In this document: piece by piece, positions 1 through 64,000 of the stretch
How positions within the stretch are numbered: the first letter of the stretch is position 1
How the letters are laid out: every line of letters starts with the position of its first letter
From: Oceanospirillum beijerinckii DSM 7166
GTDB taxonomy: Bacteria > Pseudomonadota > Gammaproteobacteria > Pseudomonadales > Halomonadaceae
Direction of reading: 5' to 3'
Assembly: GCF_000422425.1 (NCBI RefSeq)
Contig: NZ_AULT01000008.1
Span: forward strand, 62,001-126,000
DNA: 64,000 nucleotides
Notes under the pieces: model-generated
Told to the model about the DNA's origin: nothing
What the model saw: only the letters and a program-made list of their open reading frames with translations
The model's database searches: none
Program-made: the position numbers and the translations under genes

Positions 1-68
1 TCGCCTGTTTTTAAAGAGTAGAACAGGTTCCAGTTTCTGAAACTATTTTTAAGAGGCTTCTTTTCGTC

Positions 69-3000
69 ATGCTTAAGTTGCGTGGAGCGCCCGCCCTTTC
101 CGCCTTCCGAACCCGTAAGCTGTTAACCGCCCTGCAAGCGGCTGTGCCTGCTGTCAAGGATGTATACGCTGAGTTTACCCACTTTGCCAAGCTGTCAGCC
201 AGCCTGAGTGAAGAACAACAGCAAGTGCTTGACCGCATTCTGCGTTACGGACCAAAAGCTGAGGTGAAGGAGCCTTCTGGCACCCTGTTCCTGAGTGTTC
301 CGCGCCCGGGTACTATATCGCCCTGGTCATCCAAGGCAACGGATATTGCCCATAACTGTGGGCTGGAGGCGATTGAGCGTATTGAACGTGGTATCGCTTA
401 CTATGTGCAGGCGGATAATTTATCAGCAGATGAAACGGCTCAGTTGCAGGCTCTGCTACATGACCGTATGACTCAGGCTGTGCTATCTGATCTGGACGAA
501 GCCAGTTGCCTGTTCTCGGAAGAATCACCGCGCCCCATGACGTCGGTTGATATTCTGGGGCGTGGTCGTCCGGCGCTGGAGGAAGCCAACCTGTCTCTGG
601 GTCTGGCGTTGGCAGAAGATGAGATCGATTATCTGGTGGCCAGCTTTACCGAACTGGGCCGTAATCCGAACGACGTTGAGCTGATGATGTTTGCCCAGGC
701 GAACTCTGAGCACTGTCGTCACAAGATCTTTAACGCCAGCTGGACCATCGATGGTGTTGAACAGGAAAAATCCCTGTTTGGCATGATCAAGAATACCTAC
801 CAGCAGAATCCAACGGATGTATTGTCGGCCTATAAAGACAACGCGTCTGTGATCGTGGGCCATGAAGCCAACCGTTTCTTCCCGAATCCCGAATCAAAAG
901 AGTACGGCAAAAACAACGAAGCCGTACATCTGCTGATGAAGGTTGAAACCCACAACCACCCAACCGCGATTGCCCCTTTCCCTGGCGCGGCGACAGGTTC
1001 TGGTGGTGAGATCCGTGATGAAGGTGCCACCGGTCGTGGTTCCAAACCAAAAGCAGGTCTGACCGGTTTTACCGTATCCAACCTGAATATCCCGGATTAC
1101 AAACAAGCGTGGGAAGGGGACTACGGCAAACCTGCCCGTATAGTATCTGCGCTGGATATTATGATCGAAGGCCCTCTGGGTGGCGCGGCGTTTAACAACG
1201 AGTTTGGTCGTCCTAACCTGAACGGTTACTTCCGTACTTTCGAAGAGAAAGCGATGGGCGTAAACGGCGAAGAGATGTGGGGCTACCACAAGCCGATTAT
1301 GCTGGCCGGTGGTATGGGTAATATCCGTGCCGACCACGTTGAGAAAGGCGAAATTATCGTTGGTGCTAAACTGATCGTGCTGGGTGGCCCGGCGATGCTG
1401 ATCGGTCTGGGCGGCGGTGCTGCCTCTTCTATGGCCACCGGTGCCAGCTCTGAAGATCTGGACTTCGCTTCTGTACAGCGTGAAAACCCGGAAATGGAGC
1501 GTCGCTGTCGGGAAGTGATCGACCAGTGCTGGCAGCTGGGTGACAAGAACCCTATCAGCTTTATCCATGACGTAGGTGCCGGTGGTCTGTCCAACGCCCT
1601 GCCTGAACTGGTTAAAGATGGCGAGCGTGGCGGTCAGTTCAACCTGCGCAAGGTACTGAACGATGAGCCGGGCATGAGTCCGCTGGAGATCTGGTGTAAC
1701 GAATCTCAGGAACGCTATGTGATGGCGGTTTCTCCTGAAAATCTGGAAGCCTTCGAAGCGATCTGTGCCCGTGAGCGTTGCCCGTTTGCGGTAGTGGGCG
1801 AAGCCACCGAAGAGATGCACCTGACCGTACACGATACCGTATTCAGTAATGAGCCGGTTGATCTGCCAATGAGCGTGCTGTTCGGTAAGCCGCCTAAGAT
1901 GCACCGTGAGTTTAACCGCGTGAATCCTGAGCTGCCTGCTCTGGACTTCGCTGATGTTGAGCTGAAAGAAGCGGCATCCCGTGTACTGCAGCTGCCAACC
2001 GTTGCGAGCAAGTCCTTCCTGATCACCATTGGTGACCGCTCTATTACCGGTATGGTCGCCCGTGATCAGATGGTGGGTCCTTGGCAGGTGCCTGTGGCGG
2101 ATGTGGCGGTGACCACCACGACTCAGGATGCGATTACTGGTGAAGCGATGGCGATGGGTGAACGTACCCCGCTGGCGCTGATCAATCCAGCAGCCTCTGG
2201 TCGTATGGCAGTCGGTGAGACCATCACCAACCTCGCGGCAGCGAATATCGAAAAGATGGGCGACATTAAACTGTCGGCTAACTGGATGTCTGCGGCGAGT
2301 CATGACGGTCAGAATCAGGCTCTGTACGATACCGTTCATGCGGTAGGTATGGAGCTGGCGCCAGAGCTGGGTATTGCCATTCCGGTAGGTAAGGACTCCA
2401 TGTCCATGCGTACTGTATGGGAAGATGACGGTGAGCAGAAAGCGATCACCTCACCACTGTCTCTGGTAATTACTGGTTTTGCACCAGTGCTGAACGCTGC
2501 AAAAACACTGACGCCGGAACTGCGTACTGATAAAGGTGATACCGATCTGATTGCTATCGATCTGGGTCGTGGTCAAAACCGTCTGGGCGGCTCTGCTCTG
2601 GCGCAGGTCTTCAATCAAGTGGGTAACCAAGCCCCCGATCTGGATGATGCGGAAGATCTGAAAGCGCTGTTTGCAGTGATTCAAGGTCTGAACCAAGACG
2701 ACAAACTGCTGGCTTACCATGACTGTTCCGATGGTGGTCTGTTCGCAACTCTGACCGAGATGGCGTTTGCCGGTCGTACCGGTCTGAATGTGAAACTGGA
2801 TCTGCTGGCCGGTTCCGACAGTTCTGACGATCTGTTGGCGGCTCTGTTTAATGAAGAGCTGGGTGCGGTGATTCAGGTCCGTCGAGAAGACACCGAACAA
2901 GCGCTGGCGCAGTTTGAAGCGGCAGGTCTGGGCGACTGTGTTGCCGTGATCGGTGAACTGAACGACGAAGATTGGATTCGCTTTACCTTCGACGGTAATG

Positions 3001-3974
3001 CCGTGCTGGAAAACTCCCGCGTGAACTATCAGCGCCTGTGGAGCGAAACCAGCTACCGTATTCAGGCGATGCGTGACAACGCGGATTGTGCTCAGGAAGA
3101 GTTTGATACCATTCTGGACTCCACTAACCCAGGTCTGCACGCCGAGCTGACTTATGATGTTAATGAGGATATCGCAGCAGATCTGATCGCATCCGGTAAC
3201 CGTCCGAAAGTAGCTATCGTACGTGAGCAGGGTGTTAATGGTCAGATCGAAATGGCAGCGGCCTTTGATCGCGCCGGTTTCGCTGCGGTTGACGTCCACA
3301 TGAGCGATATTCTTGAAGGCCGTGTGACTCTGGATCAATTCCGTGGTCTGGTCGCTTGTGGTGGTTTTTCCTACGGTGATGTCCTGGGTGCTGGTGAAGG
3401 TTGGGCGAAGAGCATTCTATTCAACCCGGTTGCTCGCGAGCAGTTCAAAAACTTCTTCCACCGTGAAGATACCTTTGCTCTGGGCGTATGTAACGGTTGT
3501 CAGATGCTGTCTAACCTGCACGAACTGATTCCAGGTGCTGAGCACTGGCCGCACTTCGTACGTAACCAATCCGAGCGGTTCGAAGCTCGCGTATGTATGG
3601 TTGAAGTACAGGACAGCCCGTCCGTATTCCTGCAAGGTATGGCGGGTTCCCGTATGCCAATCGCAGTAGCACACGGTGAAGGTCATGCAGAATTTGCAGA
3701 CGAAGCACACCTGAACAATCTGCTGGACAGCGGGGCACTGGCTCTGCGCTATGTGGATAACTACGGCAAGGTCACTGAAATGTATCCTGCGAACCCGAAC
3801 GGTTCCCCTGCAGGTGTGACCGGTGTGACAACCACCGACGGTCGTGTGACTATCATGATGCCACACCCTGAGCGTGTCTACCGTGCAGTCACCAACTCCT
3901 GGTCGCCAGATAACTGGAGCGAGGACGGTGCCTGGATGCGTATGTTCCGCAATGCCCGTGTTTGGGTGGGTTAA
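69..3974 (+). CDS. purL: Phosphoribosylformylglycinamidine synthase (FGAM synthetase), long single-chain form
   Basis: This 1301-residue protein is the large-type PurL of purine biosynthesis. It converts formylglycinamide ribonucleotide, glutamine and ATP to FGAM in the cytoplasm. The order is an N-terminal PurS-like domain, two AIRS-type ATP-binding halves (for example [20 protein letters not shown] near residue 295) and a C-terminal class I glutamine amidotransferase with the nucleophile in GVCNGCQM near residue 1140 and a late HPE motif (PHPERVYR). The length matches the E. coli enzyme (about 1295), so it is complete. The ATG is preceded by AAGAGG. The gene stands alone on its strand and ends at a strong terminator. 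Function is certain from the family; regulation such as PurR cannot be read here. Confidence 0.98.
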
Positions 3975-3994
3975 TAGCTAATCAGATGCGTGAT

Positions 3995-4020
3995 AAAAAG
4001 GCAGCTTCGGCTGCCTTTTT
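3995..4020 (+). terminator. Rho-independent terminator of purL
   Basis: AAAAAGGCAG and CTGCCTTTTT form a 10-bp stem around a cttcgg loop and end in a T-run, 20 bases after the purL stop. Confidence 0.9.
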
Positions 4021-4040
4021 TACGGCGTTATAGATACGAA

Positions 4041-4064
4041 AAAGGGAGCTTTTAAGCTCCCTTT
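4041..4064. terminator. Hairpin between convergent genes, likely terminator for the leftward cluster
   Basis: AAAGGGAGCTT and AAGCTCCCTTT form an 11-bp perfect stem with a two-base loop. It lies just beyond the end of the leftward small ORF and gives a T-rich tail when read on the minus strand, so it probably ends the six-gene leftward cluster. Confidence 0.65.
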
Positions 4065-4096
4065 AATAGTTCTGAGAAACGTGGCAGAGTTGTAGG

Positions 4097-4219
4097 TTAA
4101 AAAGCTTTCTTTTGACCCAATTTACCGGATGTTTTTGCTGCTACATAGGCGCTACGAATGAGTTTCATGCCTTCGATTTTTTTAGTAGAAACTTTTGGCG
4201 TTTGGCGTACAGGCTTCAT
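4097..4219 (-). CDS. Small basic 40-residue ORF, unknown function
   Basis: A 40-codon reading frame begins at an ATG (4219) inside the last 38 bases of the upstream unknown gene and ends at TAA at 4097. A GAGGGG sequence lies 9-10 bases before the ATG, a good ribosome-binding site. The product is rich in Lys, Thr and Ser (starts MKPVRQTPKV, ends GKLGQKKAF) with no membrane segment or recognisable domain. Overlap with the preceding gene suggests translational coupling. It could be a real small protein at the end of the operon or a chance frame; spacing and the following terminator hairpin favour a real one. Confidence 0.45.
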   Translation of the reverse strand: MKPVRQTPKVSTKKIEGMKLIRSAYVAAKTSGKLGQKKAF

Positions 4220-4700
4220 AGTACGGCCCCTCTTCACAATAGGATTTCCTGACAACAAAGTTTAGCTTATCCGCTTCATCCTTTACAAGCCGATCATACA
4301 GTTTCTCTAATCCGGTTGTTTCTGCGGTAAAGAAGTATCTTTGGGCTCCAGTATAAACACAGTGTTTATCCAATATGTTAGTAATGAGTTTACCCAGTAG
4401 CAACGCATCTCGTCTTCGGAGAGGACCTCCTGATGGTGGTGCGAAATATGTTTCGTTTTCAAAATTAGCTTTTAGATCAAATTTCACATCAAAACCAAGG
4501 TGGTCCTTTGTATAGAGGTCGTCAAAATCACACTTTGGAGTGAAAAACATCAAATATTCTCTATGTTGAACGGTAAACTCAACAATGTGACCATTAATTT
4601 GGTATTCGCTAGGTATTTCTTGGATTGTCCCTATTGGCATTGAGCGATAATCTCTTGTTTTAAGCTTGCCAAGCCAATTATAGGTGGTTTGGCTAGCCAC
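4182..4700 (-). CDS. Conserved-looking protein of unknown function (172 aa)
   Basis: I do not recognise the family. I place the start at GTG 4700, which overlaps the stop of the upstream DUF72 gene as TAGTG and has GGAAGG just upstream; an in-frame ATG at 4736 would add 12 residues and overlap that gene further. The protein is soluble, rich in aromatic and acidic residues, with no signal peptide, no membrane helix and no nucleotide-binding motif. A central segment reads PPSGGPLRRRDALLLGK. The tight overlap means it is co-translated with the DUF72 gene and probably works in the same context, but no function can be assigned. Confidence 0.7.
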   Translation of the reverse strand: MASQTTYNWLGKLKTRDYRSMPIGTIQEIPSEYQINGHIVEFTVQHREYLMFFTPKCDFDDLYTKDHLGFDVKFDLKANFENETYFAPPSGGPLRRRDALLLGKLITNILDKHCVYTGAQRYFFTAETTGLEKLYDRLVKDEADKLNFVVRKSYCEEGPYYEACTPNAKSFY

Positions 4701-5560
4701 TAAAACAACCCTTCCTGAACCGGCATTTCGGGCCAATAAGTAAATAGTGCAGCATTTTGTGTGATTTTATTCAGCTGTTCTGCAAAATGCTCTGCCACTT
4801 CAGGCGCATGAGTATTACTGGGGGTATGCAGAAAAACAAAGGGTGTGCGTCCTTCCTGTAACCATTGGCTGATTTTGTTGAGCCAGGGATCAAGATAGTT
4901 CAACGTGCCCTGCCAATCCCGTGCGGTGATAAAACGTACCATCGGACTCTGCCCTGTAGCGATCACATGCAGTGGTACTTTGGGCTTGGCCGATAGGGCA
5001 TCCTGGGTCTCTGCATCTGGCGTTGGGTTGTTAAACAAGGCGCGGGTATCAAACTGAATACGGTTGATGCCTTGTTCCATCAACAGCGCATTAAAACGCC
5101 GTTCCGTATCATCCTTCTGGTAAAAGCCTAAATGGCGTACTTCGATACCGTAATTGAGCTCTTTGGGTAGGCCGAGTAGAAACCGCTCTAGGGTATCCAT
5201 CTCATCCGGTGAAAAGCTATCCGGTAGCTGAATACACACTAAGCCTAGCTTTTCCTGCAATGCTGATAAGCGCTGTAGCGCTTCGTTTAGCTCGGTCTCA
5301 CAGTGACGCAGGCTTAACTCGTGGGTAATCGTTTTGGGGAGCTTAAAGCAGAAGCGAAAATGATCAGGTGTGTTTTGATACCACTCCTGTACGGTATGAG
5401 TTTCCGGCAGACCGTAGAAGGTGGTGTTACCTTCCACGGTAGAAAAATAGCGGCTATAACGACCCAAGGCATGACGGGGTATATTGCCTGCCAGCGGGCC
5501 ATCACTCCAGGCGGAGTGATTCCATTGTGCTAAGCCGATATAGCAGTGTGATGTTTGCAT
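4700..5560 (-). CDS. DUF72 (YecE-type) protein
   Basis: A 286-residue DUF72 family protein with a predicted TIM-barrel-like fold and no firmly established reaction. It shows the family's N-terminal IGLAQWNHSAWSDG segment, the YSRYFSTVEGNTTFYGLP motif (about residues 36-53), FRFCFKLPKTITHEL and, late in the protein, the arginine/aspartate-rich ARDW and FLHTPSN segments. Its stop overlaps the next gene by one base, and it follows the diguanylate cyclase gene with a 12-base gap, so it sits in one leftward transcript. Length is typical of the family. Confidence 0.9.
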   Translation of the reverse strand: MQTSHCYIGLAQWNHSAWSDGPLAGNIPRHALGRYSRYFSTVEGNTTFYGLPETHTVQEWYQNTPDHFRFCFKLPKTITHELSLRHCETELNEALQRLSALQEKLGLVCIQLPDSFSPDEMDTLERFLLGLPKELNYGIEVRHLGFYQKDDTERRFNALLMEQGINRIQFDTRALFNNPTPDAETQDALSAKPKVPLHVIATGQSPMVRFITARDWQGTLNYLDPWLNKISQWLQEGRTPFVFLHTPSNTHAPEVAEHFAEQLNKITQNAALFTYWPEMPVQEGLF

Positions 5561-5572
5561 ATAGATTAAGTC

Positions 5573-7261
5573 TTAGGCGATTTCAGCGCGCGCACGGCCG
5601 TTGTGTTTGGCTTGATATAGGGCTTTGTCGGCCTTTTGGAGCAGATCAAAAGGCTGGCTGTTGTTATCCGGTTGGCAGCTGGCGATACCCAGGCTTATGG
5701 TTACGATACCTTCTGGACTCTGCTCATGGGTTATTTGAGCGGCACGGGTTGCTTGCAGTAACTGTTCTGCAATAGGCTGACCTTGATGGCTATCCATATT
5801 GGGTAAGAGCGCAACAAACTCTTCACCACCGAAGCGCGCCAGTATGCCGTTGTATTGCTGCATCGTTTTATTCAGGGTTTGTGCAACCTTGATCAGGCAG
5901 TGATCACCGGCATGATGGCCATAGTGATCGTTGTAGTCTTTGAATTTATCAATATCAATAATGATCAGGCATAACTTGGTGCGTTGCTCGATACCCTGTT
6001 GCCAGTAGTGGTCAAAAGCTTGTTCAAAGCGACGACGGTTGGCGACTTGGGTCAGCGTATCGGTTTCACTCAATATTTGTAGCTGCTGGTTTAACTGCTT
6101 CAGCTGTTCATTGGCTTGCTCTGCTTCCAGGCGGGCACTGATCAGTTCCTGTTCCGCCCGTTGCCGGGCAGTAACAAATACCTCAAAGGCCTCGCCCATG
6201 GCCGAGATCTCGTCGTTGCCTTCGGTCGGAATCTTAGGGGTATAGCCTGCGACATGACTCATCATTACCTGGTGCAGATGATCCAGACGTTTGATGATCT
6301 TTTTGCGGACATATAAGACGCCCAGCACGACCAGTACGATAAAGATAACGCTGAACAGACCAATCATCTTCTGTGTTTCAGTCACTAGGCGCTGGTGTAT
6401 CCGAGCGGCATCGCGGGCGTTCTGCTGCAGTGTCAGGAAATAGCTATAGCTACTGGCGGCCAGTTTCTGAGCATAAAGTCGTGTTTCTCTGGCAGAGGCC
6501 AAAGAGACTCTTTGGCTCACCAGAGTTTGCTGGGCATTTTTGAAGACGCTTTGGCTCAGCTGCTTTAATCGGTTTAAGGTATTTTGCTGCGTGCTATTTA
6601 GCCCGGATTCTTTACTCAGGGTGTCTAGCAGTGTTTGAGTACGCTGTTCCAGGTGACTAAGTTGCCCTCGTCGTTCTGTATTCAGTGCCGCAGCACTGTA
6701 ACTGAGAGCAGCCAGGGCATAGCTATTAAACAGGCTAGGCTGGGCGTCAGCGTTTAATAGCCGCTGTTCAAGTGTCTGTATTTCCTGTATCAGTTGATTC
6801 AGCTGTTGCTGCTGCTGTTGGAGGTGACCCTGTTCCTGCTGCAGTTTGCTTTCCAATTGCTGCAAGCTATCAAAATAGGGCTGTTGCCAGCGGTCCAGCT
6901 TATCCAGTTCCTGCTGCTCCTGTTCATCGTTGGCAATAAGCTGTTGACGTATATTCTGGTAAATCTGCAGCAGGCTGTTATCCAATGCAGAAATATCGGA
7001 GGTCGTTCGTCGTGTGCCCAATAAGCTTTCCAATGCTTGGGCAGCGATCACCTCCGCATCACGGCTGAGCTCTGCAGCGGTCATGGTACGCTCAAAGTGG
7101 GTGCCGCTTAGGTTACTAAACTCCCGGCTCTGCTCTCTGAGTGCCTGGATACTGTGCCAGGTCGTTAGAAGATAGAAACCCATTACCCCGGCTAAAATAA
7201 GCATCAGGTAAAGGCCAAGACCCCTACGCGCTTTGGTTTGGTGTCCTGATACAGATGTCAT
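5573..7261 (-). CDS. Membrane diguanylate cyclase with periplasmic coiled-coil sensor and GGDEF domain
   Basis: This 562-residue protein should make cyclic di-GMP from two GTP at the inner membrane. A first membrane helix lies at about residues 13-33, followed by a long periplasmic helical region with a Gln-rich coiled coil (about 120-170), a second membrane helix near 300-320, a HAMP-like linker, a coiled coil (about 365-400) and a GGDEF domain with the active-site motif RFGGEEF. The position where an RxxD inhibitory site normally sits reads QYNG, so product inhibition through the I-site is probably absent. It lies 41 bases downstream of an orphan periplasmic binding protein gene, which might feed its sensor (inference). 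Confidence 0.93.
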   Translation of the reverse strand: MTSVSGHQTKARRGLGLYLMLILAGVMGFYLLTTWHSIQALREQSREFSNLSGTHFERTMTAAELSRDAEVIAAQALESLLGTRRTTSDISALDNSLLQIYQNIRQQLIANDEQEQQELDKLDRWQQPYFDSLQQLESKLQQEQGHLQQQQQQLNQLIQEIQTLEQRLLNADAQPSLFNSYALAALSYSAAALNTERRGQLSHLEQRTQTLLDTLSKESGLNSTQQNTLNRLKQLSQSVFKNAQQTLVSQRVSLASARETRLYAQKLAASSYSYFLTLQQNARDAARIHQRLVTETQKMIGLFSVIFIVLVVLGVLYVRKKIIKRLDHLHQVMMSHVAGYTPKIPTEGNDEISAMGEAFEVFVTARQRAEQELISARLEAEQANEQLKQLNQQLQILSETDTLTQVANRRRFEQAFDHYWQQGIEQRTKLCLIIIDIDKFKDYNDHYGHHAGDHCLIKVAQTLNKTMQQYNGILARFGGEEFVALLPNMDSHQGQPIAEQLLQATRAAQITHEQSPEGIVTISLGIASCQPDNNSQPFDLLQKADKALYQAKHNGRARAEIA

Positions 7262-7302
7262 AAGGTCGGTATGCTATACACAGTCTGGTTCCGTTTTTAT
7301 TT

Positions 7303-8337
7303 TTATTTGAAAGGAGGGGCAAATAAGACTCCTCCCTGACTCCAGGGTTGGTTTAAGCCTCTTTCCATCGCAATAGGAGTGTCTGGGCCAAAGTGTCGAT
7401 TATAGATTTCACCGTAGTTACCAACGGCTTTGATCGCACGATAGGCCCATTGTTGATCCAGTCCCAGCTGTTGCCCGATATTGCCCCGGGCACCCAGTAG
7501 ATTCAGTGTTTCGACATCTCGACTGCTTTTAAGTGCCAGGTCGACGCTGTCAGCGGTAATGCCTTTCTCTTCCGCTAAGATCAGAGCGTGGATGACAGAG
7601 CGGATAATACGCTGCCATTGTGGATCATTATTACGTACTTTTGGTCCAATAGGTTCCCTGGAAATGCTTTCTGCAAGAATGCGGTAATCCTCTGGGTTGC
7701 TGGCACGATTGGCACGATTAATCGCCAGGTTTATACGGTCTGCGGTGTAGGCATCGCAACTGCCCCGAAAAAAACTGTCCCCGTTGCTGCTCATGACCTT
7801 GGCCTCAATATTGCGGCTCTCCAGTATATCGATCAGGTTCTGATAGCTGGTGGTGTTGGCTGTGGCGCAGACGGTTTTCCCTGCCAGATCATTCAATGAA
7901 TAAATATTTGAGCTTTTTCTGACAATAAAGCCTTGGCCATCAAATAGATAGATGGCGGGAAAAGCGACCTGGTATAGGTCTTCACGCCCCAGTGTCCAGG
8001 TGGAGCTATACATGACAACATCTGTTTTCTTTTCCTGTAATGAAGTGAAACGGCTTTTTGAGTCCACTTCCACATAGTGAACAAAATCTGGCTTTTTCAG
8101 TACGGCTGCAGCTGCAGCTTTACAGAAATCAACATAAAAACCAGCCCATTCGCCTTTGGCATTAATGGCGCTACGGCCAGGATCATCGGGGAAAACACCG
8201 CAATTCAGGTCGCCTCGCTGCAGAACTTGCTCAAGGGTGTTGGCAGCCTGGGCGCTGATACTGATTGTGACCAATAACAGTGTTGCTAATAGCTGTCGGG
8301 TGATTCTGTATATCTTTTGTGTGAAGTTAGATGTCAT
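7303..8337 (-). CDS. Periplasmic amino-acid-binding protein, AapJ/BztA-type, orphan
   Basis: A 344-residue extracellular solute-binding protein (SBP_bac_3 family) of the general L-amino-acid type. It has a signal peptide ending SISAQAA, then TLEQVLQRGDLNCGVFPDDPG, the ligand-binding WAGFYVDFCKA segment and LNDLAGKTVCATANTTS. No ABC permease or ATPase gene is next to it. It is followed after 41 bases by a diguanylate cyclase with a periplasmic sensor domain. A signalling role instead of transport is therefore possible, but the protein could also serve a transporter encoded elsewhere. Confidence 0.88.
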   Translation of the reverse strand: MTSNFTQKIYRITRQLLATLLLVTISISAQAANTLEQVLQRGDLNCGVFPDDPGRSAINAKGEWAGFYVDFCKAAAAAVLKKPDFVHYVEVDSKSRFTSLQEKKTDVVMYSSTWTLGREDLYQVAFPAIYLFDGQGFIVRKSSNIYSLNDLAGKTVCATANTTSYQNLIDILESRNIEAKVMSSNGDSFFRGSCDAYTADRINLAINRANRASNPEDYRILAESISREPIGPKVRNNDPQWQRIIRSVIHALILAEEKGITADSVDLALKSSRDVETLNLLGARGNIGQQLGLDQQWAYRAIKAVGNYGEIYNRHFGPDTPIAMERGLNQPWSQGGVLFAPPFK

Positions 8338-8393
8338 CAGTGGTTATCTTTTAAGCAGAGGTCTTTAACTTTACTGCGAATAGGCCTGCGAAT

Positions 8394-9392
8394 CTATCTA
8401 TTCGGTGCCTGCTTTTTCTCTGGATCTTTTATTGGAGCATCAAACAGACTATTACCACAGTGGGGGCAATGTATTTTATGACCCAGTTCCAGGCTTTGAT
8501 TGTGGATAATCTGGTTCAGCTCCTTTTCCGAGATACCGTACTGACGGCTTATTGTTTTGAGCAGATGTTTTTCATGATCGCTCAGTTCACCATCTTCCAG
8601 AGCATTGATCACCTCTGCAGTTAAAGAAGATTTTCTGTTTTGCAGTTCTTCGGAAAAGCGAGCTGCCAGCATACCGGCAGGCAGCGCAACCGTGCCTACG
8701 CCCAGCAGCATAATCAGAATCGCCAGGATCTTTCCTCCTGCAGTGACGGGGGTCATATCGCCGTAACCCACGGTTGTCATGGTTACCACGGCCCACCAGA
8801 TGGCATCCAGTACAGTTTTAAAAGCCTCGGGCTGGGCCTGGTGCTCCAGGGTGAACATCAGACAAGCGGCTAGCACGACCAGAACCAGTACAGCAAAAAT
8901 AGCAGAAGCAATTGAACCCAGCTCTGAGCTCAGCACTTTGACAAACACATCCATACTGCGGATATAGTGTGAGAGCTTCAGGAGTCGCAGCAAACGCAAT
9001 AGTCTGAGATAACGCAGATCAATATTGATAAACAGCGACAGATAGAAAGGCACAATCACGATCAGATCCACCAGGGCGATGGGGCTGCGAATATACTTCA
9101 GCCGTCCTTTAAAGCCTTGGCCAAAGCGTGGGTTTTCCGGTGCAATCCAGATGCGAATCAGATATTCCACGGTGAAAATTGCAACAGAGAATATTTCCAG
9201 CCATTGGAACTGGATTTTATATTGTTGGTTGATTTCGGGAATGGACTCAATTATCACAACGGTCACGTTGACGACGATCAAGGTGATGATAAAGCCGTTA
9301 ATCAGATAACCCAGAGGGGTATTAGCACGATCCCCGTCCAATAAATGATAGCAGCGGCTACGCAAAGAGTTTAAAGAAGAACTTGTGCTCAA
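8394..9392 (-). CDS. Voltage-gated-type potassium channel subunit
   Basis: A 332-residue six-helix ion channel. S1 to S6 occupy about residues 28-235. The S4 segment carries regularly spaced arginines (LRYLRLLRLLRLLKLSHYIR), and the pore loop has the K+ selectivity filter in TMTTVGYGDMTP. The cytoplasmic tail holds a short acidic helical segment (about 255-290) and ends with a CPHC knuckle (IHCPHCGN), which may bind metal. Proteins of this kind conduct potassium across the inner membrane as tetramers. It is the first gene of the leftward cluster, 56 bases ahead of the binding-protein gene. Confidence 0.92.
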   Translation of the reverse strand: MSTSSSLNSLRSRCYHLLDGDRANTPLGYLINGFIITLIVVNVTVVIIESIPEINQQYKIQFQWLEIFSVAIFTVEYLIRIWIAPENPRFGQGFKGRLKYIRSPIALVDLIVIVPFYLSLFINIDLRYLRLLRLLRLLKLSHYIRSMDVFVKVLSSELGSIASAIFAVLVLVVLAACLMFTLEHQAQPEAFKTVLDAIWWAVVTMTTVGYGDMTPVTAGGKILAILIMLLGVGTVALPAGMLAARFSEELQNRKSSLTAEVINALEDGELSDHEKHLLKTISRQYGISEKELNQIIHNQSLELGHKIHCPHCGNSLFDAPIKDPEKKQAPNR

Positions 9393-9449
9393 TGGCTTGT
9401 CCTGAAGCTGAAGTTATTATGATTTTTTACAAGGTTAGGAAGATTCGAT

Positions 9450-9989
9450 ATGCATGTAAATAGGCCAGAGATAATCCCCGTCACCGTGCCAATATTGGAA
9501 ACGGAGCGTTTATGGCTGCGTTCGTTTAGGCCTGATGACCTGGATGACTACTTTGTTATGGCATCTGACCCGGAAGTGGTGCGTTATATTGGGCCAGGGG
9601 AGCCGTTGACCCGGGATTTAGCGTGGCAGAGCCTGGCCTATCTGTTGGGGCACTGGCAGATGAAAGGCTATGGTTTATGGGCGCTTGAGGAGAAGGAAGC
9701 GGGGCGCATGATGGGTCGTGTTGGTTTGTATGATCCTCCAGGCTGGCCGGGTATTGAGTTGGGCTGGATGATTGCACGTCAATACTGGCGCCGTGGGTTG
9801 GCTTATGAATCGGTGAGCTGTGTGCTTGACTGGTCTCGTTCTCAGTCGGATAAGCAACAGCTAATCAGTTTGATTCATCCGGACAATAATCCCTCAATCA
9901 GCCTTGCCAATAAACTGGGCGCGCGCTTTGATCATAAGATTGAGCTAGGGGATGTGCAGGCGTTGCAGTTTGCCTTTGATCTGAAATAG
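9450..9989 (+). CDS. GNAT N-acetyltransferase, RimJ/RimL-like
   Basis: A 179-residue acetyltransferase of the Acetyltransf_3 type. It starts with the typical LETERLWLRSFRPDDLDDYF segment, contains ELGWMIARQYWRRGLAYE, which matches the acetyl-CoA pyrophosphate-binding motif A, and ends with the HPDNNPSISLANKLGA motif found in RimJ/RimL relatives. The substrate cannot be told; ribosomal-protein N-termini, amino acids or small amines are all known in this group. AGGA lies before the ATG. It is divergent from the potassium channel gene and 82 bases ahead of an esterase gene. Confidence 0.9.
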   Translation: MHVNRPEIIPVTVPILETERLWLRSFRPDDLDDYFVMASDPEVVRYIGPGEPLTRDLAWQSLAYLLGHWQMKGYGLWALEEKEAGRMMGRVGLYDPPGWPGIELGWMIARQYWRRGLAYESVSCVLDWSRSQSDKQQLISLIHPDNNPSISLANKLGARFDHKIELGDVQALQFAFDLK

Positions 9990-10071
9990 CTCTCAGGCAC
10001 ACTGGGGGACGGGCATTTTTATAGAGCAGGGTATTTAATAACCCTGATGATAATCACAAAAGGACTTTTTT

Positions 10072-11046
10072 ATGGCGGTAACAGGGGTTCATCCTAACCT
10101 GAATACATGGCGATTACAGTTTCATCAGCTGCTGGCTAAGCTGGACGCCGCAGGTATACAAGCAACACCGGAAAGTGCCCGTCAGGCACTGGCTGATCTA
10201 ACCGCGCGCTATGTGACGCCCGGGCCTGAGTTGGCCCGTGTTGAGGATCTGGCGTTATCGTTACCTGATCGCTCCATTTCGTTGCGTTTTTATCAAGCAA
10301 AAAGGGAACAAGTAGACAAAGAGGCAGAAGGGCAAGCAAAGCCGGCAGATCTGGTGTTGTTTGTTCATGGTGGAGGTCATATGGCAGGTAGTATTGAGGT
10401 CTATGATCCTATCTGCCGTCGCTTGGCTCAGGCTTCCAAGCAAGCGGTGTTGTCCATAGAATATCGTTTGGCCCCCGAACACCCTTGGCCGTGCGGTATT
10501 GACGATGTGCGTGCGGTGATGGCTCATCTGCCTGAATTGTTAGATCGTTTGCAACTACCTCTGGCTGAGCTGAATGTTCATATGATGGGGGATTCAGGTG
10601 GTGGTGCTATGGCAGCAACCATCTGTTTGCAGCCTGATAATGATCTGGGTTTTGAGCTGCAAAAGTTGGTCTTGGTTTACCCTAGTCTGGATTACCGGAT
10701 GGAGACTGATTCAGTGCGCCTGTTTGGCGACGAATATATGCTCACTGCGGATAGAATGCGTTGGTATTTTGATAACTATCTGCAGGAACAGGCTGATCCT
10801 TTATCAATCTCGCCACTGGAGATGTCTTTGCCAGGGGCTTTCCCCGAGACGCTGATTATTAATGCGGGTTTTGATCCGTTAAAGGATGAAGCGGAGTTGT
10901 TTAAGGTTAAACTGGTAGAGGCTGGTTTTTCAGCACAACTGGCCTGTTATGACGATATGTTGCATGCGTTTTTAAATCTGGAAAGTATGGTGCCGGAGGT
11001 GTGTGAGCGGGCTTATTGTCAGATTGCGGATTTTTTAAATGCTTAA
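10072..11046 (+). CDS. Alpha/beta-hydrolase, hormone-sensitive-lipase (HSL) family esterase
   Basis: A 324-residue cytoplasmic carboxylesterase of bacterial family IV. The oxyanion-hole motif is FVHGGGHMAGS (about residue 98), the nucleophile serine is in GDSGGGAMA (about 179), the acid is in AGFDPLKDEAE and the histidine in MLHAFLNLES near the end. The order and spacing match the HSL family (about 310-330 residues). The physiological substrate is unknown. RBS AAAGGA precedes the ATG. It ends at a hairpin shared with the convergent corC-like gene. Confidence 0.92.
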   Translation: MAVTGVHPNLNTWRLQFHQLLAKLDAAGIQATPESARQALADLTARYVTPGPELARVEDLALSLPDRSISLRFYQAKREQVDKEAEGQAKPADLVLFVHGGGHMAGSIEVYDPICRRLAQASKQAVLSIEYRLAPEHPWPCGIDDVRAVMAHLPELLDRLQLPLAELNVHMMGDSGGGAMAATICLQPDNDLGFELQKLVLVYPSLDYRMETDSVRLFGDEYMLTADRMRWYFDNYLQEQADPLSISPLEMSLPGAFPETLIINAGFDPLKDEAELFKVKLVEAGFSAQLACYDDMLHAFLNLESMVPEVCERAYCQIADFLNA

Positions 11047-11082
11047 TCGGATGGGGTAATATGATCCCGCTCTATAACAGAG

Positions 11083-11108
11083 AAGGGCTTGTCAGTTGGC
11101 AAGCCCTT
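11083..11108. terminator. Bidirectional terminator between esterase and corC-like gene
   Basis: AAGGGCTTG and CAAGCCCTT form a 9-bp perfect stem between two converging genes, with T-rich sequence after the rightward side. Confidence 0.8.
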
Positions 11109-11153
11109 TGTCTTTCGCTCTTCTTCTATGGAATCAATAAGACGATTTAAGCG

Positions 11154-12440
11154 TTAGTTTTGAGTCCAACAGCGTACCTTTTGTACCAGGTTACCGCTTA
11201 TTTCTGTGGTTTCCAGGTAATAAGGTCCCACTTTCAGACAGACGTTAGCCTCGGGGAATGACTCCAGGCGCTCGATAATCAGGCCGTTCATTGTTTTGGG
11301 TCCGTCAACTGGCAGAGCCCAATCCAAAGATTTATTGATATCCCGGATACTGGCGGTGCCATCGACAATAAAGTTCTGACTACTGTTTTCTTCATCTTCA
11401 GCGCTGGTTTTCTCTTCCAACTGGATCTCTTCATTCTCGCCGCTAATAGGGGAGGCGAAATCACCAACGATCTCTTCCAGGATATCTTCCAGGGTCACAA
11501 TACCCATAACATCGCCATATTCGTCGACCACAATGGCGATACGGCGCTTAAGTTTCTGGAAGTGCAGCAGCTGAGTCTGCAGCGGCGTTGTTTCCGGAAT
11601 AAAGTAAGGTTCACGAGCCTCGGCGATCAGGTCTTCTTTCGCTGGGTTTTCACGGGCCATAAAGCGCGACACATTACGCATATGCAGAATGCCCAGTACA
11701 TTATTGATATCGCCTTTATACAAAATCAGGCGCGTATGCTGACAGGTTTGCAGCTGTTCAATGATGCTCTCTATAGGATCATCCAGATCAATGCCCTGAA
11801 TGTCCTGGCGGGGAATCATGATGTCATCGACAGTCATGGACTCCAGATCGAGAATACTCAGGAGCATCGTTTTGTGGCGACGGGGGATCATTGCACCTGA
11901 TTCCAGTACTACGGTACGCAGCTCTTCAGGTGTGAGCTGATCGTTACTGCTGTCGTTCTGATTGATCCCCATCAGTTTTAATAGAGTGTTGGTGATGGCA
12001 TTGACCATAAACACCAGTGGATACATCAGCTTCAACAGGGGGGACAGCAACAGTGAGGCTGGGTAAGCTATTCTTTCAGGATGTAGTGCCGCCAGTGTTT
12101 TCGGTGTGACTTCTGCAAAAATCAGAATCACCAGTGTCAGCAGAGCTGTGGCAATGGCAATGCCTGCATCGCCGTATAAACGAATAGCAATGATTGTCGC
12201 AATGGACGATGCCAGAATGTTAACAAAGTTATTACCGATCAGAATGACACCAATCAGGCGATCAGGACGTTCTAACAGACGGCTGACCCGTAGCGCGGCA
12301 CGGTCTTTGTTTTTGGCTTTGTGGCTGAGTCGATAACGGTTAAGCGACATCATGCCGGTTTCTGAACTGGAGAAGAAACCAGAACAGATAATAAGAAAGA
12401 CGAGTAGGCCAAATAATATGCCAAGGGGGGTGTCGTTCAA
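11154..12440 (-). CDS. CNNM/CorC-type membrane protein (DUF21, CBS pair, CorC_HlyC)
   Basis: A 428-residue homologue of E. coli YfjD. It has an N-terminal DUF21 transmembrane domain of about four helices (residues 5-180), a pair of CBS domains (about 205-330, including GDINNVLGILHMRNVSRF and VVDEYGDVMGIVTLEDILEE) and a C-terminal CorC_HlyC domain. Members of the CNNM/CorC group are linked to magnesium or cobalt efflux; the ion here is not shown. The gene follows ypjD on the same strand, and the pair next to divergent ffh is a conserved gammaproteobacterial arrangement. Confidence 0.93.
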   Translation of the reverse strand: MNDTPLGILFGLLVFLIICSGFFSSSETGMMSLNRYRLSHKAKNKDRAALRVSRLLERPDRLIGVILIGNNFVNILASSIATIIAIRLYGDAGIAIATALLTLVILIFAEVTPKTLAALHPERIAYPASLLLSPLLKLMYPLVFMVNAITNTLLKLMGINQNDSSNDQLTPEELRTVVLESGAMIPRRHKTMLLSILDLESMTVDDIMIPRQDIQGIDLDDPIESIIEQLQTCQHTRLILYKGDINNVLGILHMRNVSRFMARENPAKEDLIAEAREPYFIPETTPLQTQLLHFQKLKRRIAIVVDEYGDVMGIVTLEDILEEIVGDFASPISGENEEIQLEEKTSAEDEENSSQNFIVDGTASIRDINKSLDWALPVDGPKTMNGLIIERLESFPEANVCLKVGPYYLETTEISGNLVQKVRCWTQN

Positions 12441-12552
12441 GAGCTGTATTTTCCTTAACTTAACTGTGAACTACTTTTTAGGGATTTCGAAGGTTACTGT
12501 CAAGATGGTCGGCGAAATTGCCGCCATCTTTAAACGAAATTTCATGGCAGAT

Positions 12553-13344
12553 TTAGCTGAGCAGTACTTCCAAAGCAAACTTGCTACCAAAGTAACCCAA
12601 AATCAATAGTGTGGTGCCGCCCAGTGTCCAGCGTACTGCCGTCATACCTCGCCAGCCCAGCCAGTGATGGCCGCCTAGCAGTACCGCAAATACCAGCCAA
12701 GCCATTAACGTTAACACAGTTTTATGGGCAAGATGTTGCGCAAACAGATTTTCAATGAAAATAAAACCTGAGCCGATAGCTAACGTCAGCGCCAATACGC
12801 CGGCACAGATCAACTCGAACAGTAAACGCTCCATGGTTTGAAGTGGCGGCAATACCTGAATAATGCCACGGGTATGTTTATGTTTAAGTTGATAGTTTTG
12901 TATGGCAACCAGCATCGCCTGACAGGCTGCAATGGTAATAAAACTGTATGCCAGCAAAGAGGTGGTGATATGGCTTAACAGGCCGTGAGGCATCTCGCTG
13001 GGTGCTGAAACAGGGCCCCAGATGGCAAAGATCAGAGCCACCATAGACATCGGGAATACCCCGATAGCCAGATTTAGAATCGGTTTTTTCAAACTGCTGA
13101 CGAGTAAGAGTGTGCTGATACTCAGTGTAGCCAGGACGCCCATTTCACTTAATCCCAGATGCACGCCATCAGGCTGAAACATCGCCAGCCAAACGCTTAA
13201 GCCATGATTGATTACTGCTGCACAGCCCAATAGCTGTACCAGAGATGGTCGAATGGGGGCTTTGCGTTGCAGGGCCATCCATTGATATGAGGCCGCTGCC
13301 AGATAAAAAACAGTTGCGATCAGAGCTAATGCAATAGCGTCCAT
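12553..13344 (-). CDS. ypjD: Inner membrane CcsA/CcmC-like protein YpjD
   Basis: A 263-residue integral membrane protein with about eight hydrophobic helices, of the cytochrome c assembly protein (CcsA) superfamily. The typical late segment LMAWLVFAVLLGGHHWLGWRG is present, with conserved histidines in the membrane region, but the classical tryptophan-rich haem motif of CcmC is not clear. The role of YpjD is not established; a haem-handling function is inferred from the fold only. It is divergent from ffh and 112 bases ahead of the corC-like gene, as in E. coli. Confidence 0.88.
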   Translation of the reverse strand: MDAIALALIATVFYLAAASYQWMALQRKAPIRPSLVQLLGCAAVINHGLSVWLAMFQPDGVHLGLSEMGVLATLSISTLLLVSSLKKPILNLAIGVFPMSMVALIFAIWGPVSAPSEMPHGLLSHITTSLLAYSFITIAACQAMLVAIQNYQLKHKHTRGIIQVLPPLQTMERLLFELICAGVLALTLAIGSGFIFIENLFAQHLAHKTVLTLMAWLVFAVLLGGHHWLGWRGMTAVRWTLGGTTLLILGYFGSKFALEVLLS

Positions 13345-13677
13345 AATCTGTCCGGTATCCCAAATATAAGAAGCGCGTCAAAAGAGAATAAAAATCAGGC
13401 TGTAATAGTAACTGATTGCATTATGGATTGCATAAATAGCACTAGGGATTTTTTATAAATGAGCGCCGGATTGACATAATTTAGCATATTCTCGGCTTTT
13501 CTATGGTGGCATGAGGCAGATGCCCATAGATGCCAAGGCCCTGCGTTGGTTATAATGCATAGTAATTGCGCTTAAATGTTATGGCGTTAGCCTGTCACCG
13601 GCGAATAAAGCGACCGGTGTTTTATTACGTTTGGCTTGATGGTGTTTGTGCGGTATCAGGCTGTTGAGGATGTGTGG
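13345..13677. other. Divergent intergenic region between ypjD and ffh
   Basis: This 333-base AT-rich stretch holds the promoter regions of both divergent genes. The clearest element is TATAAT at 13551-13556, reading toward ffh. I see no gene or repeat in it. Confidence 0.6.
13527..13556 (+). promoter_or_regulatory. Likely ffh promoter
   Basis: A perfect -10 TATAAT lies at 13551-13556, about 120 bases before the ffh ATG. The -35 candidate (TAGATG, 18-base spacing) is weak, so only the -10 is a firm observation. Confidence 0.5.
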
Positions 13678-15069
13678 ATGTTTGAAAATTTAACCGATCG
13701 CCTTTCGAAAACCCTGCGTTCGATTACCGGTCAGGCCAAGCTGACCGAAGACAATATTAAGGACACCCTGCGTGAAGTGCGCAAGGCGTTGCTGGAAGCG
13801 GATGTTGCCCTGCCAGTAGTGAAAGCCTTTATTGAAAAGGTGAAAGAGCGGGCGGTTGGACAGGAAGTCAGTAAGAGCCTGAGCCCAGGTCAGCAGTTTG
13901 TCAAAATTGTTCAGCAGGAACTTGAAGCGATTATGGGTGAAGCGAATGAAACGCTGAACCTGAACGCTAACGCTCCAGCCGTAATCCTGATGGCGGGTCT
14001 GCAGGGTGCGGGTAAAACCACCTCTGTGGCTAAACTGTCCCGCTACCTGAAAGAGCGTGAGAAGAAAAAGGTACTGGTGGTATCTGCTGACGTTTATCGT
14101 CCAGCAGCGATCAAGCAGCTGGAAACCCTGGCCGGTGAAGTTGAGGCTGAGTTCTATCCGAGTAGCACTGATCAGAAGCCGGTTGATATCGCAAAAGCGG
14201 CGATTGCTCACGCCAGGATCAAATTCTTCGATGTAGTGATAGTCGATACCGCAGGTCGTCTGCACGTTGATGCGGATATGATGGATGAGATCAAAGATCT
14301 GCATGCGTCTATTGACCCGGTAGAAACCCTGTTTGTGGTGGATGCCATGACAGGTCAGGATGCTGCTAATACCGCTAAAGCCTTTAATGATGCGTTGCCG
14401 CTGACCGGTGTGATCCTGACCAAAGCGGACGGTGATGCCCGTGGTGGTGCTGCACTGTCGGTACGTCATATTACCGGTAAACCGATCAAGTTTATGGGTA
14501 TGGGCGAGAAGGTTGATGCCTTAGAGCCGTTCCACCCGGATCGTGTGGCTTCCCGTATTCTGGGTATGGGTGACATTCTGTCTCTGATTGAAGAAGCAGA
14601 GCAGAAGATCGACAAAGAAAAAGCAGAAAAGCTGGCCAGGAAGGTTAAGAAAGGTAAAGGCTTTGATCTGGAAGATTTCCGTGATCAGCTGCAGCAGATG
14701 AAGAAGATGGGCGGTATGGCCGGTCTGATGGATAAGCTGCCGGGCATGGGGCAGATCTCTGAAATTGCGAAGAGCGGTGCCGCAGAGAAAGAGATGGGCA
14801 AGCTGGAAGCGCTGATCAACTCCATGACGCCGGAAGAGCGTCGTAAGCCGGATCTGATTTCAGGCTCCCGTAAGCGCCGTATCTGTGCGGGTTCCGGTCT
14901 GCAGATTCAGGATCTGAACCGTCTGCTGAAACAGCACAAGCAGATGCAGAAGATGATGAAGAAGATGGGTTCTAAGGGCGGTATGTCCAAGATGATGCGC
15001 GGCCTGGGCGGTATGATGCCTCCGGGTATGGGCGGTGGCCCTGGTGGTGGCAACTTCCCTCGTTTCTAA
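13678..15069 (+). CDS. ffh: Signal recognition particle protein Ffh (SRP54)
   Basis: The GTPase subunit of the signal recognition particle, which delivers ribosomes making inner-membrane proteins to FtsY. I start at ATG 13678 (MFENLTDRLSKTL), preceded by GAGGA; an in-frame ATG at 13636 adds 14 unlikely residues. The 463-residue protein has the N domain, the G domain with the P-loop GLQGAGKTTS and DTAGRLHVD, TKADGDARGGAALS, and the Met-rich M domain with the RNA-binding SGSRKRRIC segment and a Met/Gly-rich tail. All key residues are present and the length is typical. Confidence 0.97.
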   Translation: MFENLTDRLSKTLRSITGQAKLTEDNIKDTLREVRKALLEADVALPVVKAFIEKVKERAVGQEVSKSLSPGQQFVKIVQQELEAIMGEANETLNLNANAPAVILMAGLQGAGKTTSVAKLSRYLKEREKKKVLVVSADVYRPAAIKQLETLAGEVEAEFYPSSTDQKPVDIAKAAIAHARIKFFDVVIVDTAGRLHVDADMMDEIKDLHASIDPVETLFVVDAMTGQDAANTAKAFNDALPLTGVILTKADGDARGGAALSVRHITGKPIKFMGMGEKVDALEPFHPDRVASRILGMGDILSLIEEAEQKIDKEKAEKLARKVKKGKGFDLEDFRDQLQQMKKMGGMAGLMDKLPGMGQISEIAKSGAAEKEMGKLEALINSMTPEERRKPDLISGSRKRRICAGSGLQIQDLNRLLKQHKQMQKMMKKMGSKGGMSKMMRGLGGMMPPGMGGGPGGGNFPRF

Positions 15070-15097
15070 CGACTGCTTCTTATAGTTCGCAGTCATC

Positions 15098-15125
15098 AAA
15101 TCATGGGTCTTCGGGCCCATGATTT
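15098..15125 (+). terminator. ffh terminator
   Basis: AAATCATGGG and CCCATGATTT make a 10-bp stem with a short TCTTCGGG loop, followed by a T-rich stretch, 29 bases after the ffh stop. Confidence 0.8.
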
Positions 15126-15245
15126 GTTTTCCTCCGGTTCTTTTTTCTTTTTCTTTCCTTCACTAACTTTTGTCATTTCTACTTCTCTTCTTTCCCTTTT
15201 ATTGCGCTTGTCTGCTTCTTTTACTGTCTATCTATGTCGTGAGCT

Positions 15246-15388
15246 TATACCATTCCCGGTAAGTTTCTTGATATCAGAGTCGGTTGGATAAGCGAAGCGC
15301 CATCCGACACTGGCTCCGGTGTCGGGTGATTGTCGGAAGGCACCTTACGGCTTTTCCGACCTATAACAGCTTATCTTGTTTGGTATTA
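15246..15388 (+). repeat. MITE-like palindromic repeat, copy A
   Basis: About 143 bp with related ends (TATACCA on the left, TGGTATTA on the right). Inside are two imperfect palindromes: one around GGATAAGCGAAGCGCCATCC and a second around TCGGAAGGCACC and GGCTTTTCCGA. A diverged copy in the opposite orientation lies at 30843-30993. It has no coding capacity. Confidence 0.75.
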
Positions 15389-15445
15389 ATTTACGGTGCT
15401 TTTGCGCTAAATTACATTTCTTTTGCGGATTGTGGGTCAAGTCGC

Positions 15446-15473
15446 TTGCGTTTCCGTCAGAGGGCCCTAAAAT
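15446..15473 (+). promoter_or_regulatory. Sigma70-type promoter for rpsP operon
   Basis: TTGCGT at 15446-15451 and TAAAAT at 15468-15473 with 16-base spacing, giving a leader of roughly 180 bases before rpsP. Confidence 0.6.
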
Positions 15474-15589
15474 AGCGGCACATTTTCAGACTACTCATCT
15501 GCTCAGCCCGGGAAAGCTCGGTGTTGTTGCGGATTATTGTGCTTTTGTGGTTCCAAATGCTGGTGTTTTCCCTTAGAATATGCCGCCTT

Positions 15590-15606
15590 TCGGGCCTAAA
15601 GCCCGA
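15590..15606 (+). promoter_or_regulatory. Hairpin in the rpsP leader
   Basis: TCGGGC and GCCCGA form a 6-bp stem with a five-base loop, 54 bases upstream of the rpsP ATG and without a T-run. It may be a leader structure; no known regulator is implied. Confidence 0.4.
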
Positions 15607-15660
15607 TGAAGCAAGTCTGTAGCGAAATTTTGACAACTCCGAATATAGGATCAGAAGGCA

Positions 15661-15903
15661 ATGGTAACCATTCGTCTGGCTCGTGGTGGCTCTAAGAAGC
15701 GCCCGTTCTACCATCTGACTGTAGCTAACTCTCGTAGCGCCCGTAATGGTCGTTTTATCGAGCGTGTTGGTTTCTTCAACCCACTGGCTAAAGGCCAGGA
15801 AGAGCGTCTGCGTGTTGACCAGGAGCGTGTAGCTTACTGGACTGCACAAGGTGCAACTCTGTCTGACCGTGTTGCTCAGCTGCTGAAAGAAGCTGCTAAG
15901 TAA
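15661..15903 (+). CDS. rpsP: 30S ribosomal protein S16
   Basis: The 80-residue S16 binds 16S rRNA and helps assemble the 30S body. It opens with the conserved [20 protein letters not shown] and has the family ERVGFFNP segment. AGAAGG lies just upstream of the ATG. It is the first gene of the conserved rpsP-rimM-trmD-rplS operon, with rimM 34 bases downstream. Confidence 0.98.
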
Positions 15904-15937
15904 TTATCACGTTATAACAGAGAATTAAGACAGGCTT

Positions 15938-16471
15938 ATGTCCGATCAAAAAGAAAATTTTGTCGTTTTAGGCAAAATCACGAGTCCTTTTGGTCTTCAG
16001 GGCTGGGTCAAGGTCTATTCTTATACTGACCCGATGGACGGTCTCTTCCAGTATAAGAAATGGTCTTTATGGCGGGATGGCAAGCCGGTAGGTGAGTTTG
16101 TTCTGAGTAAAGGTCAGAAGCACAGCAAGGGCTTAATTGCCCGGCTGAAGGCGGTTGAAAACCGCAATCAGTCTGAAGCGCTGGCAGGCACTGAAATTCG
16201 CATCAGCAAAGATCAGTTGCCGGATCTGGAAGACGGTGATTACTACTGGCACCAATTAGAGGGGCTGACAGTAATAACCATTGATGGCGTCAATCTTGGT
16301 CAGGTCGACTATCTGATAGATACAGGTGCTAATGATGTGGTGGTGGTTAAAGCCAGTACAGATAGCATCGATGATAATGAACGTTTGCTTCCTTATCTAT
16401 TGGATCAGGTGGTCAAAGAAATCGACCTGTCTGCCGGCACTATGCTGGTAGATTGGGATCCGGATTTCTAA
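15938..16471 (+). CDS. rimM: 16S rRNA processing/30S maturation factor RimM
   Basis: This 177-residue protein is an assembly factor for the 30S head that binds ribosomal protein S19. The N-terminal RimM domain begins VLGKITSPFGLQGWVKV, and the C-terminal PRC-barrel contains DYYWHQLEGLTV and LLPYLLDQVVKEID. Length and position in the operon are standard, 12 bases before trmD. Confidence 0.97.
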   Translation: MSDQKENFVVLGKITSPFGLQGWVKVYSYTDPMDGLFQYKKWSLWRDGKPVGEFVLSKGQKHSKGLIARLKAVENRNQSEALAGTEIRISKDQLPDLEDGDYYWHQLEGLTVITIDGVNLGQVDYLIDTGANDVVVVKASTDSIDDNERLLPYLLDQVVKEIDLSAGTMLVDWDPDF

Positions 16472-16483
16472 GAGTTTATTACT

Positions 16484-17230
16484 GTGTGGTTAGGTGTTGT
16501 ATCCCTGTTTCCTGGGATGTTTGATGCGGTCACCGAGTACGGTGTAACCGGGCGTGCAGTGAAAAAAGATTTACTGCAGCTGGATTTCTGGAATCCTCGT
16601 GATTTCGCAACCGACAAACATCGCACAGTAGATGATCGCCCGTACGGCGGCGGCCCAGGTATGCTGATGAAGGTTGAGCCTCTTCGGGATGCCATTCTGG
16701 CAGCTAAGCAAGCTGCTGGTGCCGATGCCAAGGTGATCTATATGTCCCCACAAGGGCGGCCTCTTGATCAACAAGGGGTGCTTGAGCTGGCCTCCCGTGA
16801 GCGAATGGTGATAGTCGCTGGACGGTATGAGGGTATCGACGAGCGTGTTGTGGAGACATTAATCGATGAAGAGTGGTCAATCGGCGATTATGTTCTCAGC
16901 GGTGGCGAACTGGCGGCATTAACTCTTATCGATAGCGTATCTCGTATGGTTCCTGGCGTACTGGGGCATGAAGATTCTGCCGAAGAAGATTCTTTTGCTT
17001 CAGGGTTGCTGGATTGTCCGCACTATACCCGACCGGAAGAAATTGACGGTCTGAAAGTGCCGGATGTGCTGCTTAGCGGGAATCATGAAGCCATTCGTCG
17101 GTGGCGTCTCCAGCAATCTCTGGGTCGAACCTGGTTAAGGCGGCCGGAATTGTTGGAAAAAGTCGACCTGGACGATGAGCGCCAGGCATTGTTGGAAGAA
17201 TTCATCCGCAATCATGACGGTTCGCGCTAA
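16484..17230 (+). CDS. trmD: tRNA (guanine-N1)-methyltransferase
   Basis: TrmD methylates G37 of tRNAs that read CNN and related codons, using SAM, and so prevents frameshifting. The 248-residue protein has the trefoil-knot SPOUT motifs [20 protein letters not shown] and YVLSGGELA. The start is GTG (16484), giving [12 protein letters not shown] next, which matches the family N-terminus. Typical length. Confidence 0.97.
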
Positions 17231-17268
17231 AAGCGCAAGTCGAGCGGCTTAAATCTAGGAGCGAGCTA

Positions 17269-17625
17269 ATGAGCAGCAAAAACACTATTATTCAGGCTAT
17301 TGAAGCCGAACAGATGAGCAAAGAAGTACCTGCATTTGCACCAGGTGATACTGTTGTTGTTCAGGTTAAAGTAAAAGAAGGTAGCCGTGAGCGTCTGCAG
17401 GCGTTTGAAGGTGTTGTTCTGGGCAAGCGTAACCGCGGTCTGAACTCTGCTTTCACTGTACGTAAAATCTCTCACGGTGTGGGCGTTGAGCGTACTTTCC
17501 AGACTTACAGCCCTCTGGTAGACAGCATTTCTGTTAAGCGTCGTGGTGACGTTCGTCAGGCTAAACTGTACTACCTGCGTGAGCTGAGTGGTAAGGCTGC
17601 ACGTATTAAAGAGAAGCTGGGCTGA
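17269..17625 (+). CDS. rplS: 50S ribosomal protein L19
   Basis: The 118-residue L19 lies at the 30S-50S interface. Conserved segments include [27 protein letters not shown] and the basic C-terminus. TAGGAGCGAG is a strong ribosome-binding site. It is the last gene of the rpsP operon and is followed by a strong terminator. Confidence 0.98.
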
Positions 17626-17654
17626 TCGATTAAATCAGTTCGACTTGCTGAAAA

Positions 17655-17686
17655 AACGGGTAATCCTTAGGGATTGCCCGTTTTTT
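17655..17686 (+). terminator. Terminator of the rpsP-rplS operon
   Basis: AACGGGTAATCC and GGATTGCCCGTT form a long stem with one mismatch, followed by an eight-base T-run. Confidence 0.92.
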
Positions 17687-17705
17687 TTCGTCTGGAGTTT
17701 TTGTC

Positions 17706-18623
17706 ATGTCAGTAACTGTAACTGATTGCTCAGCAGAGTCGTTGCTACAGGAATTTCATCATTATCTGTTGTTGGAGCGAGGGTTAAGCGCTCACACCTT
17801 AGAAGCTTACCGCCGGGACCTGCGTCAGTTTACCGCCTGGTTGCTAGAGCAGCATGGCCACAGTGACCTGTTAGTGGTGACGACCGAGCTGCTAAAAGAG
17901 TTTGTTGCAGATCGTTTTGAGCAGGGTAAAAATGCCCGCTCCGTGGCCCGATCCATCAGTGGGCTGAAAACCTTCTACTATTGGTTGCTGGATGAAGGCC
18001 AGGTCAGTGTTAATCCTGTCAGCTTATTACCCAAAATCAGTCAGGTGAAAAAACTACCCGGTGTGTTATCGGAACGGGATGTAGATGATTTACTGAAACA
18101 GCCGGATCGAGCTGATCCTATCGAGGCCCGTGATCGCTGTATGCTGGAGCTGTTGTATGCCACGGGCTTGCGTGTTTCCGAGTTGGTAGGGTTACAGACC
18201 GGCCAGGTGAGCATTCAGCAGGGCTTGGTAAGAGTCACCGGCAAAGGTCAGAAGGAGCGTCTGGTACCTTTGGGGCAACTGGCTTTAGACGAGCTGGAAG
18301 ATTATCTGCGTCATACCCGTCCTTTGATCGCAAATATCGGTGATAGTGATGTGCTTTTTCCCAGTCGTAAGGGCGGCTTTATGACCCGGCAGGCGTTTTG
18401 GTATCGCATTAAAAAGTATGCTGTGCTGGCAGGGATTGAACAGCAGATCTCACCCCATCAGCTACGCCATGCTTTTGCTACACATCTGTTAAATCATGGT
18501 GCTGATCTTAGAGCAGTGCAGCTATTACTGGGTCACAGTAGTGTTTCGACGACACAGATCTATACCCATGTAGCAAATCATCGTTTGCAGCAGTTATATC
18601 AAACTCATCACCCGCGAGCCTGA
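17706..18623 (+). CDS. xerD: Site-specific tyrosine recombinase XerD
   Basis: XerD acts with XerC at dif to resolve chromosome dimers at division. The 305-residue protein has the SAM-like N-terminal domain (HHYLLLERGLSAHTLEAYRRD) and the catalytic domain with the RKHRHY set: R in YATGLRVSELVGL, K in TGKGQKER, HQLRHAFATH, LLGHSSVSTT and the tyrosine in TQIYTHV. The rplS-xerD-dsbC-hom order, known from Pseudomonas relatives, supports XerD over XerC. Confidence 0.94.
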   Translation: MSVTVTDCSAESLLQEFHHYLLLERGLSAHTLEAYRRDLRQFTAWLLEQHGHSDLLVVTTELLKEFVADRFEQGKNARSVARSISGLKTFYYWLLDEGQVSVNPVSLLPKISQVKKLPGVLSERDVDDLLKQPDRADPIEARDRCMLELLYATGLRVSELVGLQTGQVSIQQGLVRVTGKGQKERLVPLGQLALDELEDYLRHTRPLIANIGDSDVLFPSRKGGFMTRQAFWYRIKKYAVLAGIEQQISPHQLRHAFATHLLNHGADLRAVQLLLGHSSVSTTQIYTHVANHRLQQLYQTHHPRA

Positions 18624-18823
18624 CTGCTCAACCTATGATTCGCTTAAGCTAATAAATGCCCTTTGGACATAGATAGAGCATTGGTGTCGGACCAAGATAA
18701 CGGTATAGTGCAAAGCCTACTTCAGCGGAACATTTATTACTTGCTGCGGTCACAGCTGAAGGCCTGCACCGTTTATCGGTTTGGCACCGAAGCCAGGCCA
18801 GCTTATCGATATGGGAATCTGTT

Positions 18824-19558
18824 ATGAAAAAACTGAAGGGTTATCTGAGTGCGCTGACACTGTTGTTGAGCTGCGTACTGGCACTGCCTGCATTGGCGGA
18901 AAGTGCTGAAGATGTGATTTTAAAGAAACTGAAAGCAGCGGGACCAGCGATTCCTGTCAATGAGATTCGTCCGGCGGTGTTGCCTAATTTCTATGAAGTA
19001 GAGCTGAGTAGCGGTGAAATCCTGTATGCCAGTCAGGATGGAGGGTATCTGTTTACCGGCGATCTGTACCAGATTGCAGAGCAGGGCTTTAAAAATATTT
19101 CTGAAGAGCGCCGTATGACCAAGCGTGCGGATCAGATTGTTGCGCTGGATGAGCAGCAGATGGTTGTTTTCCCGGCTGAAGGTGAGCAGAAAGGTCAAAT
19201 TACTGTCTTTACGGACATCGACTGCGCTTATTGCCGTAAGTTGCATCAGGAAGTCCCTGAGCTGAATAAGATGGGTATCGCCGTACGTTACTTAGGCTTC
19301 CCGCGTGCGGGAGTCGGTTCTAGCTCTTACTACACTATGGTTTCTGTCTGGTGTGCAGAGAATCAACTGGATGCGATGACACAAGCCAAGCGCGGAGAGT
19401 CCATTGAAGATAAACGCTGTGCCAACCCGGTGGCTGACCAGTATAAACTGGGTCAGCAGCTAGGCGTTCAAGGTACTCCAGCTATCTTCCTGGATGATGG
19501 TCGACTGCTACCGGGTTATATGCCAGCAGCACGCATTTCAGCGGCTTTGGGTTTATAA
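18824..19558 (+). CDS. dsbC: Periplasmic thiol:disulfide isomerase DsbC
   Basis: DsbC corrects wrong disulfide bonds in the periplasm and is kept reduced by DsbD. The 244-residue precursor has a signal peptide ending LALPALAESA, an N-terminal dimerisation domain (about residues 30-85) and a thioredoxin fold with the active-site CAYC in DIDCAYCRKLH. A cis-proline loop (GTPAIFLDDG) and a second cysteine pair (WCAEN and KRCANP) are present. Confidence 0.96.
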   Translation: MKKLKGYLSALTLLLSCVLALPALAESAEDVILKKLKAAGPAIPVNEIRPAVLPNFYEVELSSGEILYASQDGGYLFTGDLYQIAEQGFKNISEERRMTKRADQIVALDEQQMVVFPAEGEQKGQITVFTDIDCAYCRKLHQEVPELNKMGIAVRYLGFPRAGVGSSSYYTMVSVWCAENQLDAMTQAKRGESIEDKRCANPVADQYKLGQQLGVQGTPAIFLDDGRLLPGYMPAARISAALGL

Positions 19559-19600
19559 ACGTGTAATATCTGATTCGTTATCGATTCAGTGTTTGATCCC

Positions 19601-19641
19601 AGCACAGCCCCGGACGATTTGTTCCGGGGCTGTGCTTTTTA
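19601..19641 (+). terminator. dsbC terminator
   Basis: AGCACAGCCCCGG and CCGGGGCTGTGCT form a perfect 13-bp stem with a ten-base loop and a T-run, 42 bases after dsbC. Confidence 0.92.
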
Positions 19642-19840
19642 GCCCGATAAAAAACCAGCCTGGCGCAGGAATGCACAAAAAAAATCTGTTTTTTGTCCCT
19701 GTCTTCAGCAGTTGCTTTAGGTTGGTTTTTATCTGGACCAAAACAGGCTAATATGAACGGCCTTAAAAATCCTAGTCAGCACAGGAAAACACTGTGTTCT
19801 AGGTGAAATGACTACAGGAAATATGCAAGAGGGTAATGAG

Positions 19841-21145
19841 TTGAAACCGGTAAAAGTGGGTGTATGTGGATTAGGTACCGTCGGTAGCGGTACTGTAAAT
19901 GTATTGCGTCGTAACGCAGAAGAGATTGCCCGTCGTACTGGTCGCCCAATTATTGTAGAGCAAATTGGTGCCCGTCGTGACAATCCAGCTTGTGATACTA
20001 CAGGTATTACCATTACCCGCGATATTTTCGATGTGGCTAATAATCCTGAAATCGATGTCGTGGTTGAGTTGATTGGTGGTTACGATGTAGCCCGTGAGTT
20101 GGTACTGAAAGCGATTGAAAACGGCAAACACGTGGTTACCGCTAATAAAGCGCTGATCGCGGTACATGGTAATGAGATCTTTGCAGCGGCGCGTGAAAAA
20201 GGTGTTGTTGTAGCCTATGAAGCCGCGGTTGCCGGCGGTATCCCTGTGATCAAGGGGATTCGTGAAGGTCTGACAGCGAACAAGATCAACTGGCTGGCCG
20301 GTATCATCAATGGTACAGGCAACTACATCATGACGCAGATGCGTGATTACGGTCGTGACTTTGCGGATGTACTGAAAGAAGCTCAGGAGCTGGGTTACGC
20401 AGAAGCGGATCCAACCTTCGATGTGGAAGGTATTGATGCAGCGCACAAGCTGACCATTCTGAGCTCTGTGGCGTTTGGTATTCCATTGCAGTTTGATAAA
20501 GCCTATACCGAAGGCATTGGCAAGATTACACCACTGGATATTGAACAGGCCGATGAGCTGGGTTACATCATTAAGCATCTGGGTATATCCCGTCGCACCG
20601 ACAAAGGTGTTGAGCTGCGCGTACACCCAACGTTGATTCCTAAGGATCGTCTGATCGCCAACGTACACGGCGTACTGAACGCGGTCATGGTTCAGGGTGA
20701 TGCGGTAGGCCCAACCATGTACTACGGTCCGGGTGCCGGTGCAGAGCCGACGGCTTCTTCTGTGATTGCGGATATCGTTGACGTTGCGCGTACCATGAAT
20801 ACTGAATATGGCGAGCGTGTTCCACCACTGGCCTTTACAGAAGAGTCTCTGGATTCCGATTCCGATATTCTGCCGATGGATGAAGTGGAAACGGCTTACT
20901 ACCTGCGTCTGCATGCGGTGGACCGTCCCGGTGTGTTGGCTCGTGTCGCGAGTATTCTGAGCGATAAAGGCATCAGCATCGAAGCGATTATCCAGAAAGA
21001 GGATAAAGAGAGCGAAATGGTGCCTATTATCCTGCTGACACATAATACGCAGGAAAAACTGATGAATGAGGCTATTCGTGAAATCGAGTCTCTGGTAGAT
21101 ATCTGCAGTGAAGTTATACGTATCCGTGTAGAAAGCCTGGACTAA
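19841..21145 (+). CDS. hom: Homoserine dehydrogenase
   Basis: Reduces aspartate semialdehyde to homoserine with NAD(P)H, the branch point to threonine and methionine. I choose TTG 19841 as start: it gives MKPVKVGVCGLGTVGSG, the usual N-terminus, and AGAGGG lies 8 bases upstream. An ATG at 19808 would add 11 residues. The 434-residue protein has the NAD-binding Rossmann motif GLGTVGSG, the catalytic segment (GIINGTGNYI, EADPTFDVEG) and a C-terminal ACT domain (RPGVLARVASILSDKGISIE) for threonine feedback. It precedes thrC. Confidence 0.95.
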   Translation: MKPVKVGVCGLGTVGSGTVNVLRRNAEEIARRTGRPIIVEQIGARRDNPACDTTGITITRDIFDVANNPEIDVVVELIGGYDVARELVLKAIENGKHVVTANKALIAVHGNEIFAAAREKGVVVAYEAAVAGGIPVIKGIREGLTANKINWLAGIINGTGNYIMTQMRDYGRDFADVLKEAQELGYAEADPTFDVEGIDAAHKLTILSSVAFGIPLQFDKAYTEGIGKITPLDIEQADELGYIIKHLGISRRTDKGVELRVHPTLIPKDRLIANVHGVLNAVMVQGDAVGPTMYYGPGAGAEPTASSVIADIVDVARTMNTEYGERVPPLAFTEESLDSDSDILPMDEVETAYYLRLHAVDRPGVLARVASILSDKGISIEAIIQKEDKESEMVPIILLTHNTQEKLMNEAIREIESLVDICSEVIRIRVESLD

Positions 21146-21209
21146 GTTTTACTGAGCCGTATGCAGGGACACCGAGGTGATTAATCAGGTGTTTCCTGCT
21201 ATAGATCCA

Positions 21210-21253
21210 GTCTGATAGTGCTGGCTCATACCGAGTAAATAGCACTGTCAGAC
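21210..21253 (+). promoter_or_regulatory. Strong hairpin in the hom-thrC gap
   Basis: GTCTGATAGTGCT and AGCACTGTCAGAC form a 13-bp stem with a single T-G wobble and an 18-base loop. No T-run follows, so it is not a simple terminator. It may be an RNA processing or attenuation structure ahead of thrC. Confidence 0.5.
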
Positions 21254-21387
21254 ATCCCGCTTTGATTGGGTGGTTTGCAAGACCGGTAATAGAACCGGCT
21301 CTCCTTTAGAGCGCTTCTTTTAGGGAGATCGCTTCTTTTAGGATGATATATGCAGCGCCTGATCCCAGATAATAGACGAGAAGAATC

Positions 21388-22779
21388 GTGCGTTATATCA
21401 GTACCCGCGGCCAAGCGCCCGCTCTGAATTTCGAAGATGTTGTACTTACCGGCCTGGCCAGTGACGGTGGCCTGTATGTACCTGAAACTATCCCTCAGTT
21501 TTCTGCTGAAGAGATCGCCTCCTGGGCGGGCCTGCCTTACACCGAGATCGCCTTTAAGGTGATGCACGCCTTTATCGGTGATGAGATTCCGGCAGATACG
21601 CTGAAAGCGATGATTGAAGATACCTACGGTACCTTCAAACATGATGCGGTAACTCCGCTGAAGCAGCTGGATAGCAACCACTACCTGCTGGAGCTGTTCC
21701 ATGGTCCTACACTGGCGTTTAAAGATGTGGCGCTGCAGATGCTGGGTCGTCTGCTGGATCACTTCCTGGGCAAGCGTAATGAACATGCGGTAATTATGGG
21801 TGCAACCTCTGGTGATACCGGTTCTGCTGCGATTGAAGGTTGTAAGCCGTGTGAGCATGTGGATATCTTTATCCTGCATCCACACAACCGTGTATCTGAA
21901 GTACAGCGTCGTCAGATGACTACGGTACTGGCGGATAACGTATTTAACATCGCGGTTGAAGGTAACTTCGACGATTGTCAGGCGATTGTTAAAGCCAGCT
22001 TTAACAACCAGGGCTTCCTGGGTGGTAATACCCGTCTGGTGGCAGTGAACTCGATCAACTGGGCGCGTATTATGGCTCAGATCGTGTACTACTTTGTTTC
22101 TGCTGTGGCTGTAGGTGCACCACACCGCAAGGTATCTTTCAGCGTACCGTCTGCCAACTTCGGTGATATCTTTGCCGGTTATATGGCGTACAAGATGGGC
22201 TTGCCGGTGAACCAGTTTGTTGTTGCCACTAACGCCAACGATATCCTGCACCGCGTCATCAGCAAAAACGATTTCAGCAAGCAGCCGCTGTTGCACACGT
22301 TGTCGCCAAGTATGGATATTGTCGTATCCAGTAACTTCGAACGTCTGCTGTTTGATCTGTATGACAATGACGGTGCTGCGGTTGAAGATCTGCTGAACCG
22401 CTTTAACAATGAGCCGGTGCAGCTGGATCAGGCCCGTTGGGATAAAGCCCGTGAGCTGTTCGACAGCCTGAGTGTGGACGACGACACCACCATCGACGTG
22501 ATCAAAGAAGCCTTTGAGCGTACCGGTGAGCTGCTGGATCCTCATACTGCAACGGGTTATCGTGCAGCAGAAGCCTGTAACCGTGACAAGTCTGTGCCTA
22601 TGATCACGCTATCGACCGCACACCCTGCGAAGTTCGAAGATGCGATTGTCAAAGCGGGCTTTAAAGGCGCACCTCTGCCACCACATATGGCCGATCTGCT
22701 GGAGCGTGAAGAGCGTTACAGTGTACTGCCTGCGGACGCTGATGCGATTCAGCAGTTTGTGGTGCAGAACAAGCGCTGA
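21388..22779 (+). CDS. thrC: Threonine synthase
   Basis: Converts O-phosphohomoserine to threonine with pyridoxal phosphate. The GTG start at 21388 gives MRYISTRGQAPALNFEDV, the standard N-terminus. The PLP lysine is in GPTLAFKDVALQ (about residue 111) and the phosphate-binding loop is GATSGDTGSAAIEG. The 463-residue length fits the gammaproteobacterial type. It lies 242 bases after hom, and the spacer contains a strong hairpin. Confidence 0.96.
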   Translation: MRYISTRGQAPALNFEDVVLTGLASDGGLYVPETIPQFSAEEIASWAGLPYTEIAFKVMHAFIGDEIPADTLKAMIEDTYGTFKHDAVTPLKQLDSNHYLLELFHGPTLAFKDVALQMLGRLLDHFLGKRNEHAVIMGATSGDTGSAAIEGCKPCEHVDIFILHPHNRVSEVQRRQMTTVLADNVFNIAVEGNFDDCQAIVKASFNNQGFLGGNTRLVAVNSINWARIMAQIVYYFVSAVAVGAPHRKVSFSVPSANFGDIFAGYMAYKMGLPVNQFVVATNANDILHRVISKNDFSKQPLLHTLSPSMDIVVSSNFERLLFDLYDNDGAAVEDLLNRFNNEPVQLDQARWDKARELFDSLSVDDDTTIDVIKEAFERTGELLDPHTATGYRAAEACNRDKSVPMITLSTAHPAKFEDAIVKAGFKGAPLPPHMADLLEREERYSVLPADADAIQQFVVQNKR

Positions 22780-22787
22780 TTAAATTC

Positions 22788-22808
22788 CAGGGGCGTCATC
22801 CCCCTGGT
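22788..22808 (+). other. Short hairpin after thrC
   Basis: CCAGGGG and CCCCTGG form a 7-bp stem just after the thrC stop, directly ahead of the stronger terminator. Confidence 0.45.
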
Positions 22809-22818
22809 CTCGTTGTAC

Positions 22819-22849
22819 AATAGGGAGCTTTTAGGCTCCCTATTTTTTT
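22819..22849 (+). terminator. thrC terminator
   Basis: AATAGGGAGC and GCTCCCTATT form a 10-bp stem, followed by a T-run. Confidence 0.9.
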
Positions 22850-22904
22850 ACCTGATCATTCAGTTTCAGGCCCATTCGCAGATAAGCAGACTAAAAGGAA
22901 GGAT

Positions 22905-24749
22905 ATGGCGTCGCGCAGTAAGTTACTTCATTGGTTAGGCAGTTTCTATTTCTGGAATCTGTTTCTGGTTATGCTGGTTATGGTGCGGTTTATCCGTTAC
23001 ATCGACCTGCCGGAAACCATCGTGGGCTGGGGGTATCTGCTGACGACCTGGGTGGGGCATAGCGCGTTTCTGACTTTCCTGCCTTTTCCGATACTGCTGG
23101 CGTTAATTGTTTTTGCTTCAGCTCGTTTGTTGATTGCCAGTTCGGTGGCCGTATCCGTGCTGGGAATCTCTGTGCTATTGCTGGATAGTTTTGTTTTTGG
23201 TCAGTACCGTTTTCATATCAATCAGATGGTGATCAGTCTGTTATTGAATGATACCGATGGTCAGATTTTTGAGTTTTCACTGTCCTCCTGGCTGATGCTG
23301 GCAGGCGGAATACTTGCTGTGTGTACATTGCAAACCTCGGTTGCTATTAAGCTTTGGCAGCGTGGCAAGCGACGCGAGAAGAAACGAGCGTTAAAGCCCT
23401 TTGCATTGGGGCTGCTGGCTTGCCTGACTACCAGTCACTTGGTTCATGCCTGGGCCGATGCGGTTTACCAGTTTGATGTGACCCGGCAAGCACGTTTCTA
23501 TCCACTAAGCATTCCAATGACGGCACGTTCCCGATTGGAGCAGTGGGGGATCAGTAATCCCGAAGCAGCTGAACAGGCGCGCATGCTGAAAACAACGGAA
23601 GGCTCGCTTAACTATGGTCAATCTGCTTTGCAGTGCAGTCACCCTACCTCTGCTATGAATGTACTGATGGTGGTGGTTGACTCCTGGCGTGAAGATACCT
23701 CCTATGCGCCTTTTTCCCCGAATATTGCGGCCTTTTCTGATCAGTATGGTGTACGTTTTGCTGATCACTACAGCGGCGGTAATGGTACGCGTACAGGTAT
23801 TTTCAGCCTAATGTATGGTTTGCCAGGTACCTACTGGAACGCTATGAAATCAACGGCCACCCCTGCCGTTATGATCAAAACCCTGCAGCAGCAAGGGTTT
23901 GGGCTGGGTATTTTTGCCAACGCTACCCTGGTTAATCCGGCATTTGATAAAACGGTGTTTGCTTCTGTTAGCAATCTGCGTCTGAAGACAGAAGGGGGCT
24001 CATCACCACTTCGGGATATTCAATTAACGGATGATTGGCTGAACTGGTTGGATAAGCATCAAAGTGAGCCGTCATCCAGGCCATTCTTTGGTTTTCTGTT
24101 TTATGATGCACCCCATGCCTATAGCTATCCAAAAGGTTACCCAGAGCATTTCACTCCGGTATGGGAAGAGGTTAACTATCTGCTATTGAACAACGAATTC
24201 AATCCTGAGCCTTATTTTAATCGTTATAAAAACGCCGTGCACTTTACTGATGCTCAGATTGGTCGGGTGCTGGATGATCTTAAGTCCCGGGGCTTGCTGG
24301 ACAATACCCTGATTGTGATTACCGCTGATCATGGGCAGGAATTTAATGATAGCGGTATGAATTATTGGGGACATGGCAGTAACTTTACTGATGTTCAGGT
24401 TAAAGTGCCCATGATTATAGTTGACCCAAGACGTAAAGCGGCAGTGGAGACTAAAACAACCAGCCACCTTGATGTGCCTGCTACTATTCTGGAAAGCGCA
24501 TTAGGCTGTCAGGATGATAGTCTGAGCTATAGCAGTGGTCAGAATATGTTTCAGCGTGAGAGTCGTCAGTGGCTGATTGCGGGTGCGGATAACAATCATG
24601 CGGTCATTGAACCAGAGCGCATTACTGTCACTTATCATAGCGGTCGCTATGAAGTATTGAATAAAGAGTATGAGCTATTGGATCAGCAGACATTGGATTT
24701 ATCAACGATGAAGGAAGTTATGGATGAGATGGGGCGGTTCTATAAATGA
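22905..24749 (+). CDS. LapC/PbgA (YejM)-like inner membrane sulfatase-fold protein
   Basis: A 614-residue DUF3413 plus sulfatase-fold protein. In E. coli the homologue (YejM/PbgA/LapC) senses lipopolysaccharide in the inner membrane and protects LpxC from FtsH through LapB. Five hydrophobic helices occupy about residues 15-190. A periplasmic alkaline-phosphatase-like domain follows, with VVDSWREDTSYAPFSPN, GNGTRTGIFSLMYG and VITADHGQEFND. The nucleophile position of true sulfatases is not obviously kept, as in YejM. It overlaps recJ by four bases, so the two are co-translated. Confidence 0.88.
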   Translation: MASRSKLLHWLGSFYFWNLFLVMLVMVRFIRYIDLPETIVGWGYLLTTWVGHSAFLTFLPFPILLALIVFASARLLIASSVAVSVLGISVLLLDSFVFGQYRFHINQMVISLLLNDTDGQIFEFSLSSWLMLAGGILAVCTLQTSVAIKLWQRGKRREKKRALKPFALGLLACLTTSHLVHAWADAVYQFDVTRQARFYPLSIPMTARSRLEQWGISNPEAAEQARMLKTTEGSLNYGQSALQCSHPTSAMNVLMVVVDSWREDTSYAPFSPNIAAFSDQYGVRFADHYSGGNGTRTGIFSLMYGLPGTYWNAMKSTATPAVMIKTLQQQGFGLGIFANATLVNPAFDKTVFASVSNLRLKTEGGSSPLRDIQLTDDWLNWLDKHQSEPSSRPFFGFLFYDAPHAYSYPKGYPEHFTPVWEEVNYLLLNNEFNPEPYFNRYKNAVHFTDAQIGRVLDDLKSRGLLDNTLIVITADHGQEFNDSGMNYWGHGSNFTDVQVKVPMIIVDPRRKAAVETKTTSHLDVPATILESALGCQDDSLSYSSGQNMFQRESRQWLIAGADNNHAVIEPERITVTYHSGRYEVLNKEYELLDQQTLDLSTMKEVMDEMGRFYK

Positions 24750-26524
24750 TGGCACCCGAAATTCGTCTGCGTCCACTGAACAATCAGGTCCTGCTTCAGG
24801 CTCAAGCATTAGGTTTATCGCCTTTATTGGCAAAGGTGCTCGCGGGGCGGTTAAGTGAGGGTGTACGTAACCTTGAGAGTATTGTTCAGCCAGCGTTGCA
24901 GTATATCGAGCGACCAGAGAAACTAAAAGATGCGGGTAAAGCCGCGGGGCGTATCGCTCAGGCGGTGATGCTGGGGCAAACCATCGGAGTGCTGACCGAC
25001 TATGATGTCGACGGTATCACCTCCCATGCAGTGATGTATCGTGCGTTAACCGAACTCTTTCATCATCCTGCAGATAAAATCCAAAGTTTAATCGGTCATC
25101 GCCTGCAGGATGGTTACGGTGTCAGCGCAGGCTTAGTCGCGCGTATTCTTCAACTACCTGTGTTGCCCGATGTGATTATCACCGCAGACTGTGGCTCCAG
25201 TGATGAAGCCCGTATTGTGCTGCTTCAGCAAGCGGGTATTGATGTCATCGTCACCGATCACCATGCCTTGCCGGTCGAGGGGCCTCCGGAGTCGGCTTTC
25301 GCCATGGTCAATCCTACTCAGAGTGATTGCGGTTACCCTGATGCCACAATCGCTGGCTGTATGGTGGCCTGGCTAGTGATGTCTGCGGTACGTATGGAAT
25401 TAGTCGCCCAGGGATATTTGTCGGAAAAAAGCTCCAAACTAGGCTTTTTGCTCTCTTATGTGGCTCTGGGTACGGTAGCCGACTGTGTCTCTTTGGGGGA
25501 TAGCGCCATTAATCGTGCTGTGGTGAAAAATGGCCTGGACTTGATTAATCGGTTTGATCAACCCTGCTGGAGAGCTGTACGGAAATTGCTGAAAAAAGAG
25601 GACCAGCTGTTTTCGGCAGATGTGCTGGGGTATCAGCTGGGGCCGCGCATCAATGCCCGTGGCCGTTTGGATGATCCTTATGCCGCTTTGCACTTTATTT
25701 TGGCGCCTTCTGATCATCAGGCGGAGCAGTATTTATCGATACTCGATCAGGATAATGAAGATCGAAAAGCGATTGAACAAGAGATGACTCTGTCGGCCAA
25801 CCAACTGGCGCAACAGCAGGTTATACAAGGGCTCGAGGCGCTCAGTATCTATCTGCCGGAAGGTCATCCTGGCGTGCAGGGTATAGTGGCTTCACGAGTG
25901 ACTCAGAAAACAGGAAAGCCTTCAGTTGTATTGTGTCCTGCTGTGAATCCTGAGCATATGACAGGTTCAGCGCGAAGTATAGATCAGGTCCATATTCGAG
26001 ATGCTTTGCAATGGGTGCATGACAATAATCCGGATATTATCGTGAAGTTTGGCGGGCATAAGGGGGCAGCTGGGTTAACCATTCAGCGAGCGTCGTATTT
26101 AGCTTTTGTGCAAGCTTTTGATCAGGCTGTAAAACAACAAATTGGCTTGGAAAATTTACAGCCGGTGATCTGGGTTGACGGTGAATTGGAACCAGAACAG
26201 ATCAGTGAACAAACCTGGCACGAGTTACAAGCATTACAACCCTACGGTCGTGAATTTGATAGCGCTTATTTTGAAGGTCACTTTCTGGTTGAGCAGCTCA
26301 AAGTGATTGGTGCAGATCAAACTCATCTTCAGCTTTTGCTCAGTGACTGGCAGCAAACGTATAGCTATCGTGCTATCTGGTTTAAGGCATTAGCTGCTGG
26401 TCAAACACTTAACTTCAGCGAAGGTGATTATATTCACTGTGTATATCAGCTCAATCTGAATCACTTTCGTGGTCGTAGCCAGATTCAACTGATGGTCGAG
26501 TGGGCAGGAAAGAGCCACAAGTGA
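24746..26524 (+). CDS. recJ: Single-stranded-DNA-specific 5'-3' exonuclease RecJ
   Basis: RecJ degrades single-stranded DNA 5' to 3' in recombination and mismatch repair. The 592-residue protein has the DHH-family motifs TDYDVDGITSHAV, ITADCGSSDE and VTDHHALP, then LGPRINARGRLDD, and the DHHA1 motif KFGGHKGAAGLTI. The C-terminal OB-fold follows. Length is close to the E. coli protein (577). The first ATG overlaps the end of the upstream gene; a second ATG lies immediately after it. Confidence 0.96.
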   Translation: MMAPEIRLRPLNNQVLLQAQALGLSPLLAKVLAGRLSEGVRNLESIVQPALQYIERPEKLKDAGKAAGRIAQAVMLGQTIGVLTDYDVDGITSHAVMYRALTELFHHPADKIQSLIGHRLQDGYGVSAGLVARILQLPVLPDVIITADCGSSDEARIVLLQQAGIDVIVTDHHALPVEGPPESAFAMVNPTQSDCGYPDATIAGCMVAWLVMSAVRMELVAQGYLSEKSSKLGFLLSYVALGTVADCVSLGDSAINRAVVKNGLDLINRFDQPCWRAVRKLLKKEDQLFSADVLGYQLGPRINARGRLDDPYAALHFILAPSDHQAEQYLSILDQDNEDRKAIEQEMTLSANQLAQQQVIQGLEALSIYLPEGHPGVQGIVASRVTQKTGKPSVVLCPAVNPEHMTGSARSIDQVHIRDALQWVHDNNPDIIVKFGGHKGAAGLTIQRASYLAFVQAFDQAVKQQIGLENLQPVIWVDGELEPEQISEQTWHELQALQPYGREFDSAYFEGHFLVEQLKVIGADQTHLQLLLSDWQQTYSYRAIWFKALAAGQTLNFSEGDYIHCVYQLNLNHFRGRSQIQLMVEWAGKSHK

Positions 26525-26871
26525 CAACAGGCTGTACACCAAGCCTCTGGCATCCCTGTTTATGCAAATATTTATTTTAGTAGAATCTTTTCTCTACTGT
26601 AACTAAATGTTAAAAAAAGAGGGGATGTCATCAACCTGTAAGCAAATAAATCTAGGGTTCCAAGCTGACTTGATACTTAACTCAAATCAAAAGTCAGCAG
26701 AATGATGTAAAAAAGGGCTTATTTGACTATTGCCATGCGCGCGCAGGATGTTTAAAGTAGCCCCTGCGATTGAAACAATAAAGGTTTAAGGTTGGCTGGT
26801 TGTGCTGGCCGGCTAACCAAAATTTTCTGCAGTATTTGCAGAGCGATTGAGTAGAGAAAGGAAATTAACAA
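26525..26871 (+). other. 347-base leader region upstream of the porin gene
   Basis: An AT-rich stretch that should carry the porin promoter and 5' UTR. The only clear structure is a hairpin at 26664-26698. I cannot assign a promoter with confidence and see no small gene. Confidence 0.55.
26664..26698 (+). promoter_or_regulatory. Inverted repeat upstream of the porin gene
   Basis: GCTGACTT at 26664-26671 and AAGTCAGC at 26691-26698 are exact inverted repeats; an inner TTGAT/ATCAA pair extends the stem across a two-base bulge. It may be an operator or an RNA hairpin about 175 bases before the porin start. Confidence 0.45.
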
Positions 26872-27783
26872 ATGAAAAAGACTCTGATTGCTACCGCTAT
26901 CGCTGGTGCTATGAGCTTCACAGCTGTTGCTCAAGCAGCAGAAGTAAACTACGACCTGTACGGTTCCCTGCGTGTTGTTGCTGAAAATCCTGATGAAGGT
27001 GACCTGAATATTGGCGATAACTCCTCCCGTGTTGGTATTAAAGCTTCTACAGAGCTGAATGGTGGCATCACTGGTATCGCTCGTTTAGAATTTAAAGCCA
27101 AAACTGATTCTGGTGACGTTGGTGATGGCCGTCTGGCTTACATCGGTGCAACTGGTGGTTTCGGTACTGTAACTGCGGGTCGTCAGTGGACTCCTCAGTA
27201 CCTGTGGACTTCTGGTAAAGTAGATATTCTGGATGTAGGCTCTAACCCAACTCACTCCTATGATTGGGCTGGCCGTCAAGGTAACACTCTGGCGTACATC
27301 ACTCCAGATATGGGTGGTTTCCAAGCTGCAGCAGTACTGGTAGCTCGTAATTCTGGCGTTGATACTGGTGACGACGCTGATGCATATAACCTGGCTGCTC
27401 ACTACTCAGCTGGTGGTTTCTCTGTAGCCGTTGCTTCCCTGATGTATCAAGGTTCTGTTGATGAGAACTACACCTCTGTAGCCGCTAGCTACACTATGGG
27501 TGATCTGTACGTTGCTGCTGAAGCAACTGACAACGGTATCGACGACGAAAACACGTTCGAAGTAGCAGGTTCTTACGCTATGGGTGATGTTAAACTGCTG
27601 GCTAACTTCGTAAGCTTCGAAGATGGTGAGCAAGTTGCTGTTGAAGCTCAGTACAAACTTGGTGCTCAGTCTCGTGTAGCCGCTACTATTGTAACAGCTG
27701 ATGATGATGCAGAAGCTGCGAAAGCTGCTGGTAAAACCGGTTCATCTGATTCTGTAGCTCTGAGCTGGCGTGTAGACTTCTAA
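26872..27783 (+). CDS. Outer membrane porin, Gram-negative trimeric type
   Basis: A 303-residue general porin of the OmpC/Gram-negative porin superfamily. A signal peptide (MKKTLIATAIAGAMSFTAVA, cleavage at AQA) is followed by VNYDLYGSLRV, the typical first strand, then repeated amphipathic beta strands with Gly-aromatic turns. It ends WRVDF, with the C-terminal phenylalanine used for outer-membrane insertion. The predicted mature protein is acidic, as is common in marine species. GAAAGGAAATTAAC gives a strong ribosome-binding site. Codon use is strongly biased, suggesting high expression. Confidence 0.93.
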   Translation: MKKTLIATAIAGAMSFTAVAQAAEVNYDLYGSLRVVAENPDEGDLNIGDNSSRVGIKASTELNGGITGIARLEFKAKTDSGDVGDGRLAYIGATGGFGTVTAGRQWTPQYLWTSGKVDILDVGSNPTHSYDWAGRQGNTLAYITPDMGGFQAAAVLVARNSGVDTGDDADAYNLAAHYSAGGFSVAVASLMYQGSVDENYTSVAASYTMGDLYVAAEATDNGIDDENTFEVAGSYAMGDVKLLANFVSFEDGEQVAVEAQYKLGAQSRVAATIVTADDDAEAAKAAGKTGSSDSVALSWRVDF

Positions 27784-27812
27784 TCATTGCTTGATTAGTC
27801 GTACTTACATCG

Positions 27813-27848
27813 AAACGCTGATCGGTTTTAAGATCAGCGTTTTTTTTC
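27813..27848 (+). terminator. Porin terminator
   Basis: AACGCTGATC and GATCAGCGTT form a 10-bp stem with a short loop, followed by an eight-base T-run. Confidence 0.92.
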
Positions 27849-28011
27849 GTATCCTATTTTAGTGCTTTATCCTCTGATTACCTGTGCTTGCAATGCTTAC
27901 CATTCAACCTGTATTGCTGGTACAACATTTCTTTCCGGTCTGATTCTTTCCCGTACGCCTAAAATCCAGTAACATGCCTCGCCTTGTGCTATTGCCTAAT
28001 GAGAGGTTGTT

Positions 28012-28833
28012 TTGGCTGCCCCCCGTGCAAAAATCACTACCGATAAAGTTTTTGATGGTTTGGCTGAGAAGTTCCGTCGTAATGTCTATGGCACCGCCAA
28101 AGGCTGGTTACGTCAGCAGATTTTGTATCAGGATCTGCAGCAGATTCCCTTTCTCAATCAGCAAATTGAGCCTAATAGCACAGCGAATGTGTTAGATGTG
28201 GGCGGTGGTCTGGGACAGATGTCTGATTGGCTGGCACAGCAGGGGCATCAGGTTTGTTTTACTGAACCCGCTGAAGATATGCGTGCCGAAGCTCAAGTCT
28301 TGTTTGATAATCAGCAACAACAGCACAACTATGCTTTTCCGGTGCAGGTATATGACTATAAATTGCAGCAGATCTCTGAGCAACTGGAGCCTGCGCAATT
28401 AGTAGTGTGCCACGCCGTACTGGAGTGGTTACATCAACCACAAGAGGCTTTACCCCATCTCGCGACTATGATGCAGTCAGACGGCTGGTTATCCCTGATG
28501 TTCTTTAATGAACACGGTTTGCGTTTTAGCAATATCGTAAAGGGTAACTACGATAAAGCATTAAGGGATACCCTTGATGGTACCGGGCAACGACTGCGCT
28601 TAACGCCAATCAGTCCGCAAGATCCAGAGACAGTGATTCAAGGGCTGCGAGATCAGGGGCTGGAGATTGTATCTGTCGCGGGTATTCGCATTTTTAATGA
28701 TTATCTGCGTGATAAAGACCCGTCAGAGGAAGACCTGTTAAAAGTTCAGGAGCTGGAATGGCGCTATTGTCATCAAGACCCTTACTGGCGTTTAGGGCGC
28801 TATATTCATGTGATAGCCCGTAAACCGGCGTGA
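28012..28833 (+). CDS. cmoM: tRNA 5-carboxymethoxyuridine methyltransferase CmoM
   Basis: CmoM methylates cmo5U34 of tRNA to the methyl ester mcmo5U, with SAM. The 273-residue protein starts at TTG 28012, with GAGAGG upstream, and shows the diagnostic KVFDGLAEKFRRNVYGTAKG and the SAM motif VLDVGGGLGQMSDWLA. Its neighbours cmoA and cmoB complete the same wobble-uridine pathway two genes downstream, which strongly supports CmoM over a generic methyltransferase. Confidence 0.92.
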   Translation: MAAPRAKITTDKVFDGLAEKFRRNVYGTAKGWLRQQILYQDLQQIPFLNQQIEPNSTANVLDVGGGLGQMSDWLAQQGHQVCFTEPAEDMRAEAQVLFDNQQQQHNYAFPVQVYDYKLQQISEQLEPAQLVVCHAVLEWLHQPQEALPHLATMMQSDGWLSLMFFNEHGLRFSNIVKGNYDKALRDTLDGTGQRLRLTPISPQDPETVIQGLRDQGLEIVSVAGIRIFNDYLRDKDPSEEDLLKVQELEWRYCHQDPYWRLGRYIHVIARKPA

Positions 28834-28982
28834 TATTTTTATTGTTTGAGCCCCTTGGTCGATCCGGTTCATCCGCTTAACGGTGATCAGTGCTCTTAAA
28901 GTGGATCTCTTAATCGGCCCCTTGTTGACTGAATCACTTTGGATTCAGCAGGTTAAATCTCAAGATAGTACGTGAGGATAAA

Positions 28983-30053
28983 ATGGCATTAACACCTGCC
29001 AGTGAACTGATTATGCGTAACCAGGCTGAATTAAGTGGCCGGGTGTTATTTGCTCATATTCCCGATGATGGCTTGCTGAGTCAGTTGGGTCAGCTGGAAA
29101 GCCCCATTGTCTTAACGGATGACTGGCGCAGTTTCAGTTCTATGCAACATCAGCCTAAACTTGAACCGCTTTTTCAGAGTCAGGTGCCGGATATCCCCCC
29201 TGTGGATAAGATCGTGCTCTTTATGCCTAAGGCAAAAGAGCAAGCGCGCTATCTGATTGCTCAGCTGTTACCTCTGCTGAAAGAGGGGGCTGAGTTCTGG
29301 CTGGTAGGTGAAAATAACGGCGGCATTAAGTCCGCTGATAAGCTGCTATTGCCCTTTACCGACAAAGTACAAAAAAAAGATAAAGCAAAAAAGTCCACGC
29401 TGCTGAGCATGATACCGGTTGTGGATAAGATTCCGGCTTTTGAGCTGGAGCAGTGGCAACAGTATTGGTCGCTGGATACAGGGCTTAGTGCAGAAGCTGG
29501 CGCTAGTTCAGAGTCCGCATTAGAGTTAGTTAGCCTACCCGGTGTGTTTAGCCATGGCCGCTTAGATGAAGGTTCAGAGCTATTACTGCAACATCTGCCG
29601 AAAGTCCGGGCCAGTGTGGGTTTTATCCCTAAAGCACTGGATATGGGCTGTGGTTGTGGTGTGATTGGTTTAAGTTTGCTTAAACAGCAGCCAGAATTGG
29701 CGCTGACCGCCTGTGACGTTAGCGTGATGGCGGTAGAAGCGACTAAACTGAGTCTAGCCCATAATCAGCTGGAAGGTGAGGTCATCGCTTCCGATATGTG
29801 GAGTGAAGTGGAAGGTCGCTATGATCTGGTGATCTCTAATCCACCGTTCCATACCGGTCTGAAAACTGACTATGTACCGACCGAGCAGTTTATTCGCCAG
29901 GCGAAGAAACACCTGAATCGTGGTGGTGAACTGCGTATTGTCGCTAACCGCTTCCTGAAATATCCAGACCTGATTGAGCAAGTGTTTGGTAATTGTGAAC
30001 GTATTGCTGAGACCGGTAAATTCTGTATCTGGTCCGCGCGCGTGCAAATCTAA
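28983..30053 (+). CDS. rsmC: 16S rRNA (guanine-N2)-methyltransferase, RsmC-like
   Basis: RsmC methylates G1207 of 16S rRNA in the 30S subunit. The 356-residue protein has two tandem methyltransferase-like domains; only the C-terminal one is active, with LDMGCGCGVIGLSLL (about residue 220) and the catalytic NPPFHTGLKTD. The N-terminal half is degenerate, as is usual. RsmD/RlmG relatives are possible, but length and motif spacing fit RsmC. It is 11 bases ahead of cmoA. Confidence 0.88.
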   Translation: MALTPASELIMRNQAELSGRVLFAHIPDDGLLSQLGQLESPIVLTDDWRSFSSMQHQPKLEPLFQSQVPDIPPVDKIVLFMPKAKEQARYLIAQLLPLLKEGAEFWLVGENNGGIKSADKLLLPFTDKVQKKDKAKKSTLLSMIPVVDKIPAFELEQWQQYWSLDTGLSAEAGASSESALELVSLPGVFSHGRLDEGSELLLQHLPKVRASVGFIPKALDMGCGCGVIGLSLLKQQPELALTACDVSVMAVEATKLSLAHNQLEGEVIASDMWSEVEGRYDLVISNPPFHTGLKTDYVPTEQFIRQAKKHLNRGGELRIVANRFLKYPDLIEQVFGNCERIAETGKFCIWSARVQI

Positions 30054-30064
30054 CGGGTTTTACC

Positions 30065-30820
30065 ATGCAAGATAATCAAAAAGATTCCATATTTGCCAAT
30101 CCTCTGGATAAGGTCGCCACCTTCTCATTTGATGATCAGGTGGTGCAGGTTTTCCCGGATATGATCAAGCGCTCAGTGCCTGGTTATAGCAATATGATCG
30201 GTATGACCGGCGTGATTGCCCGTCGCTATTGGCAGCCGGGTACCCGGGTCTATGATCTGGGTTGTTCCCTGGGAGCGAGTACGCTATCGGTTTGTCACCA
30301 GATTGATGACCCTAATCTGGAGATTATCGCGCTGGACAATTCTGAGGCGATGATCGAACGCTGTGAACGGGTGTTTGCGCAGGAAGCTCTGAATAGCGAT
30401 GGTTCAGCCCGTAATATTCAGCTGGAATGCGCCGATATCTGTGAGTACCCCATCGAAAATGCCTCTGTGGTGGTACTGAACTTTACCTTCCAGTTTTTGC
30501 CACTGGAGAGTCGTTTACCCTTGTTGGAAAAAATCGTTGCCGGTTTGGCTCCAGGTGGCGTGTTAGTGCTCTCTGAAAAGGTGCGTTTTGAGCAGGCCGA
30601 TAAGCAGGATACTCTGTTTGATCTGCAGCTCGACTTTAAACGCGCTAATGGTTATAGCGATCTTGAGATCAGTCAGAAGCGTGCAGCACTGGAAAACTTT
30701 CTGCAGGCGGAAAGCTTTGAAACCCATCAACAGCGTTTTGACCAAGCGGGTTTTGCTCATAACTGCGTATGGTTCCAGTATTTGAACTTTGCCTCCATGC
30801 TGGCCATTAAAGCCCGTTAG
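30065..30820 (+). CDS. cmoA: Carboxy-S-adenosyl-L-methionine synthase CmoA
   Basis: CmoA makes carboxy-SAM from SAM and prephenate. The 251-residue protein shows SIFANPLDKVATFSFDDQVV near the N-terminus, MIKRSVPGYSNMI, the SAM-binding VYDLGCSLGASTLS and VLNFTFQFLPLESR, all typical of the family. cmoB follows in the same direction, separated by a 213-base gap that holds a MITE-like repeat. Confidence 0.97.
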   Translation: MQDNQKDSIFANPLDKVATFSFDDQVVQVFPDMIKRSVPGYSNMIGMTGVIARRYWQPGTRVYDLGCSLGASTLSVCHQIDDPNLEIIALDNSEAMIERCERVFAQEALNSDGSARNIQLECADICEYPIENASVVVLNFTFQFLPLESRLPLLEKIVAGLAPGGVLVLSEKVRFEQADKQDTLFDLQLDFKRANGYSDLEISQKRAALENFLQAESFETHQQRFDQAGFAHNCVWFQYLNFASMLAIKAR

Positions 30821-30842
30821 GTTTTTTACTAAATAAGTAGAC

Positions 30843-30993
30843 TGATACCAACCTCGATCAATTATTGTAGGTGGGAAAAGCCGCAAGGCACCTTCCGGCA
30901 ACGGCTGAGTATTGGAATCCGTGTCGGATGGCGTTTCTCTTATCCGACCTACTTTGACTACCTATTTCGTATATCAAGAAACTATCGGTATTC
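30843..30993 (-). repeat. MITE-like palindromic repeat, copy B
   Basis: About 151 bp between cmoA and cmoB, with ends TGATACCA and CGGTATTC. Read on the minus strand it aligns with the copy at 15246-15388: both share TTTCTTGATAT, a CGCCATCCGACAC arm and a GGAAGG..GGCTTTTCC arm. The two arms can fold as cruciforms. Confidence 0.75.
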
Positions 30994-31033
30994 GTATTAA
31001 ATCTTTAACTCTCTGAAAAATAGTAACCAGACC

Positions 31034-32041
31034 ATGACCGATTACGCCCCTCTCTATCAGAAATTTGCCGAAGAAGGCTTAACCCGTTGGTTGGCAAAAG
31101 TGCCCGAGCAACTGGAGCATGGTCTGGATACCAAACGTTATGCAGATCTGCCCGGTTGGCTTAGGGTTGTGGATAAGTTTGCCACCGCAGAAGAACTGGC
31201 AGAGGATGGCTATCAGGTGACGGTGGATCTGGATCGCAGTGCGGTGCTGGTAAAAGCCTCTCCGGCTTTGCCTGAACCTCAGCAGGCGAAATACCGTAAC
31301 CTGATGAAAAAGCTGATGCCATGGCGCAAAGGTCCGTTTGAGTTGCACGGTACTTATATTGATACCGAATGGCGCTCAGATTGGAAGTGGGATCGCCTGG
31401 AAGAGTTTATCGCGCCGCTGCATAATCGTCGGATACTGGATGTCGGTTGTGGTAGTGGTTATCACTGCTGGCGTATGGCCGGGGCCGGTGCACGCTTTGT
31501 CGTCGGTATTGACCCTTCACCGCGTTTTCATGTGCAGTTCCAGCTGATTCGCAAGCTGATGGGGCTAGCTGATGGCAATAAGGTCTTCCATCTGCCAGTG
31601 GGTATTGAGGATGTACCGGCGAACCTGGATTACTTTGATACAGTATTCTCCATGGGGGTATTGTACCACCGTCGTAGCCCGATCGACCACCTGTACCAAC
31701 TGAAGGAAGCCCTGCGTCCTGGCGGTGAGCTGGTGCTGGAAACACTGGTGGTGGATGGTGATGCTCAGCAGGTGCTGGTGCCGGAAGATAGATACGCCAT
31801 GATGAATAATGTCTGGTATCTGCCAAGCCCTGATGCACTGGTACTCTGGTTAGAGAAATGTGGCTTTATCAATGTACGTGTGGTGGATGTGTCCGTTACT
31901 ACATTGGACGAGCAGCGCAGTACGGAATGGATGGCCTACCAATCGCTGGTGGATTTCCTGGATCCTGAGGATCACAGTAAAACCGTTGAGGGTTACCCGG
32001 CACCTAAACGTGCTGTTGTGCTGGCAGAGCGGCCTTATTAG
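31034..32041 (+). CDS. cmoB: tRNA 5-carboxymethoxyuridine synthase CmoB
   Basis: CmoB transfers the carboxymethyl group of carboxy-SAM to ho5U34 of tRNA, giving cmo5U. The 335-residue protein has the family segment LMPWRKGPFELHGTYIDTEW, the cofactor motif ILDVGCGSGYHCWRMAGAGA and FSMGVLYHRRSPIDHL. Length is close to the E. coli protein (323). It works with CmoA and CmoM encoded upstream. Confidence 0.97.
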   Translation: MTDYAPLYQKFAEEGLTRWLAKVPEQLEHGLDTKRYADLPGWLRVVDKFATAEELAEDGYQVTVDLDRSAVLVKASPALPEPQQAKYRNLMKKLMPWRKGPFELHGTYIDTEWRSDWKWDRLEEFIAPLHNRRILDVGCGSGYHCWRMAGAGARFVVGIDPSPRFHVQFQLIRKLMGLADGNKVFHLPVGIEDVPANLDYFDTVFSMGVLYHRRSPIDHLYQLKEALRPGGELVLETLVVDGDAQQVLVPEDRYAMMNNVWYLPSPDALVLWLEKCGFINVRVVDVSVTTLDEQRSTEWMAYQSLVDFLDPEDHSKTVEGYPAPKRAVVLAERPY

Positions 32042-32197
32042 TAAATGGAATAACTATATATAAGTACTATCTAAATCGATATTTCTATAAATCGTTTTTT
32101 TCTAATATTATGGCGATCAATCTTTAGTCACTAGAAGTCGTTCAGCACTTATCTGCCTCAATCAGATACTGCTTAGCTTATTTCTTCTGAGGTAATT

Positions 32198-32404
32198 ATG
32201 AATATTGATCGTCTGATGTTTGTGTTTGCGGGAAGTATGATTCTAATCAGCCTGCTGCTGACCCATTTTGTACACGCCAACTTTGTCTGGTTCACCGTAT
32301 TTATTGGTTTCAATATGATCCAGGCGGCTTTTACCGGTTTCTGCCCGGCGGCTAAGATTTTTAGCAAGATGGGTATTCAAACTGGCTGCGCATTCAGTAA
32401 ATAG
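32198..32404 (+). CDS. Small inner membrane protein, DUF2892 family
   Basis: A 68-residue protein with two membrane helices (about residues 7-25 and 28-48) and the family tail FTGFCPAAKIFSKMGIQTGC. The conserved CPA segment and final cysteine are present. DUF2892 proteins often occur with, or fused to, rhodanese domains and sulfur metabolism, but no such gene is adjacent. GAGGTAATT lies before the ATG. Confidence 0.87.
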   Translation: MNIDRLMFVFAGSMILISLLLTHFVHANFVWFTVFIGFNMIQAAFTGFCPAAKIFSKMGIQTGCAFSK

Positions 32405-32421
32405 CGCACCCTCGGTCCTTT

Positions 32422-32460
32422 GGAAAGCTTGCCTGACTATCGTTATCAGACAAGCTTTCC
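32422..32460. terminator. Bidirectional hairpin between DUF2892 gene and lon
   Basis: GGAAAGCTTG and CAAGCTTTCC form a 10-bp perfect outer stem, with CTGA/TCAG inside. It lies between converging genes; its last two bases are also the first bases of the heptamer array. Confidence 0.7.
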
Positions 32461-32549
32461 AGCCTCCAGCCTCCAGCCTCCAGCCTCCAGCCTCCAGCCT
32501 CCAGCCTCCAGCCTCCAGCCTCCAGCCTCCAGCCTCCAGCCTCCAGCCT
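32459..32549. repeat. Thirteen perfect tandem copies of a 7-bp unit at the lon stop codon
   Basis: Thirteen uninterrupted CCAGCCT units (AGGCTGG read in the lon direction) fill 91 bases and end directly against the lon stop codon TAA (32550-32552). A degenerate form of the same heptamer flanks and overlaps the four-helix-bundle gene in the cysDN operon (42077-42104 and 42479-42506). Confidence 0.97.
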
Positions 32550-34970
32550 TTAAGCCCCAAAAATCAGCTTGGCAATATCCCGATAATGGCTGGCGAAATG
32601 TACAGTCATCCCTTCTTTCAGACTGTCCGGCAGTTCATCGTAATCCCTTTGGTTAGCTGCGGGCAGAATCACTTCCATAATCTTACTTCTGCGTGCGGCG
32701 ATCACCTTTTCCCGGATACCGCCGACAGGCAGTACATGGCCGGTTAACGTGATTTCTCCGGTCATGGCCAGTGAGCGTGGCAGGGCTTCATTTCGAGCCA
32801 GAGACAGCAGGGCGGTGGTCATGGTAACACCGGCGCTGGGGCCATCTTTGGGTGTTGCACCTTCAGGCACGTGCAAGTGAATGGCGCTGTTATCAAAGAA
32901 CTGCTCATCAACACCGTGTTTGGCCAGTTGAGAAGAGGCATAGCTGATTGCCAGCTCTGCTGACTCCTTCATCACATCGCCCAGCTTGCCGGTCAGTTTC
33001 AGACTACGGCCTTTGTTGTGTACTACACTGGCTTCAATCGGTAGTGTTGCACCGCCCATAGAGGTCCAGGCCAGACCTGTGACCACGCCAACACCTTTCA
33101 ATACCTGTTCTTTACGGAAGATGGGGGCACCCAGATATTCCTCCAGGTTTTTTGCATTGACCTTGATACTATCCTGATCACTCTCCAATAACTGCACGGC
33201 CGCTTTACGCATAATTCGATGGAGCTGTTTTTCCAGCTGACGTACACCAGCCTCGCGGGCATAGCCTTCGATCACCTGCTTTAATGCGGCATCGGACAGG
33301 TCCACCTGCTTTTTCAGCAGTTTGGCGCGCTTTAACAGCTTGGGCCAGATATGATTTTTGGCGATCTGCAGCTTCTCTTCGGCGATATAGCCGGACAGGC
33401 GGATGGTTTCCATACGATCCAGCAGAGGCCCGGGAATGCTATCCAGTTGGTTAGCGGTACAGACAAACAGAACCTTGGACAGATCCAGACGCACATCCAG
33501 GTAGTGATCCAGAAACTCGCTGTTCTGCTCCGGGTCCAGAACCTCAAGTAGTGCAGAGGCCGGGTCACCCTGATAAGAGGCTCCAATCTTGTCGATCTCA
33601 TCCAGCATAATCACCGGATTGCTCAACTCGACATCTTTCAATGCCTGAACCAGCTTACCAGGCATAGCGCCGATATAGGTACGACGATGGCCTTTGATTT
33701 CGGCCTCATCACGCATACCGCCAACAGAGAAACGATAGAAGGGGCGGCCCAATGCATCGGCAATGGAACGACCAATGGAGGTTTTGCCGACACCAGGAGG
33801 GCCAACCAATAAAAGGATAGAGCCAGAGACTTCACCTTTAAAGGAGCCTTCGGCCAGAAATTCCAGAATACGGTCCTTCACATCTTCCAGGCCATCATGA
33901 TCCTGATTCAGCACCTCGCGGGCGTGTTTCAGATCCAGATTATCTTCTGTGGTGATGCCCCAGGGCAGACTGGTAATCCACTCCAGATAGTTGCGGGTGA
34001 CACCATATTCAGCCGAGCCGGTTTCCAGCATGGAGAATTTATCCATCTCTTCCGAGATGCGTTTCTCTACCTGCTCAGGCAACGTTAGCTTGCTGATGCG
34101 CTCCTTAAATTCATCCAGTTCTGCTGTCTTATCGTCTTTGGAGATGCCCAGCTCGCGCTGGATCACTTTCATCTCCTCTTTCAGGAAGAATTTTCGCTGA
34201 TTTTCGCTGACTTTCTGATTCACCTCTTCGCGGATTTCACTCTGTAAACGGGCGACCTCCAGCTCTTTTTGCAGTAGCGGCATCACCTTTTTCATCCGCT
34301 CCAATACGGGCAGCGTTTTTAAGATATCCTGAAGATCGTCTCCGTCTGCAGTGGTGATCGCCGCCGCAAAATCAGCCAGTGGTGAAGGTTCGTTGGTATC
34401 GAAATGATTCAGGTAGTTTTTCAGCTCTTCGCCATAGAGAGGGTTGAGTGGTAGTAGTTCCTTGATGGCGCTGATCAGCGCCATAGCGTAGGCTTTTACC
34501 TCATCACTGTCCTCAATCTCTTCTTTTGGATACTCCACTTCTACCAGATAAGGGGCTTCTTTATTAAGCCAGCGTACAATACGGAAGCGGCGCAGGCCTT
34601 GAGCGACAAACTGGATACCACCCTCTTCCAGGCTGACCTTATGCACCCGCGCAGCACAACCAATGGTGTTGAAATCCCGGTGATCAATCTCTTCGGGCTT
34701 AATATCGCCGACATAGCACAGACCAACAATGTGATGAGGCGTATCGGCCAGGCGTTCCATGGTTTTCTGCCAGCGTTGACGGCTGATTATCAGTGGCTGA
34801 ACCTGGGCAGGAAAGTAGGGACGGTTATGTACCGGTAGCAGATAGATACGCTCAGGCAGAGCATCCGATGGTAAAATTAACGTGCCCGAACTATCAGTTG
34901 TACCTTGTTTGACATTGTCCGGTTCAGGTTGGCTGTTGTCCTGCTCGTTTGGAATCTCATTATCACTCAT
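32550..34970 (-). CDS. lon: ATP-dependent protease Lon
   Basis: Lon degrades misfolded and regulatory proteins in the cytoplasm as a hexamer. The 806-residue protein has the N-terminal substrate domain (from YLLPVHNRPYFPAQVQPL), an AAA+ module with Walker A GPPGVGKTSIGRSIA, Walker B MLDEIDK and a C-terminal Ser-Lys protease domain with the catalytic serine in PKDGPSAGVTM and lysine in GGIREKVIAARR. Slightly longer than E. coli Lon (784). A heptanucleotide tandem array starts immediately at its stop codon. Confidence 0.97.
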   Translation of the reverse strand: MSDNEIPNEQDNSQPEPDNVKQGTTDSSGTLILPSDALPERIYLLPVHNRPYFPAQVQPLIISRQRWQKTMERLADTPHHIVGLCYVGDIKPEEIDHRDFNTIGCAARVHKVSLEEGGIQFVAQGLRRFRIVRWLNKEAPYLVEVEYPKEEIEDSDEVKAYAMALISAIKELLPLNPLYGEELKNYLNHFDTNEPSPLADFAAAITTADGDDLQDILKTLPVLERMKKVMPLLQKELEVARLQSEIREEVNQKVSENQRKFFLKEEMKVIQRELGISKDDKTAELDEFKERISKLTLPEQVEKRISEEMDKFSMLETGSAEYGVTRNYLEWITSLPWGITTEDNLDLKHAREVLNQDHDGLEDVKDRILEFLAEGSFKGEVSGSILLLVGPPGVGKTSIGRSIADALGRPFYRFSVGGMRDEAEIKGHRRTYIGAMPGKLVQALKDVELSNPVIMLDEIDKIGASYQGDPASALLEVLDPEQNSEFLDHYLDVRLDLSKVLFVCTANQLDSIPGPLLDRMETIRLSGYIAEEKLQIAKNHIWPKLLKRAKLLKKQVDLSDAALKQVIEGYAREAGVRQLEKQLHRIMRKAAVQLLESDQDSIKVNAKNLEEYLGAPIFRKEQVLKGVGVVTGLAWTSMGGATLPIEASVVHNKGRSLKLTGKLGDVMKESAELAISYASSQLAKHGVDEQFFDNSAIHLHVPEGATPKDGPSAGVTMTTALLSLARNEALPRSLAMTGEITLTGHVLPVGGIREKVIAARRSKIMEVILPAANQRDYDELPDSLKEGMTVHFASHYRDIAKLIFGA

Positions 34971-35181
34971 GGCATACCCTTTTGCTTAAGTGGCTGATCT
35001 GTCTGCTGGCTATAAAATAATAAAAACGCTGAAGAATACTGATGACGCGAATAGGCCAGGCAGATCGGCAAAATATTATCGTGTTGACTAATGGATATGG
35101 GCGACAGGATAAAATTCAATGCAAGCGAGAGTATTAATCCCGTTGTGAGACTAATTTGTTATCAATCAATTCAGAGAATGT

Positions 35182-35697
35182 TTAATCGGGATAGTTGATA
35201 CTCAAGACATAGTAGACCTGTTCGCCGTCGGGGGCTTGTACAACGACTTCGTCATCCACGGACTTACCTAATAAGGCCCGTGCCATCGGTGAGTCGATAT
35301 TGATCTTCTGCTGTTGTAGGTCTGCTTCATCTGGGCCAACAATCTGTAAGGCCATCCGTTCACCCTCTTCATGTTCCAGTTCTACCTTGGCAGAGAAGAA
35401 GATTTTACTTTGATCGGTCGGCTTGTCTGCAACAATGGTCAGTGCATCCAGACGCTTATCCAGAAAACGAATACGTCCCAGTGTTTTGTTTAACAGCTGC
35501 TTATTATAAGTGTAATCCGCGTTTTCACTGCGGTCACCCTGAGCGGCGGCTTCTTTAACCTTCTGCGCCAGTTCCGGGTGGCGCACCTTCCATAGGAAAT
35601 CACGCTCCTGTTGCAGGGTATCGTAACCCTGTGGTGTGATCAGGTTGGTTTTTTTCTCGTTGCGGGGATCTTTTTTCGGGTCCCGCCAGCGTTGCAT
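35182..35697 (-). CDS. greB: Transcription elongation factor GreB
   Basis: GreB stimulates RNA polymerase to cut back-tracked transcripts. I start at ATG 35697 (MQRWRDPKKD), which has AAAGG eight bases upstream; an ATG five codons earlier is possible. The product (171 residues) has the N-terminal coiled coil with the acidic tip (QGDRSENADYTYNK, two acidic residues) and the C-terminal FKBP-like domain ending in SPMARALLGKSVDDEVVV. The tip and basic N-terminus fit GreB over GreA. Confidence 0.93.
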   Translation of the reverse strand: MQRWRDPKKDPRNEKKTNLITPQGYDTLQQERDFLWKVRHPELAQKVKEAAAQGDRSENADYTYNKQLLNKTLGRIRFLDKRLDALTIVADKPTDQSKIFFSAKVELEHEEGERMALQIVGPDEADLQQQKINIDSPMARALLGKSVDDEVVVQAPDGEQVYYVLSINYPD

Positions 35698-35821
35698 ATT
35701 CCGGCCTTTCATAACTGTCTGTGGTTACCTGTTAATATCTGTGAAAACAGTGCGCAATATAGCAAAAAAAATGGCCCATGCAGAAACATGGACCATTGTA
35801 GCTCTTCAAGCTCAGTAGAGA

Positions 35822-37456
35822 TCAGGTACGGAACTGTTTAATCAGGTTATTTAGATTATGAGCGTTCTGGGTCAACTCCTGACCCGAGGCTTTAATCAGT
35901 GATGTACCCTGCTCCGTTTCTTCGGAAACCTGTGCGATAGAAACCAGATTCTGGTTCAGTTCATCGGCGACGCTGCTTTGCTCTTCGGCAGCATTTACGA
36001 TCTGAGCGTTCAGGCTGCTGATCTGTTGCATCGAGTCTGCAATAGTGCGGAAGGACTCACCAGCTTCGGCGGCCCGCTCCACCGTCGTCTCTGCCTTGGA
36101 TTGGCTGGTTCTCATTGCATCAACCGCAATTTTTGATCGGCTCTGTAACTCGTGGATCATATCCTGAATCTGCTGAGTGGATTCTGCGGAGCGCTGTGCG
36201 AGTTGGCGCACTTCATCGGCCACCACGGCAAAGCCACGACCCTGTTCACCGGCTCGGGCGGCTTCAATCGCGGCGTTAAGTGCCAGCAGGTTGGTTTGCT
36301 CTGAGATGCCTCCAATCACATCCAGGATGCTTTCGATTTTGGCGGTATGACTTTCCAGCTCGTTAATCACCTCACTGGATTGCTGTACATCATGGGCCAG
36401 TTCGTTAATGCTGCGAGTGGCCTCTTCAACAATGCGCAGACCGTGTTCCGTTTGCTCATGGGCTGCTCGTGTGGCTTCATTGGCCTGTTCGGCAATACTG
36501 GCGGTCTGCTGTGCAGATGCGGCCATTTCATTCATGGCGGCAGCACTTTGTTCTGTTTCGGTACGCTGACGGGTGACACCCTTTGTGGTGCTTTCTGTAA
36601 TTGTGCCCATCTGATTGATGGCTTCTGTCAACTGGCCTGTGGACTGGCCAACAGAGTTAACGATATTCTGGAACTTATCCATCATATGGTTAAAGGCACC
36701 GGCCATATCGCCCAGCTCATCCTTATTACTGATATCGACGCGCTGACGCAGATCACCGGAATCTTTTACATCTACCATCGTATTTTTCAGTCGGGTAATC
36801 TGGGTGGTAATCATATGGATAATAAACAGAGCCAGACCACCAATCAGCAGCGTCAGAATACCGACGGTGATGGAGTACTGTACAAGAGTCGCCCAGAAAA
36901 TATCATCCATATCGTTCAGATAAATACCATTGCCGACGATCCAGCCCCAGGGTGCAAACCCTTTTACATAGGAGATCTTTGCCTGTGGTTCTTCATGGCC
37001 GGGTTTTGGCCAGAGATAGCTGACATAGCCCTCTCCTGCTTGTTTGACCACACCCACAAACTCGGTGAAGATTTTTTTGCCATTGGCATCAGCCAGACCG
37101 CTGAGATTTTTGCCATTGAGAGATGGTTTGATGGGATGCATCACCACCACGGCGTTCATATCATTGATCCAGAAATACTCATCTTTATCGTAACGCAGTC
37201 TTTCAATGGCCTTACTGGCCGCTTGTTGGGCTGCTTCCCGGGTCAGTGCACCGCTTTGTTCCTGGGCATAATAGTGGTGCAGGAAGCTGTATACGGTTTC
37301 AACCACATGCTTGGTCTTCTGCTTCCTATCTTCGAGCAGGTTTTCTTTCAGAGACATTAACGACACGCTGATGAGGACCGCAGTACCCATCGCCATCAGA
37401 GCGATAATGACCCAGAGTTTGTACTTGATTTTAATATTGCCCAACAGGTTATACAT
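35822..37456 (-). CDS. Methyl-accepting chemotaxis protein with single Cache sensor
   Basis: A 544-residue chemoreceptor. Membrane helices lie at about residues 12-32 and 190-212, enclosing a periplasmic sCache_2-type domain ([20 protein letters not shown], then [14 protein letters not shown]). HAMP and the MCP signalling domain follow, with the hairpin tip [19 protein letters not shown] and [18 protein letters not shown] that contacts CheA/CheW. No CheR-binding pentapeptide at the C-terminus. The Cache type often binds small organic acids, but the ligand cannot be read. It stands alone, so it feeds chemotaxis genes encoded elsewhere. Confidence 0.95.
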
Positions 37457-37805
37457 GGCAGTTATCCTGATACGTTGGTTAGCCGTTATTATTGTTTTTT
37501 TGATAAACGGTCTGTGACTAGATGGAGATTATTCAGCGTCCAGTGCTGGTCAAAATGTATACCAGCGCACACTATGAGAGTTATCCCGCCGGAACACATT
37601 GATCCTATGCAAAAAAATGCCATCTTTCTGTCAAAGAATGTAACTAAGCTACGGTTTTTTTAGCTTTTTTTGCTCTATCTATTAGTTGTTTCTGAAGCAT
37701 GTGGGTTTCTGTATACATTGGATTAGAGTCGGTTAAGTGGATTTTACTCCCGCCTGGTTAAGCTTTTTTATGGTACTGTTCTGCACTTTGTCGCGCGTTT
37801 ATCGA
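37457..37805. other. 349-base gap between two leftward genes
   Basis: AT-rich with several A/T runs. It must hold the promoter of the chemoreceptor gene (minus strand), but I see no clear promoter, repeat or small gene. Confidence 0.5.
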
Positions 37806-38570
37806 TCAGGAATAGTAGTCGTCCGGTGGTGGTAAGCCTTTTAATAGGGGGTACGTCAGAATATCGGGTACGCCTTCTCTTTTGAGCTGGTTGATCCAGG
37901 GATAGATATCATAATTTACACGTTCGACCCGTGGAATCAGACGGTTACGAAACTGCTCAACAAGTAAGTAATGCACGTCTGAACTATCAGGTTGACTGGC
38001 AAAGCCGCAGGCCCCGCAGGAGGCGACAAAATGCCCTTCTGGCAGGTGTTCGATCCAGGGCTGGTGATCACTGCCTACCACTAAACCCTGACAGCGATAC
38101 TGTTTGAGCCAGGCCATAATGAGTTCCCTATCCAGATTGTAAGCGTTCAGAGTATCTGGTAGCAGAAAGTCAGGTGTGCCGTAACAGGCTAATAGTGCGC
38201 CGCTTGGGGTTTGTAAGCGCACCAGATCGGTCCAGTGTTTCAGGTGTTTTTTATTTGCAGGGCTCAGGCTCTGTTTCGCCCGTGACATGGATGCATGATG
38301 ATTAAACAAAGATACTTGTCCCGGTTGCTCCTTCAATAGCTGGCGCTCATGGCTGCCTTTCACCAGCCAGGTACATTGGGTTTGCAGAATAAACAGCGTT
38401 TCGTTGCTATGACCAAAGGCTCCCAGGCCATTGCCCAGAAACAGGCGGATACGGGCGCTTTGTCGCCTGGCTTGCAGCAAGCACGCCTTGAGCGCGGGCA
38501 GATTACCTTCTGCCCCGGCAATCAGGGCAACCGGTCGGATGTCCAGATACTGTAATTGAACGAATGCCAT
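37806..38570 (-). CDS. Metallophosphoesterase-like protein with degenerate metal site
   Basis: I start at ATG 38570, five bases after GGAGG; another ATG lies four codons upstream. The 254-residue protein follows the layout of the YfcE/MJ0936-type calcineurin-like phosphoesterases, but each metal motif is altered: the usual SDIHGN reads AGAEGN, the GDxxxYGP segment reads GNGLGAFGH, GNHD reads GSHE and the GHTH region reads GSDHQ. It is therefore probably a pseudoenzyme or a binding protein with the old fold. This fold call comes from motif spacing only and is moderate in strength. Neighbours give no functional hint. Confidence 0.6.
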   Translation of the reverse strand: MAFVQLQYLDIRPVALIAGAEGNLPALKACLLQARRQSARIRLFLGNGLGAFGHSNETLFILQTQCTWLVKGSHERQLLKEQPGQVSLFNHHASMSRAKQSLSPANKKHLKHWTDLVRLQTPSGALLACYGTPDFLLPDTLNAYNLDRELIMAWLKQYRCQGLVVGSDHQPWIEHLPEGHFVASCGACGFASQPDSSDVHYLLVEQFRNRLIPRVERVNYDIYPWINQLKREGVPDILTYPLLKGLPPPDDYYS

Positions 38571-38703
38571 GGCAGCCTCCATGATACTGCTACCTTCAAC
38601 CTACCCCTAAGTATAGATCAGTATAGAAGGTGATTTGTCACTGCAATTAAACTTGCTATGCTGAGAGTCTGAAATAGGGTGATGAGCCTGAAATCTCTGT
38701 CAC

Positions 38704-38742
38704 AAAAAACGGCCATAAAAAACGGCCACAAAAAACGTCCAT
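38704..38742 (+). repeat. Three tandem copies of a 13-bp A-rich unit
   Basis: AAAAAACGGCCAT, AAAAAACGGCCAC and AAAAAACGTCCAT follow each other directly, with a fourth decayed partial unit, in the 5' region of the nudF-like gene. Confidence 0.85.
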
Positions 38743-38774
38743 AAATAGCCAAAAAAGTAGCAACAGAAATAGCC

Positions 38775-39434
38775 ATGCGAGATGTCACGATATTAGCAAT
38801 GAGTAACAAGTTGACCCGTCGTTATCACAGGGATGATGTTCAGATCATCAAGCGGGAAGAAGCCTATCAGGGCTTTTTTCGTATGGAAAAGCTGCATCTC
38901 AAACAGCGCCGTTTTGATGGCCAATGGAGCGAGACGTTTACCCGAGAGATATTTGTCCGGGGCGATGCGGTGGGCGTGTTATTATACGACCCTCGTAGCG
39001 ACCAGCTGTTGATGGTAGAGCAGTTCCGTCCCGGTGCTTTATACGATGAAACACAAAGCCCATGGATGTTTGAGATTGTGGCCGGTATGACAGAAGAGGG
39101 AGAAACCCTGGAAGATGTTGTACGCAGAGAGGCTCAGGAAGAAGCCGGTTGTGATATCGAAGCGCTGGAGAAACTGTTTAGCTACTGGGTGAGTCCCGGT
39201 GGTATGGATGAGCAGATCGCACTGTTTTTAGGTGTCATCGACAGCCGCAAGGTGACAGAAGGGGTCTATGGTTTGGATGACGAACACGAGGATATCCGGG
39301 TCGAACTGGTGGACTTTTCTGAAGCCGTAAGAGGGTTACAAGATGGTCGTATTAACAATGCTATGGCCATCATTGCCCTACAGTGGTTGCAGCTGAACCG
39401 TGAGCGGCTGCAGCAACAATGGTGTCAATCCTAG
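38775..39434 (+). CDS. nudF: ADP-ribose pyrophosphatase (Nudix hydrolase)
   Basis: Hydrolyses ADP-ribose to AMP and ribose-5-phosphate. The 219-residue protein has the Nudix box GMTEEGETLEDVVRREAQEEAG and the ADP-ribose family's SPGGMDEQIALFLG about 20 residues later. A second ATG at 38799 is an equally possible start, as neither has a clear ribosome-binding site. The nudF-yqiB-cpdA order is conserved in gammaproteobacteria. Confidence 0.94.
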   Translation: MRDVTILAMSNKLTRRYHRDDVQIIKREEAYQGFFRMEKLHLKQRRFDGQWSETFTREIFVRGDAVGVLLYDPRSDQLLMVEQFRPGALYDETQSPWMFEIVAGMTEEGETLEDVVRREAQEEAGCDIEALEKLFSYWVSPGGMDEQIALFLGVIDSRKVTEGVYGLDDEHEDIRVELVDFSEAVRGLQDGRINNAMAIIALQWLQLNRERLQQQWCQS

Positions 39435-39542
39435 AACGAGATAATCGATAGCTGGCAGTAACGCTGGTTTGAAAGATAAGCGGTTCGCGCTGACGAGGGG
39501 AACGAGCAGTCAAACCAGCAAGCCAGAGAGTAGAGTGTAACC

Positions 39543-40022
39543 ATGCAACGAACCAAAAATCCTAACCCCTGGGCCAAAAAGAAAGCCTATGTCGTCGATC
39601 TAAAACGACAGATGGCCGAGTGCGAAACCAACTATCTGCGCTTATTGAAACTGCTGCCTGATCTGGAAGAGAACGATAGCTGGCGTTTTGCGGTCAGTGA
39701 TGAATCGCTGCATCTTGGGGAGCTGGCGATTAAAGTGACCGAGCGCAGTAAATACACCACCCTGCTGCGTATCTGGCAGCAGGACAGCTGGGGGCATTGG
39801 TTGAGCCAGCCTGAATTGTCCGTGCGTATGTACCACGATGCCCGTATGGCGGAAGTGGTGGGGTATCAAAAGCAACGTCACTTTGATGGCCGTTACCGCT
39901 ACCCGAATCCGAAAATGCGCCAACCTGATGAGAAGATGCAGATTAATCTGTTTCTGGCCGAATGGCTGACCCATCTGAAAAACTATGGCCACAGTGTTGA
40001 GGCGGTCGGTTTGCCCTCCTAA
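39543..40022 (+). CDS. DUF1249 protein, YqiB-like
   Basis: A 159-residue cytoplasmic protein of the DUF1249 family, of unknown function. Typical segments are CETNYLRLLKLLPDL at residue 27, SVRMYHDARMAEVVGYQ and the basic YRYPNPKMRQPDEK with a C-terminal LFLAEWL. It lies between the nudF and cpdA genes, as in E. coli (nudF-yqiB-cpdA). Confidence 0.92.
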   Translation: MQRTKNPNPWAKKKAYVVDLKRQMAECETNYLRLLKLLPDLEENDSWRFAVSDESLHLGELAIKVTERSKYTTLLRIWQQDSWGHWLSQPELSVRMYHDARMAEVVGYQKQRHFDGRYRYPNPKMRQPDEKMQINLFLAEWLTHLKNYGHSVEAVGLPS

Positions 40023-40095
40023 CACATCAGCTATCCCGATCATTACAACGATCCAAATAATCAGAACTATACACATTATTAGAAAAGACCCTGAC

Positions 40096-40890
40096 ATGTC
40101 CGTGAGAGATTCCCTATCTGTGGTGCAGCTGACCGATCTGCACCTGCTGGCTGATCCTGAACAAGATTTTAAAGGCCAGAAGCCTTGGCACAATTTGGTT
40201 GCTGTGCTGGAGCAAAGCCTGAAAGCCCATCCGGTGGATCTGTTTCTACTGACTGGAGATTTAAGTCAGGATGAATCCGTTGAAAGCTATCAACAGCTGT
40301 ATCAACTGATGCAGGAGACCGGTGTGCCTTGGCACTGGATTCCCGGTAATCACGATAGTGTCGATCTGATGCAGGCGTTGCATCCTATTGATTTTTCTGT
40401 TGTTAGCGGCGAATGGCAGTGGTTATTACTGAATTCTCAATCCGGTCAGCCTCACGGTGAGTTGGATGAGTCTCAGCGTCAGCAGCTGCTGCAGGCACTG
40501 GAACAACCTCAAGCGTTGTATCAAGCGATTGCGATTCATCATCAGCCTTTACTGGTTGGTCCGGGCCGTCAGGGGGAAAACCATAATCCGCTAATGGATA
40601 ATAGTGAGGCCATTGCCGGAATTGATAGTATTCCCCTGCGCGATCAAGGCTGGTTATGGCAAACACTCACTGGTTTCCCGGCAGTAAAAACCGTGATCTG
40701 TGGTCATGTGCATCAGGAGCAACATCTGGTAAAAGATCAGCTGAGTTTATTGACCACACCGGCCACCAGTATTCAATTTGCCTCTGATATCAATGAGTTC
40801 CAGATAGCAGATCTGGCACCGGGTTATCGTTGGTTAAACCTGATGCCTGATGGCCATGTGGAAAGCCGGGTTTATCGCCTGGAAAATTAG
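40096..40890 (+). CDS. cpdA: 3',5'-cyclic AMP phosphodiesterase CpdA
   Basis: Hydrolyses cAMP. I start at ATG 40096 (MSVRDSLSVVQLTDLHL); the frame is open further upstream but those residues are not family-like. The 264-residue class III phosphodiesterase has the metallophosphoesterase motifs QLTDLHL, LTGDLSQD, PGNHDS, a late IHHQP and CGHVHQEQ, all intact. It is the last gene of the nudF-yqiB-cpdA group. Confidence 0.94.
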   Translation: MSVRDSLSVVQLTDLHLLADPEQDFKGQKPWHNLVAVLEQSLKAHPVDLFLLTGDLSQDESVESYQQLYQLMQETGVPWHWIPGNHDSVDLMQALHPIDFSVVSGEWQWLLLNSQSGQPHGELDESQRQQLLQALEQPQALYQAIAIHHQPLLVGPGRQGENHNPLMDNSEAIAGIDSIPLRDQGWLWQTLTGFPAVKTVICGHVHQEQHLVKDQLSLLTTPATSIQFASDINEFQIADLAPGYRWLNLMPDGHVESRVYRLEN

Positions 40891-41158
40891 TGCTTCTTAT
40901 TCGATAAAGTTATCAACAAAGTATTTTAAATAATTTGACGTAATTAAGGATTCCGTTTTTACTACGCCCATTGGGGTTAGTACGTCCGCATATCGAAGCG
41001 GATAACATGACGGGCTTAAGTGAGACGATCAAGACAACGGATCGCTTAAGACAGACACCTGAACCTGAACAAATAACCCAACCAATTCCAACCGGATGAG
41101 CGGACTCTTTTAGACTCAGACCGGTTTTTTTGACTTTTAGCAGGAGTGGATCATAACA

Positions 41159-42070
41159 ATGATATCGCCCGAACGCCTGACGCACCTGAAACAGCTGGAA
41201 GCGGAAAGCATCCATATTATTCGGGAAGTTGCCGCAGAGTTTGACAACCCTGTGATGCTGTATTCTGTCGGTAAAGACTCTGCCGTAATGCTGCATCTGG
41301 CTCGTAAAGCTTTCTACCCAGGAACACCGCCGTTTCCACTGATGCACGTGGATACCACCTGGAAGTTCCGTGAAATGATCGAGTTCCGTGACAAGATGGC
41401 GGCAGAGGCCGGTATGGATCTGATCGTGCATACCAACGAAGAAGGTCGGGCGGCGAATATCAACCCATTCGATCACGGCAGCCGTAAGTACACGGACGTG
41501 ATGAAAACTCAGGCTCTGAAGCAGGCATTGAACAAGTACCGCTTTGATGCTGCGTTTGGTGGTGCCCGTCGTGACGAAGAGAAGTCCCGTGCGAAAGAGC
41601 GTGTTTACTCCTTCCGTGACAAATTCCACCGTTGGGACCCTAAAAGTCAGCGTCCTGAGCTGTGGAACCTGTACAACAGCAAGGTGAACAAAGACGAGTC
41701 CATTCGTGTATTCCCGCTGTCCAACTGGACCGAGCTGGATATCTGGCAGTACATCTATCTGGAAGAGATTCCGATTGTACCTCTGTACTACTCAGATAAA
41801 CGTCCTGTGGTTGAGCGTGATGGTACCCTGATCATGGCAGATGATGAGCGTATGCCGCTGGCCGAAGGTGAAGAGCCAGAAATGCGTTCCGTGCGTTTCC
41901 GTACGCTGGGTTGTTACCCGCTGACCGGTGCGGTGGAATCGACCGCAGCGACCTTGCCTGACATTATTCAGGAAATGCTGCTGACCACCACTTCTGAGCG
42001 TCAGGGTCGTGTGATCGACCATGATGGCGCGGGCTCCATGGAGCAGAAGAAGCGCGAAGGTTACTTCTAG
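41159..42070 (+). CDS. cysD: Sulfate adenylyltransferase subunit 2
   Basis: CysD makes adenosine 5'-phosphosulfate from sulfate and ATP, together with the GTPase CysN. The 303-residue protein belongs to the PP-loop family with the ATP-binding [13 protein letters not shown] (about residue 38), [32 protein letters not shown] and ends KKREGYF. Unlike the usual arrangement, where cysN follows after a few bases, 449 bases with another gene lie between them. Confidence 0.97.
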
Positions 42071-42076
42071 CCGGAA

Positions 42077-42104
42077 AGGCTTTAGGCTGGAGGCCTGAGG
42101 CTTG
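42077..42104 (+). repeat. Left heptamer array (4 units) upstream of the four-helix-bundle gene
   Basis: Four contiguous 7-mers: AGGCTTT, AGGCTGG, AGGCCTG, AGGCTTG. They begin six bases after the cysD stop. They match the reverse complement of the right array in 25 of 28 positions. Confidence 0.9.
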
Positions 42105-42120
42105 ACGAAAAGGGTGCCAA

Positions 42121-42510
42121 ATGGATTTTGAGAAGCTAGACGTATGGAAAATGTCCGCCCGATTATCGGCAGATTTATACAAGAACCTGAGAAACCTGAA
42201 CGATTGGGGATTTAAAGATCAGATTACCCGTTCAGGTCTGTCTGTACCCAGTAATATTGCAGAGGGTATGAGCAGAGAAAGTGCAAAAGAAAGACTCAGG
42301 TTCTTAAGCATCGCTAAAGGCTCTTGCGCAGAGCTGAGAACTCAAATTTATATCGGTATCGATATAGGCTATATCGAGAGACAGGCTGGTCAGGACTGGA
42401 TTCAGCAAACCAAACGAATAGCCGCTATGTTATCGGGACTGATGAATAAGATTAAGGTGGAGCTTGAACCTGGTTCGTCCAGCCTCAAGCCTCCAGCCTC
42501 AAGCCTATGA
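42121..42510 (+). CDS. Four-helix-bundle protein (S23/Avd-like, TIGR02436-type)
   Basis: A 129-residue helical protein with the family's FEKLDVWKMSARLSADLYK start, SGLSVPSNIAEGMSR and RFLSIAKGSCAELRTQ motifs. Relatives are encoded in intervening sequences of some 23S rRNA genes, and the accessory protein Avd of diversity-generating retroelements has the same fold; the cellular role of free-standing members is unknown. It lies in the cysD-cysN operon, in the same direction, with AGGG before its ATG. Its last residues (SSLKPPASSL) are encoded by the right heptamer array, so the array is part of the coding region. No reverse transcriptase is nearby. Confidence 0.88.
   Translation: MDFEKLDVWKMSARLSADLYKNLRNLNDWGFKDQITRSGLSVPSNIAEGMSRESAKERLRFLSIAKGSCAELRTQIYIGIDIGYIERQAGQDWIQQTKRIAAMLSGLMNKIKVELEPGSSSLKPPASSL
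42479..42506 (-). repeat. Right heptamer array (4 units), inverted, overlapping the 3' end of the four-helix-bundle gene
   Basis: On the minus strand it reads AGGCTTG, AGGCTGG, AGGCTTG, AGGCTGG. With the left array it makes a 28-bp imperfect inverted repeat around the gene. It ends 13 bases before the cysN ATG, leaving a usable GAGGA ribosome-binding site. Confidence 0.92.
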
Positions 42511-42519
42511 GGACACAAA

Positions 42520-43941
42520 ATGTCTCACCAATCCGACTTGATTGCGGAAGATATTGAAGCGTATCTGAAACAGCACGAACAGAAAGACCTGCTGCGTTTT
42601 ATCACCTGCGGTAGCGTGGATGATGGTAAAAGTACCCTGATTGGCCGCCTGCTGCACGATTCCAAAATGATCTATGAAGATCAGCTGGCTGCGATCAGTA
42701 AAGACAGCAAGAAAAGCGGTACCACTGGTGAAGAAGTGGATCTGGCGCTGCTGGTAGACGGTCTGCAATCCGAGCGTGAGCAGGGTATCACCATCGACGT
42801 GGCATACCGTTATTTCTCTACCGATAAGCGTAAATTTATTATTGCCGACACCCCAGGGCACGAGCAGTACACCCGTAACATGGCGACCGGTGCATCCACT
42901 GCATCACTGGCGATCATCCTGATCGACGCTCGTCATGGTGTACTGACCCAGACCCGTCGTCACAGCTTTATTGTCTCCCTGCTGGGCATCAAACACGTGA
43001 TCGTGGCGGTGAACAAGATGGACCTGGTCGAGTACGGTGAAGAGCGCTTTAACGAGATCGTGGCGGACTATAAAGAGTTTGCCAAAGATCTACGTATTCC
43101 TGACTTCCAGTTTGTACCGGTTTCCGCTCTGAAAGGCGAAAACGTGGTAGAAAACAGCACGCAAATGCCTTGGTACCAGGGTGAGCCGCTGATGAACATT
43201 CTGGAAAACGTTGAAGTTAGCCATGATATCGCACTGGAAGATCTGCGCTTCCCAGTACAGTACGTGAACCGTCCTAACCTGGACTTCCGTGGTTTCTGCG
43301 GCACGGTAGCTGCAGGTGTAGTGCGTAAAGGTCAGCAGATCACAGCGCTGCCATCGGGCAAGACCAGCACCGTTAAATCCATTATCACCTACGAAGGTGA
43401 ACTGGAGCAGGCGCAGGCTGGCTCAGCTATTACGGTGACCCTGAACGACGAGATCGATATCTCCCGTGGCGATGTACTGGTTGAAACCGGTAAAGATGCT
43501 CTGGTCAGCAACTGTTTTAGCGCTCACCTGGTGTGGATGCATGAGCAGCCACTGGAAGTCGGCAAGCAGTACAACTTTAAAGTCGGTACCGATTTCACCA
43601 CCGGTTATGTGACCAGCATTGAACATCAGATCGACGTGAATACCCTAGAAAAATCCAGTACCGATGAGCTGCCACTGAATGGCATCGCACTGGTTACCGT
43701 TGAGCTGACCGAAGCGGTGGTATTTGATCCTTACCAGGACAGCCGCTTCACCGGTAGCTTTATCGTGATCGACCATCTGTCCAATGGCACTATCGGTGCA
43801 GGTATGATCGAAGCCGCTGCTGAGCAAAGCGAGCAAACTGCAGTTGGCCCAGTCAGCGCCTTCGAGCAGGAGCTGAACGCTCTGATTCGTAAGCATTTCC
43901 CGCACTGGGAAGCTAAGGATGTCAGCAAGTTGCTGAAATAA
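42520..43941 (+). CDS. cysN: Sulfate adenylyltransferase subunit 1 (GTPase)
   Basis: CysN drives APS synthesis by CysD through GTP hydrolysis. The 473-residue protein has the EF-Tu-like G motifs [27 protein letters not shown] and NKMDLV, with two beta-barrel domains behind. The CysC kinase fusion seen in some species is absent. TGAGGACACAAA precedes the ATG. The separation from cysD by the four-helix-bundle gene does not alter either frame. Confidence 0.97.
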
Positions 43942-43955
43942 TTCTCCTTGAAGCA

Positions 43956-43984
43956 AACGTTACTCTGATTTGAGTGACGTTTTG
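43956..43984 (+). terminator. First hairpin after cysN
   Basis: AACGTTACTC and GAGTGACGTT form a stem with one mismatch, followed by a moderately T-rich tail. Confidence 0.65.
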
Positions 43985-43997
43985 TTTGTTGATTTTA

Positions 43998-44032
43998 CCG
44001 CCAACTCAGTAATGCGTTTGGCGGTTTTTTTA
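43998..44032 (+). terminator. cysN operon terminator
   Basis: ACCGCCAA and TTTGGCGGT form an 8-9 bp stem followed by a seven-base T-run. Confidence 0.85.
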
Positions 44033-44115
44033 TGGTGTGACTTGTTTAGCCAATGAGGTAAAATTTTTCGACTCTAGTATTTCTTGCAGTCATTGGATAA
44101 GGGTTCCTATTACTT

Positions 44116-45552
44116 ATGCGCTTAACACGATTAAAAATTCAGAACTTTCGTTGTTTTGAGCAGTTTGAATTAGATCTACATCCGAATCTAACCGTATTAA
44201 TTGCACCGAATGGGGCAGGTAAAACGACTCTGTTGGATGCTGCACGGATTGCAGTCTGGCCTTTTGTAAAAGCGTTTGATCTGGGTGGTCAAACGGGTAA
44301 ATCTGCAACTATTCAACCAGATGATGTGAGGCGCTTACCTCTTCAAAGAGGTGTGATGGAGCCTGTTCTGCCCTCGAGTATTGAGGCTTCAGGTTTTTGG
44401 CCAGAACTGAATACCAATACCACTAAGTCAGAGGCATTATTGTTTTCTGAGGCAGATCTGCAATGTGTTTGGCTGCAAACGCGCGAGAAAATTAAAAAGG
44501 GGACTAATACTCTAGGCGATAAAGGAACAAAGGGGCTTACCCAATTAGGTAAAGCCTTCCAAGCCAGTCAATTTAACTCACTTGATTCGATTGCTTTATC
44601 AGAGGCTTCGATAGGCTTTCCGGTGATCTCTTATCTTGGAACTGGTCGCTTGTGGTATCAGGGACGATATAGCTCTCAAGTTAAGGATAAAAAACTAGAA
44701 CAGGATGCCTTTTCCAGAAGTTGGGGTTATAGAGACTGTTTAACTGCCTCATCAGCTTATAAACAGTTCGAAGACTGGTTCGGTTGGATTTATCGTAGCT
44801 ACAGGGAAAAGCAAATTGAGGCACTTGAGCGTAGTACATCAATAGATTCAAACGATCAATGGCTGAAAGATAGTATTGATGTAGTTGTGAAGGCTGTTGA
44901 TGAAGTTGTCGCCCCGATAACCGGTTGGGGGAAAATTGCATATAGTTCTAGCAATCAGCAGCAGATTGTCTTAAGCCATAAAGAACACGGCATAATGCCT
45001 TTAAGTATGTTAAGTGATGGTTTGAGAAACACTATTGTAATGGTTGCAGATATTGCATTTCGTTGTAGTAAGTTAAACCCTCATTTGGGAGCAAGAGCTG
45101 CTTTAGATTCATACGGGGTCATTATGATTGATGAAGTGGATATGTTTCTTCATCCCGAATGGCAACAGCAGATTTTAGGGGCTCTGCGTCGAGCTTTTCC
45201 CAAAATTCAGTTTATCGTTACCACCCATAGTCCTCAGGTTTTAACCACGGTTCCAAAAGAATGTATTCGTCTTATTGATGGCGATCGAGCGGTTGAACCT
45301 TCAGTTCATACTTTGGGAGAGGAAAGCAGGACCGTTTTGGAAGATGTAATGCACGTATCCTCTAGGCCTAGAGATGAATATTCAGATCTGTTGACTCAGT
45401 ACCTAAAGAAGATTAACCGAGGTGACATTGATAGCACTGAAGTCTTGCAGATGAGAGCTGGTTTAGAGCGTCATTATGGTGCAAATCATGATCAGTTACA
45501 GCTCGCAAATACAAGAATTAATTACTGGCGGGCAGTGCGTCATACGGAATAG
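44116..45552 (+). CDS. ptuA: AAA ATPase of a Septu-like defence pair (PtuA-like)
   Basis: A 478-residue RecF/OLD-like ATPase. It begins LTRLKIQNFRCFEQFEL, with Walker A APNGAGKTT (residues 30-38), an ABC-type signature LSDGLRN (about 299), Walker B VIMIDEVDMFLHP (about 335) and a HSPQ switch (about 369). A long helical insert separates the two ATPase halves. It is followed after six bases by a TIGR02646-type HNH gene; ATPase plus this HNH is the gene content of Septu (PtuAB) and of the effector part of some retrons. No reverse transcriptase or retron RNA is visible, so I call it Septu-like. Anti-phage activity is inference. Confidence 0.85.
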   Translation: MRLTRLKIQNFRCFEQFELDLHPNLTVLIAPNGAGKTTLLDAARIAVWPFVKAFDLGGQTGKSATIQPDDVRRLPLQRGVMEPVLPSSIEASGFWPELNTNTTKSEALLFSEADLQCVWLQTREKIKKGTNTLGDKGTKGLTQLGKAFQASQFNSLDSIALSEASIGFPVISYLGTGRLWYQGRYSSQVKDKKLEQDAFSRSWGYRDCLTASSAYKQFEDWFGWIYRSYREKQIEALERSTSIDSNDQWLKDSIDVVVKAVDEVVAPITGWGKIAYSSSNQQQIVLSHKEHGIMPLSMLSDGLRNTIVMVADIAFRCSKLNPHLGARAALDSYGVIMIDEVDMFLHPEWQQQILGALRRAFPKIQFIVTTHSPQVLTTVPKECIRLIDGDRAVEPSVHTLGEESRTVLEDVMHVSSRPRDEYSDLLTQYLKKINRGDIDSTEVLQMRAGLERHYGANHDQLQLANTRINYWRAVRHTE

Positions 45553-45558
45553 TCGTTA

Positions 45559-46260
45559 ATGAAGTATTTTTCTCATGAAGATCAGGCACCACTGCTATTA
45601 GGAAAGAGGCAGTTAAAACCTGTTGATAATCCTGGCGGAGCTTGGCGTAACTACAAAAAGGGAGAAAGGGGACGTGGGAGAGTGCATGAGTTAACCACTA
45701 ACCTGCTGGTATGTCAGAAGTCACTTTGTGCGTATTGTGAGATCAGTCTACTACACCCGCAGTTGGGTTTTCATATCGAACATATTCTTTCCAAATCACT
45801 AAACCCAGAGCTTACTTTCGAATATAAGAATCTAATGCTGTCGTGTTTTAAAGGTGGTGGTGAGGTTCCTGCCTCAGAAGAAGACCCATATCCTGTCAGC
45901 TGCGGTCACGCACTACTCAAATCAAGCAATGAGTTCGATGAAGCTCTGTTTATCAGGCCAACGGAAGCTGATTGTGAGCGTTATTTTTTCTATGAGCTTG
46001 ATGGGGAGATTGTTCCTCATGATAATCTAAATGCTCAGGAATCAGAGCGAGCGCAGCACACGATTGATGTTTTGAACCTGAACTGCCGACGCTTAAAGCG
46101 CTTAAGGGGGGATGTCATTGATCAACTATCTCGGTTGAGTGCAGAGTTGGTTAAGCAGCCAGAGCAATTACAGTTCTTTATTCAACAAGAGTTGAGTGCT
46201 CGAGAAGGTGCGCTGGTTTCATTTTGGACAACCAGAAAACAGCTTCTCATTCCTGATTAA
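45559..46260 (+). CDS. ptuB: HNH nuclease of a Septu-like defence pair (PtuB-like, TIGR02646)
   Basis: A 233-residue protein with an HNH/McrA-like zinc centre: CAYC at residues 57-60, FHIEHILSKS (His72, His75), then NLMLSC (Asn91, Cys96). A DVLNLNC segment lies in the C-terminal third, as in TIGR02646 proteins. The family appears in Septu systems and retron effectors and is thought to cut nucleic acid under control of the ATPase. The six-base gap to the ATPase gene indicates one transcript. Base composition and codon use look less biased than in the housekeeping genes around it, which fits transfer. Confidence 0.87.
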   Translation: MKYFSHEDQAPLLLGKRQLKPVDNPGGAWRNYKKGERGRGRVHELTTNLLVCQKSLCAYCEISLLHPQLGFHIEHILSKSLNPELTFEYKNLMLSCFKGGGEVPASEEDPYPVSCGHALLKSSNEFDEALFIRPTEADCERYFFYELDGEIVPHDNLNAQESERAQHTIDVLNLNCRRLKRLRGDVIDQLSRLSAELVKQPEQLQFFIQQELSAREGALVSFWTTRKQLLIPD

Positions 46261-46291
46261 CTTCATTATGCCTACATCAGCTACTCTGAAG

Positions 46292-46329
46292 GAGCATCGA
46301 AGAGTTTTCCTCGGATGCTCTCTTATTTT
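46292..46329 (+). terminator. Terminator of the Septu-like pair
   Basis: GAGCATC and GATGCTC form a 7-bp stem, extended by GAAGAG/CTC pairing, then a T-rich stretch. Confidence 0.65.
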
Positions 46330-46344
46330 GTACTTGATGACCGC

Positions 46345-46540
46345 CTAGCAGCAGCCACCCTCTGTGCTATTTTCACCTACCAGATGTGCCAAGGCGTAGC
46401 AGTCACGCCCCGGGCTGCTCCCAGGTCCAATATGTTGGTGTTTTCAAGCAGCTGAGGCGCCACTAAACCGCAGTTTATAGTAGCAGGCCATCGCCTTATC
46501 ATGAATCAATCTCAGTGTCTTTTTCAGCAAACCTTGGCTA
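46345..46540 (-). pseudogene. Remnant of an arsenite-methyltransferase (ArsM)-like gene
   Basis: Three neighbouring minus-strand frames join into one recognisable SAM methyltransferase start: LKKTLRLIHDKAMACYY, then after a frameshift CGLVAPQLLENTNILDLG (the SAM motif region), then after another shift RDCYALAHLVGENS. The last frame runs into EGGCC and a stop. In ArsM-like proteins the middle motif is followed by a long catalytic domain and a Cys-rich tail, so the body of the gene appears deleted and the two ends joined. It cannot encode a working enzyme. The identification is from memory of the family pattern. Confidence 0.6.
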
Positions 46541-46550
46541 ATACCTGAAT

Positions 46551-47177
46551 TTAATTGAGCTTGCGTAACGTAGTAAAATCTTTATACAAGGGTAAAGGCT
46601 TCCCTTTATGCCACCGCGCAGCCATAGTGCGGGCTTCAGCTAGCTGATCATCTGTTAGCAGATGGGTGCTGTGATTGATGCTTTTTTTTGCCAGAGAATG
46701 GCTTTTTTCTGCCGCCAGTATCTTGAGTGTTTGAGCCATGACTGGGTTGGCGGTTACCCCTAGTCCTAATTCATATAGTCCACTTAAATAATATAGTGCT
46801 TCACTATGTCCCTGCTCTGCAGCTAAGCGAGCCCACTTTACTGATTCGTTATAGTTCTTCTGTACGCCATCCCCCGTTCGAAACATGATGCTGAGATTAT
46901 ATTGTGCTTCGGCATAACCCAGGTTAGCGGCTTGATGATACAGCTTGGCTGCTTTGGAGTAGTTTTTCGAGACACCTTTACCTTGGTCGTACATAAGTGC
47001 TAAGTAATATTTAGCCTCTGGCATTTTCTGCGAGCCTAATGTTTTGAAGATGTCATATGCTTCAGAAAAATCTTTTTGCTGGAATGCCCTGACTCCTTCA
47101 TTAAAAGATTTGGCGTATGTCGGTAGGAGGCTTAAAGACAAATATAACAAAATGGGGCTGATAATATATTTGTTCAT
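46551..47177 (-). CDS. Sel1-repeat (TPR-like) periplasmic protein
   Basis: A 208-residue protein with a signal peptide (cleavage near TYAKS) and three to four Sel1-like repeats of about 36 residues: AKYYLALMYDQGKGVSKNYS, AQYNLSIMFRTGDGVQKNYN and ALYYLSGLYELGLGVTANP. Such solenoids bind proteins; the partner is unknown. The C-terminal third is helical without repeat. It runs toward the ArsM remnant. Confidence 0.9.
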   Translation of the reverse strand: MNKYIISPILLYLSLSLLPTYAKSFNEGVRAFQQKDFSEAYDIFKTLGSQKMPEAKYYLALMYDQGKGVSKNYSKAAKLYHQAANLGYAEAQYNLSIMFRTGDGVQKNYNESVKWARLAAEQGHSEALYYLSGLYELGLGVTANPVMAQTLKILAAEKSHSLAKKSINHSTHLLTDDQLAEARTMAARWHKGKPLPLYKDFTTLRKLN

Positions 47178-47513
47178 GAGGATTAGCTTTTAAGTTTGAT
47201 AATAGATGTTTTTCAAAAATAGGTTTTTTACTCTATGGTGGATTCTATATAAATCTTAAGATAAGTGCTATTACACGACATTACATGTCGATACGTGCCT
47301 TTGCATGGTTTAACAATCTGTGTGGGGGCTAATTGGTCTCGCTCTTCTACGCGATTGTTTTTGACGATTGAGTTGATAGATATTAATAGCTTATAACTTT
47401 GACTAAATTGCCACAGAATACGTATCAGTACTGCAATTTGGCAAGACTTGGGGTCGAAGTGTGTGATTGGCTCTATGCTGAATGACAACGTATTCCGATG
47501 ACGGGAGTTTTCT
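47178..47513. other. 336-base divergent gap between Sel1 gene and chemoreceptor gene
   Basis: AT-rich. It contains a small palindrome CGACAT-TAC-ATGTCG (47276-47290), otherwise nothing I can assign. A minus-strand frame of about 100 codons exists here but has no protein-like features. Confidence 0.5.
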
Positions 47514-49142
47514 ATGTTTAATCGCTTATCCATTACCCGGGCGTTACAGCTGTCTTTTGGGGCCGCTATAGCCGCGACACTGTTACTTGGTATCTATCTG
47601 TTACTGGCGATTAATAGCGTTCAGCAGCAGTTTGTCACTGTGGTTGATCGTAATGTCAGCCTGTTAACCACGGTATCTGATCTGCGCTATTACACGGTGA
47701 CTTATCGCCGCTTTGCTCTGGACTATGGCTTGACCAATGATCAGGCTGAGCACAATAAAATTCTGCAAACCATTCAGTACAACGATGAACAAGTGGCTGA
47801 GGCGATGTCTCATATGAATTCCCTGGCCGATACTGCGCAGATTCGTAATGATCTCGAAGACTATCGTCGTCGCATTGATGATTATCGGGGTATGCAGGAA
47901 AACTATATTCGGCTGATTGATGATGGCAGGATCGATGCCGCGCGCCGTGAGATGTTAGGGCCCATGTTGGCTCCTTTTAATGCCATTGTGGATCTGTTAG
48001 GTCGCTTACAGCAGGATCTGGAAAAAGAAGCGATTGATATTAAGCTGGCAGAGGCCAGAAATATTGAATCTCTGATTATGCAGACGGCGGTGATCGGTGT
48101 GCTGGTGGCGGTTGCAATTCTGATTATGGGCGTTGCGATATCCCGTAAAGTCAGCCGCCCGTTGGATAAACTGATTTCCCAGATGCAGGCTGTTGAGCGG
48201 GGACATTTACATCAAAAGCTGGACCCGGCCGATTTTGCCAAGGATGAGTTGGGTGCGGCAGCCAAATCCTTTACCCGGATGCAGGATGGTTTGACTGTGT
48301 TGGCAAGGGAGATCAACGACAGCGTAGCGACACTTGAAGCAACCAGTTGTCAGTTGCAGCAAAGAGTGAATGAGACCTCGCTCAGCCTGGAAACTCAACG
48401 CAGTGAGATCGCGCAGATAGCGACGGCGACAGAACAGATGCAGGCCGGTTTTGTTGAGGTGACTCACCGCACGGTTGAAGCCTCTGAACAATCCAGTCAG
48501 GCGCAGCAGGAAGCCCATGACAGCCAAAGTAATATTCAGCAATCAGTGCTGCAGAGTGAGGCGTTATCAACGGCATTAACCCGTACGGCTGAGGTGGTTT
48601 TGAAACTGCAGGAAGACAGCCATAGTATCAGTGTGATCTCGGAAGTGATCGGCACCATTACCGAGCAAACCAATCTGCTGGCACTGAATGCGGCGATTGA
48701 GGCGGCACGGGCCGGAGAAGCAGGGCGAGGGTTCGCGGTGGTGGCTGATGAGGTACGTCAGCTAGCGCAGAAAACGCAATCATCGTTGGGTGAGATTGCC
48801 GAGATTATCACCTCGCTGCAAAGCCATGCAGGACAAGCGGCTGAGATGATGACCACCAGCCAAGAACAGATGCAGATGGGGCTGGACCAGGTGCGTCAGG
48901 CGGGGACATCCTTTGGCAATATTTTGATGGCTTCTGAAACGATTGCCGGTATGAGCCGCCAGATCGCGACAGCCACGGAAGAGCAAACTCAGGTGGCCCG
49001 TAATCTGGGTGACAGCGTGGGTACGATTCATGCGGCATCGGACAGTATTGCACAGGGGGCCTTGGCTACGGAGCAGGCCTGTCAGGCACTGCAAAATGAA
49101 AGTGAACATCTGAGCCAGCTAGCTTCCCGCTTTAAGCTATAG
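47514..49142 (+). CDS. Methyl-accepting chemotaxis protein with four-helix-bundle sensor
   Basis: A 542-residue chemoreceptor. The first membrane helix is at about 12-32 and the second at about 190-210; the periplasmic part between them is helical, of the 4HB_MCP type ([21 protein letters not shown]). HAMP and a signalling domain follow, with [22 protein letters not shown] and [14 protein letters not shown]. No adjacent chemotaxis genes. Ligand unknown. GGGAG precedes the ATG. Confidence 0.95.
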
Positions 49143-49407
49143 CCAGATTATTCAGTCGGTTCGTTTATCTGCTGCCTATCCGTGTCATGCTGCGCGTAAT
49201 ACGGGCTGACTGATTGAGTGCTGTGATCATCTCTCTCTTATGTCTGCGATGGGGCTCCTTTAAAGGATTATGGCTGGGGGAACCAATCGTAGACTTATCA
49301 CTCTTATTCACACTAACTCTGTGAAATCATTCGCTTTATAGCTGACCTTTGGCATCCTGGCATGCTTTAATCATGTTGGATTGCTGCAATTAACACAGGA
49401 TGATGTT

Positions 49408-51345
49408 ATGCCCGATTGTCCGTTGCCTCTGGTTCTGGCCGGTCCGATACTGCGCCGTTTAACCCCTGATCGTTTAACCTTCTGGTTAGCGACGACCTCG
49501 CCTGTGCAACTGCGTTTAACGCTGTTGCCTGAGAATGGCAGTGCCCGTTTTATTGATCAGTCGGTTATGACCGATGCGTGTTGTGTGTTGGTGGCGGGTG
49601 AGTCGCTCTATTTCTGTCTGATCGATCTGGCGTTAAATGAGCCATTACCGCAGGATTGCTGGATCGGTTATCAGCTGGAGTTGATGCCTGAGGAGCAATC
49701 GGAGACAGCCAGTTGGCAAAACTGGCGTCAGTGGGCCCCAGATCTGTGCTATCCCGGTAAGGATACGCCAGGTTTTGTGCTGCGTTCCAAGTTGGATCGC
49801 CTACTGCACGGTTCCTGTCGCAAGCCTCATTTCCCGGGGCAGGATGGTTTATTAAGAGCAGATCAACAGGTACAGGAGTATCTGCATGATCCAGCGCTCT
49901 GGCCCGCGTTGTTAATGATGAGCGGAGATCAGATCTATGCGGATGATGTAGCCGCGCCTATGCTGGTAGCGATTCATGAGCTGCTGGGTTTACTGAAGCT
50001 ACCGGTCGAGACGCTGCCGGGGGCTAAACTGGATAGTACTCATGAGCTGCATGGCAGTCAGGCTTATTACTATCAGCGTGAGAACCTGCTACCGATGACC
50101 CGACCAGATAAGGATGTCAGAAAGCGGGTATTTGAAGGTGTACGCAAGCCGGTGTTTACAACGGATACGGCTCACAATCATCTGGTGTCTCTGGGTGAAG
50201 TGTTGGCGATGTATCTGTTGGTCTGGTCTCCTGCGGGGTGGACTGTGCTGCATCAGAATGAGCCTTTAGGCCTGGAGACTGCTCAGGCGGAACGCTACCG
50301 GAAAGAGTATGACAATCTGCAGCTGTTCAGTGACGGTTTGGCTCGTGTTCAGAGAGTGATGGCTCATCTGCCGGTGGCGATGATTTTTGATGATCACGAT
50401 GTGACAGATGATTGGAATCTGACCGCCGGTTGGGAGCAGACCGCATACGAACACCCTTTCTCACGTCGCATTATCGGCAATGCATTATTGGGCTATCTGG
50501 TTTGTCAGGGGTGGGGGAATGCCCCTGAACGTTTTCCTGATACCTTAATGAATCAGGTCGGGCAGGTGTTGAAACAGCCTGGCACAGAAGCCCATGATCT
50601 GTTGGTTAGTCATCTGAACCGTTTTAATCAATGGCATTATCAATGGCCCACGAGCCCTGCCTTAGTGGTACTGGATACCCGCACCCATCGCTGGCGCTCG
50701 GAAAAAGGGCTGAATCAGCCATCAGGATTGATGGATTGGGAGGCGTTATCCGATCTGCAGCAACTGTTAATCGGTAAAGAAGCGGTGGTTATGGTATCCC
50801 CTGCGCCTGTTTTTGGTGTGAAGTTGATTGAGGCGGTACAGAAAGTATTCACCTGGTGCGGTAAGCCTCTAATGGTAGACGCCGAGAACTGGATGGCGCA
50901 TCCCGGTGCTGCCTATGCCATGATGAATCTGTTCCGCCATGGGAATACACCGAAACATTTTGTCATTCTGTCGGGCGATGTGCACTACTCCTTTGTCTAC
51001 GATATTGAGCTGAAAAGCGATAAACGTGGGCAGGATATCTGGCAGATCACCAGCAGTGGTATCAAAAACCAGTTCCCGGAAAAGCTACTGACAGTATTTG
51101 ACCGTTTAAACCGTTGGCTCTACAGCCCGGTATCACCGCTGAACTGGTTTACCAAGCGGCGTAAGATGCGCATTATTCCGAGAAAACCAGACTCTGCGGA
51201 CCCTGGAGAGCGTTTGTTGAATGCTTCGGGGATTGGTTATGTTGAGTTAAGTGATGATGGTCGGCCCACACTGGTGATGCAGCTATGTGCCGATGGGCGG
51301 GATATTGAATTTGACCCCAGAGAGCATGAGGCCCATTGGGATTAA
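49408..51345 (+). CDS. PhoD-like alkaline phosphatase/metallophosphatase
   Basis: I start at ATG 49408 with AGGATG upstream; an upstream ATG-less extension is not supported. The 645-residue protein is a PhoD-like metallophosphatase: an N-terminal beta domain, then MMSGDQIYADDV, MIFDDHDVTDDWNLT and ILSGDVHYSFVYD, the metal-binding motifs of the family. There is no signal peptide, so it is probably cytoplasmic, unlike classic secreted PhoD. Phosphomonoester or phosphodiester substrate is unknown. It stands alone on its strand. Confidence 0.88.
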   Translation: MPDCPLPLVLAGPILRRLTPDRLTFWLATTSPVQLRLTLLPENGSARFIDQSVMTDACCVLVAGESLYFCLIDLALNEPLPQDCWIGYQLELMPEEQSETASWQNWRQWAPDLCYPGKDTPGFVLRSKLDRLLHGSCRKPHFPGQDGLLRADQQVQEYLHDPALWPALLMMSGDQIYADDVAAPMLVAIHELLGLLKLPVETLPGAKLDSTHELHGSQAYYYQRENLLPMTRPDKDVRKRVFEGVRKPVFTTDTAHNHLVSLGEVLAMYLLVWSPAGWTVLHQNEPLGLETAQAERYRKEYDNLQLFSDGLARVQRVMAHLPVAMIFDDHDVTDDWNLTAGWEQTAYEHPFSRRIIGNALLGYLVCQGWGNAPERFPDTLMNQVGQVLKQPGTEAHDLLVSHLNRFNQWHYQWPTSPALVVLDTRTHRWRSEKGLNQPSGLMDWEALSDLQQLLIGKEAVVMVSPAPVFGVKLIEAVQKVFTWCGKPLMVDAENWMAHPGAAYAMMNLFRHGNTPKHFVILSGDVHYSFVYDIELKSDKRGQDIWQITSSGIKNQFPEKLLTVFDRLNRWLYSPVSPLNWFTKRRKMRIIPRKPDSADPGERLLNASGIGYVELSDDGRPTLVMQLCADGRDIEFDPREHEAHWD

Positions 51346-51409
51346 TCAGGGACGACGATGTGGATAACTGGGTTATCCACATCGTGAGGTGTTTGATATT
51401 AAAGGCGTT

Positions 51410-52336
51410 TTATTGGGCCCGAGCCGGTGTCAAAAACAGCTCCGGATTAACATACTCGCCATTCAGGCTAACGCTAAAGCCCAAGTGTGGCGTTGTAATC
51501 GGCGCGGCAAAACTCTTGCCAAAGATAATCTGTTTACCTGTAGTGCCGATCTTGCCGATCTCCTCACCACGATTAATCCACTGACCTTCACGTATACGGA
51601 AGTTAACGGCTTGCAAATGACTGTATTGAGTAAATAAGCCACTGCCGTGATCAAGTACCACATGAGTGCCTTGGTAGAACATATCTTTAATTAGAGCGAT
51701 GCGACCACTGGCTGGCGCAATAACCCGCTGTCCTGACAGATCCACGCTGTTGTGGTTATAGACCAGTTCCTGATTATAAAAGATACGCTGGCCAAAGGGT
51801 TTCAGTATCTTACCGTTAGTGGGGTGCAGGAAGGGTCGACTATCGGGTTCGCCGTTGCTCCAATTTTGGATCACGCTATTAATCTGTTGCTCGTCTTTAG
51901 CGATGGTTTGGCGCTGCGTTGACGTGAGATCGGTACGTAGTGGTGCGCGGCTCGCGAGGCGTTTTTCACCGTTATATTCTGGCTCCACCACATCAATATA
52001 CACGCTGCGGTTTTTACCACCGGGCTGGCGAATATCCAGACTGTGTTTACCTGCGCCCAGATTTTGCGATAAACCAACCCAGGCCACCCAGCGATCATCG
52101 CTGCGTTTATTATAGGCGCGGTTCATGGTGTAGACGCGTTTACCACGGAAATAGGCTTCCGGTACGCCTTCACCGATGGAGTTGGGCAGCTCAATAACGA
52201 TGACTCCACCGGGTACTGGGTTTGCCCTGGGGTTGTACTCTGCGTGAGCAGGCAGGCTTAAAATAGCAGTCAGTAGTCCGGTAGTCAGTAAAGCACCAAA
52301 ACTACGCCGACCTGTTAAGGGTGTGTTGTCACGCAT
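51410..52336 (-). CDS. M23 family peptidase (LytM/lysostaphin-like), secreted
   Basis: A 308-residue exported protein with a signal peptide ending SLPAHAEYN and an N-terminal Ig-like domain, then a C-terminal LytM domain. The first metal motif HNSVD (HxxxD) and the catalytic YSHL are present. The final HxH motif reads PHLGF, with glycine in place of the second histidine that ligates zinc in LytM, and about ten extra residues sit before it (GKSFAAPITT). It may cut peptidoglycan weakly or act as a hydrolase regulator. Convergent with the PhoD-like gene and upstream of xseA in the opposite direction of guaB. Confidence 0.87.
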   Translation of the reverse strand: MRDNTPLTGRRSFGALLTTGLLTAILSLPAHAEYNPRANPVPGGVIVIELPNSIGEGVPEAYFRGKRVYTMNRAYNKRSDDRWVAWVGLSQNLGAGKHSLDIRQPGGKNRSVYIDVVEPEYNGEKRLASRAPLRTDLTSTQRQTIAKDEQQINSVIQNWSNGEPDSRPFLHPTNGKILKPFGQRIFYNQELVYNHNSVDLSGQRVIAPASGRIALIKDMFYQGTHVVLDHGSGLFTQYSHLQAVNFRIREGQWINRGEEIGKIGTTGKQIIFGKSFAAPITTPHLGFSVSLNGEYVNPELFLTPARAQ

Positions 52337-52436
52337 AATAATCCCCTGAATTAACTCCTGACACGCATATTAGCGGAATTTTTCCTAATATGCTGCCCCG
52401 GTGCACAGGCCAGAAAAGTTTTTATGCACCAGTGGT

Positions 52437-53921
52437 TTATTGTTGTTTGTCCTGTACCTGGCAGACCAGTTTTCCCTGTGCCAGTTTTGCTGTCACGGTA
52501 TCTCCGACGGCCACATGATCAGTGTGCCGGATAATCTCTCCGTTCGTATCTTCAACGATAGCATAACCCCGGGACAGAGTGGCTAATGGGCTAACTGTCT
52601 CAAGGCTATGGCTTAACTGTGCCAGTGTCTGTTTCTGTTTATCAAGTTGATTTTGCACACTTTTGTAGAGCCTTTGTTCCAAGCGGCTCAGGTTATCACT
52701 CAGTTGTTGCTGCTTTTTGTCAGGGCTGGCGCGAAGCAGGCGTTGGCTGAGTTGTTCCAGCTGTTGCTGAGTTTTCTGCTCCTGCTGCTGAAAACTGAAG
52801 TGTAGCCGTTTGCTTAGATTTTCCAGCTGGGCCTGTTGCTGTTGCATCTGTTCTTTGGGATGACGCAGTTGGGGGCGGTAGACCTGCAGTTGTTGTTTGT
52901 CCCGTTGCAGTCGTTGTTGCATCGCCTGGGTCAGACGTTGCTCCAATTGGCCCAGTAGCTGATCCTGTTGCAGCAGGCCTTGATAGCAGCGCTGGTATCT
53001 GTGTTCCAGATAATCCAGCTGTTGCTGGTGCTCCTGCAGCACACGTTGCATCGATTGCTCGATTTTGCTTTCTGCCTGCTGCAGCCAGTGTTGCCACTGA
53101 TCCAAGTCCGGGCTGACCAGCTCTGCCGCCGCCGAAGGCGTTGGTGCTCTTAAATCGGCGACATAATCGGAGATGGTGATATCGGTTTCGTGGCCTACGG
53201 CGCTAACAATAGGAATATGGCTGGTAAAGATCGCTCTGGCGACGCGTTCATCGTTAAACGCCCACAGGTCTTCCAGACTGCCGCCGCCTCGACCGACAAT
53301 CAGCAGATCAGCTGTGCCATGGAGATGAGCCAGCTCAATAGCGCGGGCGATAGAAGCTGGCGCTTCGGTGCCTTGCACCACTGCCGGGTAGATCACTACC
53401 TCGGCCAGTGGGAAACGGCGTTTTAGTACCGTGATCATATCTTTGACCGCAGCCCCTGTGGGCGAAGTGACCAGTCCGATCACATCCGGTATGGGTGGCA
53501 GTGCTTTTTTATAGCTGCGATCAAATAGGCCTTCTTCTTTTAAGCGATGCTTTAACGCTTCAAAGGCACGGATCAATGCCCCACGGCCCTGTTCCTCCAT
53601 GGTCTCGGCAATCAGTTGATAATCACCTCGACCCTCGTACAGGCTGACTCGGGCATGCAGTTGCACTTTGTCGCCATTTTTCGGCTTAAAGGCCAGCATC
53701 TGGGCTCGGTTACGGAACATGGCACAACGCACCTGGCTTTGCTCATCCTTCAGGCTGAAATAGAGATGGCCGGAGCCCGGCGCACTTAAGTTGGATATTT
53801 CGCCTTGCACCACGATCAGCGGAAATTCACCTTCCAGTATCTGGCGTACCCGACGGTTCAGTTCCGTCACGGTAAACACCGGTTGGCCAATGTTGCTGAC
53901 AGGGGAAGGTGAGGTGTGCAT
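52437..53921 (-). CDS. xseA: Exodeoxyribonuclease VII large subunit
   Basis: XseA with XseB degrades single-stranded DNA. I choose ATG 53921 (MHTSPSPVSN); a GTG at 53948 is possible but has no visible ribosome-binding site. The protein (494 residues) has the N-terminal OB-fold (VVQGEISNLSAPGSGHLYFS), the catalytic domain with PIPDVIGLVTSPTGAA and VGRGGGSLEDLWAFNDE, SAVGHETDIT, and a long Gln-rich coiled coil (about residues 270-430) as in the family. Divergent from guaB. Confidence 0.95.
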   Translation of the reverse strand: MHTSPSPVSNIGQPVFTVTELNRRVRQILEGEFPLIVVQGEISNLSAPGSGHLYFSLKDEQSQVRCAMFRNRAQMLAFKPKNGDKVQLHARVSLYEGRGDYQLIAETMEEQGRGALIRAFEALKHRLKEEGLFDRSYKKALPPIPDVIGLVTSPTGAAVKDMITVLKRRFPLAEVVIYPAVVQGTEAPASIARAIELAHLHGTADLLIVGRGGGSLEDLWAFNDERVARAIFTSHIPIVSAVGHETDITISDYVADLRAPTPSAAAELVSPDLDQWQHWLQQAESKIEQSMQRVLQEHQQQLDYLEHRYQRCYQGLLQQDQLLGQLEQRLTQAMQQRLQRDKQQLQVYRPQLRHPKEQMQQQQAQLENLSKRLHFSFQQQEQKTQQQLEQLSQRLLRASPDKKQQQLSDNLSRLEQRLYKSVQNQLDKQKQTLAQLSHSLETVSPLATLSRGYAIVEDTNGEIIRHTDHVAVGDTVTAKLAQGKLVCQVQDKQQ

Positions 53922-54168
53922 AAAGGTTCCGTTTAACTGTTTGATCACCGAAGATTTATCGCGCAGCTTATTGCCAGTCCATGATTCACAAGAAGGCGAA
54001 AAACACTGACTGCAAAAATGCTTAGTTTAACTCGGTTTAATAAGAGAAGTTTAACACTCTGGGGGGACTGATTCTGACGTTACTCCGCAGTTATTCCACA
54101 AGACAATAGCAAAAAGCAGAAAATACCGTTCATGAAATTGAAAACAGTAAAAGTTATGGTGCTTCAGG

Positions 54169-54197
54169 TTTACGGAAATTGAATCTTACGATAAAAT
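54169..54197 (+). promoter_or_regulatory. Sigma70-type promoter of guaB
   Basis: TTTACG at 54169-54174 and TAAAAT at 54192-54197 with exact 17-base spacing, about 45 bases before the guaB ATG. Confidence 0.7.
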
Positions 54198-54246
54198 AGC
54201 AGGTTAATCTTCTTTTTATCCTCACTGTTCAGCAGGCTCGCGGAAT

Positions 54247-55716
54247 ATGTTACGTATTGCTCAAGAAGCGCTTACTTTTGATGATGTTTTGCTGGTTCCA
54301 GGCTACTCCGAAGTTTTACCAAACGACGTTAGTCTGAAGACCCGAATTACCCGTGATATCACCCTGAATATCCCGCTGGTTTCCGCCGCGATGGATACCG
54401 TTACTGAAGCCCGTCTGGCGATTGCCATGGCTCAGGAAGGTGGTATTGGTATCATCCACAAAAACATGACCATCGCGCAGCAAGCTCAGCAGGTGCGTCA
54501 GGTTAAGAAACACGAAAGTGTTATCGTAAAAGATCCTGTTACCGTTACTCCAAACACCACCGTTCAGGAGTTGCTGGAACTGACCAATGAAACCCGTTTC
54601 TCTGGTATGCCTGTAGTCGAAGGCGACGAGCTGGTGGGTATCGTAACCAGCCGTGACTTCCGCTTTAAGCCAAATCTGGATGACGTTGTTGCTAACATCA
54701 TGACACCAAAAGATAAACTGGTGACTGTGAAGCAAGGTGCGTCTCTGGATGAGATCAAAGCAAAGCTGCACCAGTACCGCATTGAAAAGATTCTGGTCGT
54801 GGACGATGAGTTCCACCTGCAAGGTCTGGTCACCGTTAAAGATATCGAAAAAGCCCGTACTTACCCGAACGCTTGTAAAGATGAAGACGGTCGTCTGCGT
54901 GTGGGTGCTGCGGTAGGTACTGGTCCAGAAACTCCTGATCGTGTGAATGCACTGGTTGAAGCCGGTGTTGACGTGATCGTTGTGGATACGGCTCACGGTC
55001 ACTCTAAAGGTGTTATCGACCGTGTTCGTTGGGTGAAAGAAAACCACCCTCAGGTTCAGGTGATCGGCGGTAATATCGCCACAGCTGAAGCGGCGATAGC
55101 GCTGGCTGAAGCGGGTGCAGATGCCGTTAAAGTGGGTATTGGCCCAGGCTCTATCTGTACGACTCGTATCGTTGCGGGTGTGGGTGTACCTCAGATCTCT
55201 GCGGTGGCTAACGTATCTGATGCTCTGAAAAAATATGATATCCCTCTGATCGCAGACGGTGGTGTACGTTTCTCCGGTGACCTGGCTAAAGCGATTGTGG
55301 CGGGTGCCAGCGTGATCATGGTTGGTGGCCTGTTAGCCGGTACTGAAGAGGCTCCGGGTGAGATTGAGTTGTACCAGGGTCGTTCTTACAAGTCCTACCG
55401 TGGCATGGGTTCTCTGGGTGCGATGTCTCAGGCTCAGGGTTCCAGTGACCGTTACTTCCAGGACAAGAATGCGGGTGTAGAGAAACTGGTACCTGAAGGT
55501 ATCGAAGGCCGCGTACCTTACAAAGGTCATATGAGTGCGATTGTTCACCAGCTGATGGGTGGCCTGCGTTCTTCCATGGGTTATACCGGTAGCGCGACAA
55601 TCGAAGAGATGCGTACTGTACCTCAGTTTGTACAGATTACCGGTGCCGGTATGCGTGAATCTCACGTACACGACGTTCAGATCACTAAAGAAGCACCGAA
55701 CTATCGGGTCGGCTGA
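54247..55716 (+). CDS. guaB: Inosine-5'-monophosphate dehydrogenase
   Basis: Oxidises IMP to XMP with NAD+, the first step of guanine nucleotide synthesis. The 489-residue TIM-barrel enzyme has a pair of CBS domains (about residues 95-205), the catalytic cysteine loop [11 protein letters not shown] (about residue 305), and the flap segment [14 protein letters not shown]. Length is typical. guaA follows after a terminator and a 216-base gap. Strongly biased codon use suggests high expression. Confidence 0.98.
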
Positions 55717-55733
55717 TTCGACTGAGCGCGTAA

Positions 55734-55765
55734 AAAAGTGGGGCATTTGTGCCCCACTTTTTGTT
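55734..55765 (+). terminator. guaB terminator
   Basis: AAAAGTGGGGC and GCCCCACTTTT form an 11-bp stem with a six-base loop, 17 bases after guaB. It may be leaky if guaA is cotranscribed. Confidence 0.88.
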
Positions 55766-55932
55766 TAGCTCCAGTATTAAGTCACCGCTTTACTGCTTAG
55801 CTTAAAACTGTTGAGCAACACCGTTTCCTTTCGACAGTTGCTCGACTATGGTTTGAGCAATTGTTTGATAATTATTTTTGCAGGCTGTCCATTCCGGGCA
55901 GGCCGTCATTATTCTGATGGGTTGGTAAAACA

Positions 55933-57510
55933 ATGAGCCAAGATATTCATGCTCAGAAAGTCCTGATTCTGGACTTTGGATCTCAGTACACTCAGCTGAT
56001 TGCACGCCGTGTACGTGAGATTGGTGTTTACAGTGAGATTCGTGCCTTTGATATGAGCGAAGAAGAGATTCGCGAATATAACCCTAAAGGCATCATCCTG
56101 GCGGGTGGTCCTGAGTCGGTGACAGAAGAAGGTTCACCGCGCGCACCTGAGTGTGTCTTCAACATGGGGCTGCCAGTGCTGGGTATCTGCTACGGCATGC
56201 AGACCATGGCTGAGCAGATGGGCGGCAAGGTTGAAGGCTCCGATGTCCGTGAGTTTGGTTACGCTCAGGTGAAGATCGAAGCGGACAACACCCTGACCAA
56301 AGATATCAAAGATCATGTAGACACTGACGGCAAAGCACTGCTGGACGTCTGGATGAGCCACGGTGATAAAGTAGTGGCAATGCCGGAAGGCTTTGAGCTG
56401 ATGGCATCTACCCCAAGCTGTGCTATCGCTGGTATGTTCAACGCCGAGAAGAACTTCTTCGGTGTACAGTTCCACCCAGAAGTGACCCATACCCTGCAAG
56501 GTGGTCGTCTGCTGGAGCACTTCCTGCTGGAAATCTGTGGTTGTGAAGCCCTGTGGACTGCAGCTAACATTATCGAAGACCAGATTGAGCGTGTTCGCGC
56601 TCAGGTGGGCGATCAGAAAGTCCTGCTGGGTCTGTCCGGTGGTGTGGATTCTTCCGTAGTAGCGGCACTGCTGCACAAGGCAATTGGCGATCAGCTGACC
56701 TGTGTATTTGTTGATAACGGCCTGCTGCGTAAGAACGAAGGCGATATGGTGATGGACATGTTCGCCAAGAACATGGGCGTTAAAGTGATCCGTGCCGACG
56801 TAGAAGAGCTGTTCCTGGGCAAACTGGCGGGTGTATCCGATCCAGAAGCCAAGCGTAAGGTGATCGGTAATACCTTTATCGAAGTGTTCGACGAAGAAGC
56901 GGCTAAGCTGAAAGACGTTAACTTCCTGGCTCAGGGCACCATCTACCCAGACGTGATTGAGTCTGCTGCGGCGAAAACCGGTAAAGCACACGTGATCAAG
57001 TCGCACCACAATGTGGGCGGTCTGCCAGAAGACATGAAGATGGAACTGGTTGAGCCGCTGCGTGAGCTGTTCAAAGATGAAGTCCGTAAGATTGGTCTGG
57101 AACTGGGTCTGCCATACGATATGGTTTACCGTCACCCATTCCCGGGACCGGGTCTGGGCGTACGTATTCTGGGCGAAGTGAAGAAAGAATACGCTGATAT
57201 CCTGCGTGAAGCGGATGCGATCTTTATCGAAGAGCTGCACAACTTCGACTGGTACCATAAAACCAGCCAGGCATTTGTTGTCTTCCTGCCGGTTAAATCC
57301 GTAGGTGTAGTAGGCGACGGTCGTCGTTACGAGTGGGTTGTGTCTCTGCGTGCGGTAGAAACCATCGACTTTATGACCGCTCGCTGGGCTCACCTGCCAT
57401 ACGAGCTGCTGGAGAAGGTTTCCAACCGTATCATTAACGAGATCAGCGGTATCTCCCGTGTGGCTTACGATGTATCCAGCAAGCCACCAGCGACCATTGA
57501 GTGGGAGTGA
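55933..57510 (+). CDS. guaA: GMP synthase (glutamine-hydrolysing)
   Basis: Aminates XMP to GMP using glutamine. The 525-residue protein has the class I amidotransferase domain with the cysteine nucleophile in [11 protein letters not shown] (about residue 86) and HPEVTHT, then the ATP pyrophosphatase domain with [13 protein letters not shown] (about 235), and the C-terminal dimerisation domain ending PATIEWE. Works directly after GuaB, encoded upstream. Confidence 0.98.
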
Positions 57511-57553
57511 GGCTGGCTATCAATAGCTCAAAAAGCCTTTAGCAAACGAATGA

Positions 57554-57586
57554 AATGCCAGCCAGTATTACTGCCTGGCATTTTTT
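57554..57586 (+). terminator. guaA terminator
   Basis: AATGCCAG and CTGGCATT form an 8-bp stem with a 13-base loop, followed by a T-run. Confidence 0.75.
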
Positions 57587-57645
57587 ATCTTTATTTTTAA
57601 CTAGCCGTTTTGTCTGCGTTTACTATGTTTAGGGACGTTCCATTA

Positions 57646-58860
57646 TTACGCGGTTGCCGCACTCAAACGTGGCACAGGTTCGTCATTGATTGGCAGATGA
57701 ATCAATGCTGAGATAAAGGCGAGCACAACGGCTGACCACCATACAGGGGCGTACGATCCGTAGTAGTCGTAGATGGCACCGCCAAACCAAGCCCCCAAAA
57801 AACTGCCCACTTGGTGAGAGAAAAACACCAGTCCGTATAGGGTTGATAGGTAGCGAGCCCCAAAAATCTGGCGAACTAAACCAGATGTAATCGGGACGGT
57901 TCCTAACCAACAAAAACCGATGGCGGCACCGAAGATGCCAGCAGTTAGCTCTGTCGTTGGAGTCAGCACAAAGGCTGCGATTATGGCTGTACGTACAAAG
58001 TACAAAGCTGACATCACATAATGTTTGCTGTAGCGGTCAGCCATGGCGCCCCAGAAGTACGACCCGATGATATTAAAAATGCCCACATACGCTAGGGCCA
58101 TCGCCGCCGTAGAGGCCGGTAGGCTCTTATCTAATACATAGCTTGGCAGGTGTGTAGCGATAAACATGACATGGAAACCGCACACAAAAAAGCCAAGATG
58201 AATCAACCAGTAAGATTTGTGCGAGAACGCTTCTCTGAGTGCTTCTTTTAGCGTTTGTAGGTCTTCCTGCATCGTATGCGGAGTAGAGGCCTCTTTCTTA
58301 GCGGTATTTATAAAGAAGGCAAACAGTATGATGAAGCTACATAGCACAGCAAAGATTTGCATCGCACTTTGCCAATCATAAATACTCAGCAATGTCTGCG
58401 CCCCTGGGATCATAGCAAACATACCAAATGAGCCTGCAGCTGTAGTTAAGCCAAAGGCTTTTGCCGCGTGTTGTGCGGGAACTACTTTCGCGACTGTGCC
58501 GAGTACAATCACGTAGCTGGTAGCACTTAAACCAAACCCAATCAGTACACCTAGTGATAGGTACATCATTGTGGGTTCTATCGCGATTGACGTTAGGTAT
58601 AAACCTAAGGCGTAAGCAATCGCACCTAAAATGATGATGCGCTTTGGTCCCCAGCGGTCAGAGGCCATACCAACAAACGGTTGGAATGCTCCAAACAGTA
58701 GGTTTTGCAAAGCAATAGCAAAACTGAAGAACTCTCGCCCTGTATGAAAGTAGTCGGAAATAGGCGTCATGAAAATGCCAAAGGATTGCCTGATCCCGAG
58801 ACTGGTAATCAAAATCCCTATACCTAGCCAAACTAGGAGTGGCAATCGGAAAGTAAACAT
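57646..58860 (-). CDS. Major facilitator superfamily transporter
   Basis: A 404-residue membrane protein with about twelve helices and the MFS motif A variant MASDRWGPKRI between helices 2 and 3 (about residue 65), plus a matching AMADRYSKH motif after helix 8. The type resembles oxalate/formate or monocarboxylate MFS members, but the substrate cannot be fixed. A LysR gene lies upstream in the same direction, and the intervening region holds two perfect palindromes, so the pair may form a regulated unit. Confidence 0.87.
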   Translation of the reverse strand: MFTFRLPLLVWLGIGILITSLGIRQSFGIFMTPISDYFHTGREFFSFAIALQNLLFGAFQPFVGMASDRWGPKRIIILGAIAYALGLYLTSIAIEPTMMYLSLGVLIGFGLSATSYVIVLGTVAKVVPAQHAAKAFGLTTAAGSFGMFAMIPGAQTLLSIYDWQSAMQIFAVLCSFIILFAFFINTAKKEASTPHTMQEDLQTLKEALREAFSHKSYWLIHLGFFVCGFHVMFIATHLPSYVLDKSLPASTAAMALAYVGIFNIIGSYFWGAMADRYSKHYVMSALYFVRTAIIAAFVLTPTTELTAGIFGAAIGFCWLGTVPITSGLVRQIFGARYLSTLYGLVFFSHQVGSFLGAWFGGAIYDYYGSYAPVWWSAVVLAFISALIHLPINDEPVPRLSAATA

Positions 58861-59010
58861 AAGCTGCTCTTAATAATGCCTGTAATGATGAGGTTGCCTT
58901 TTTTCCCCTCGGTAGAGGGCAAACTCAGCGCCTTAGCAAAAGTAGATGGGAATAAGTGCATATGTGCTCTCAGCTACTAGATTGGCGGAGTGTAGGGAGT
59001 ATTTGAGAGG

Positions 59011-59029
59011 GACTCAAATGATAAAAAGT
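59011..59029. promoter_or_regulatory. Palindrome 1 upstream of the MFS gene
   Basis: ATTTGAG, AGGGA spacer, CTCAAAT: a perfect 7-5-7 inverted repeat. Confidence 0.55.
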
Positions 59030-59034
59030 GAAGG

Positions 59035-59059
59035 GATCTATGCATGATGTGCATAGATC
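59035..59059. promoter_or_regulatory. Palindrome 2 upstream of the MFS gene, LysR-type operator candidate
   Basis: GATCTATGCA, TGATG spacer, TGCATAGATC: a perfect 10-5-10 inverted repeat containing the T-N11-A pattern of LysR sites. Confidence 0.6.
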
Positions 59060-59184
59060 ACATTGGCCTAAAAAGGCTTGATAGCTACTGTTTTTGTGCT
59101 GTTTGGTGGAACCCTAAAATAGCCCGACAGTACTTATTAACGTTTTATTGCGGGGGGCTATGATTAAGGCGCATACATGAAAGA

Positions 59185-60156
59185 TTAGTCAGGTGAAGCT
59201 GTGGTATCAGACTCTGCATCCAGTCCCATATCAATTACGCGTTTGGCGATGAGCTTCCCACACTCTTCTTTAACAATGCTTCTTAACCATTCCTGTGTGG
59301 GCGAGTGCTCACAACGAGGGTGCCAGATCATGGAATAATCAAACGGTGTAAAATGAAAGGGTAAGGGTTTTACGACCAGATCATAACGCTCAGAAACTAA
59401 GTAAGCTAAATCAGCTGGTACCGTGATAATAACCTGCATCGTGTCAACAATCGCCAACGCCGCTTCTAAATGATAAGCCCTCAAAATCATACGCCGTTTG
59501 GGCTTATCCTCTAGTGCTTGTTCAATAAGGGCCTTGACTCCATCACTTATGGCAATCATGGCATGAGGAAAATTCAAATAATCCTCTAGGCACATTGGCT
59601 GATTTGCTAACGGATGTTGTTTAGATAATAGGCAAGACACCCCCACACGACCCAATGTCTCGTACTGTAAAGGGGGGATAGAATAAATTGGGCGACAAAT
59701 AGCCAAGTCGGCGCGACCATATGTGAGTTGCTCTTTCAAATGCTCATCTTGTAGCGGCAAAAGCTCAAATGCAGCATTAGGCGCTTCCTGATACATACGA
59801 GGCAAGGCAAAGGGTAAAATAGTCTGCATTGCATAATCAGTTGTTAAAATTGTAAAGGTTTGATCGCATGACTTGGGGTTAAAATCAATAGGAGACAAAA
59901 GCTGTTGCAGTGAGCCAAGCGGCTCGTCCAAAGCACTACTCATTGATAAAGCTTTTTCAGTGGGGACCAGGTGCTGTCCTTGACGTGTAAATAATGGGTC
60001 TGACAACAAGCTGCGTAATCGCCCCAGAACCCGACTCATTGCGGACTGGCTTAGATTCAAACGATCCGCTGCTCGGCTGACGCTGCGTTCCTCAACGAGT
60101 ATTTGCAGTGCGACTAATAGGTTTAAATCCCGACGATAAATCTCTTCTACTTTCAT
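59185..60156 (-). CDS. LysR-family transcriptional regulator
   Basis: A 323-residue LysR protein. The winged helix-turn-helix is at residues about 8-65 (RDLNLLVALQILVEERSVSR, AADRLNLSQSAMSRVLGRLR), followed by the substrate-binding domain (about 95-300). The type resembles NodD/PcaQ-like LeuO-group regulators with a long linker. The probable target is the MFS gene downstream on the same strand and possibly itself. An IS200/IS605 3' remnant ends 18 bases before its ATG, so the promoter has probably been altered by that insertion. Confidence 0.92.
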   Translation of the reverse strand: MKVEEIYRRDLNLLVALQILVEERSVSRAADRLNLSQSAMSRVLGRLRSLLSDPLFTRQGQHLVPTEKALSMSSALDEPLGSLQQLLSPIDFNPKSCDQTFTILTTDYAMQTILPFALPRMYQEAPNAAFELLPLQDEHLKEQLTYGRADLAICRPIYSIPPLQYETLGRVGVSCLLSKQHPLANQPMCLEDYLNFPHAMIAISDGVKALIEQALEDKPKRRMILRAYHLEAALAIVDTMQVIITVPADLAYLVSERYDLVVKPLPFHFTPFDYSMIWHPRCEHSPTQEWLRSIVKEECGKLIAKRVIDMGLDAESDTTASPD

Positions 60157-60173
60157 ACCCAGCCTTTAGCATT

Positions 60174-60342
60174 GTGACTGCTCCCCGCCCTATCGGGCAA
60201 GGCTTCCAACTTCTTATGCGGCTACCGGTGCGTGACCGGATTTACGCAAGCCTCCATTGGCAAGAGCCGACAATCCTTCGGTCCGCCCGTTCATAAACTG
60301 AGTACCTGCGCCGGGAGTATAGGGAGTATCAATTGGGTTCAT
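60174..60342 (-). mobile_element. 3' remnant of an IS200/IS605-type (TnpB) element
   Basis: On the minus strand the last codons of a TnpB-like frame are followed by a GCCCGATAGGGC hairpin (60187-60198) and GGGGAGCAGTCAC, the kind of right end I associate with this family. The rest of the element, including most of tnpB and the left end, is absent. The left limit is uncertain. Confidence 0.55.
60214..60342 (-). pseudogene. C-terminal 42-codon fragment of a TnpB-like protein
   Basis: An open frame from ATG 60342 to TAA 60214 encodes MNGRTEGLSALANGGLRKSG and ends HAPVAA. The Gly/Asn/Arg-rich tail is the kind of sequence seen at the end of TnpB-family (IS200/IS605 OrfB) proteins, and the following hairpin agrees. 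The RuvC domain and zinc finger are gone. It may not be translated. Confidence 0.5.
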
Positions 60343-60352
60343 CGTTCTATAC

Positions 60353-60388
60353 CAAAGTTATCGAAGCTATAAATGAACAATAACTTTG
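60353..60388. promoter_or_regulatory. Inverted repeat upstream of the PepSY gene
   Basis: CAAAGTTAT (60353-60361) and ATAACTTTG (60380-60388) are exact inverted 9-mers; a related CAAAGTTTG half lies at 60403-60411, overlapping the -35 region. Candidate operator. Confidence 0.5.
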
Positions 60389-60408
60389 ATAATAAGGTTA
60401 TGCAAAGT

Positions 60409-60436
60409 TTGACTCTGGTTTGATATTTGATATACA
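60409..60436 (+). promoter_or_regulatory. Sigma70-type promoter of the PepSY gene
   Basis: TTGACT at 60409-60414 and TATACA at 60431-60436, spacing 16 bases, about 42 bases before the chosen start codon. Confidence 0.65.
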
Positions 60437-60478
60437 CGCTCAATAAGAGTGGTTGTACTGAATGGAAAGGAGATTAAT

Positions 60479-61729
60479 TTGGGGAAAAGATTTTTTCCTG
60501 CTGATTTACGTCGTAAGTTTTTACTGTTTCATCGCTGGTTCGGGGTGTTCCTCGCTATACCATTGCTCCTGTTGTTGCTGACAGGAAGCATTCTAGTCTT
60601 TAAGTCAGAACTGGATTATGTGTTGAATAAGGTTTTGACGAATATTGAAGCCTATGAAGGTGCAGAGGCCTTGCCTATCAATCAGTTAGAGCAAAAGATT
60701 GTCGAGGCTTATCCCGGCAGTCGTATCTCTTGGCTTGATCTTTCTGTTTCTCCTGATAAAGCTTCGATTTTTTGGCTTGCAGGTTCCGTGGATAAACAGG
60801 GTAATTATCAAGCGCCTGAACATAACCAGGTCTTTGTAAACCCGTATACCGGCGAAGTGCTGGGTGGCCGCACTTGGGGTTCCATTGATCAGCCGCTGGT
60901 CAATCTGATGCCTTTGGTGTATCGACTGCACTACTCACTATTGTTAGGGGCTACAGGCGCGCAGTGGTTAGGTTGGTTCGCTATTGTTTGGTTGTTGCAT
61001 CTGATGCTCGGTTGGTTGTTAACCTGGCCTCAGGGGCGGCAGACTAGAGCAAAACACAAGTGGTTGAATTGGCTGGGATATTGGCATTTTAAGCCAGTGC
61101 AGCAAGCTCGTTCTCAAAGTGAGTTTAAAAAGCAGTTTGTCTGGCATCGCTGGTTAGGTTTGATACTGACACCTATGATATTGGTTTTTATTGTTTCGGG
61201 TATCGCCTTTAATCTGAAGGATATTTATCACCCGGTGTTAGATCTGTTTGCTGATCGACAGCAAGCTCATCTGGAGTTGTCTGTTTCTAATGAGGGCCGG
61301 GAAAGCCCTATGTCCTGGTCGCAGGCGGCGAAGGTAGGTAAACAGCATATGGCTGAATTGGCTGAGCAACAGAGTTTTGAAGTACTGTCTGCTCAAGGCA
61401 TATCCTATTCCAGCTTTAAAGGCGTCTATATGTATCGGGCTTATACCTCGCTGGATATCAGTGCCGAGCATATCCGTACTTCTGTATGGTTTGATGCGGC
61501 CAGTGGCGAAAAGTTAGCCGAGTATCTAGCCAGTCAAAAAGCGGCCGGGGATAGCTTTACCAATCTGATTTCAGCTCTGCATATGGCAAAGCTGGGTTGG
61601 GCAGGGCAGGCATTTGTCTTACTGAGTAGCTTCGGTTTGATGCTATTGATTTATAGTGGTGCGAAGGTGGGCTGGATGAAATGGCGAGCCAGAAAGCATC
61701 AGGTTACTAACAGGACTCAAGCTAGCTGA
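60479..61729 (+). CDS. PepSY-associated transmembrane protein
   Basis: I choose TTG 60479 as start: AAAGGAG ends six bases upstream, and the frame then reads MGKRFFPADLRRKFLLFHRW. A GTG at 60449 would add ten residues. The 416-residue protein has four membrane helices (about residues 18-40, 175-200, 225-250, 370-395), with large periplasmic segments between them, the PepSY-TM family layout. Relatives are found with siderophore uptake or as iron/copper reductases, so a role in metal reduction is possible. No receptor gene is adjacent. AT-rich palindromes lie ahead of it. Confidence 0.87.
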   Translation: MGKRFFPADLRRKFLLFHRWFGVFLAIPLLLLLLTGSILVFKSELDYVLNKVLTNIEAYEGAEALPINQLEQKIVEAYPGSRISWLDLSVSPDKASIFWLAGSVDKQGNYQAPEHNQVFVNPYTGEVLGGRTWGSIDQPLVNLMPLVYRLHYSLLLGATGAQWLGWFAIVWLLHLMLGWLLTWPQGRQTRAKHKWLNWLGYWHFKPVQQARSQSEFKKQFVWHRWLGLILTPMILVFIVSGIAFNLKDIYHPVLDLFADRQQAHLELSVSNEGRESPMSWSQAAKVGKQHMAELAEQQSFEVLSAQGISYSSFKGVYMYRAYTSLDISAEHIRTSVWFDAASGEKLAEYLASQKAAGDSFTNLISALHMAKLGWAGQAFVLLSSFGLMLLIYSGAKVGWMKWRARKHQVTNRTQAS

Positions 61730-61778
61730 GGCTACAGATAGCTTGAGTCTAACTGTGTTAGGCTGACAGGGAAGGCTG

Positions 61779-63692
61779 TTATTCAGGCGTGTTTTGATAT
61801 GCTGGTGGCTCATCCTGCAAAAAGTCATTCACGGCTTCAAGGAATTCAGCCAGCAGCGTTTGGCTAACCACAAAAATATGGCCGATATTTTTCTCAATTG
61901 TCCGGTTCAATCCCCCCCGGTTCATCTGTTGGTTATCGGCTTTACGTCCCCAGCGTTCGCTGGTTTTACAGGATCCCACAGGAGCGATAGGGTCACGTTG
62001 TCCGCGATAGTCAAACAGGGCCAGGTCAGCATGATTCAATACGTCCATATTGACGGGTTGCCCATCGAGTTCCGGGCATGGGGATGGTAAGCAGTAATGA
62101 CCTTCCCAGATCTCATTGTCCAAGAAGATTCGTTGAATCCATTCCTGATGGGCGCGGGCCGGGAAGCGTGTGCCGTTATGCAGCCAGTGTAAAAAGGGGG
62201 CTGCATCCTGAACGGCACCTGGATAGTGGGCACGACCATAAAAGCCTTCAGCAACCGTCTGACTGACACCGGGTTGAATCTCATGCATACCCAGTTCCAG
62301 GGTTTGGGGCGGTACATTAGAGTGACTAAAAAAGGTTTGCATAATGTTGGCGTCGTATTGCTGACGTATCACATCCCGCATCGGTTTATGGCCGCTGTTG
62401 TCATCATCAAACAGTACCGGTGTGGTCATTAAAACGACCTGACGGATACGGACATCTTTGCCAGTTAACCGGGCTTCTTCAATACGGCGGGCCAGATAAG
62501 GTATAAACAGCGTGCCGCCCATACAGTAGGCCATCACATTGATATCCTGTTCTGGATGACGCTGTAAAATCAGGTCCAGATAGGTGTCATGGACCTGCTT
62601 ACCGTAAAACTCCAGGCCTAACTCGCTCTGGTCTGGACCAGGGTTGCCATAGTCCACCAGATAGAGGTCATAACCCTGTTGCAGCATACCTTCGATCACC
62701 GATTTTCCCGGTGCCAGATCAAAGATCTCACAGCGGTTGATCATAGGACTGGCAAGATAAAGGGTTTTACCATTCGCGGCGATGCCTTCTGGTCTCGGAT
62801 AGTGGCGTAGCCTGACGGAATAAAGCTCTGAACCAGGCACGGTCTGCCATGGGCTGGCTCCCAGTGTTGCATGAGGCGAGTTGAGCGCATAGCGGCGTAC
62901 ATCAAAAGCATCCTGCTGAGCCAATGTGAGCAAGCGGGTTGCGCAGTCCTGCAGATATTGCTGATCACTTTCCCGCCATTGGCCATCGGGTTTAGCCTTA
63001 CGATAAGGCTGACGTTCAGAGGCGCTAAAGACCTCCTGACTGATCACCTGTAGTAGTGAACGCAGTAGGTTCTTCATCGCGGCTAAGCGGGTTTGCCCTG
63101 TGCTGTGATATTGCCACTCCAGCCGTTGGAAACCCTGTAATTGGTTCAGTAGCCACAGCTGCCCTGCGAACTGTTCGCAAGCCCAGCGACAGGTGGCGGG
63201 GTTAAGCTGGAGTTCCGAAGCCGGTTGAGCGGTTTCGAGGGTTGCAGCATCTATCTTTGTCGTGCCATAGGCTGCTAAAGCTACCGAGGGTGGCGGTTGG
63301 GTCAGGCGGGTGACAAGATCTTTTAAGCGTCGGGCATAGCTGGCCTCAATACCCTGATTGTCCTGAGCGACCAGATCTGGATTCTGTCCCTGTTCTACGG
63401 CTTGTTCCGAGAGCTTGATCAACGGCTGCATCCAGGCGTTGAAAAGGTTTTCCGGTACACCAAAAGGGCGAAACAACTGGCCCTGAAATTGAGATAAGGC
63501 CACCATCTGTTTTAAGAAATGGCCGTTAAGATTACTGAGCCAGTGGTGGGTCTCTTTCAGGTGCGATGGGTTGTCAGCGCTGCTCACACCTAACGCGGTT
63601 TCCAGAAAATCGGCGCTAAAGCGGGGGAAGCCTGACATCAGGGGATACCCTGACATGTGCTGCGAGGGCAACGCGTTAAAGGGCGTGAACAT
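61779..63692 (-). CDS. Poly(hydroxyalkanoate) synthase-like alpha/beta-hydrolase
   Basis: A 637-residue PhaC-type protein. The catalytic domain (about residues 300-620) has AYCMGGTL with the nucleophile Cys390 in a lipase-like box, Asp567 in GQRDPIAP and His605 in NIGHIFVVS, the complete PHA-synthase triad. The first glycine of the usual GxCxGG is alanine here. The N-terminal 290 residues are long and divergent, partly helical, unlike the standard PhaC_N domain. It should polymerise hydroxyacyl-CoA into storage polyester. No phaA, phaB or phasin gene is adjacent. Confidence 0.85.
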   Translation of the reverse strand: MFTPFNALPSQHMSGYPLMSGFPRFSADFLETALGVSSADNPSHLKETHHWLSNLNGHFLKQMVALSQFQGQLFRPFGVPENLFNAWMQPLIKLSEQAVEQGQNPDLVAQDNQGIEASYARRLKDLVTRLTQPPPSVALAAYGTTKIDAATLETAQPASELQLNPATCRWACEQFAGQLWLLNQLQGFQRLEWQYHSTGQTRLAAMKNLLRSLLQVISQEVFSASERQPYRKAKPDGQWRESDQQYLQDCATRLLTLAQQDAFDVRRYALNSPHATLGASPWQTVPGSELYSVRLRHYPRPEGIAANGKTLYLASPMINRCEIFDLAPGKSVIEGMLQQGYDLYLVDYGNPGPDQSELGLEFYGKQVHDTYLDLILQRHPEQDINVMAYCMGGTLFIPYLARRIEEARLTGKDVRIRQVVLMTTPVLFDDDNSGHKPMRDVIRQQYDANIMQTFFSHSNVPPQTLELGMHEIQPGVSQTVAEGFYGRAHYPGAVQDAAPFLHWLHNGTRFPARAHQEWIQRIFLDNEIWEGHYCLPSPCPELDGQPVNMDVLNHADLALFDYRGQRDPIAPVGSCKTSERWGRKADNQQMNRGGLNRTIEKNIGHIFVVSQTLLAEFLEAVNDFLQDEPPAYQNTPE

Positions 63693-63751
63693 GGTCTGCT
63701 CCTTGCCTTCTTCGACTGAAAGAGAAGGTTTGATAGTTAGATGAGCCTGGT

Positions 63752-63997
63752 TTAGCGCTTGAAGGATTTCGCAGCGGCTTCCAGTTTGTCGTGGTGCTGT
63801 TTATGGGGCACCTTATCTGTTAATAGCTGCTGGTATATCTGTTCCAGATGCTGCTTCTTGTCGCCATCGTCGCCGGACAGGGCGTTGATCTGATCATTAA
63901 TGGCCCAGACACGAATTTTCTTCATCAGAAACAGGTGAAAGACAATTCCACTGATCGATACGATAAAGATAATTACCAGTTGCAACCATAAAGGCAT
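63752..63997 (-). CDS. Small membrane-anchored protein, unknown
   Basis: An 81-residue protein with one N-terminal membrane helix (about residues 3-24) and a charged, partly coiled-coil cytoplasmic tail (residues 38-81, rich in Lys, Gln and Asp). No family recognised. It lies directly upstream of the PHA synthase-like gene on the same strand. Its ATG is three bases from the window edge, so a longer upstream reading frame cannot be excluded. Confidence 0.65.
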   Translation of the reverse strand: MPLWLQLVIIFIVSISGIVFHLFLMKKIRVWAINDQINALSGDDGDKKQHLEQIYQQLLTDKVPHKQHHDKLEAAAKSFKR

Positions 63998-64000
63998 AAC

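Follow-up and report, generated by a model that had tools for sequence, protein, structure and literature searches.

The locus between cysD and cysN in Oceanospirillum beijerinckii DSM 7166 raises the question of why a short gene for a four-helix-bundle protein should lie there, enclosed by two heptamer arrays in inverted orientation. The window (the whole stretch of 64,000 nucleotides analyzed here) contains this unit, both host genes, and a solitary array beside lon:

41159-42070, forward strand: cysD, the upstream host gene, full length by CysD models
42077-42506, forward strand: the whole element, 430 bp, with a terminal RNA stem by fold prediction
42077-42104, forward strand: left heptamer array, four AGGCNNN units from sequence and pattern matches, with its complementary arm reaching 42109
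42121-42510, forward strand: the four-helix-bundle gene (PF05635/TIGR02436/NF008912, "IVP" or S23p), 129 aa, from profile matches and 2gsc
42479-42506, reverse strand: right heptamer array, four inverted units, with its complementary arm at 42474-42506, from sequence and repeat search
42520-43941, forward strand: cysN, the downstream host gene, full length by CysN models
32462-32549, reverse strand: solo AGGCTGG array of 13 units without an IVP gene, from pattern search, one of 14 dispersed in this genome
32550-34970, reverse strand: lon (Pfam), its stop codon directly before the solo array

The answer favored here is that the 430-bp unit is probably an IVS-type element with heptamer-array ends and a REP-RAYT-like logic, in which the IVP protein would bind its arrays and spread them. 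The original prediction, made from the sequence of the window, had described four AGGCNNN heptamers on the left and four inverted ones on the right, and this description is exact: the left array reads AGGCTTT AGGCTGG AGGCCTG AGGCTTG, the right array, in reverse complement, AGGCTTG AGGCTGG AGGCTTG AGGCTGG, and the two are identical at 25 of 28 positions as an inverted repeat in heptamer register. A repeat search delimits arms of 33 nt (42077-42109 and 42474-42506) that are 91% complementary. The best 21-nt inverted match between the flanks is 19/21, and as none of the 81 flanks shuffled from the homologue set described below attained 17/21, the match is not due to chance. The predicted identity of the gene and the intactness of its neighbors were likewise confirmed, with profile matches to TIGR02436 (E 2.2e-31), NF008912 (E 4.6e-53), and PF05635 (E 1.7e-31) for the IVP, and full-length matches for both cysD and cysN. 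The closest solved structure is 2gsc (XCC0516; E 3.5e-17), a homopentamer of four-helix bundles according to the available part of PMC4990558.

The unit is fitted tightly between its neighbors. Six nucleotides separate the cysD stop codon from the left array, and the right array is translated as the C-terminal tail of the IVP, whose stop codon (42508-42510) sits past the array and overlaps the presumed ribosome-binding site of cysN. The RNA spanning 42060-42530 is predicted to fold at -163.7 kcal/mol (z -5.5; none of 100 shuffles equally low), with the arms forming a roughly 30-bp terminal stem that encloses the IVP gene. PF05635 alone was matched in a domain scan of the IVP protein, which gave no IS200/IS605-like tyrosine transposase of the kind required for assignment to REP-RAYT. 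The absence of a transposase, integrase, or reverse transcriptase from the unit and the lack of an identified target-site duplication count against the element reading; since a profile search of the genome also found PF05635 in single copy, transposition itself goes unseen here. The element's own heptamer units are degenerate. Among the 10 neighboring open reading frames scanned between 32.5 and 51.3 kb, none matched a reverse transcriptase. As a separate observation, a PtuA/PtuB-like pair follows directly 3' of cysN (44116-46260, forward strand; PADLOC E 3.6e-150 and 5.6e-49), a candidate Septu-type anti-phage defense.

Homologues were sought in a collection with one genome per species (84,980 species), and the best 80 of at least 552 confirmed relatives were taken; the best 79 distinct loci among these relatives, together with the window, provide 82 PF05635 genes of more than 50% identity. 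At period 7, the mean of the best 21-nt self-match beside these genes is 0.744 for left flanks and 0.816 for right flanks, compared with 0.42 to 0.54 at other periods (except 14, a multiple of 7), 0.47 in shuffled left flanks, and 0.492 in windows 1.3 to 1.7 kb off. The left flank matches the reverse-complemented right flank at 17/21 or better in 77% of 81 loci, as opposed to 16% in direct orientation, 26% with the right flank of another locus, and none after shuffling. Whole-flank duplex energies are -74.3 for own, -56.9 for mismatched, and -56.8 for shuffled pairs, the own pairing being stronger in 68 of 80 loci, with a separation that is only modest because the flank windows are long.

The original prediction had tied its mobile-unit idea to the presence of such arrays around other TIGR02436 genes, and they are indeed widespread. 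A period-7 array occurs on at least one side of 122 of 135 PF05635 loci versus 40 of 394 shifted control windows (74/81 for homologues plus window, 13/15 for relatives, 25/29 in a phylum survey, and 10/10 on plasmids), an inverted arm of at least 17/21 at 102 of 135, and an array combined with an inverted arm of at least 16/21 at 108 of 135 versus 2 of 394 controls. These 135 loci represent 130 distinct places, five having been counted twice across the closest-homologue and relative sets (L035=L126, L036=L145, L037=L112, L038=L092, and L042=L128, with identical coding stretches); L113 and L039, which are one place, were dropped for their short flanks, and L147 and L149 have a common coding stretch in different species. 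The phylum-survey set consists of 29 new loci from the best-scoring places, not a random draw, and the plasmid set of 10 of 21 plasmid records. The 13 loci without a period-7 array by this test, including L046 with a PF05635 match below the cut-off, count against the element reading; by eye, some elements carry 8-nt units (L098 and L276). Thirty loci from one further family, again best-scoring places, passed the period test in 25 cases and carry an inverted arm of at least 17/21 in 29, with the shifted control windows belonging to the 135-locus survey alone. A further set of 20 loci, of which L282 and L283 are also among the 30 and L291 is L150 again, has an array on either side in 17 and an inverted arm of at least 17/21 in 14. 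Comparison across loci shows that inverted array ends are a general feature of PF05635 genes.

The heptamers themselves vary by locus and include AGGCTGG, AAGCTGG/AAGCTTG, GTAAGCT, GGAAGAG, TCAGCCG, AAGGTTC, GTAGGCA, GGGACCC, and others, which we refer to as dialects. A scan of the relatives' IVP loci for the AGGC core gave no arrays of note, a false negative given that their heptamers have other cores. Among 50 cysD-cysN loci, the distance between heptamers correlates with the distance between IVP proteins after control for cysD distance (partial r 0.549, a value reached in 0 of 2000 permutations), whereas its correlation with cysD distance given IVP distance is -0.099. In the 35 cases in which the closest IVP and the closest cysD come from separate loci, the dialect is closer to that of the IVP neighbor in 28. 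The AGGCTGG dialect of the window is nearest to Pseudomonadaceae loci and one gammaproteobacterial MAG, and not to other Halomonadaceae. By this comparison, the dialect goes with the IVP protein, not with the host. The IVP and its arrays are physically linked and travel as a unit, which explains part of the concordance, so that concordance alone is no proof of binding.

We observe that 56 of the 82 PF05635 genes (window plus best 79 loci of at least 552 relatives) lie adjacent to cysD or cysN, in Halomonadaceae, Pseudomonadaceae, Shewanella, Colwellia, Psychromonas, Oceanimonas, Halothiobacillus, and other hosts. The remaining 26 are found elsewhere, some of them, by eye, beside trmJ, gmd, or sugar-nucleotide genes, and on a quick tree of the set, built from few IVP columns, the cysD-cysN label changes 5 times versus 22 when shuffled. 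In annotated plasmid records, a PF05635 gene occurs twice between cas6 and cas4 and once between ribonucleotide reductase genes. The two cas cases are cyanobacterial plasmids from different genera (L172 and L175), where the operons are CRISPR type I-D and the array dialects differ. In Azospirillum lipoferum the gene lies inside a 23S rRNA gene, an RNA-family scan of 40 further loci placed only L044 (genome G063) in such a position, and heptamer arrays flank both of these IVPs. No IVP homologue was found in the phage collection at E 1e-3. In Psychrosphaera (L098 and L101), two PF05635 genes lie a few kilobases apart, one of them beside cysN, with 8-nt units around L098_4001. In many occupied loci (e.g., L092, L096, L158, and L168), the left array follows a hairpin that includes the cysD stop codon. 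Perfect stems of at least 7 bp occur no more than 45 nt from the end of cysD at 32 of 53 occupied versus 0 of 25 empty junctions, a count to which array units may contribute in the occupied ones; the hairpin could belong to either the element or its target.

The comparison of cysD-cysN junctions proposed in the original prediction gave empty sites in the sister species. A profile search matched PF05635 in none of five genomes of the same genus, and in all five cysD is followed by cysN without an IVP gene. By eye, worn right-array-like sequence precedes cysN in three of these sister junctions (L063, L064, and L065; clearest in L064), such that some of the sister absences may be losses and presence possibly ancestral. 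The L064 junction has two heptamers before cysN that match the right end of the window's element and are likely a remnant; it also contains what we take to be a REP-like sequence.

Occupied and cleanly empty sites stand side by side in another genus, in which an element of the GTAGGCA dialect was compared across 61 genomes, 30 of them analyzed on a tree and alignment. A whole-locus match marks 18 of the 61 as occupied, with 457 to 602 bp between the anchors. Of the other 43, 12 were read: 10 are empty, with 55 to 60 bp between the anchors, L271 carries at the same stop codon an IVP-less hairpin of two fused inverted arrays of another dialect, and L276 carries there a decayed gene between arrays of 8-nt units. 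The insertion measures about 400 to 545 bp and has the IVP as its sole gene; by eye, it starts where the upstream gene has its stop codon and leaves the start region of the next gene in place. A reverse transcriptase or transposase inside the unit was considered and rejected, since the empty sites leave room for the IVP gene only. On a quick flank tree of the 30 genomes, occupancy requires 8 changes, at least 5 of them forced by well-supported branches, and is clustered hardly above shuffled labels (84 of 500 as low). Comparing the 18 intact genes in pairs gives 1576, 961, and 5598 differences at first, second, and third codon positions (5598 of 8135 at the third), so that the IVP protein is under purifying selection in this genus. 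Comparison of these sites shows a unit that is present or absent as a whole and with no other gene. Both checks thus support the original view of a small mobile unit rather than a normal operon member; what does not hold is any peculiarity of the cysD-cysN site in this genome, given its use by 56 of the 82 genes.

Arrays without the gene are also dispersed in the window's genome (G000), which has 14 more of them, with 5 to 13 near-perfect units each (12 AGGCTGG and 2 AGGCTAG) and none with a PF05635 gene. A four-unit AGGCT pattern searched in 58 genomes has 73 matches in this genome, one of them the element's own right array, and none in the five sisters, the sole other genome with matches being G023, with 6; the near-perfect units and their absence from the sisters suggest recent array formation in the window's genome. 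AAGCT arrays occur in 11 of the 58 genomes, and the reversed-pattern control matches 10 of 58, partly at least because AAGCTCG arrays contain its letters. Among relatives in the 58 genomes, arrays are present in 6 of 9 IVP-bearing versus 6 of 49 IVP-free genomes (P = 0.0014; G076, with a PF05635 match below the cut-off, counted as IVP-free), and the genera of the six exceptions (g2, g4, g10, and g11) each contain an IVP-bearing species. Against the element reading stand these six and G009, a misfit with many AAGCT arrays and IVP flanks of the GGAAGAG type.

Of the 99 genomes of a second family (f43, presumably Xanthomonadaceae from its GGGAATC unit), 44 encode a PF05635 protein and 26 contain GGGAATC arrays. 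These arrays are found in 22 of 44 IVP-bearing versus 4 of 55 IVP-free genomes (P = 1.8e-6), and 837 of 860 GGGAATC matches fall in IVP-bearing genomes; the 22 IVP-bearing genomes without and the 4 IVP-free genomes with such arrays are exceptions that count against the element reading. IVP flanks contain GGGA[AT]TC in 9 of 16 array-bearing versus 3 of 14 array-free genomes, a borderline contrast (P = 0.05 and 0.07); flank and dispersed dialects therefore agree unevenly, here as in G009, which also counts against the element reading. GGGACCC arrays had been predicted beforehand for G494, G522, and G477, and were found in G494 (14 matches, one at its own IVP) and G522 (10 matches), the IVP flanks of both being GGGACCC, with one match in G447. 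The prediction failed for G477, in which GGGACCC arrays are absent and the flanks are one letter off (GGGACCG/GGGACCA). None of the 26 GGGAATC genomes has GGGACCC arrays, and two of the 26 are congeners of G522.

Some dispersed copies resemble elements that lack their gene. In G522 and G494, inverted GGGTCCC units lie no more than 250 nt away from 14 of 18 GGGACCC arrays, without an IVP (the pairs at L333 and L335 counted from both ends, L343 left out). In Halomonadaceae-type genomes, several dispersed copies look by eye like a left array, a hairpin spacer, and an inverted right array; by count, an inverted partner accompanies 5 of 29 dispersed arrays there at 17/21 or better and 16 of 29 at 16/21 or better, and 0 of 14 in the window's genome. 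Comparison across genomes shows dispersed arrays mostly where an IVP is encoded, in part as inverted pairs without the gene. As to their position, the array starts -2 to 20 nt past the stop codon of a same-orientation open reading frame in 11 of 14 cases in the window's genome, with 1 of 14 antisense. In other genomes, the bias is weaker (16/32 sense versus 11/32 antisense) and, in a second count, nonsignificant (16/41 versus 10/41), so that it is clear in the window's genome only; distance limits were -10 to 40 nt and -20 to 50 nt in the two counts, with a crude open-frame caller. No common function is obvious by eye among the genes beside dispersed arrays, and the junction of the lon-side solo array is unreadable in sister genomes owing to contig ends and low identity.

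In the reading that we favor, the unit would be a selfish element consisting of one IVP/S23p gene, from a pentamer-forming family, between two inverted 7-nt arrays. Placed within an operon and behind a stop codon (here that of cysD), the unit would allow both neighbors to remain expressed. Pairing of the arrays in the transcript is predicted to yield a stem whose loop contains the gene, like that of the 23S rRNA IVS. The IVP may bind its own heptamers, a ring-shaped oligomer facing sites spaced at 7 nt, and may establish, spread, or protect arrays in trans, as proposed for RAYT proteins acting on REPs; copies without an IVP would then be its nonautonomous satellites. Copying could proceed through an RNA intermediate, a single-stranded DNA hairpin, or repeat synthesis by host enzymes, the RNA-linked route being our guess from the sense-orientation arrays after stop codons in the window's genome, and spread to the same site between related cells could be plain homologous recombination in the conserved flanks. 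A wider claim, which we hold tentatively and at a little below even chances, is that PF05635 constitutes a transposase-free mobile class whose ring protein specifies 7-nt arrays and spreads them, which would explain many dispersed heptamers and make the 23S rRNA IVS one particular insertion site. Equally tentative is its extension to arrays after stop codons, solo or as inverted mini-elements, that would cover the repeats of Xanthomonas, Nostoc, and Beggiatoaceae. Two findings weigh on both the favored and the wider reading: fewer clear Halomonadaceae-type mini-elements by count than by eye, and a flank contrast in f43 that is only borderline.

The strongest rival, compatible with the favored reading and in our judgment rather unlikely on its own, is a posttranscriptional regulon in which the IVP is an RNA-binding regulator and the arrays in 3' untranslated regions and operon junctions are its binding sites. 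TRAP, with its multivalent RNA binding, provides a model for such a protein, and at the IVP gene itself the inverted arrays would, at the same low probability, form an autoregulatory stem, possibly cut by RNase III. The long predicted RNA stem around the gene, the sense orientation of arrays after stop codons in the window's genome, and purifying selection on the protein all agree with a regulon, as do the Xanthomonas heptamers, similarly placed and transcribed according to the available part of PMC4692102. A regulon is at odds, however, with a unit that has come and gone as a whole, more than once, at a single site, with insertions into 23S rRNA genes, into cas operons, and at ribonucleotide reductase loci, with dialects that differ between species of one genus, and with array-neighbor genes that by eye have no obvious common function. 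Somewhat doubtful, and also compatible with the element reading, is an old relic in this genus, that is, an ancestral element lost by the sisters and no longer moving today. The array-like sequence seen by eye before cysN in L063, L064, and L065, the single IVP copy, and the degenerate heptamers of the element fit this history, whereas the 12 AGGCTGG and 2 AGGCTAG arrays with near-perfect units, in a pattern absent from the sisters, do not.

Far less probable than either is a vertically inherited gene of the cysDN operon, with arrays from polymerase slippage. The concentration of 56 of 82 genes at cysD-cysN, the 5 label changes versus 22 shuffled, and an array copy number that varies widely by eye among species would be in keeping with it, but 26 of 82 genes lie elsewhere, and slippage makes no inverted pairs around one gene family (108/135 versus 2/394), accounts neither for a dialect that tracks the IVP from host to host nor for copies of one unit at many loci, chiefly in IVP-bearing genomes. 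The element reading joins two matters in one comparison and makes both testable: S23p/IVP proteins without a known function and dispersed heptamers without a known source. It offers as handles an identified protein, a candidate cognate sequence per genome, and natural dialect differences within one genus, and if the IVP does make or spread arrays, this would amount to DNA mobility without a recognized transposase.

The original prediction was unaware of any published element built in this way; in print, the available part of PMC4990558 describes one 23S rRNA IVS, of Coxiella burnetii, with three tandem GACAGAT heptamers upstream of its S23p gene. According to the same part, RNase III cuts the stem of the 23S rRNA IVS, and S23p proteins have no known function and are probably not made. 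The window's unit resembles such an IVS in its S23p/PF05635 protein, its size of about 430 nt, and terminal inverted repeats that close a predicted stem. It differs in lying between the protein genes cysD and cysN instead of in 23S rRNA, where two of its array-ended relatives do sit, as IVS. Unlike what that part of the source describes, arrays here are on both sides and dispersed in genomes, and related IVPs are under purifying selection in one genus, in contrast to a protein that is probably not made.

Dispersed heptamers have been published without this protein. As far as the available parts go, GGGAATC arrays in Xanthomonas and GGGGA(T/C)T arrays in Nostoc lie near stop codons, are transcribed, and are not tied to known mobile elements (PMC4692102), TAACTGA arrays occur in Beggiatoaceae, cyanobacteria, and Bacteroidetes (PMC4679880), and heptamer-derived satellites are noted (PMC6749651). 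The arrays described here are like those of the first two sources in being tandem, 7 nt, intergenic, near start or stop codons, and patchy across phyla. PMC4679880 speculates, in its available part, that the mobile component is a repeat-binding protein yet to be identified, and PF05635 is a candidate for this protein behind the published dispersed heptamers. The term S23 is absent from the main texts of PMC4692102 and PMC4679880, and in the literature searched, in which few subscription papers were covered, no paper was found that ties heptamer arrays to PF05635 in general. Avd of diversity-generating retroelements has a fold related to PF05635 (4DWL compared with 2GSC; PMC10053308, in the part available); in contrast to such a retroelement, the 10 neighboring open reading frames scanned gave no reverse transcriptase, and the unit absent from empty sites holds the IVP only.

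The closest parallel in logic is REP/RAYT, as presented in the available part of PMC2817692. In both, a gene lies between two inverted repeats whose type is matched to the protein, the repeats are commoner genome-wide when the gene is present, and inverted doublets occur without the gene. RAYT, however, is a tyrosine transposase and REPs are palindromic, whereas here the protein is a four-helix bundle for which no catalytic activity is known and the repeats are tandem 7-nt arrays. Beyond what we found in print, the present comparison of sequences would add heptamer-array ends as a rule, sites in protein operons, and dispersed arrays that are commoner in IVP-bearing genomes.
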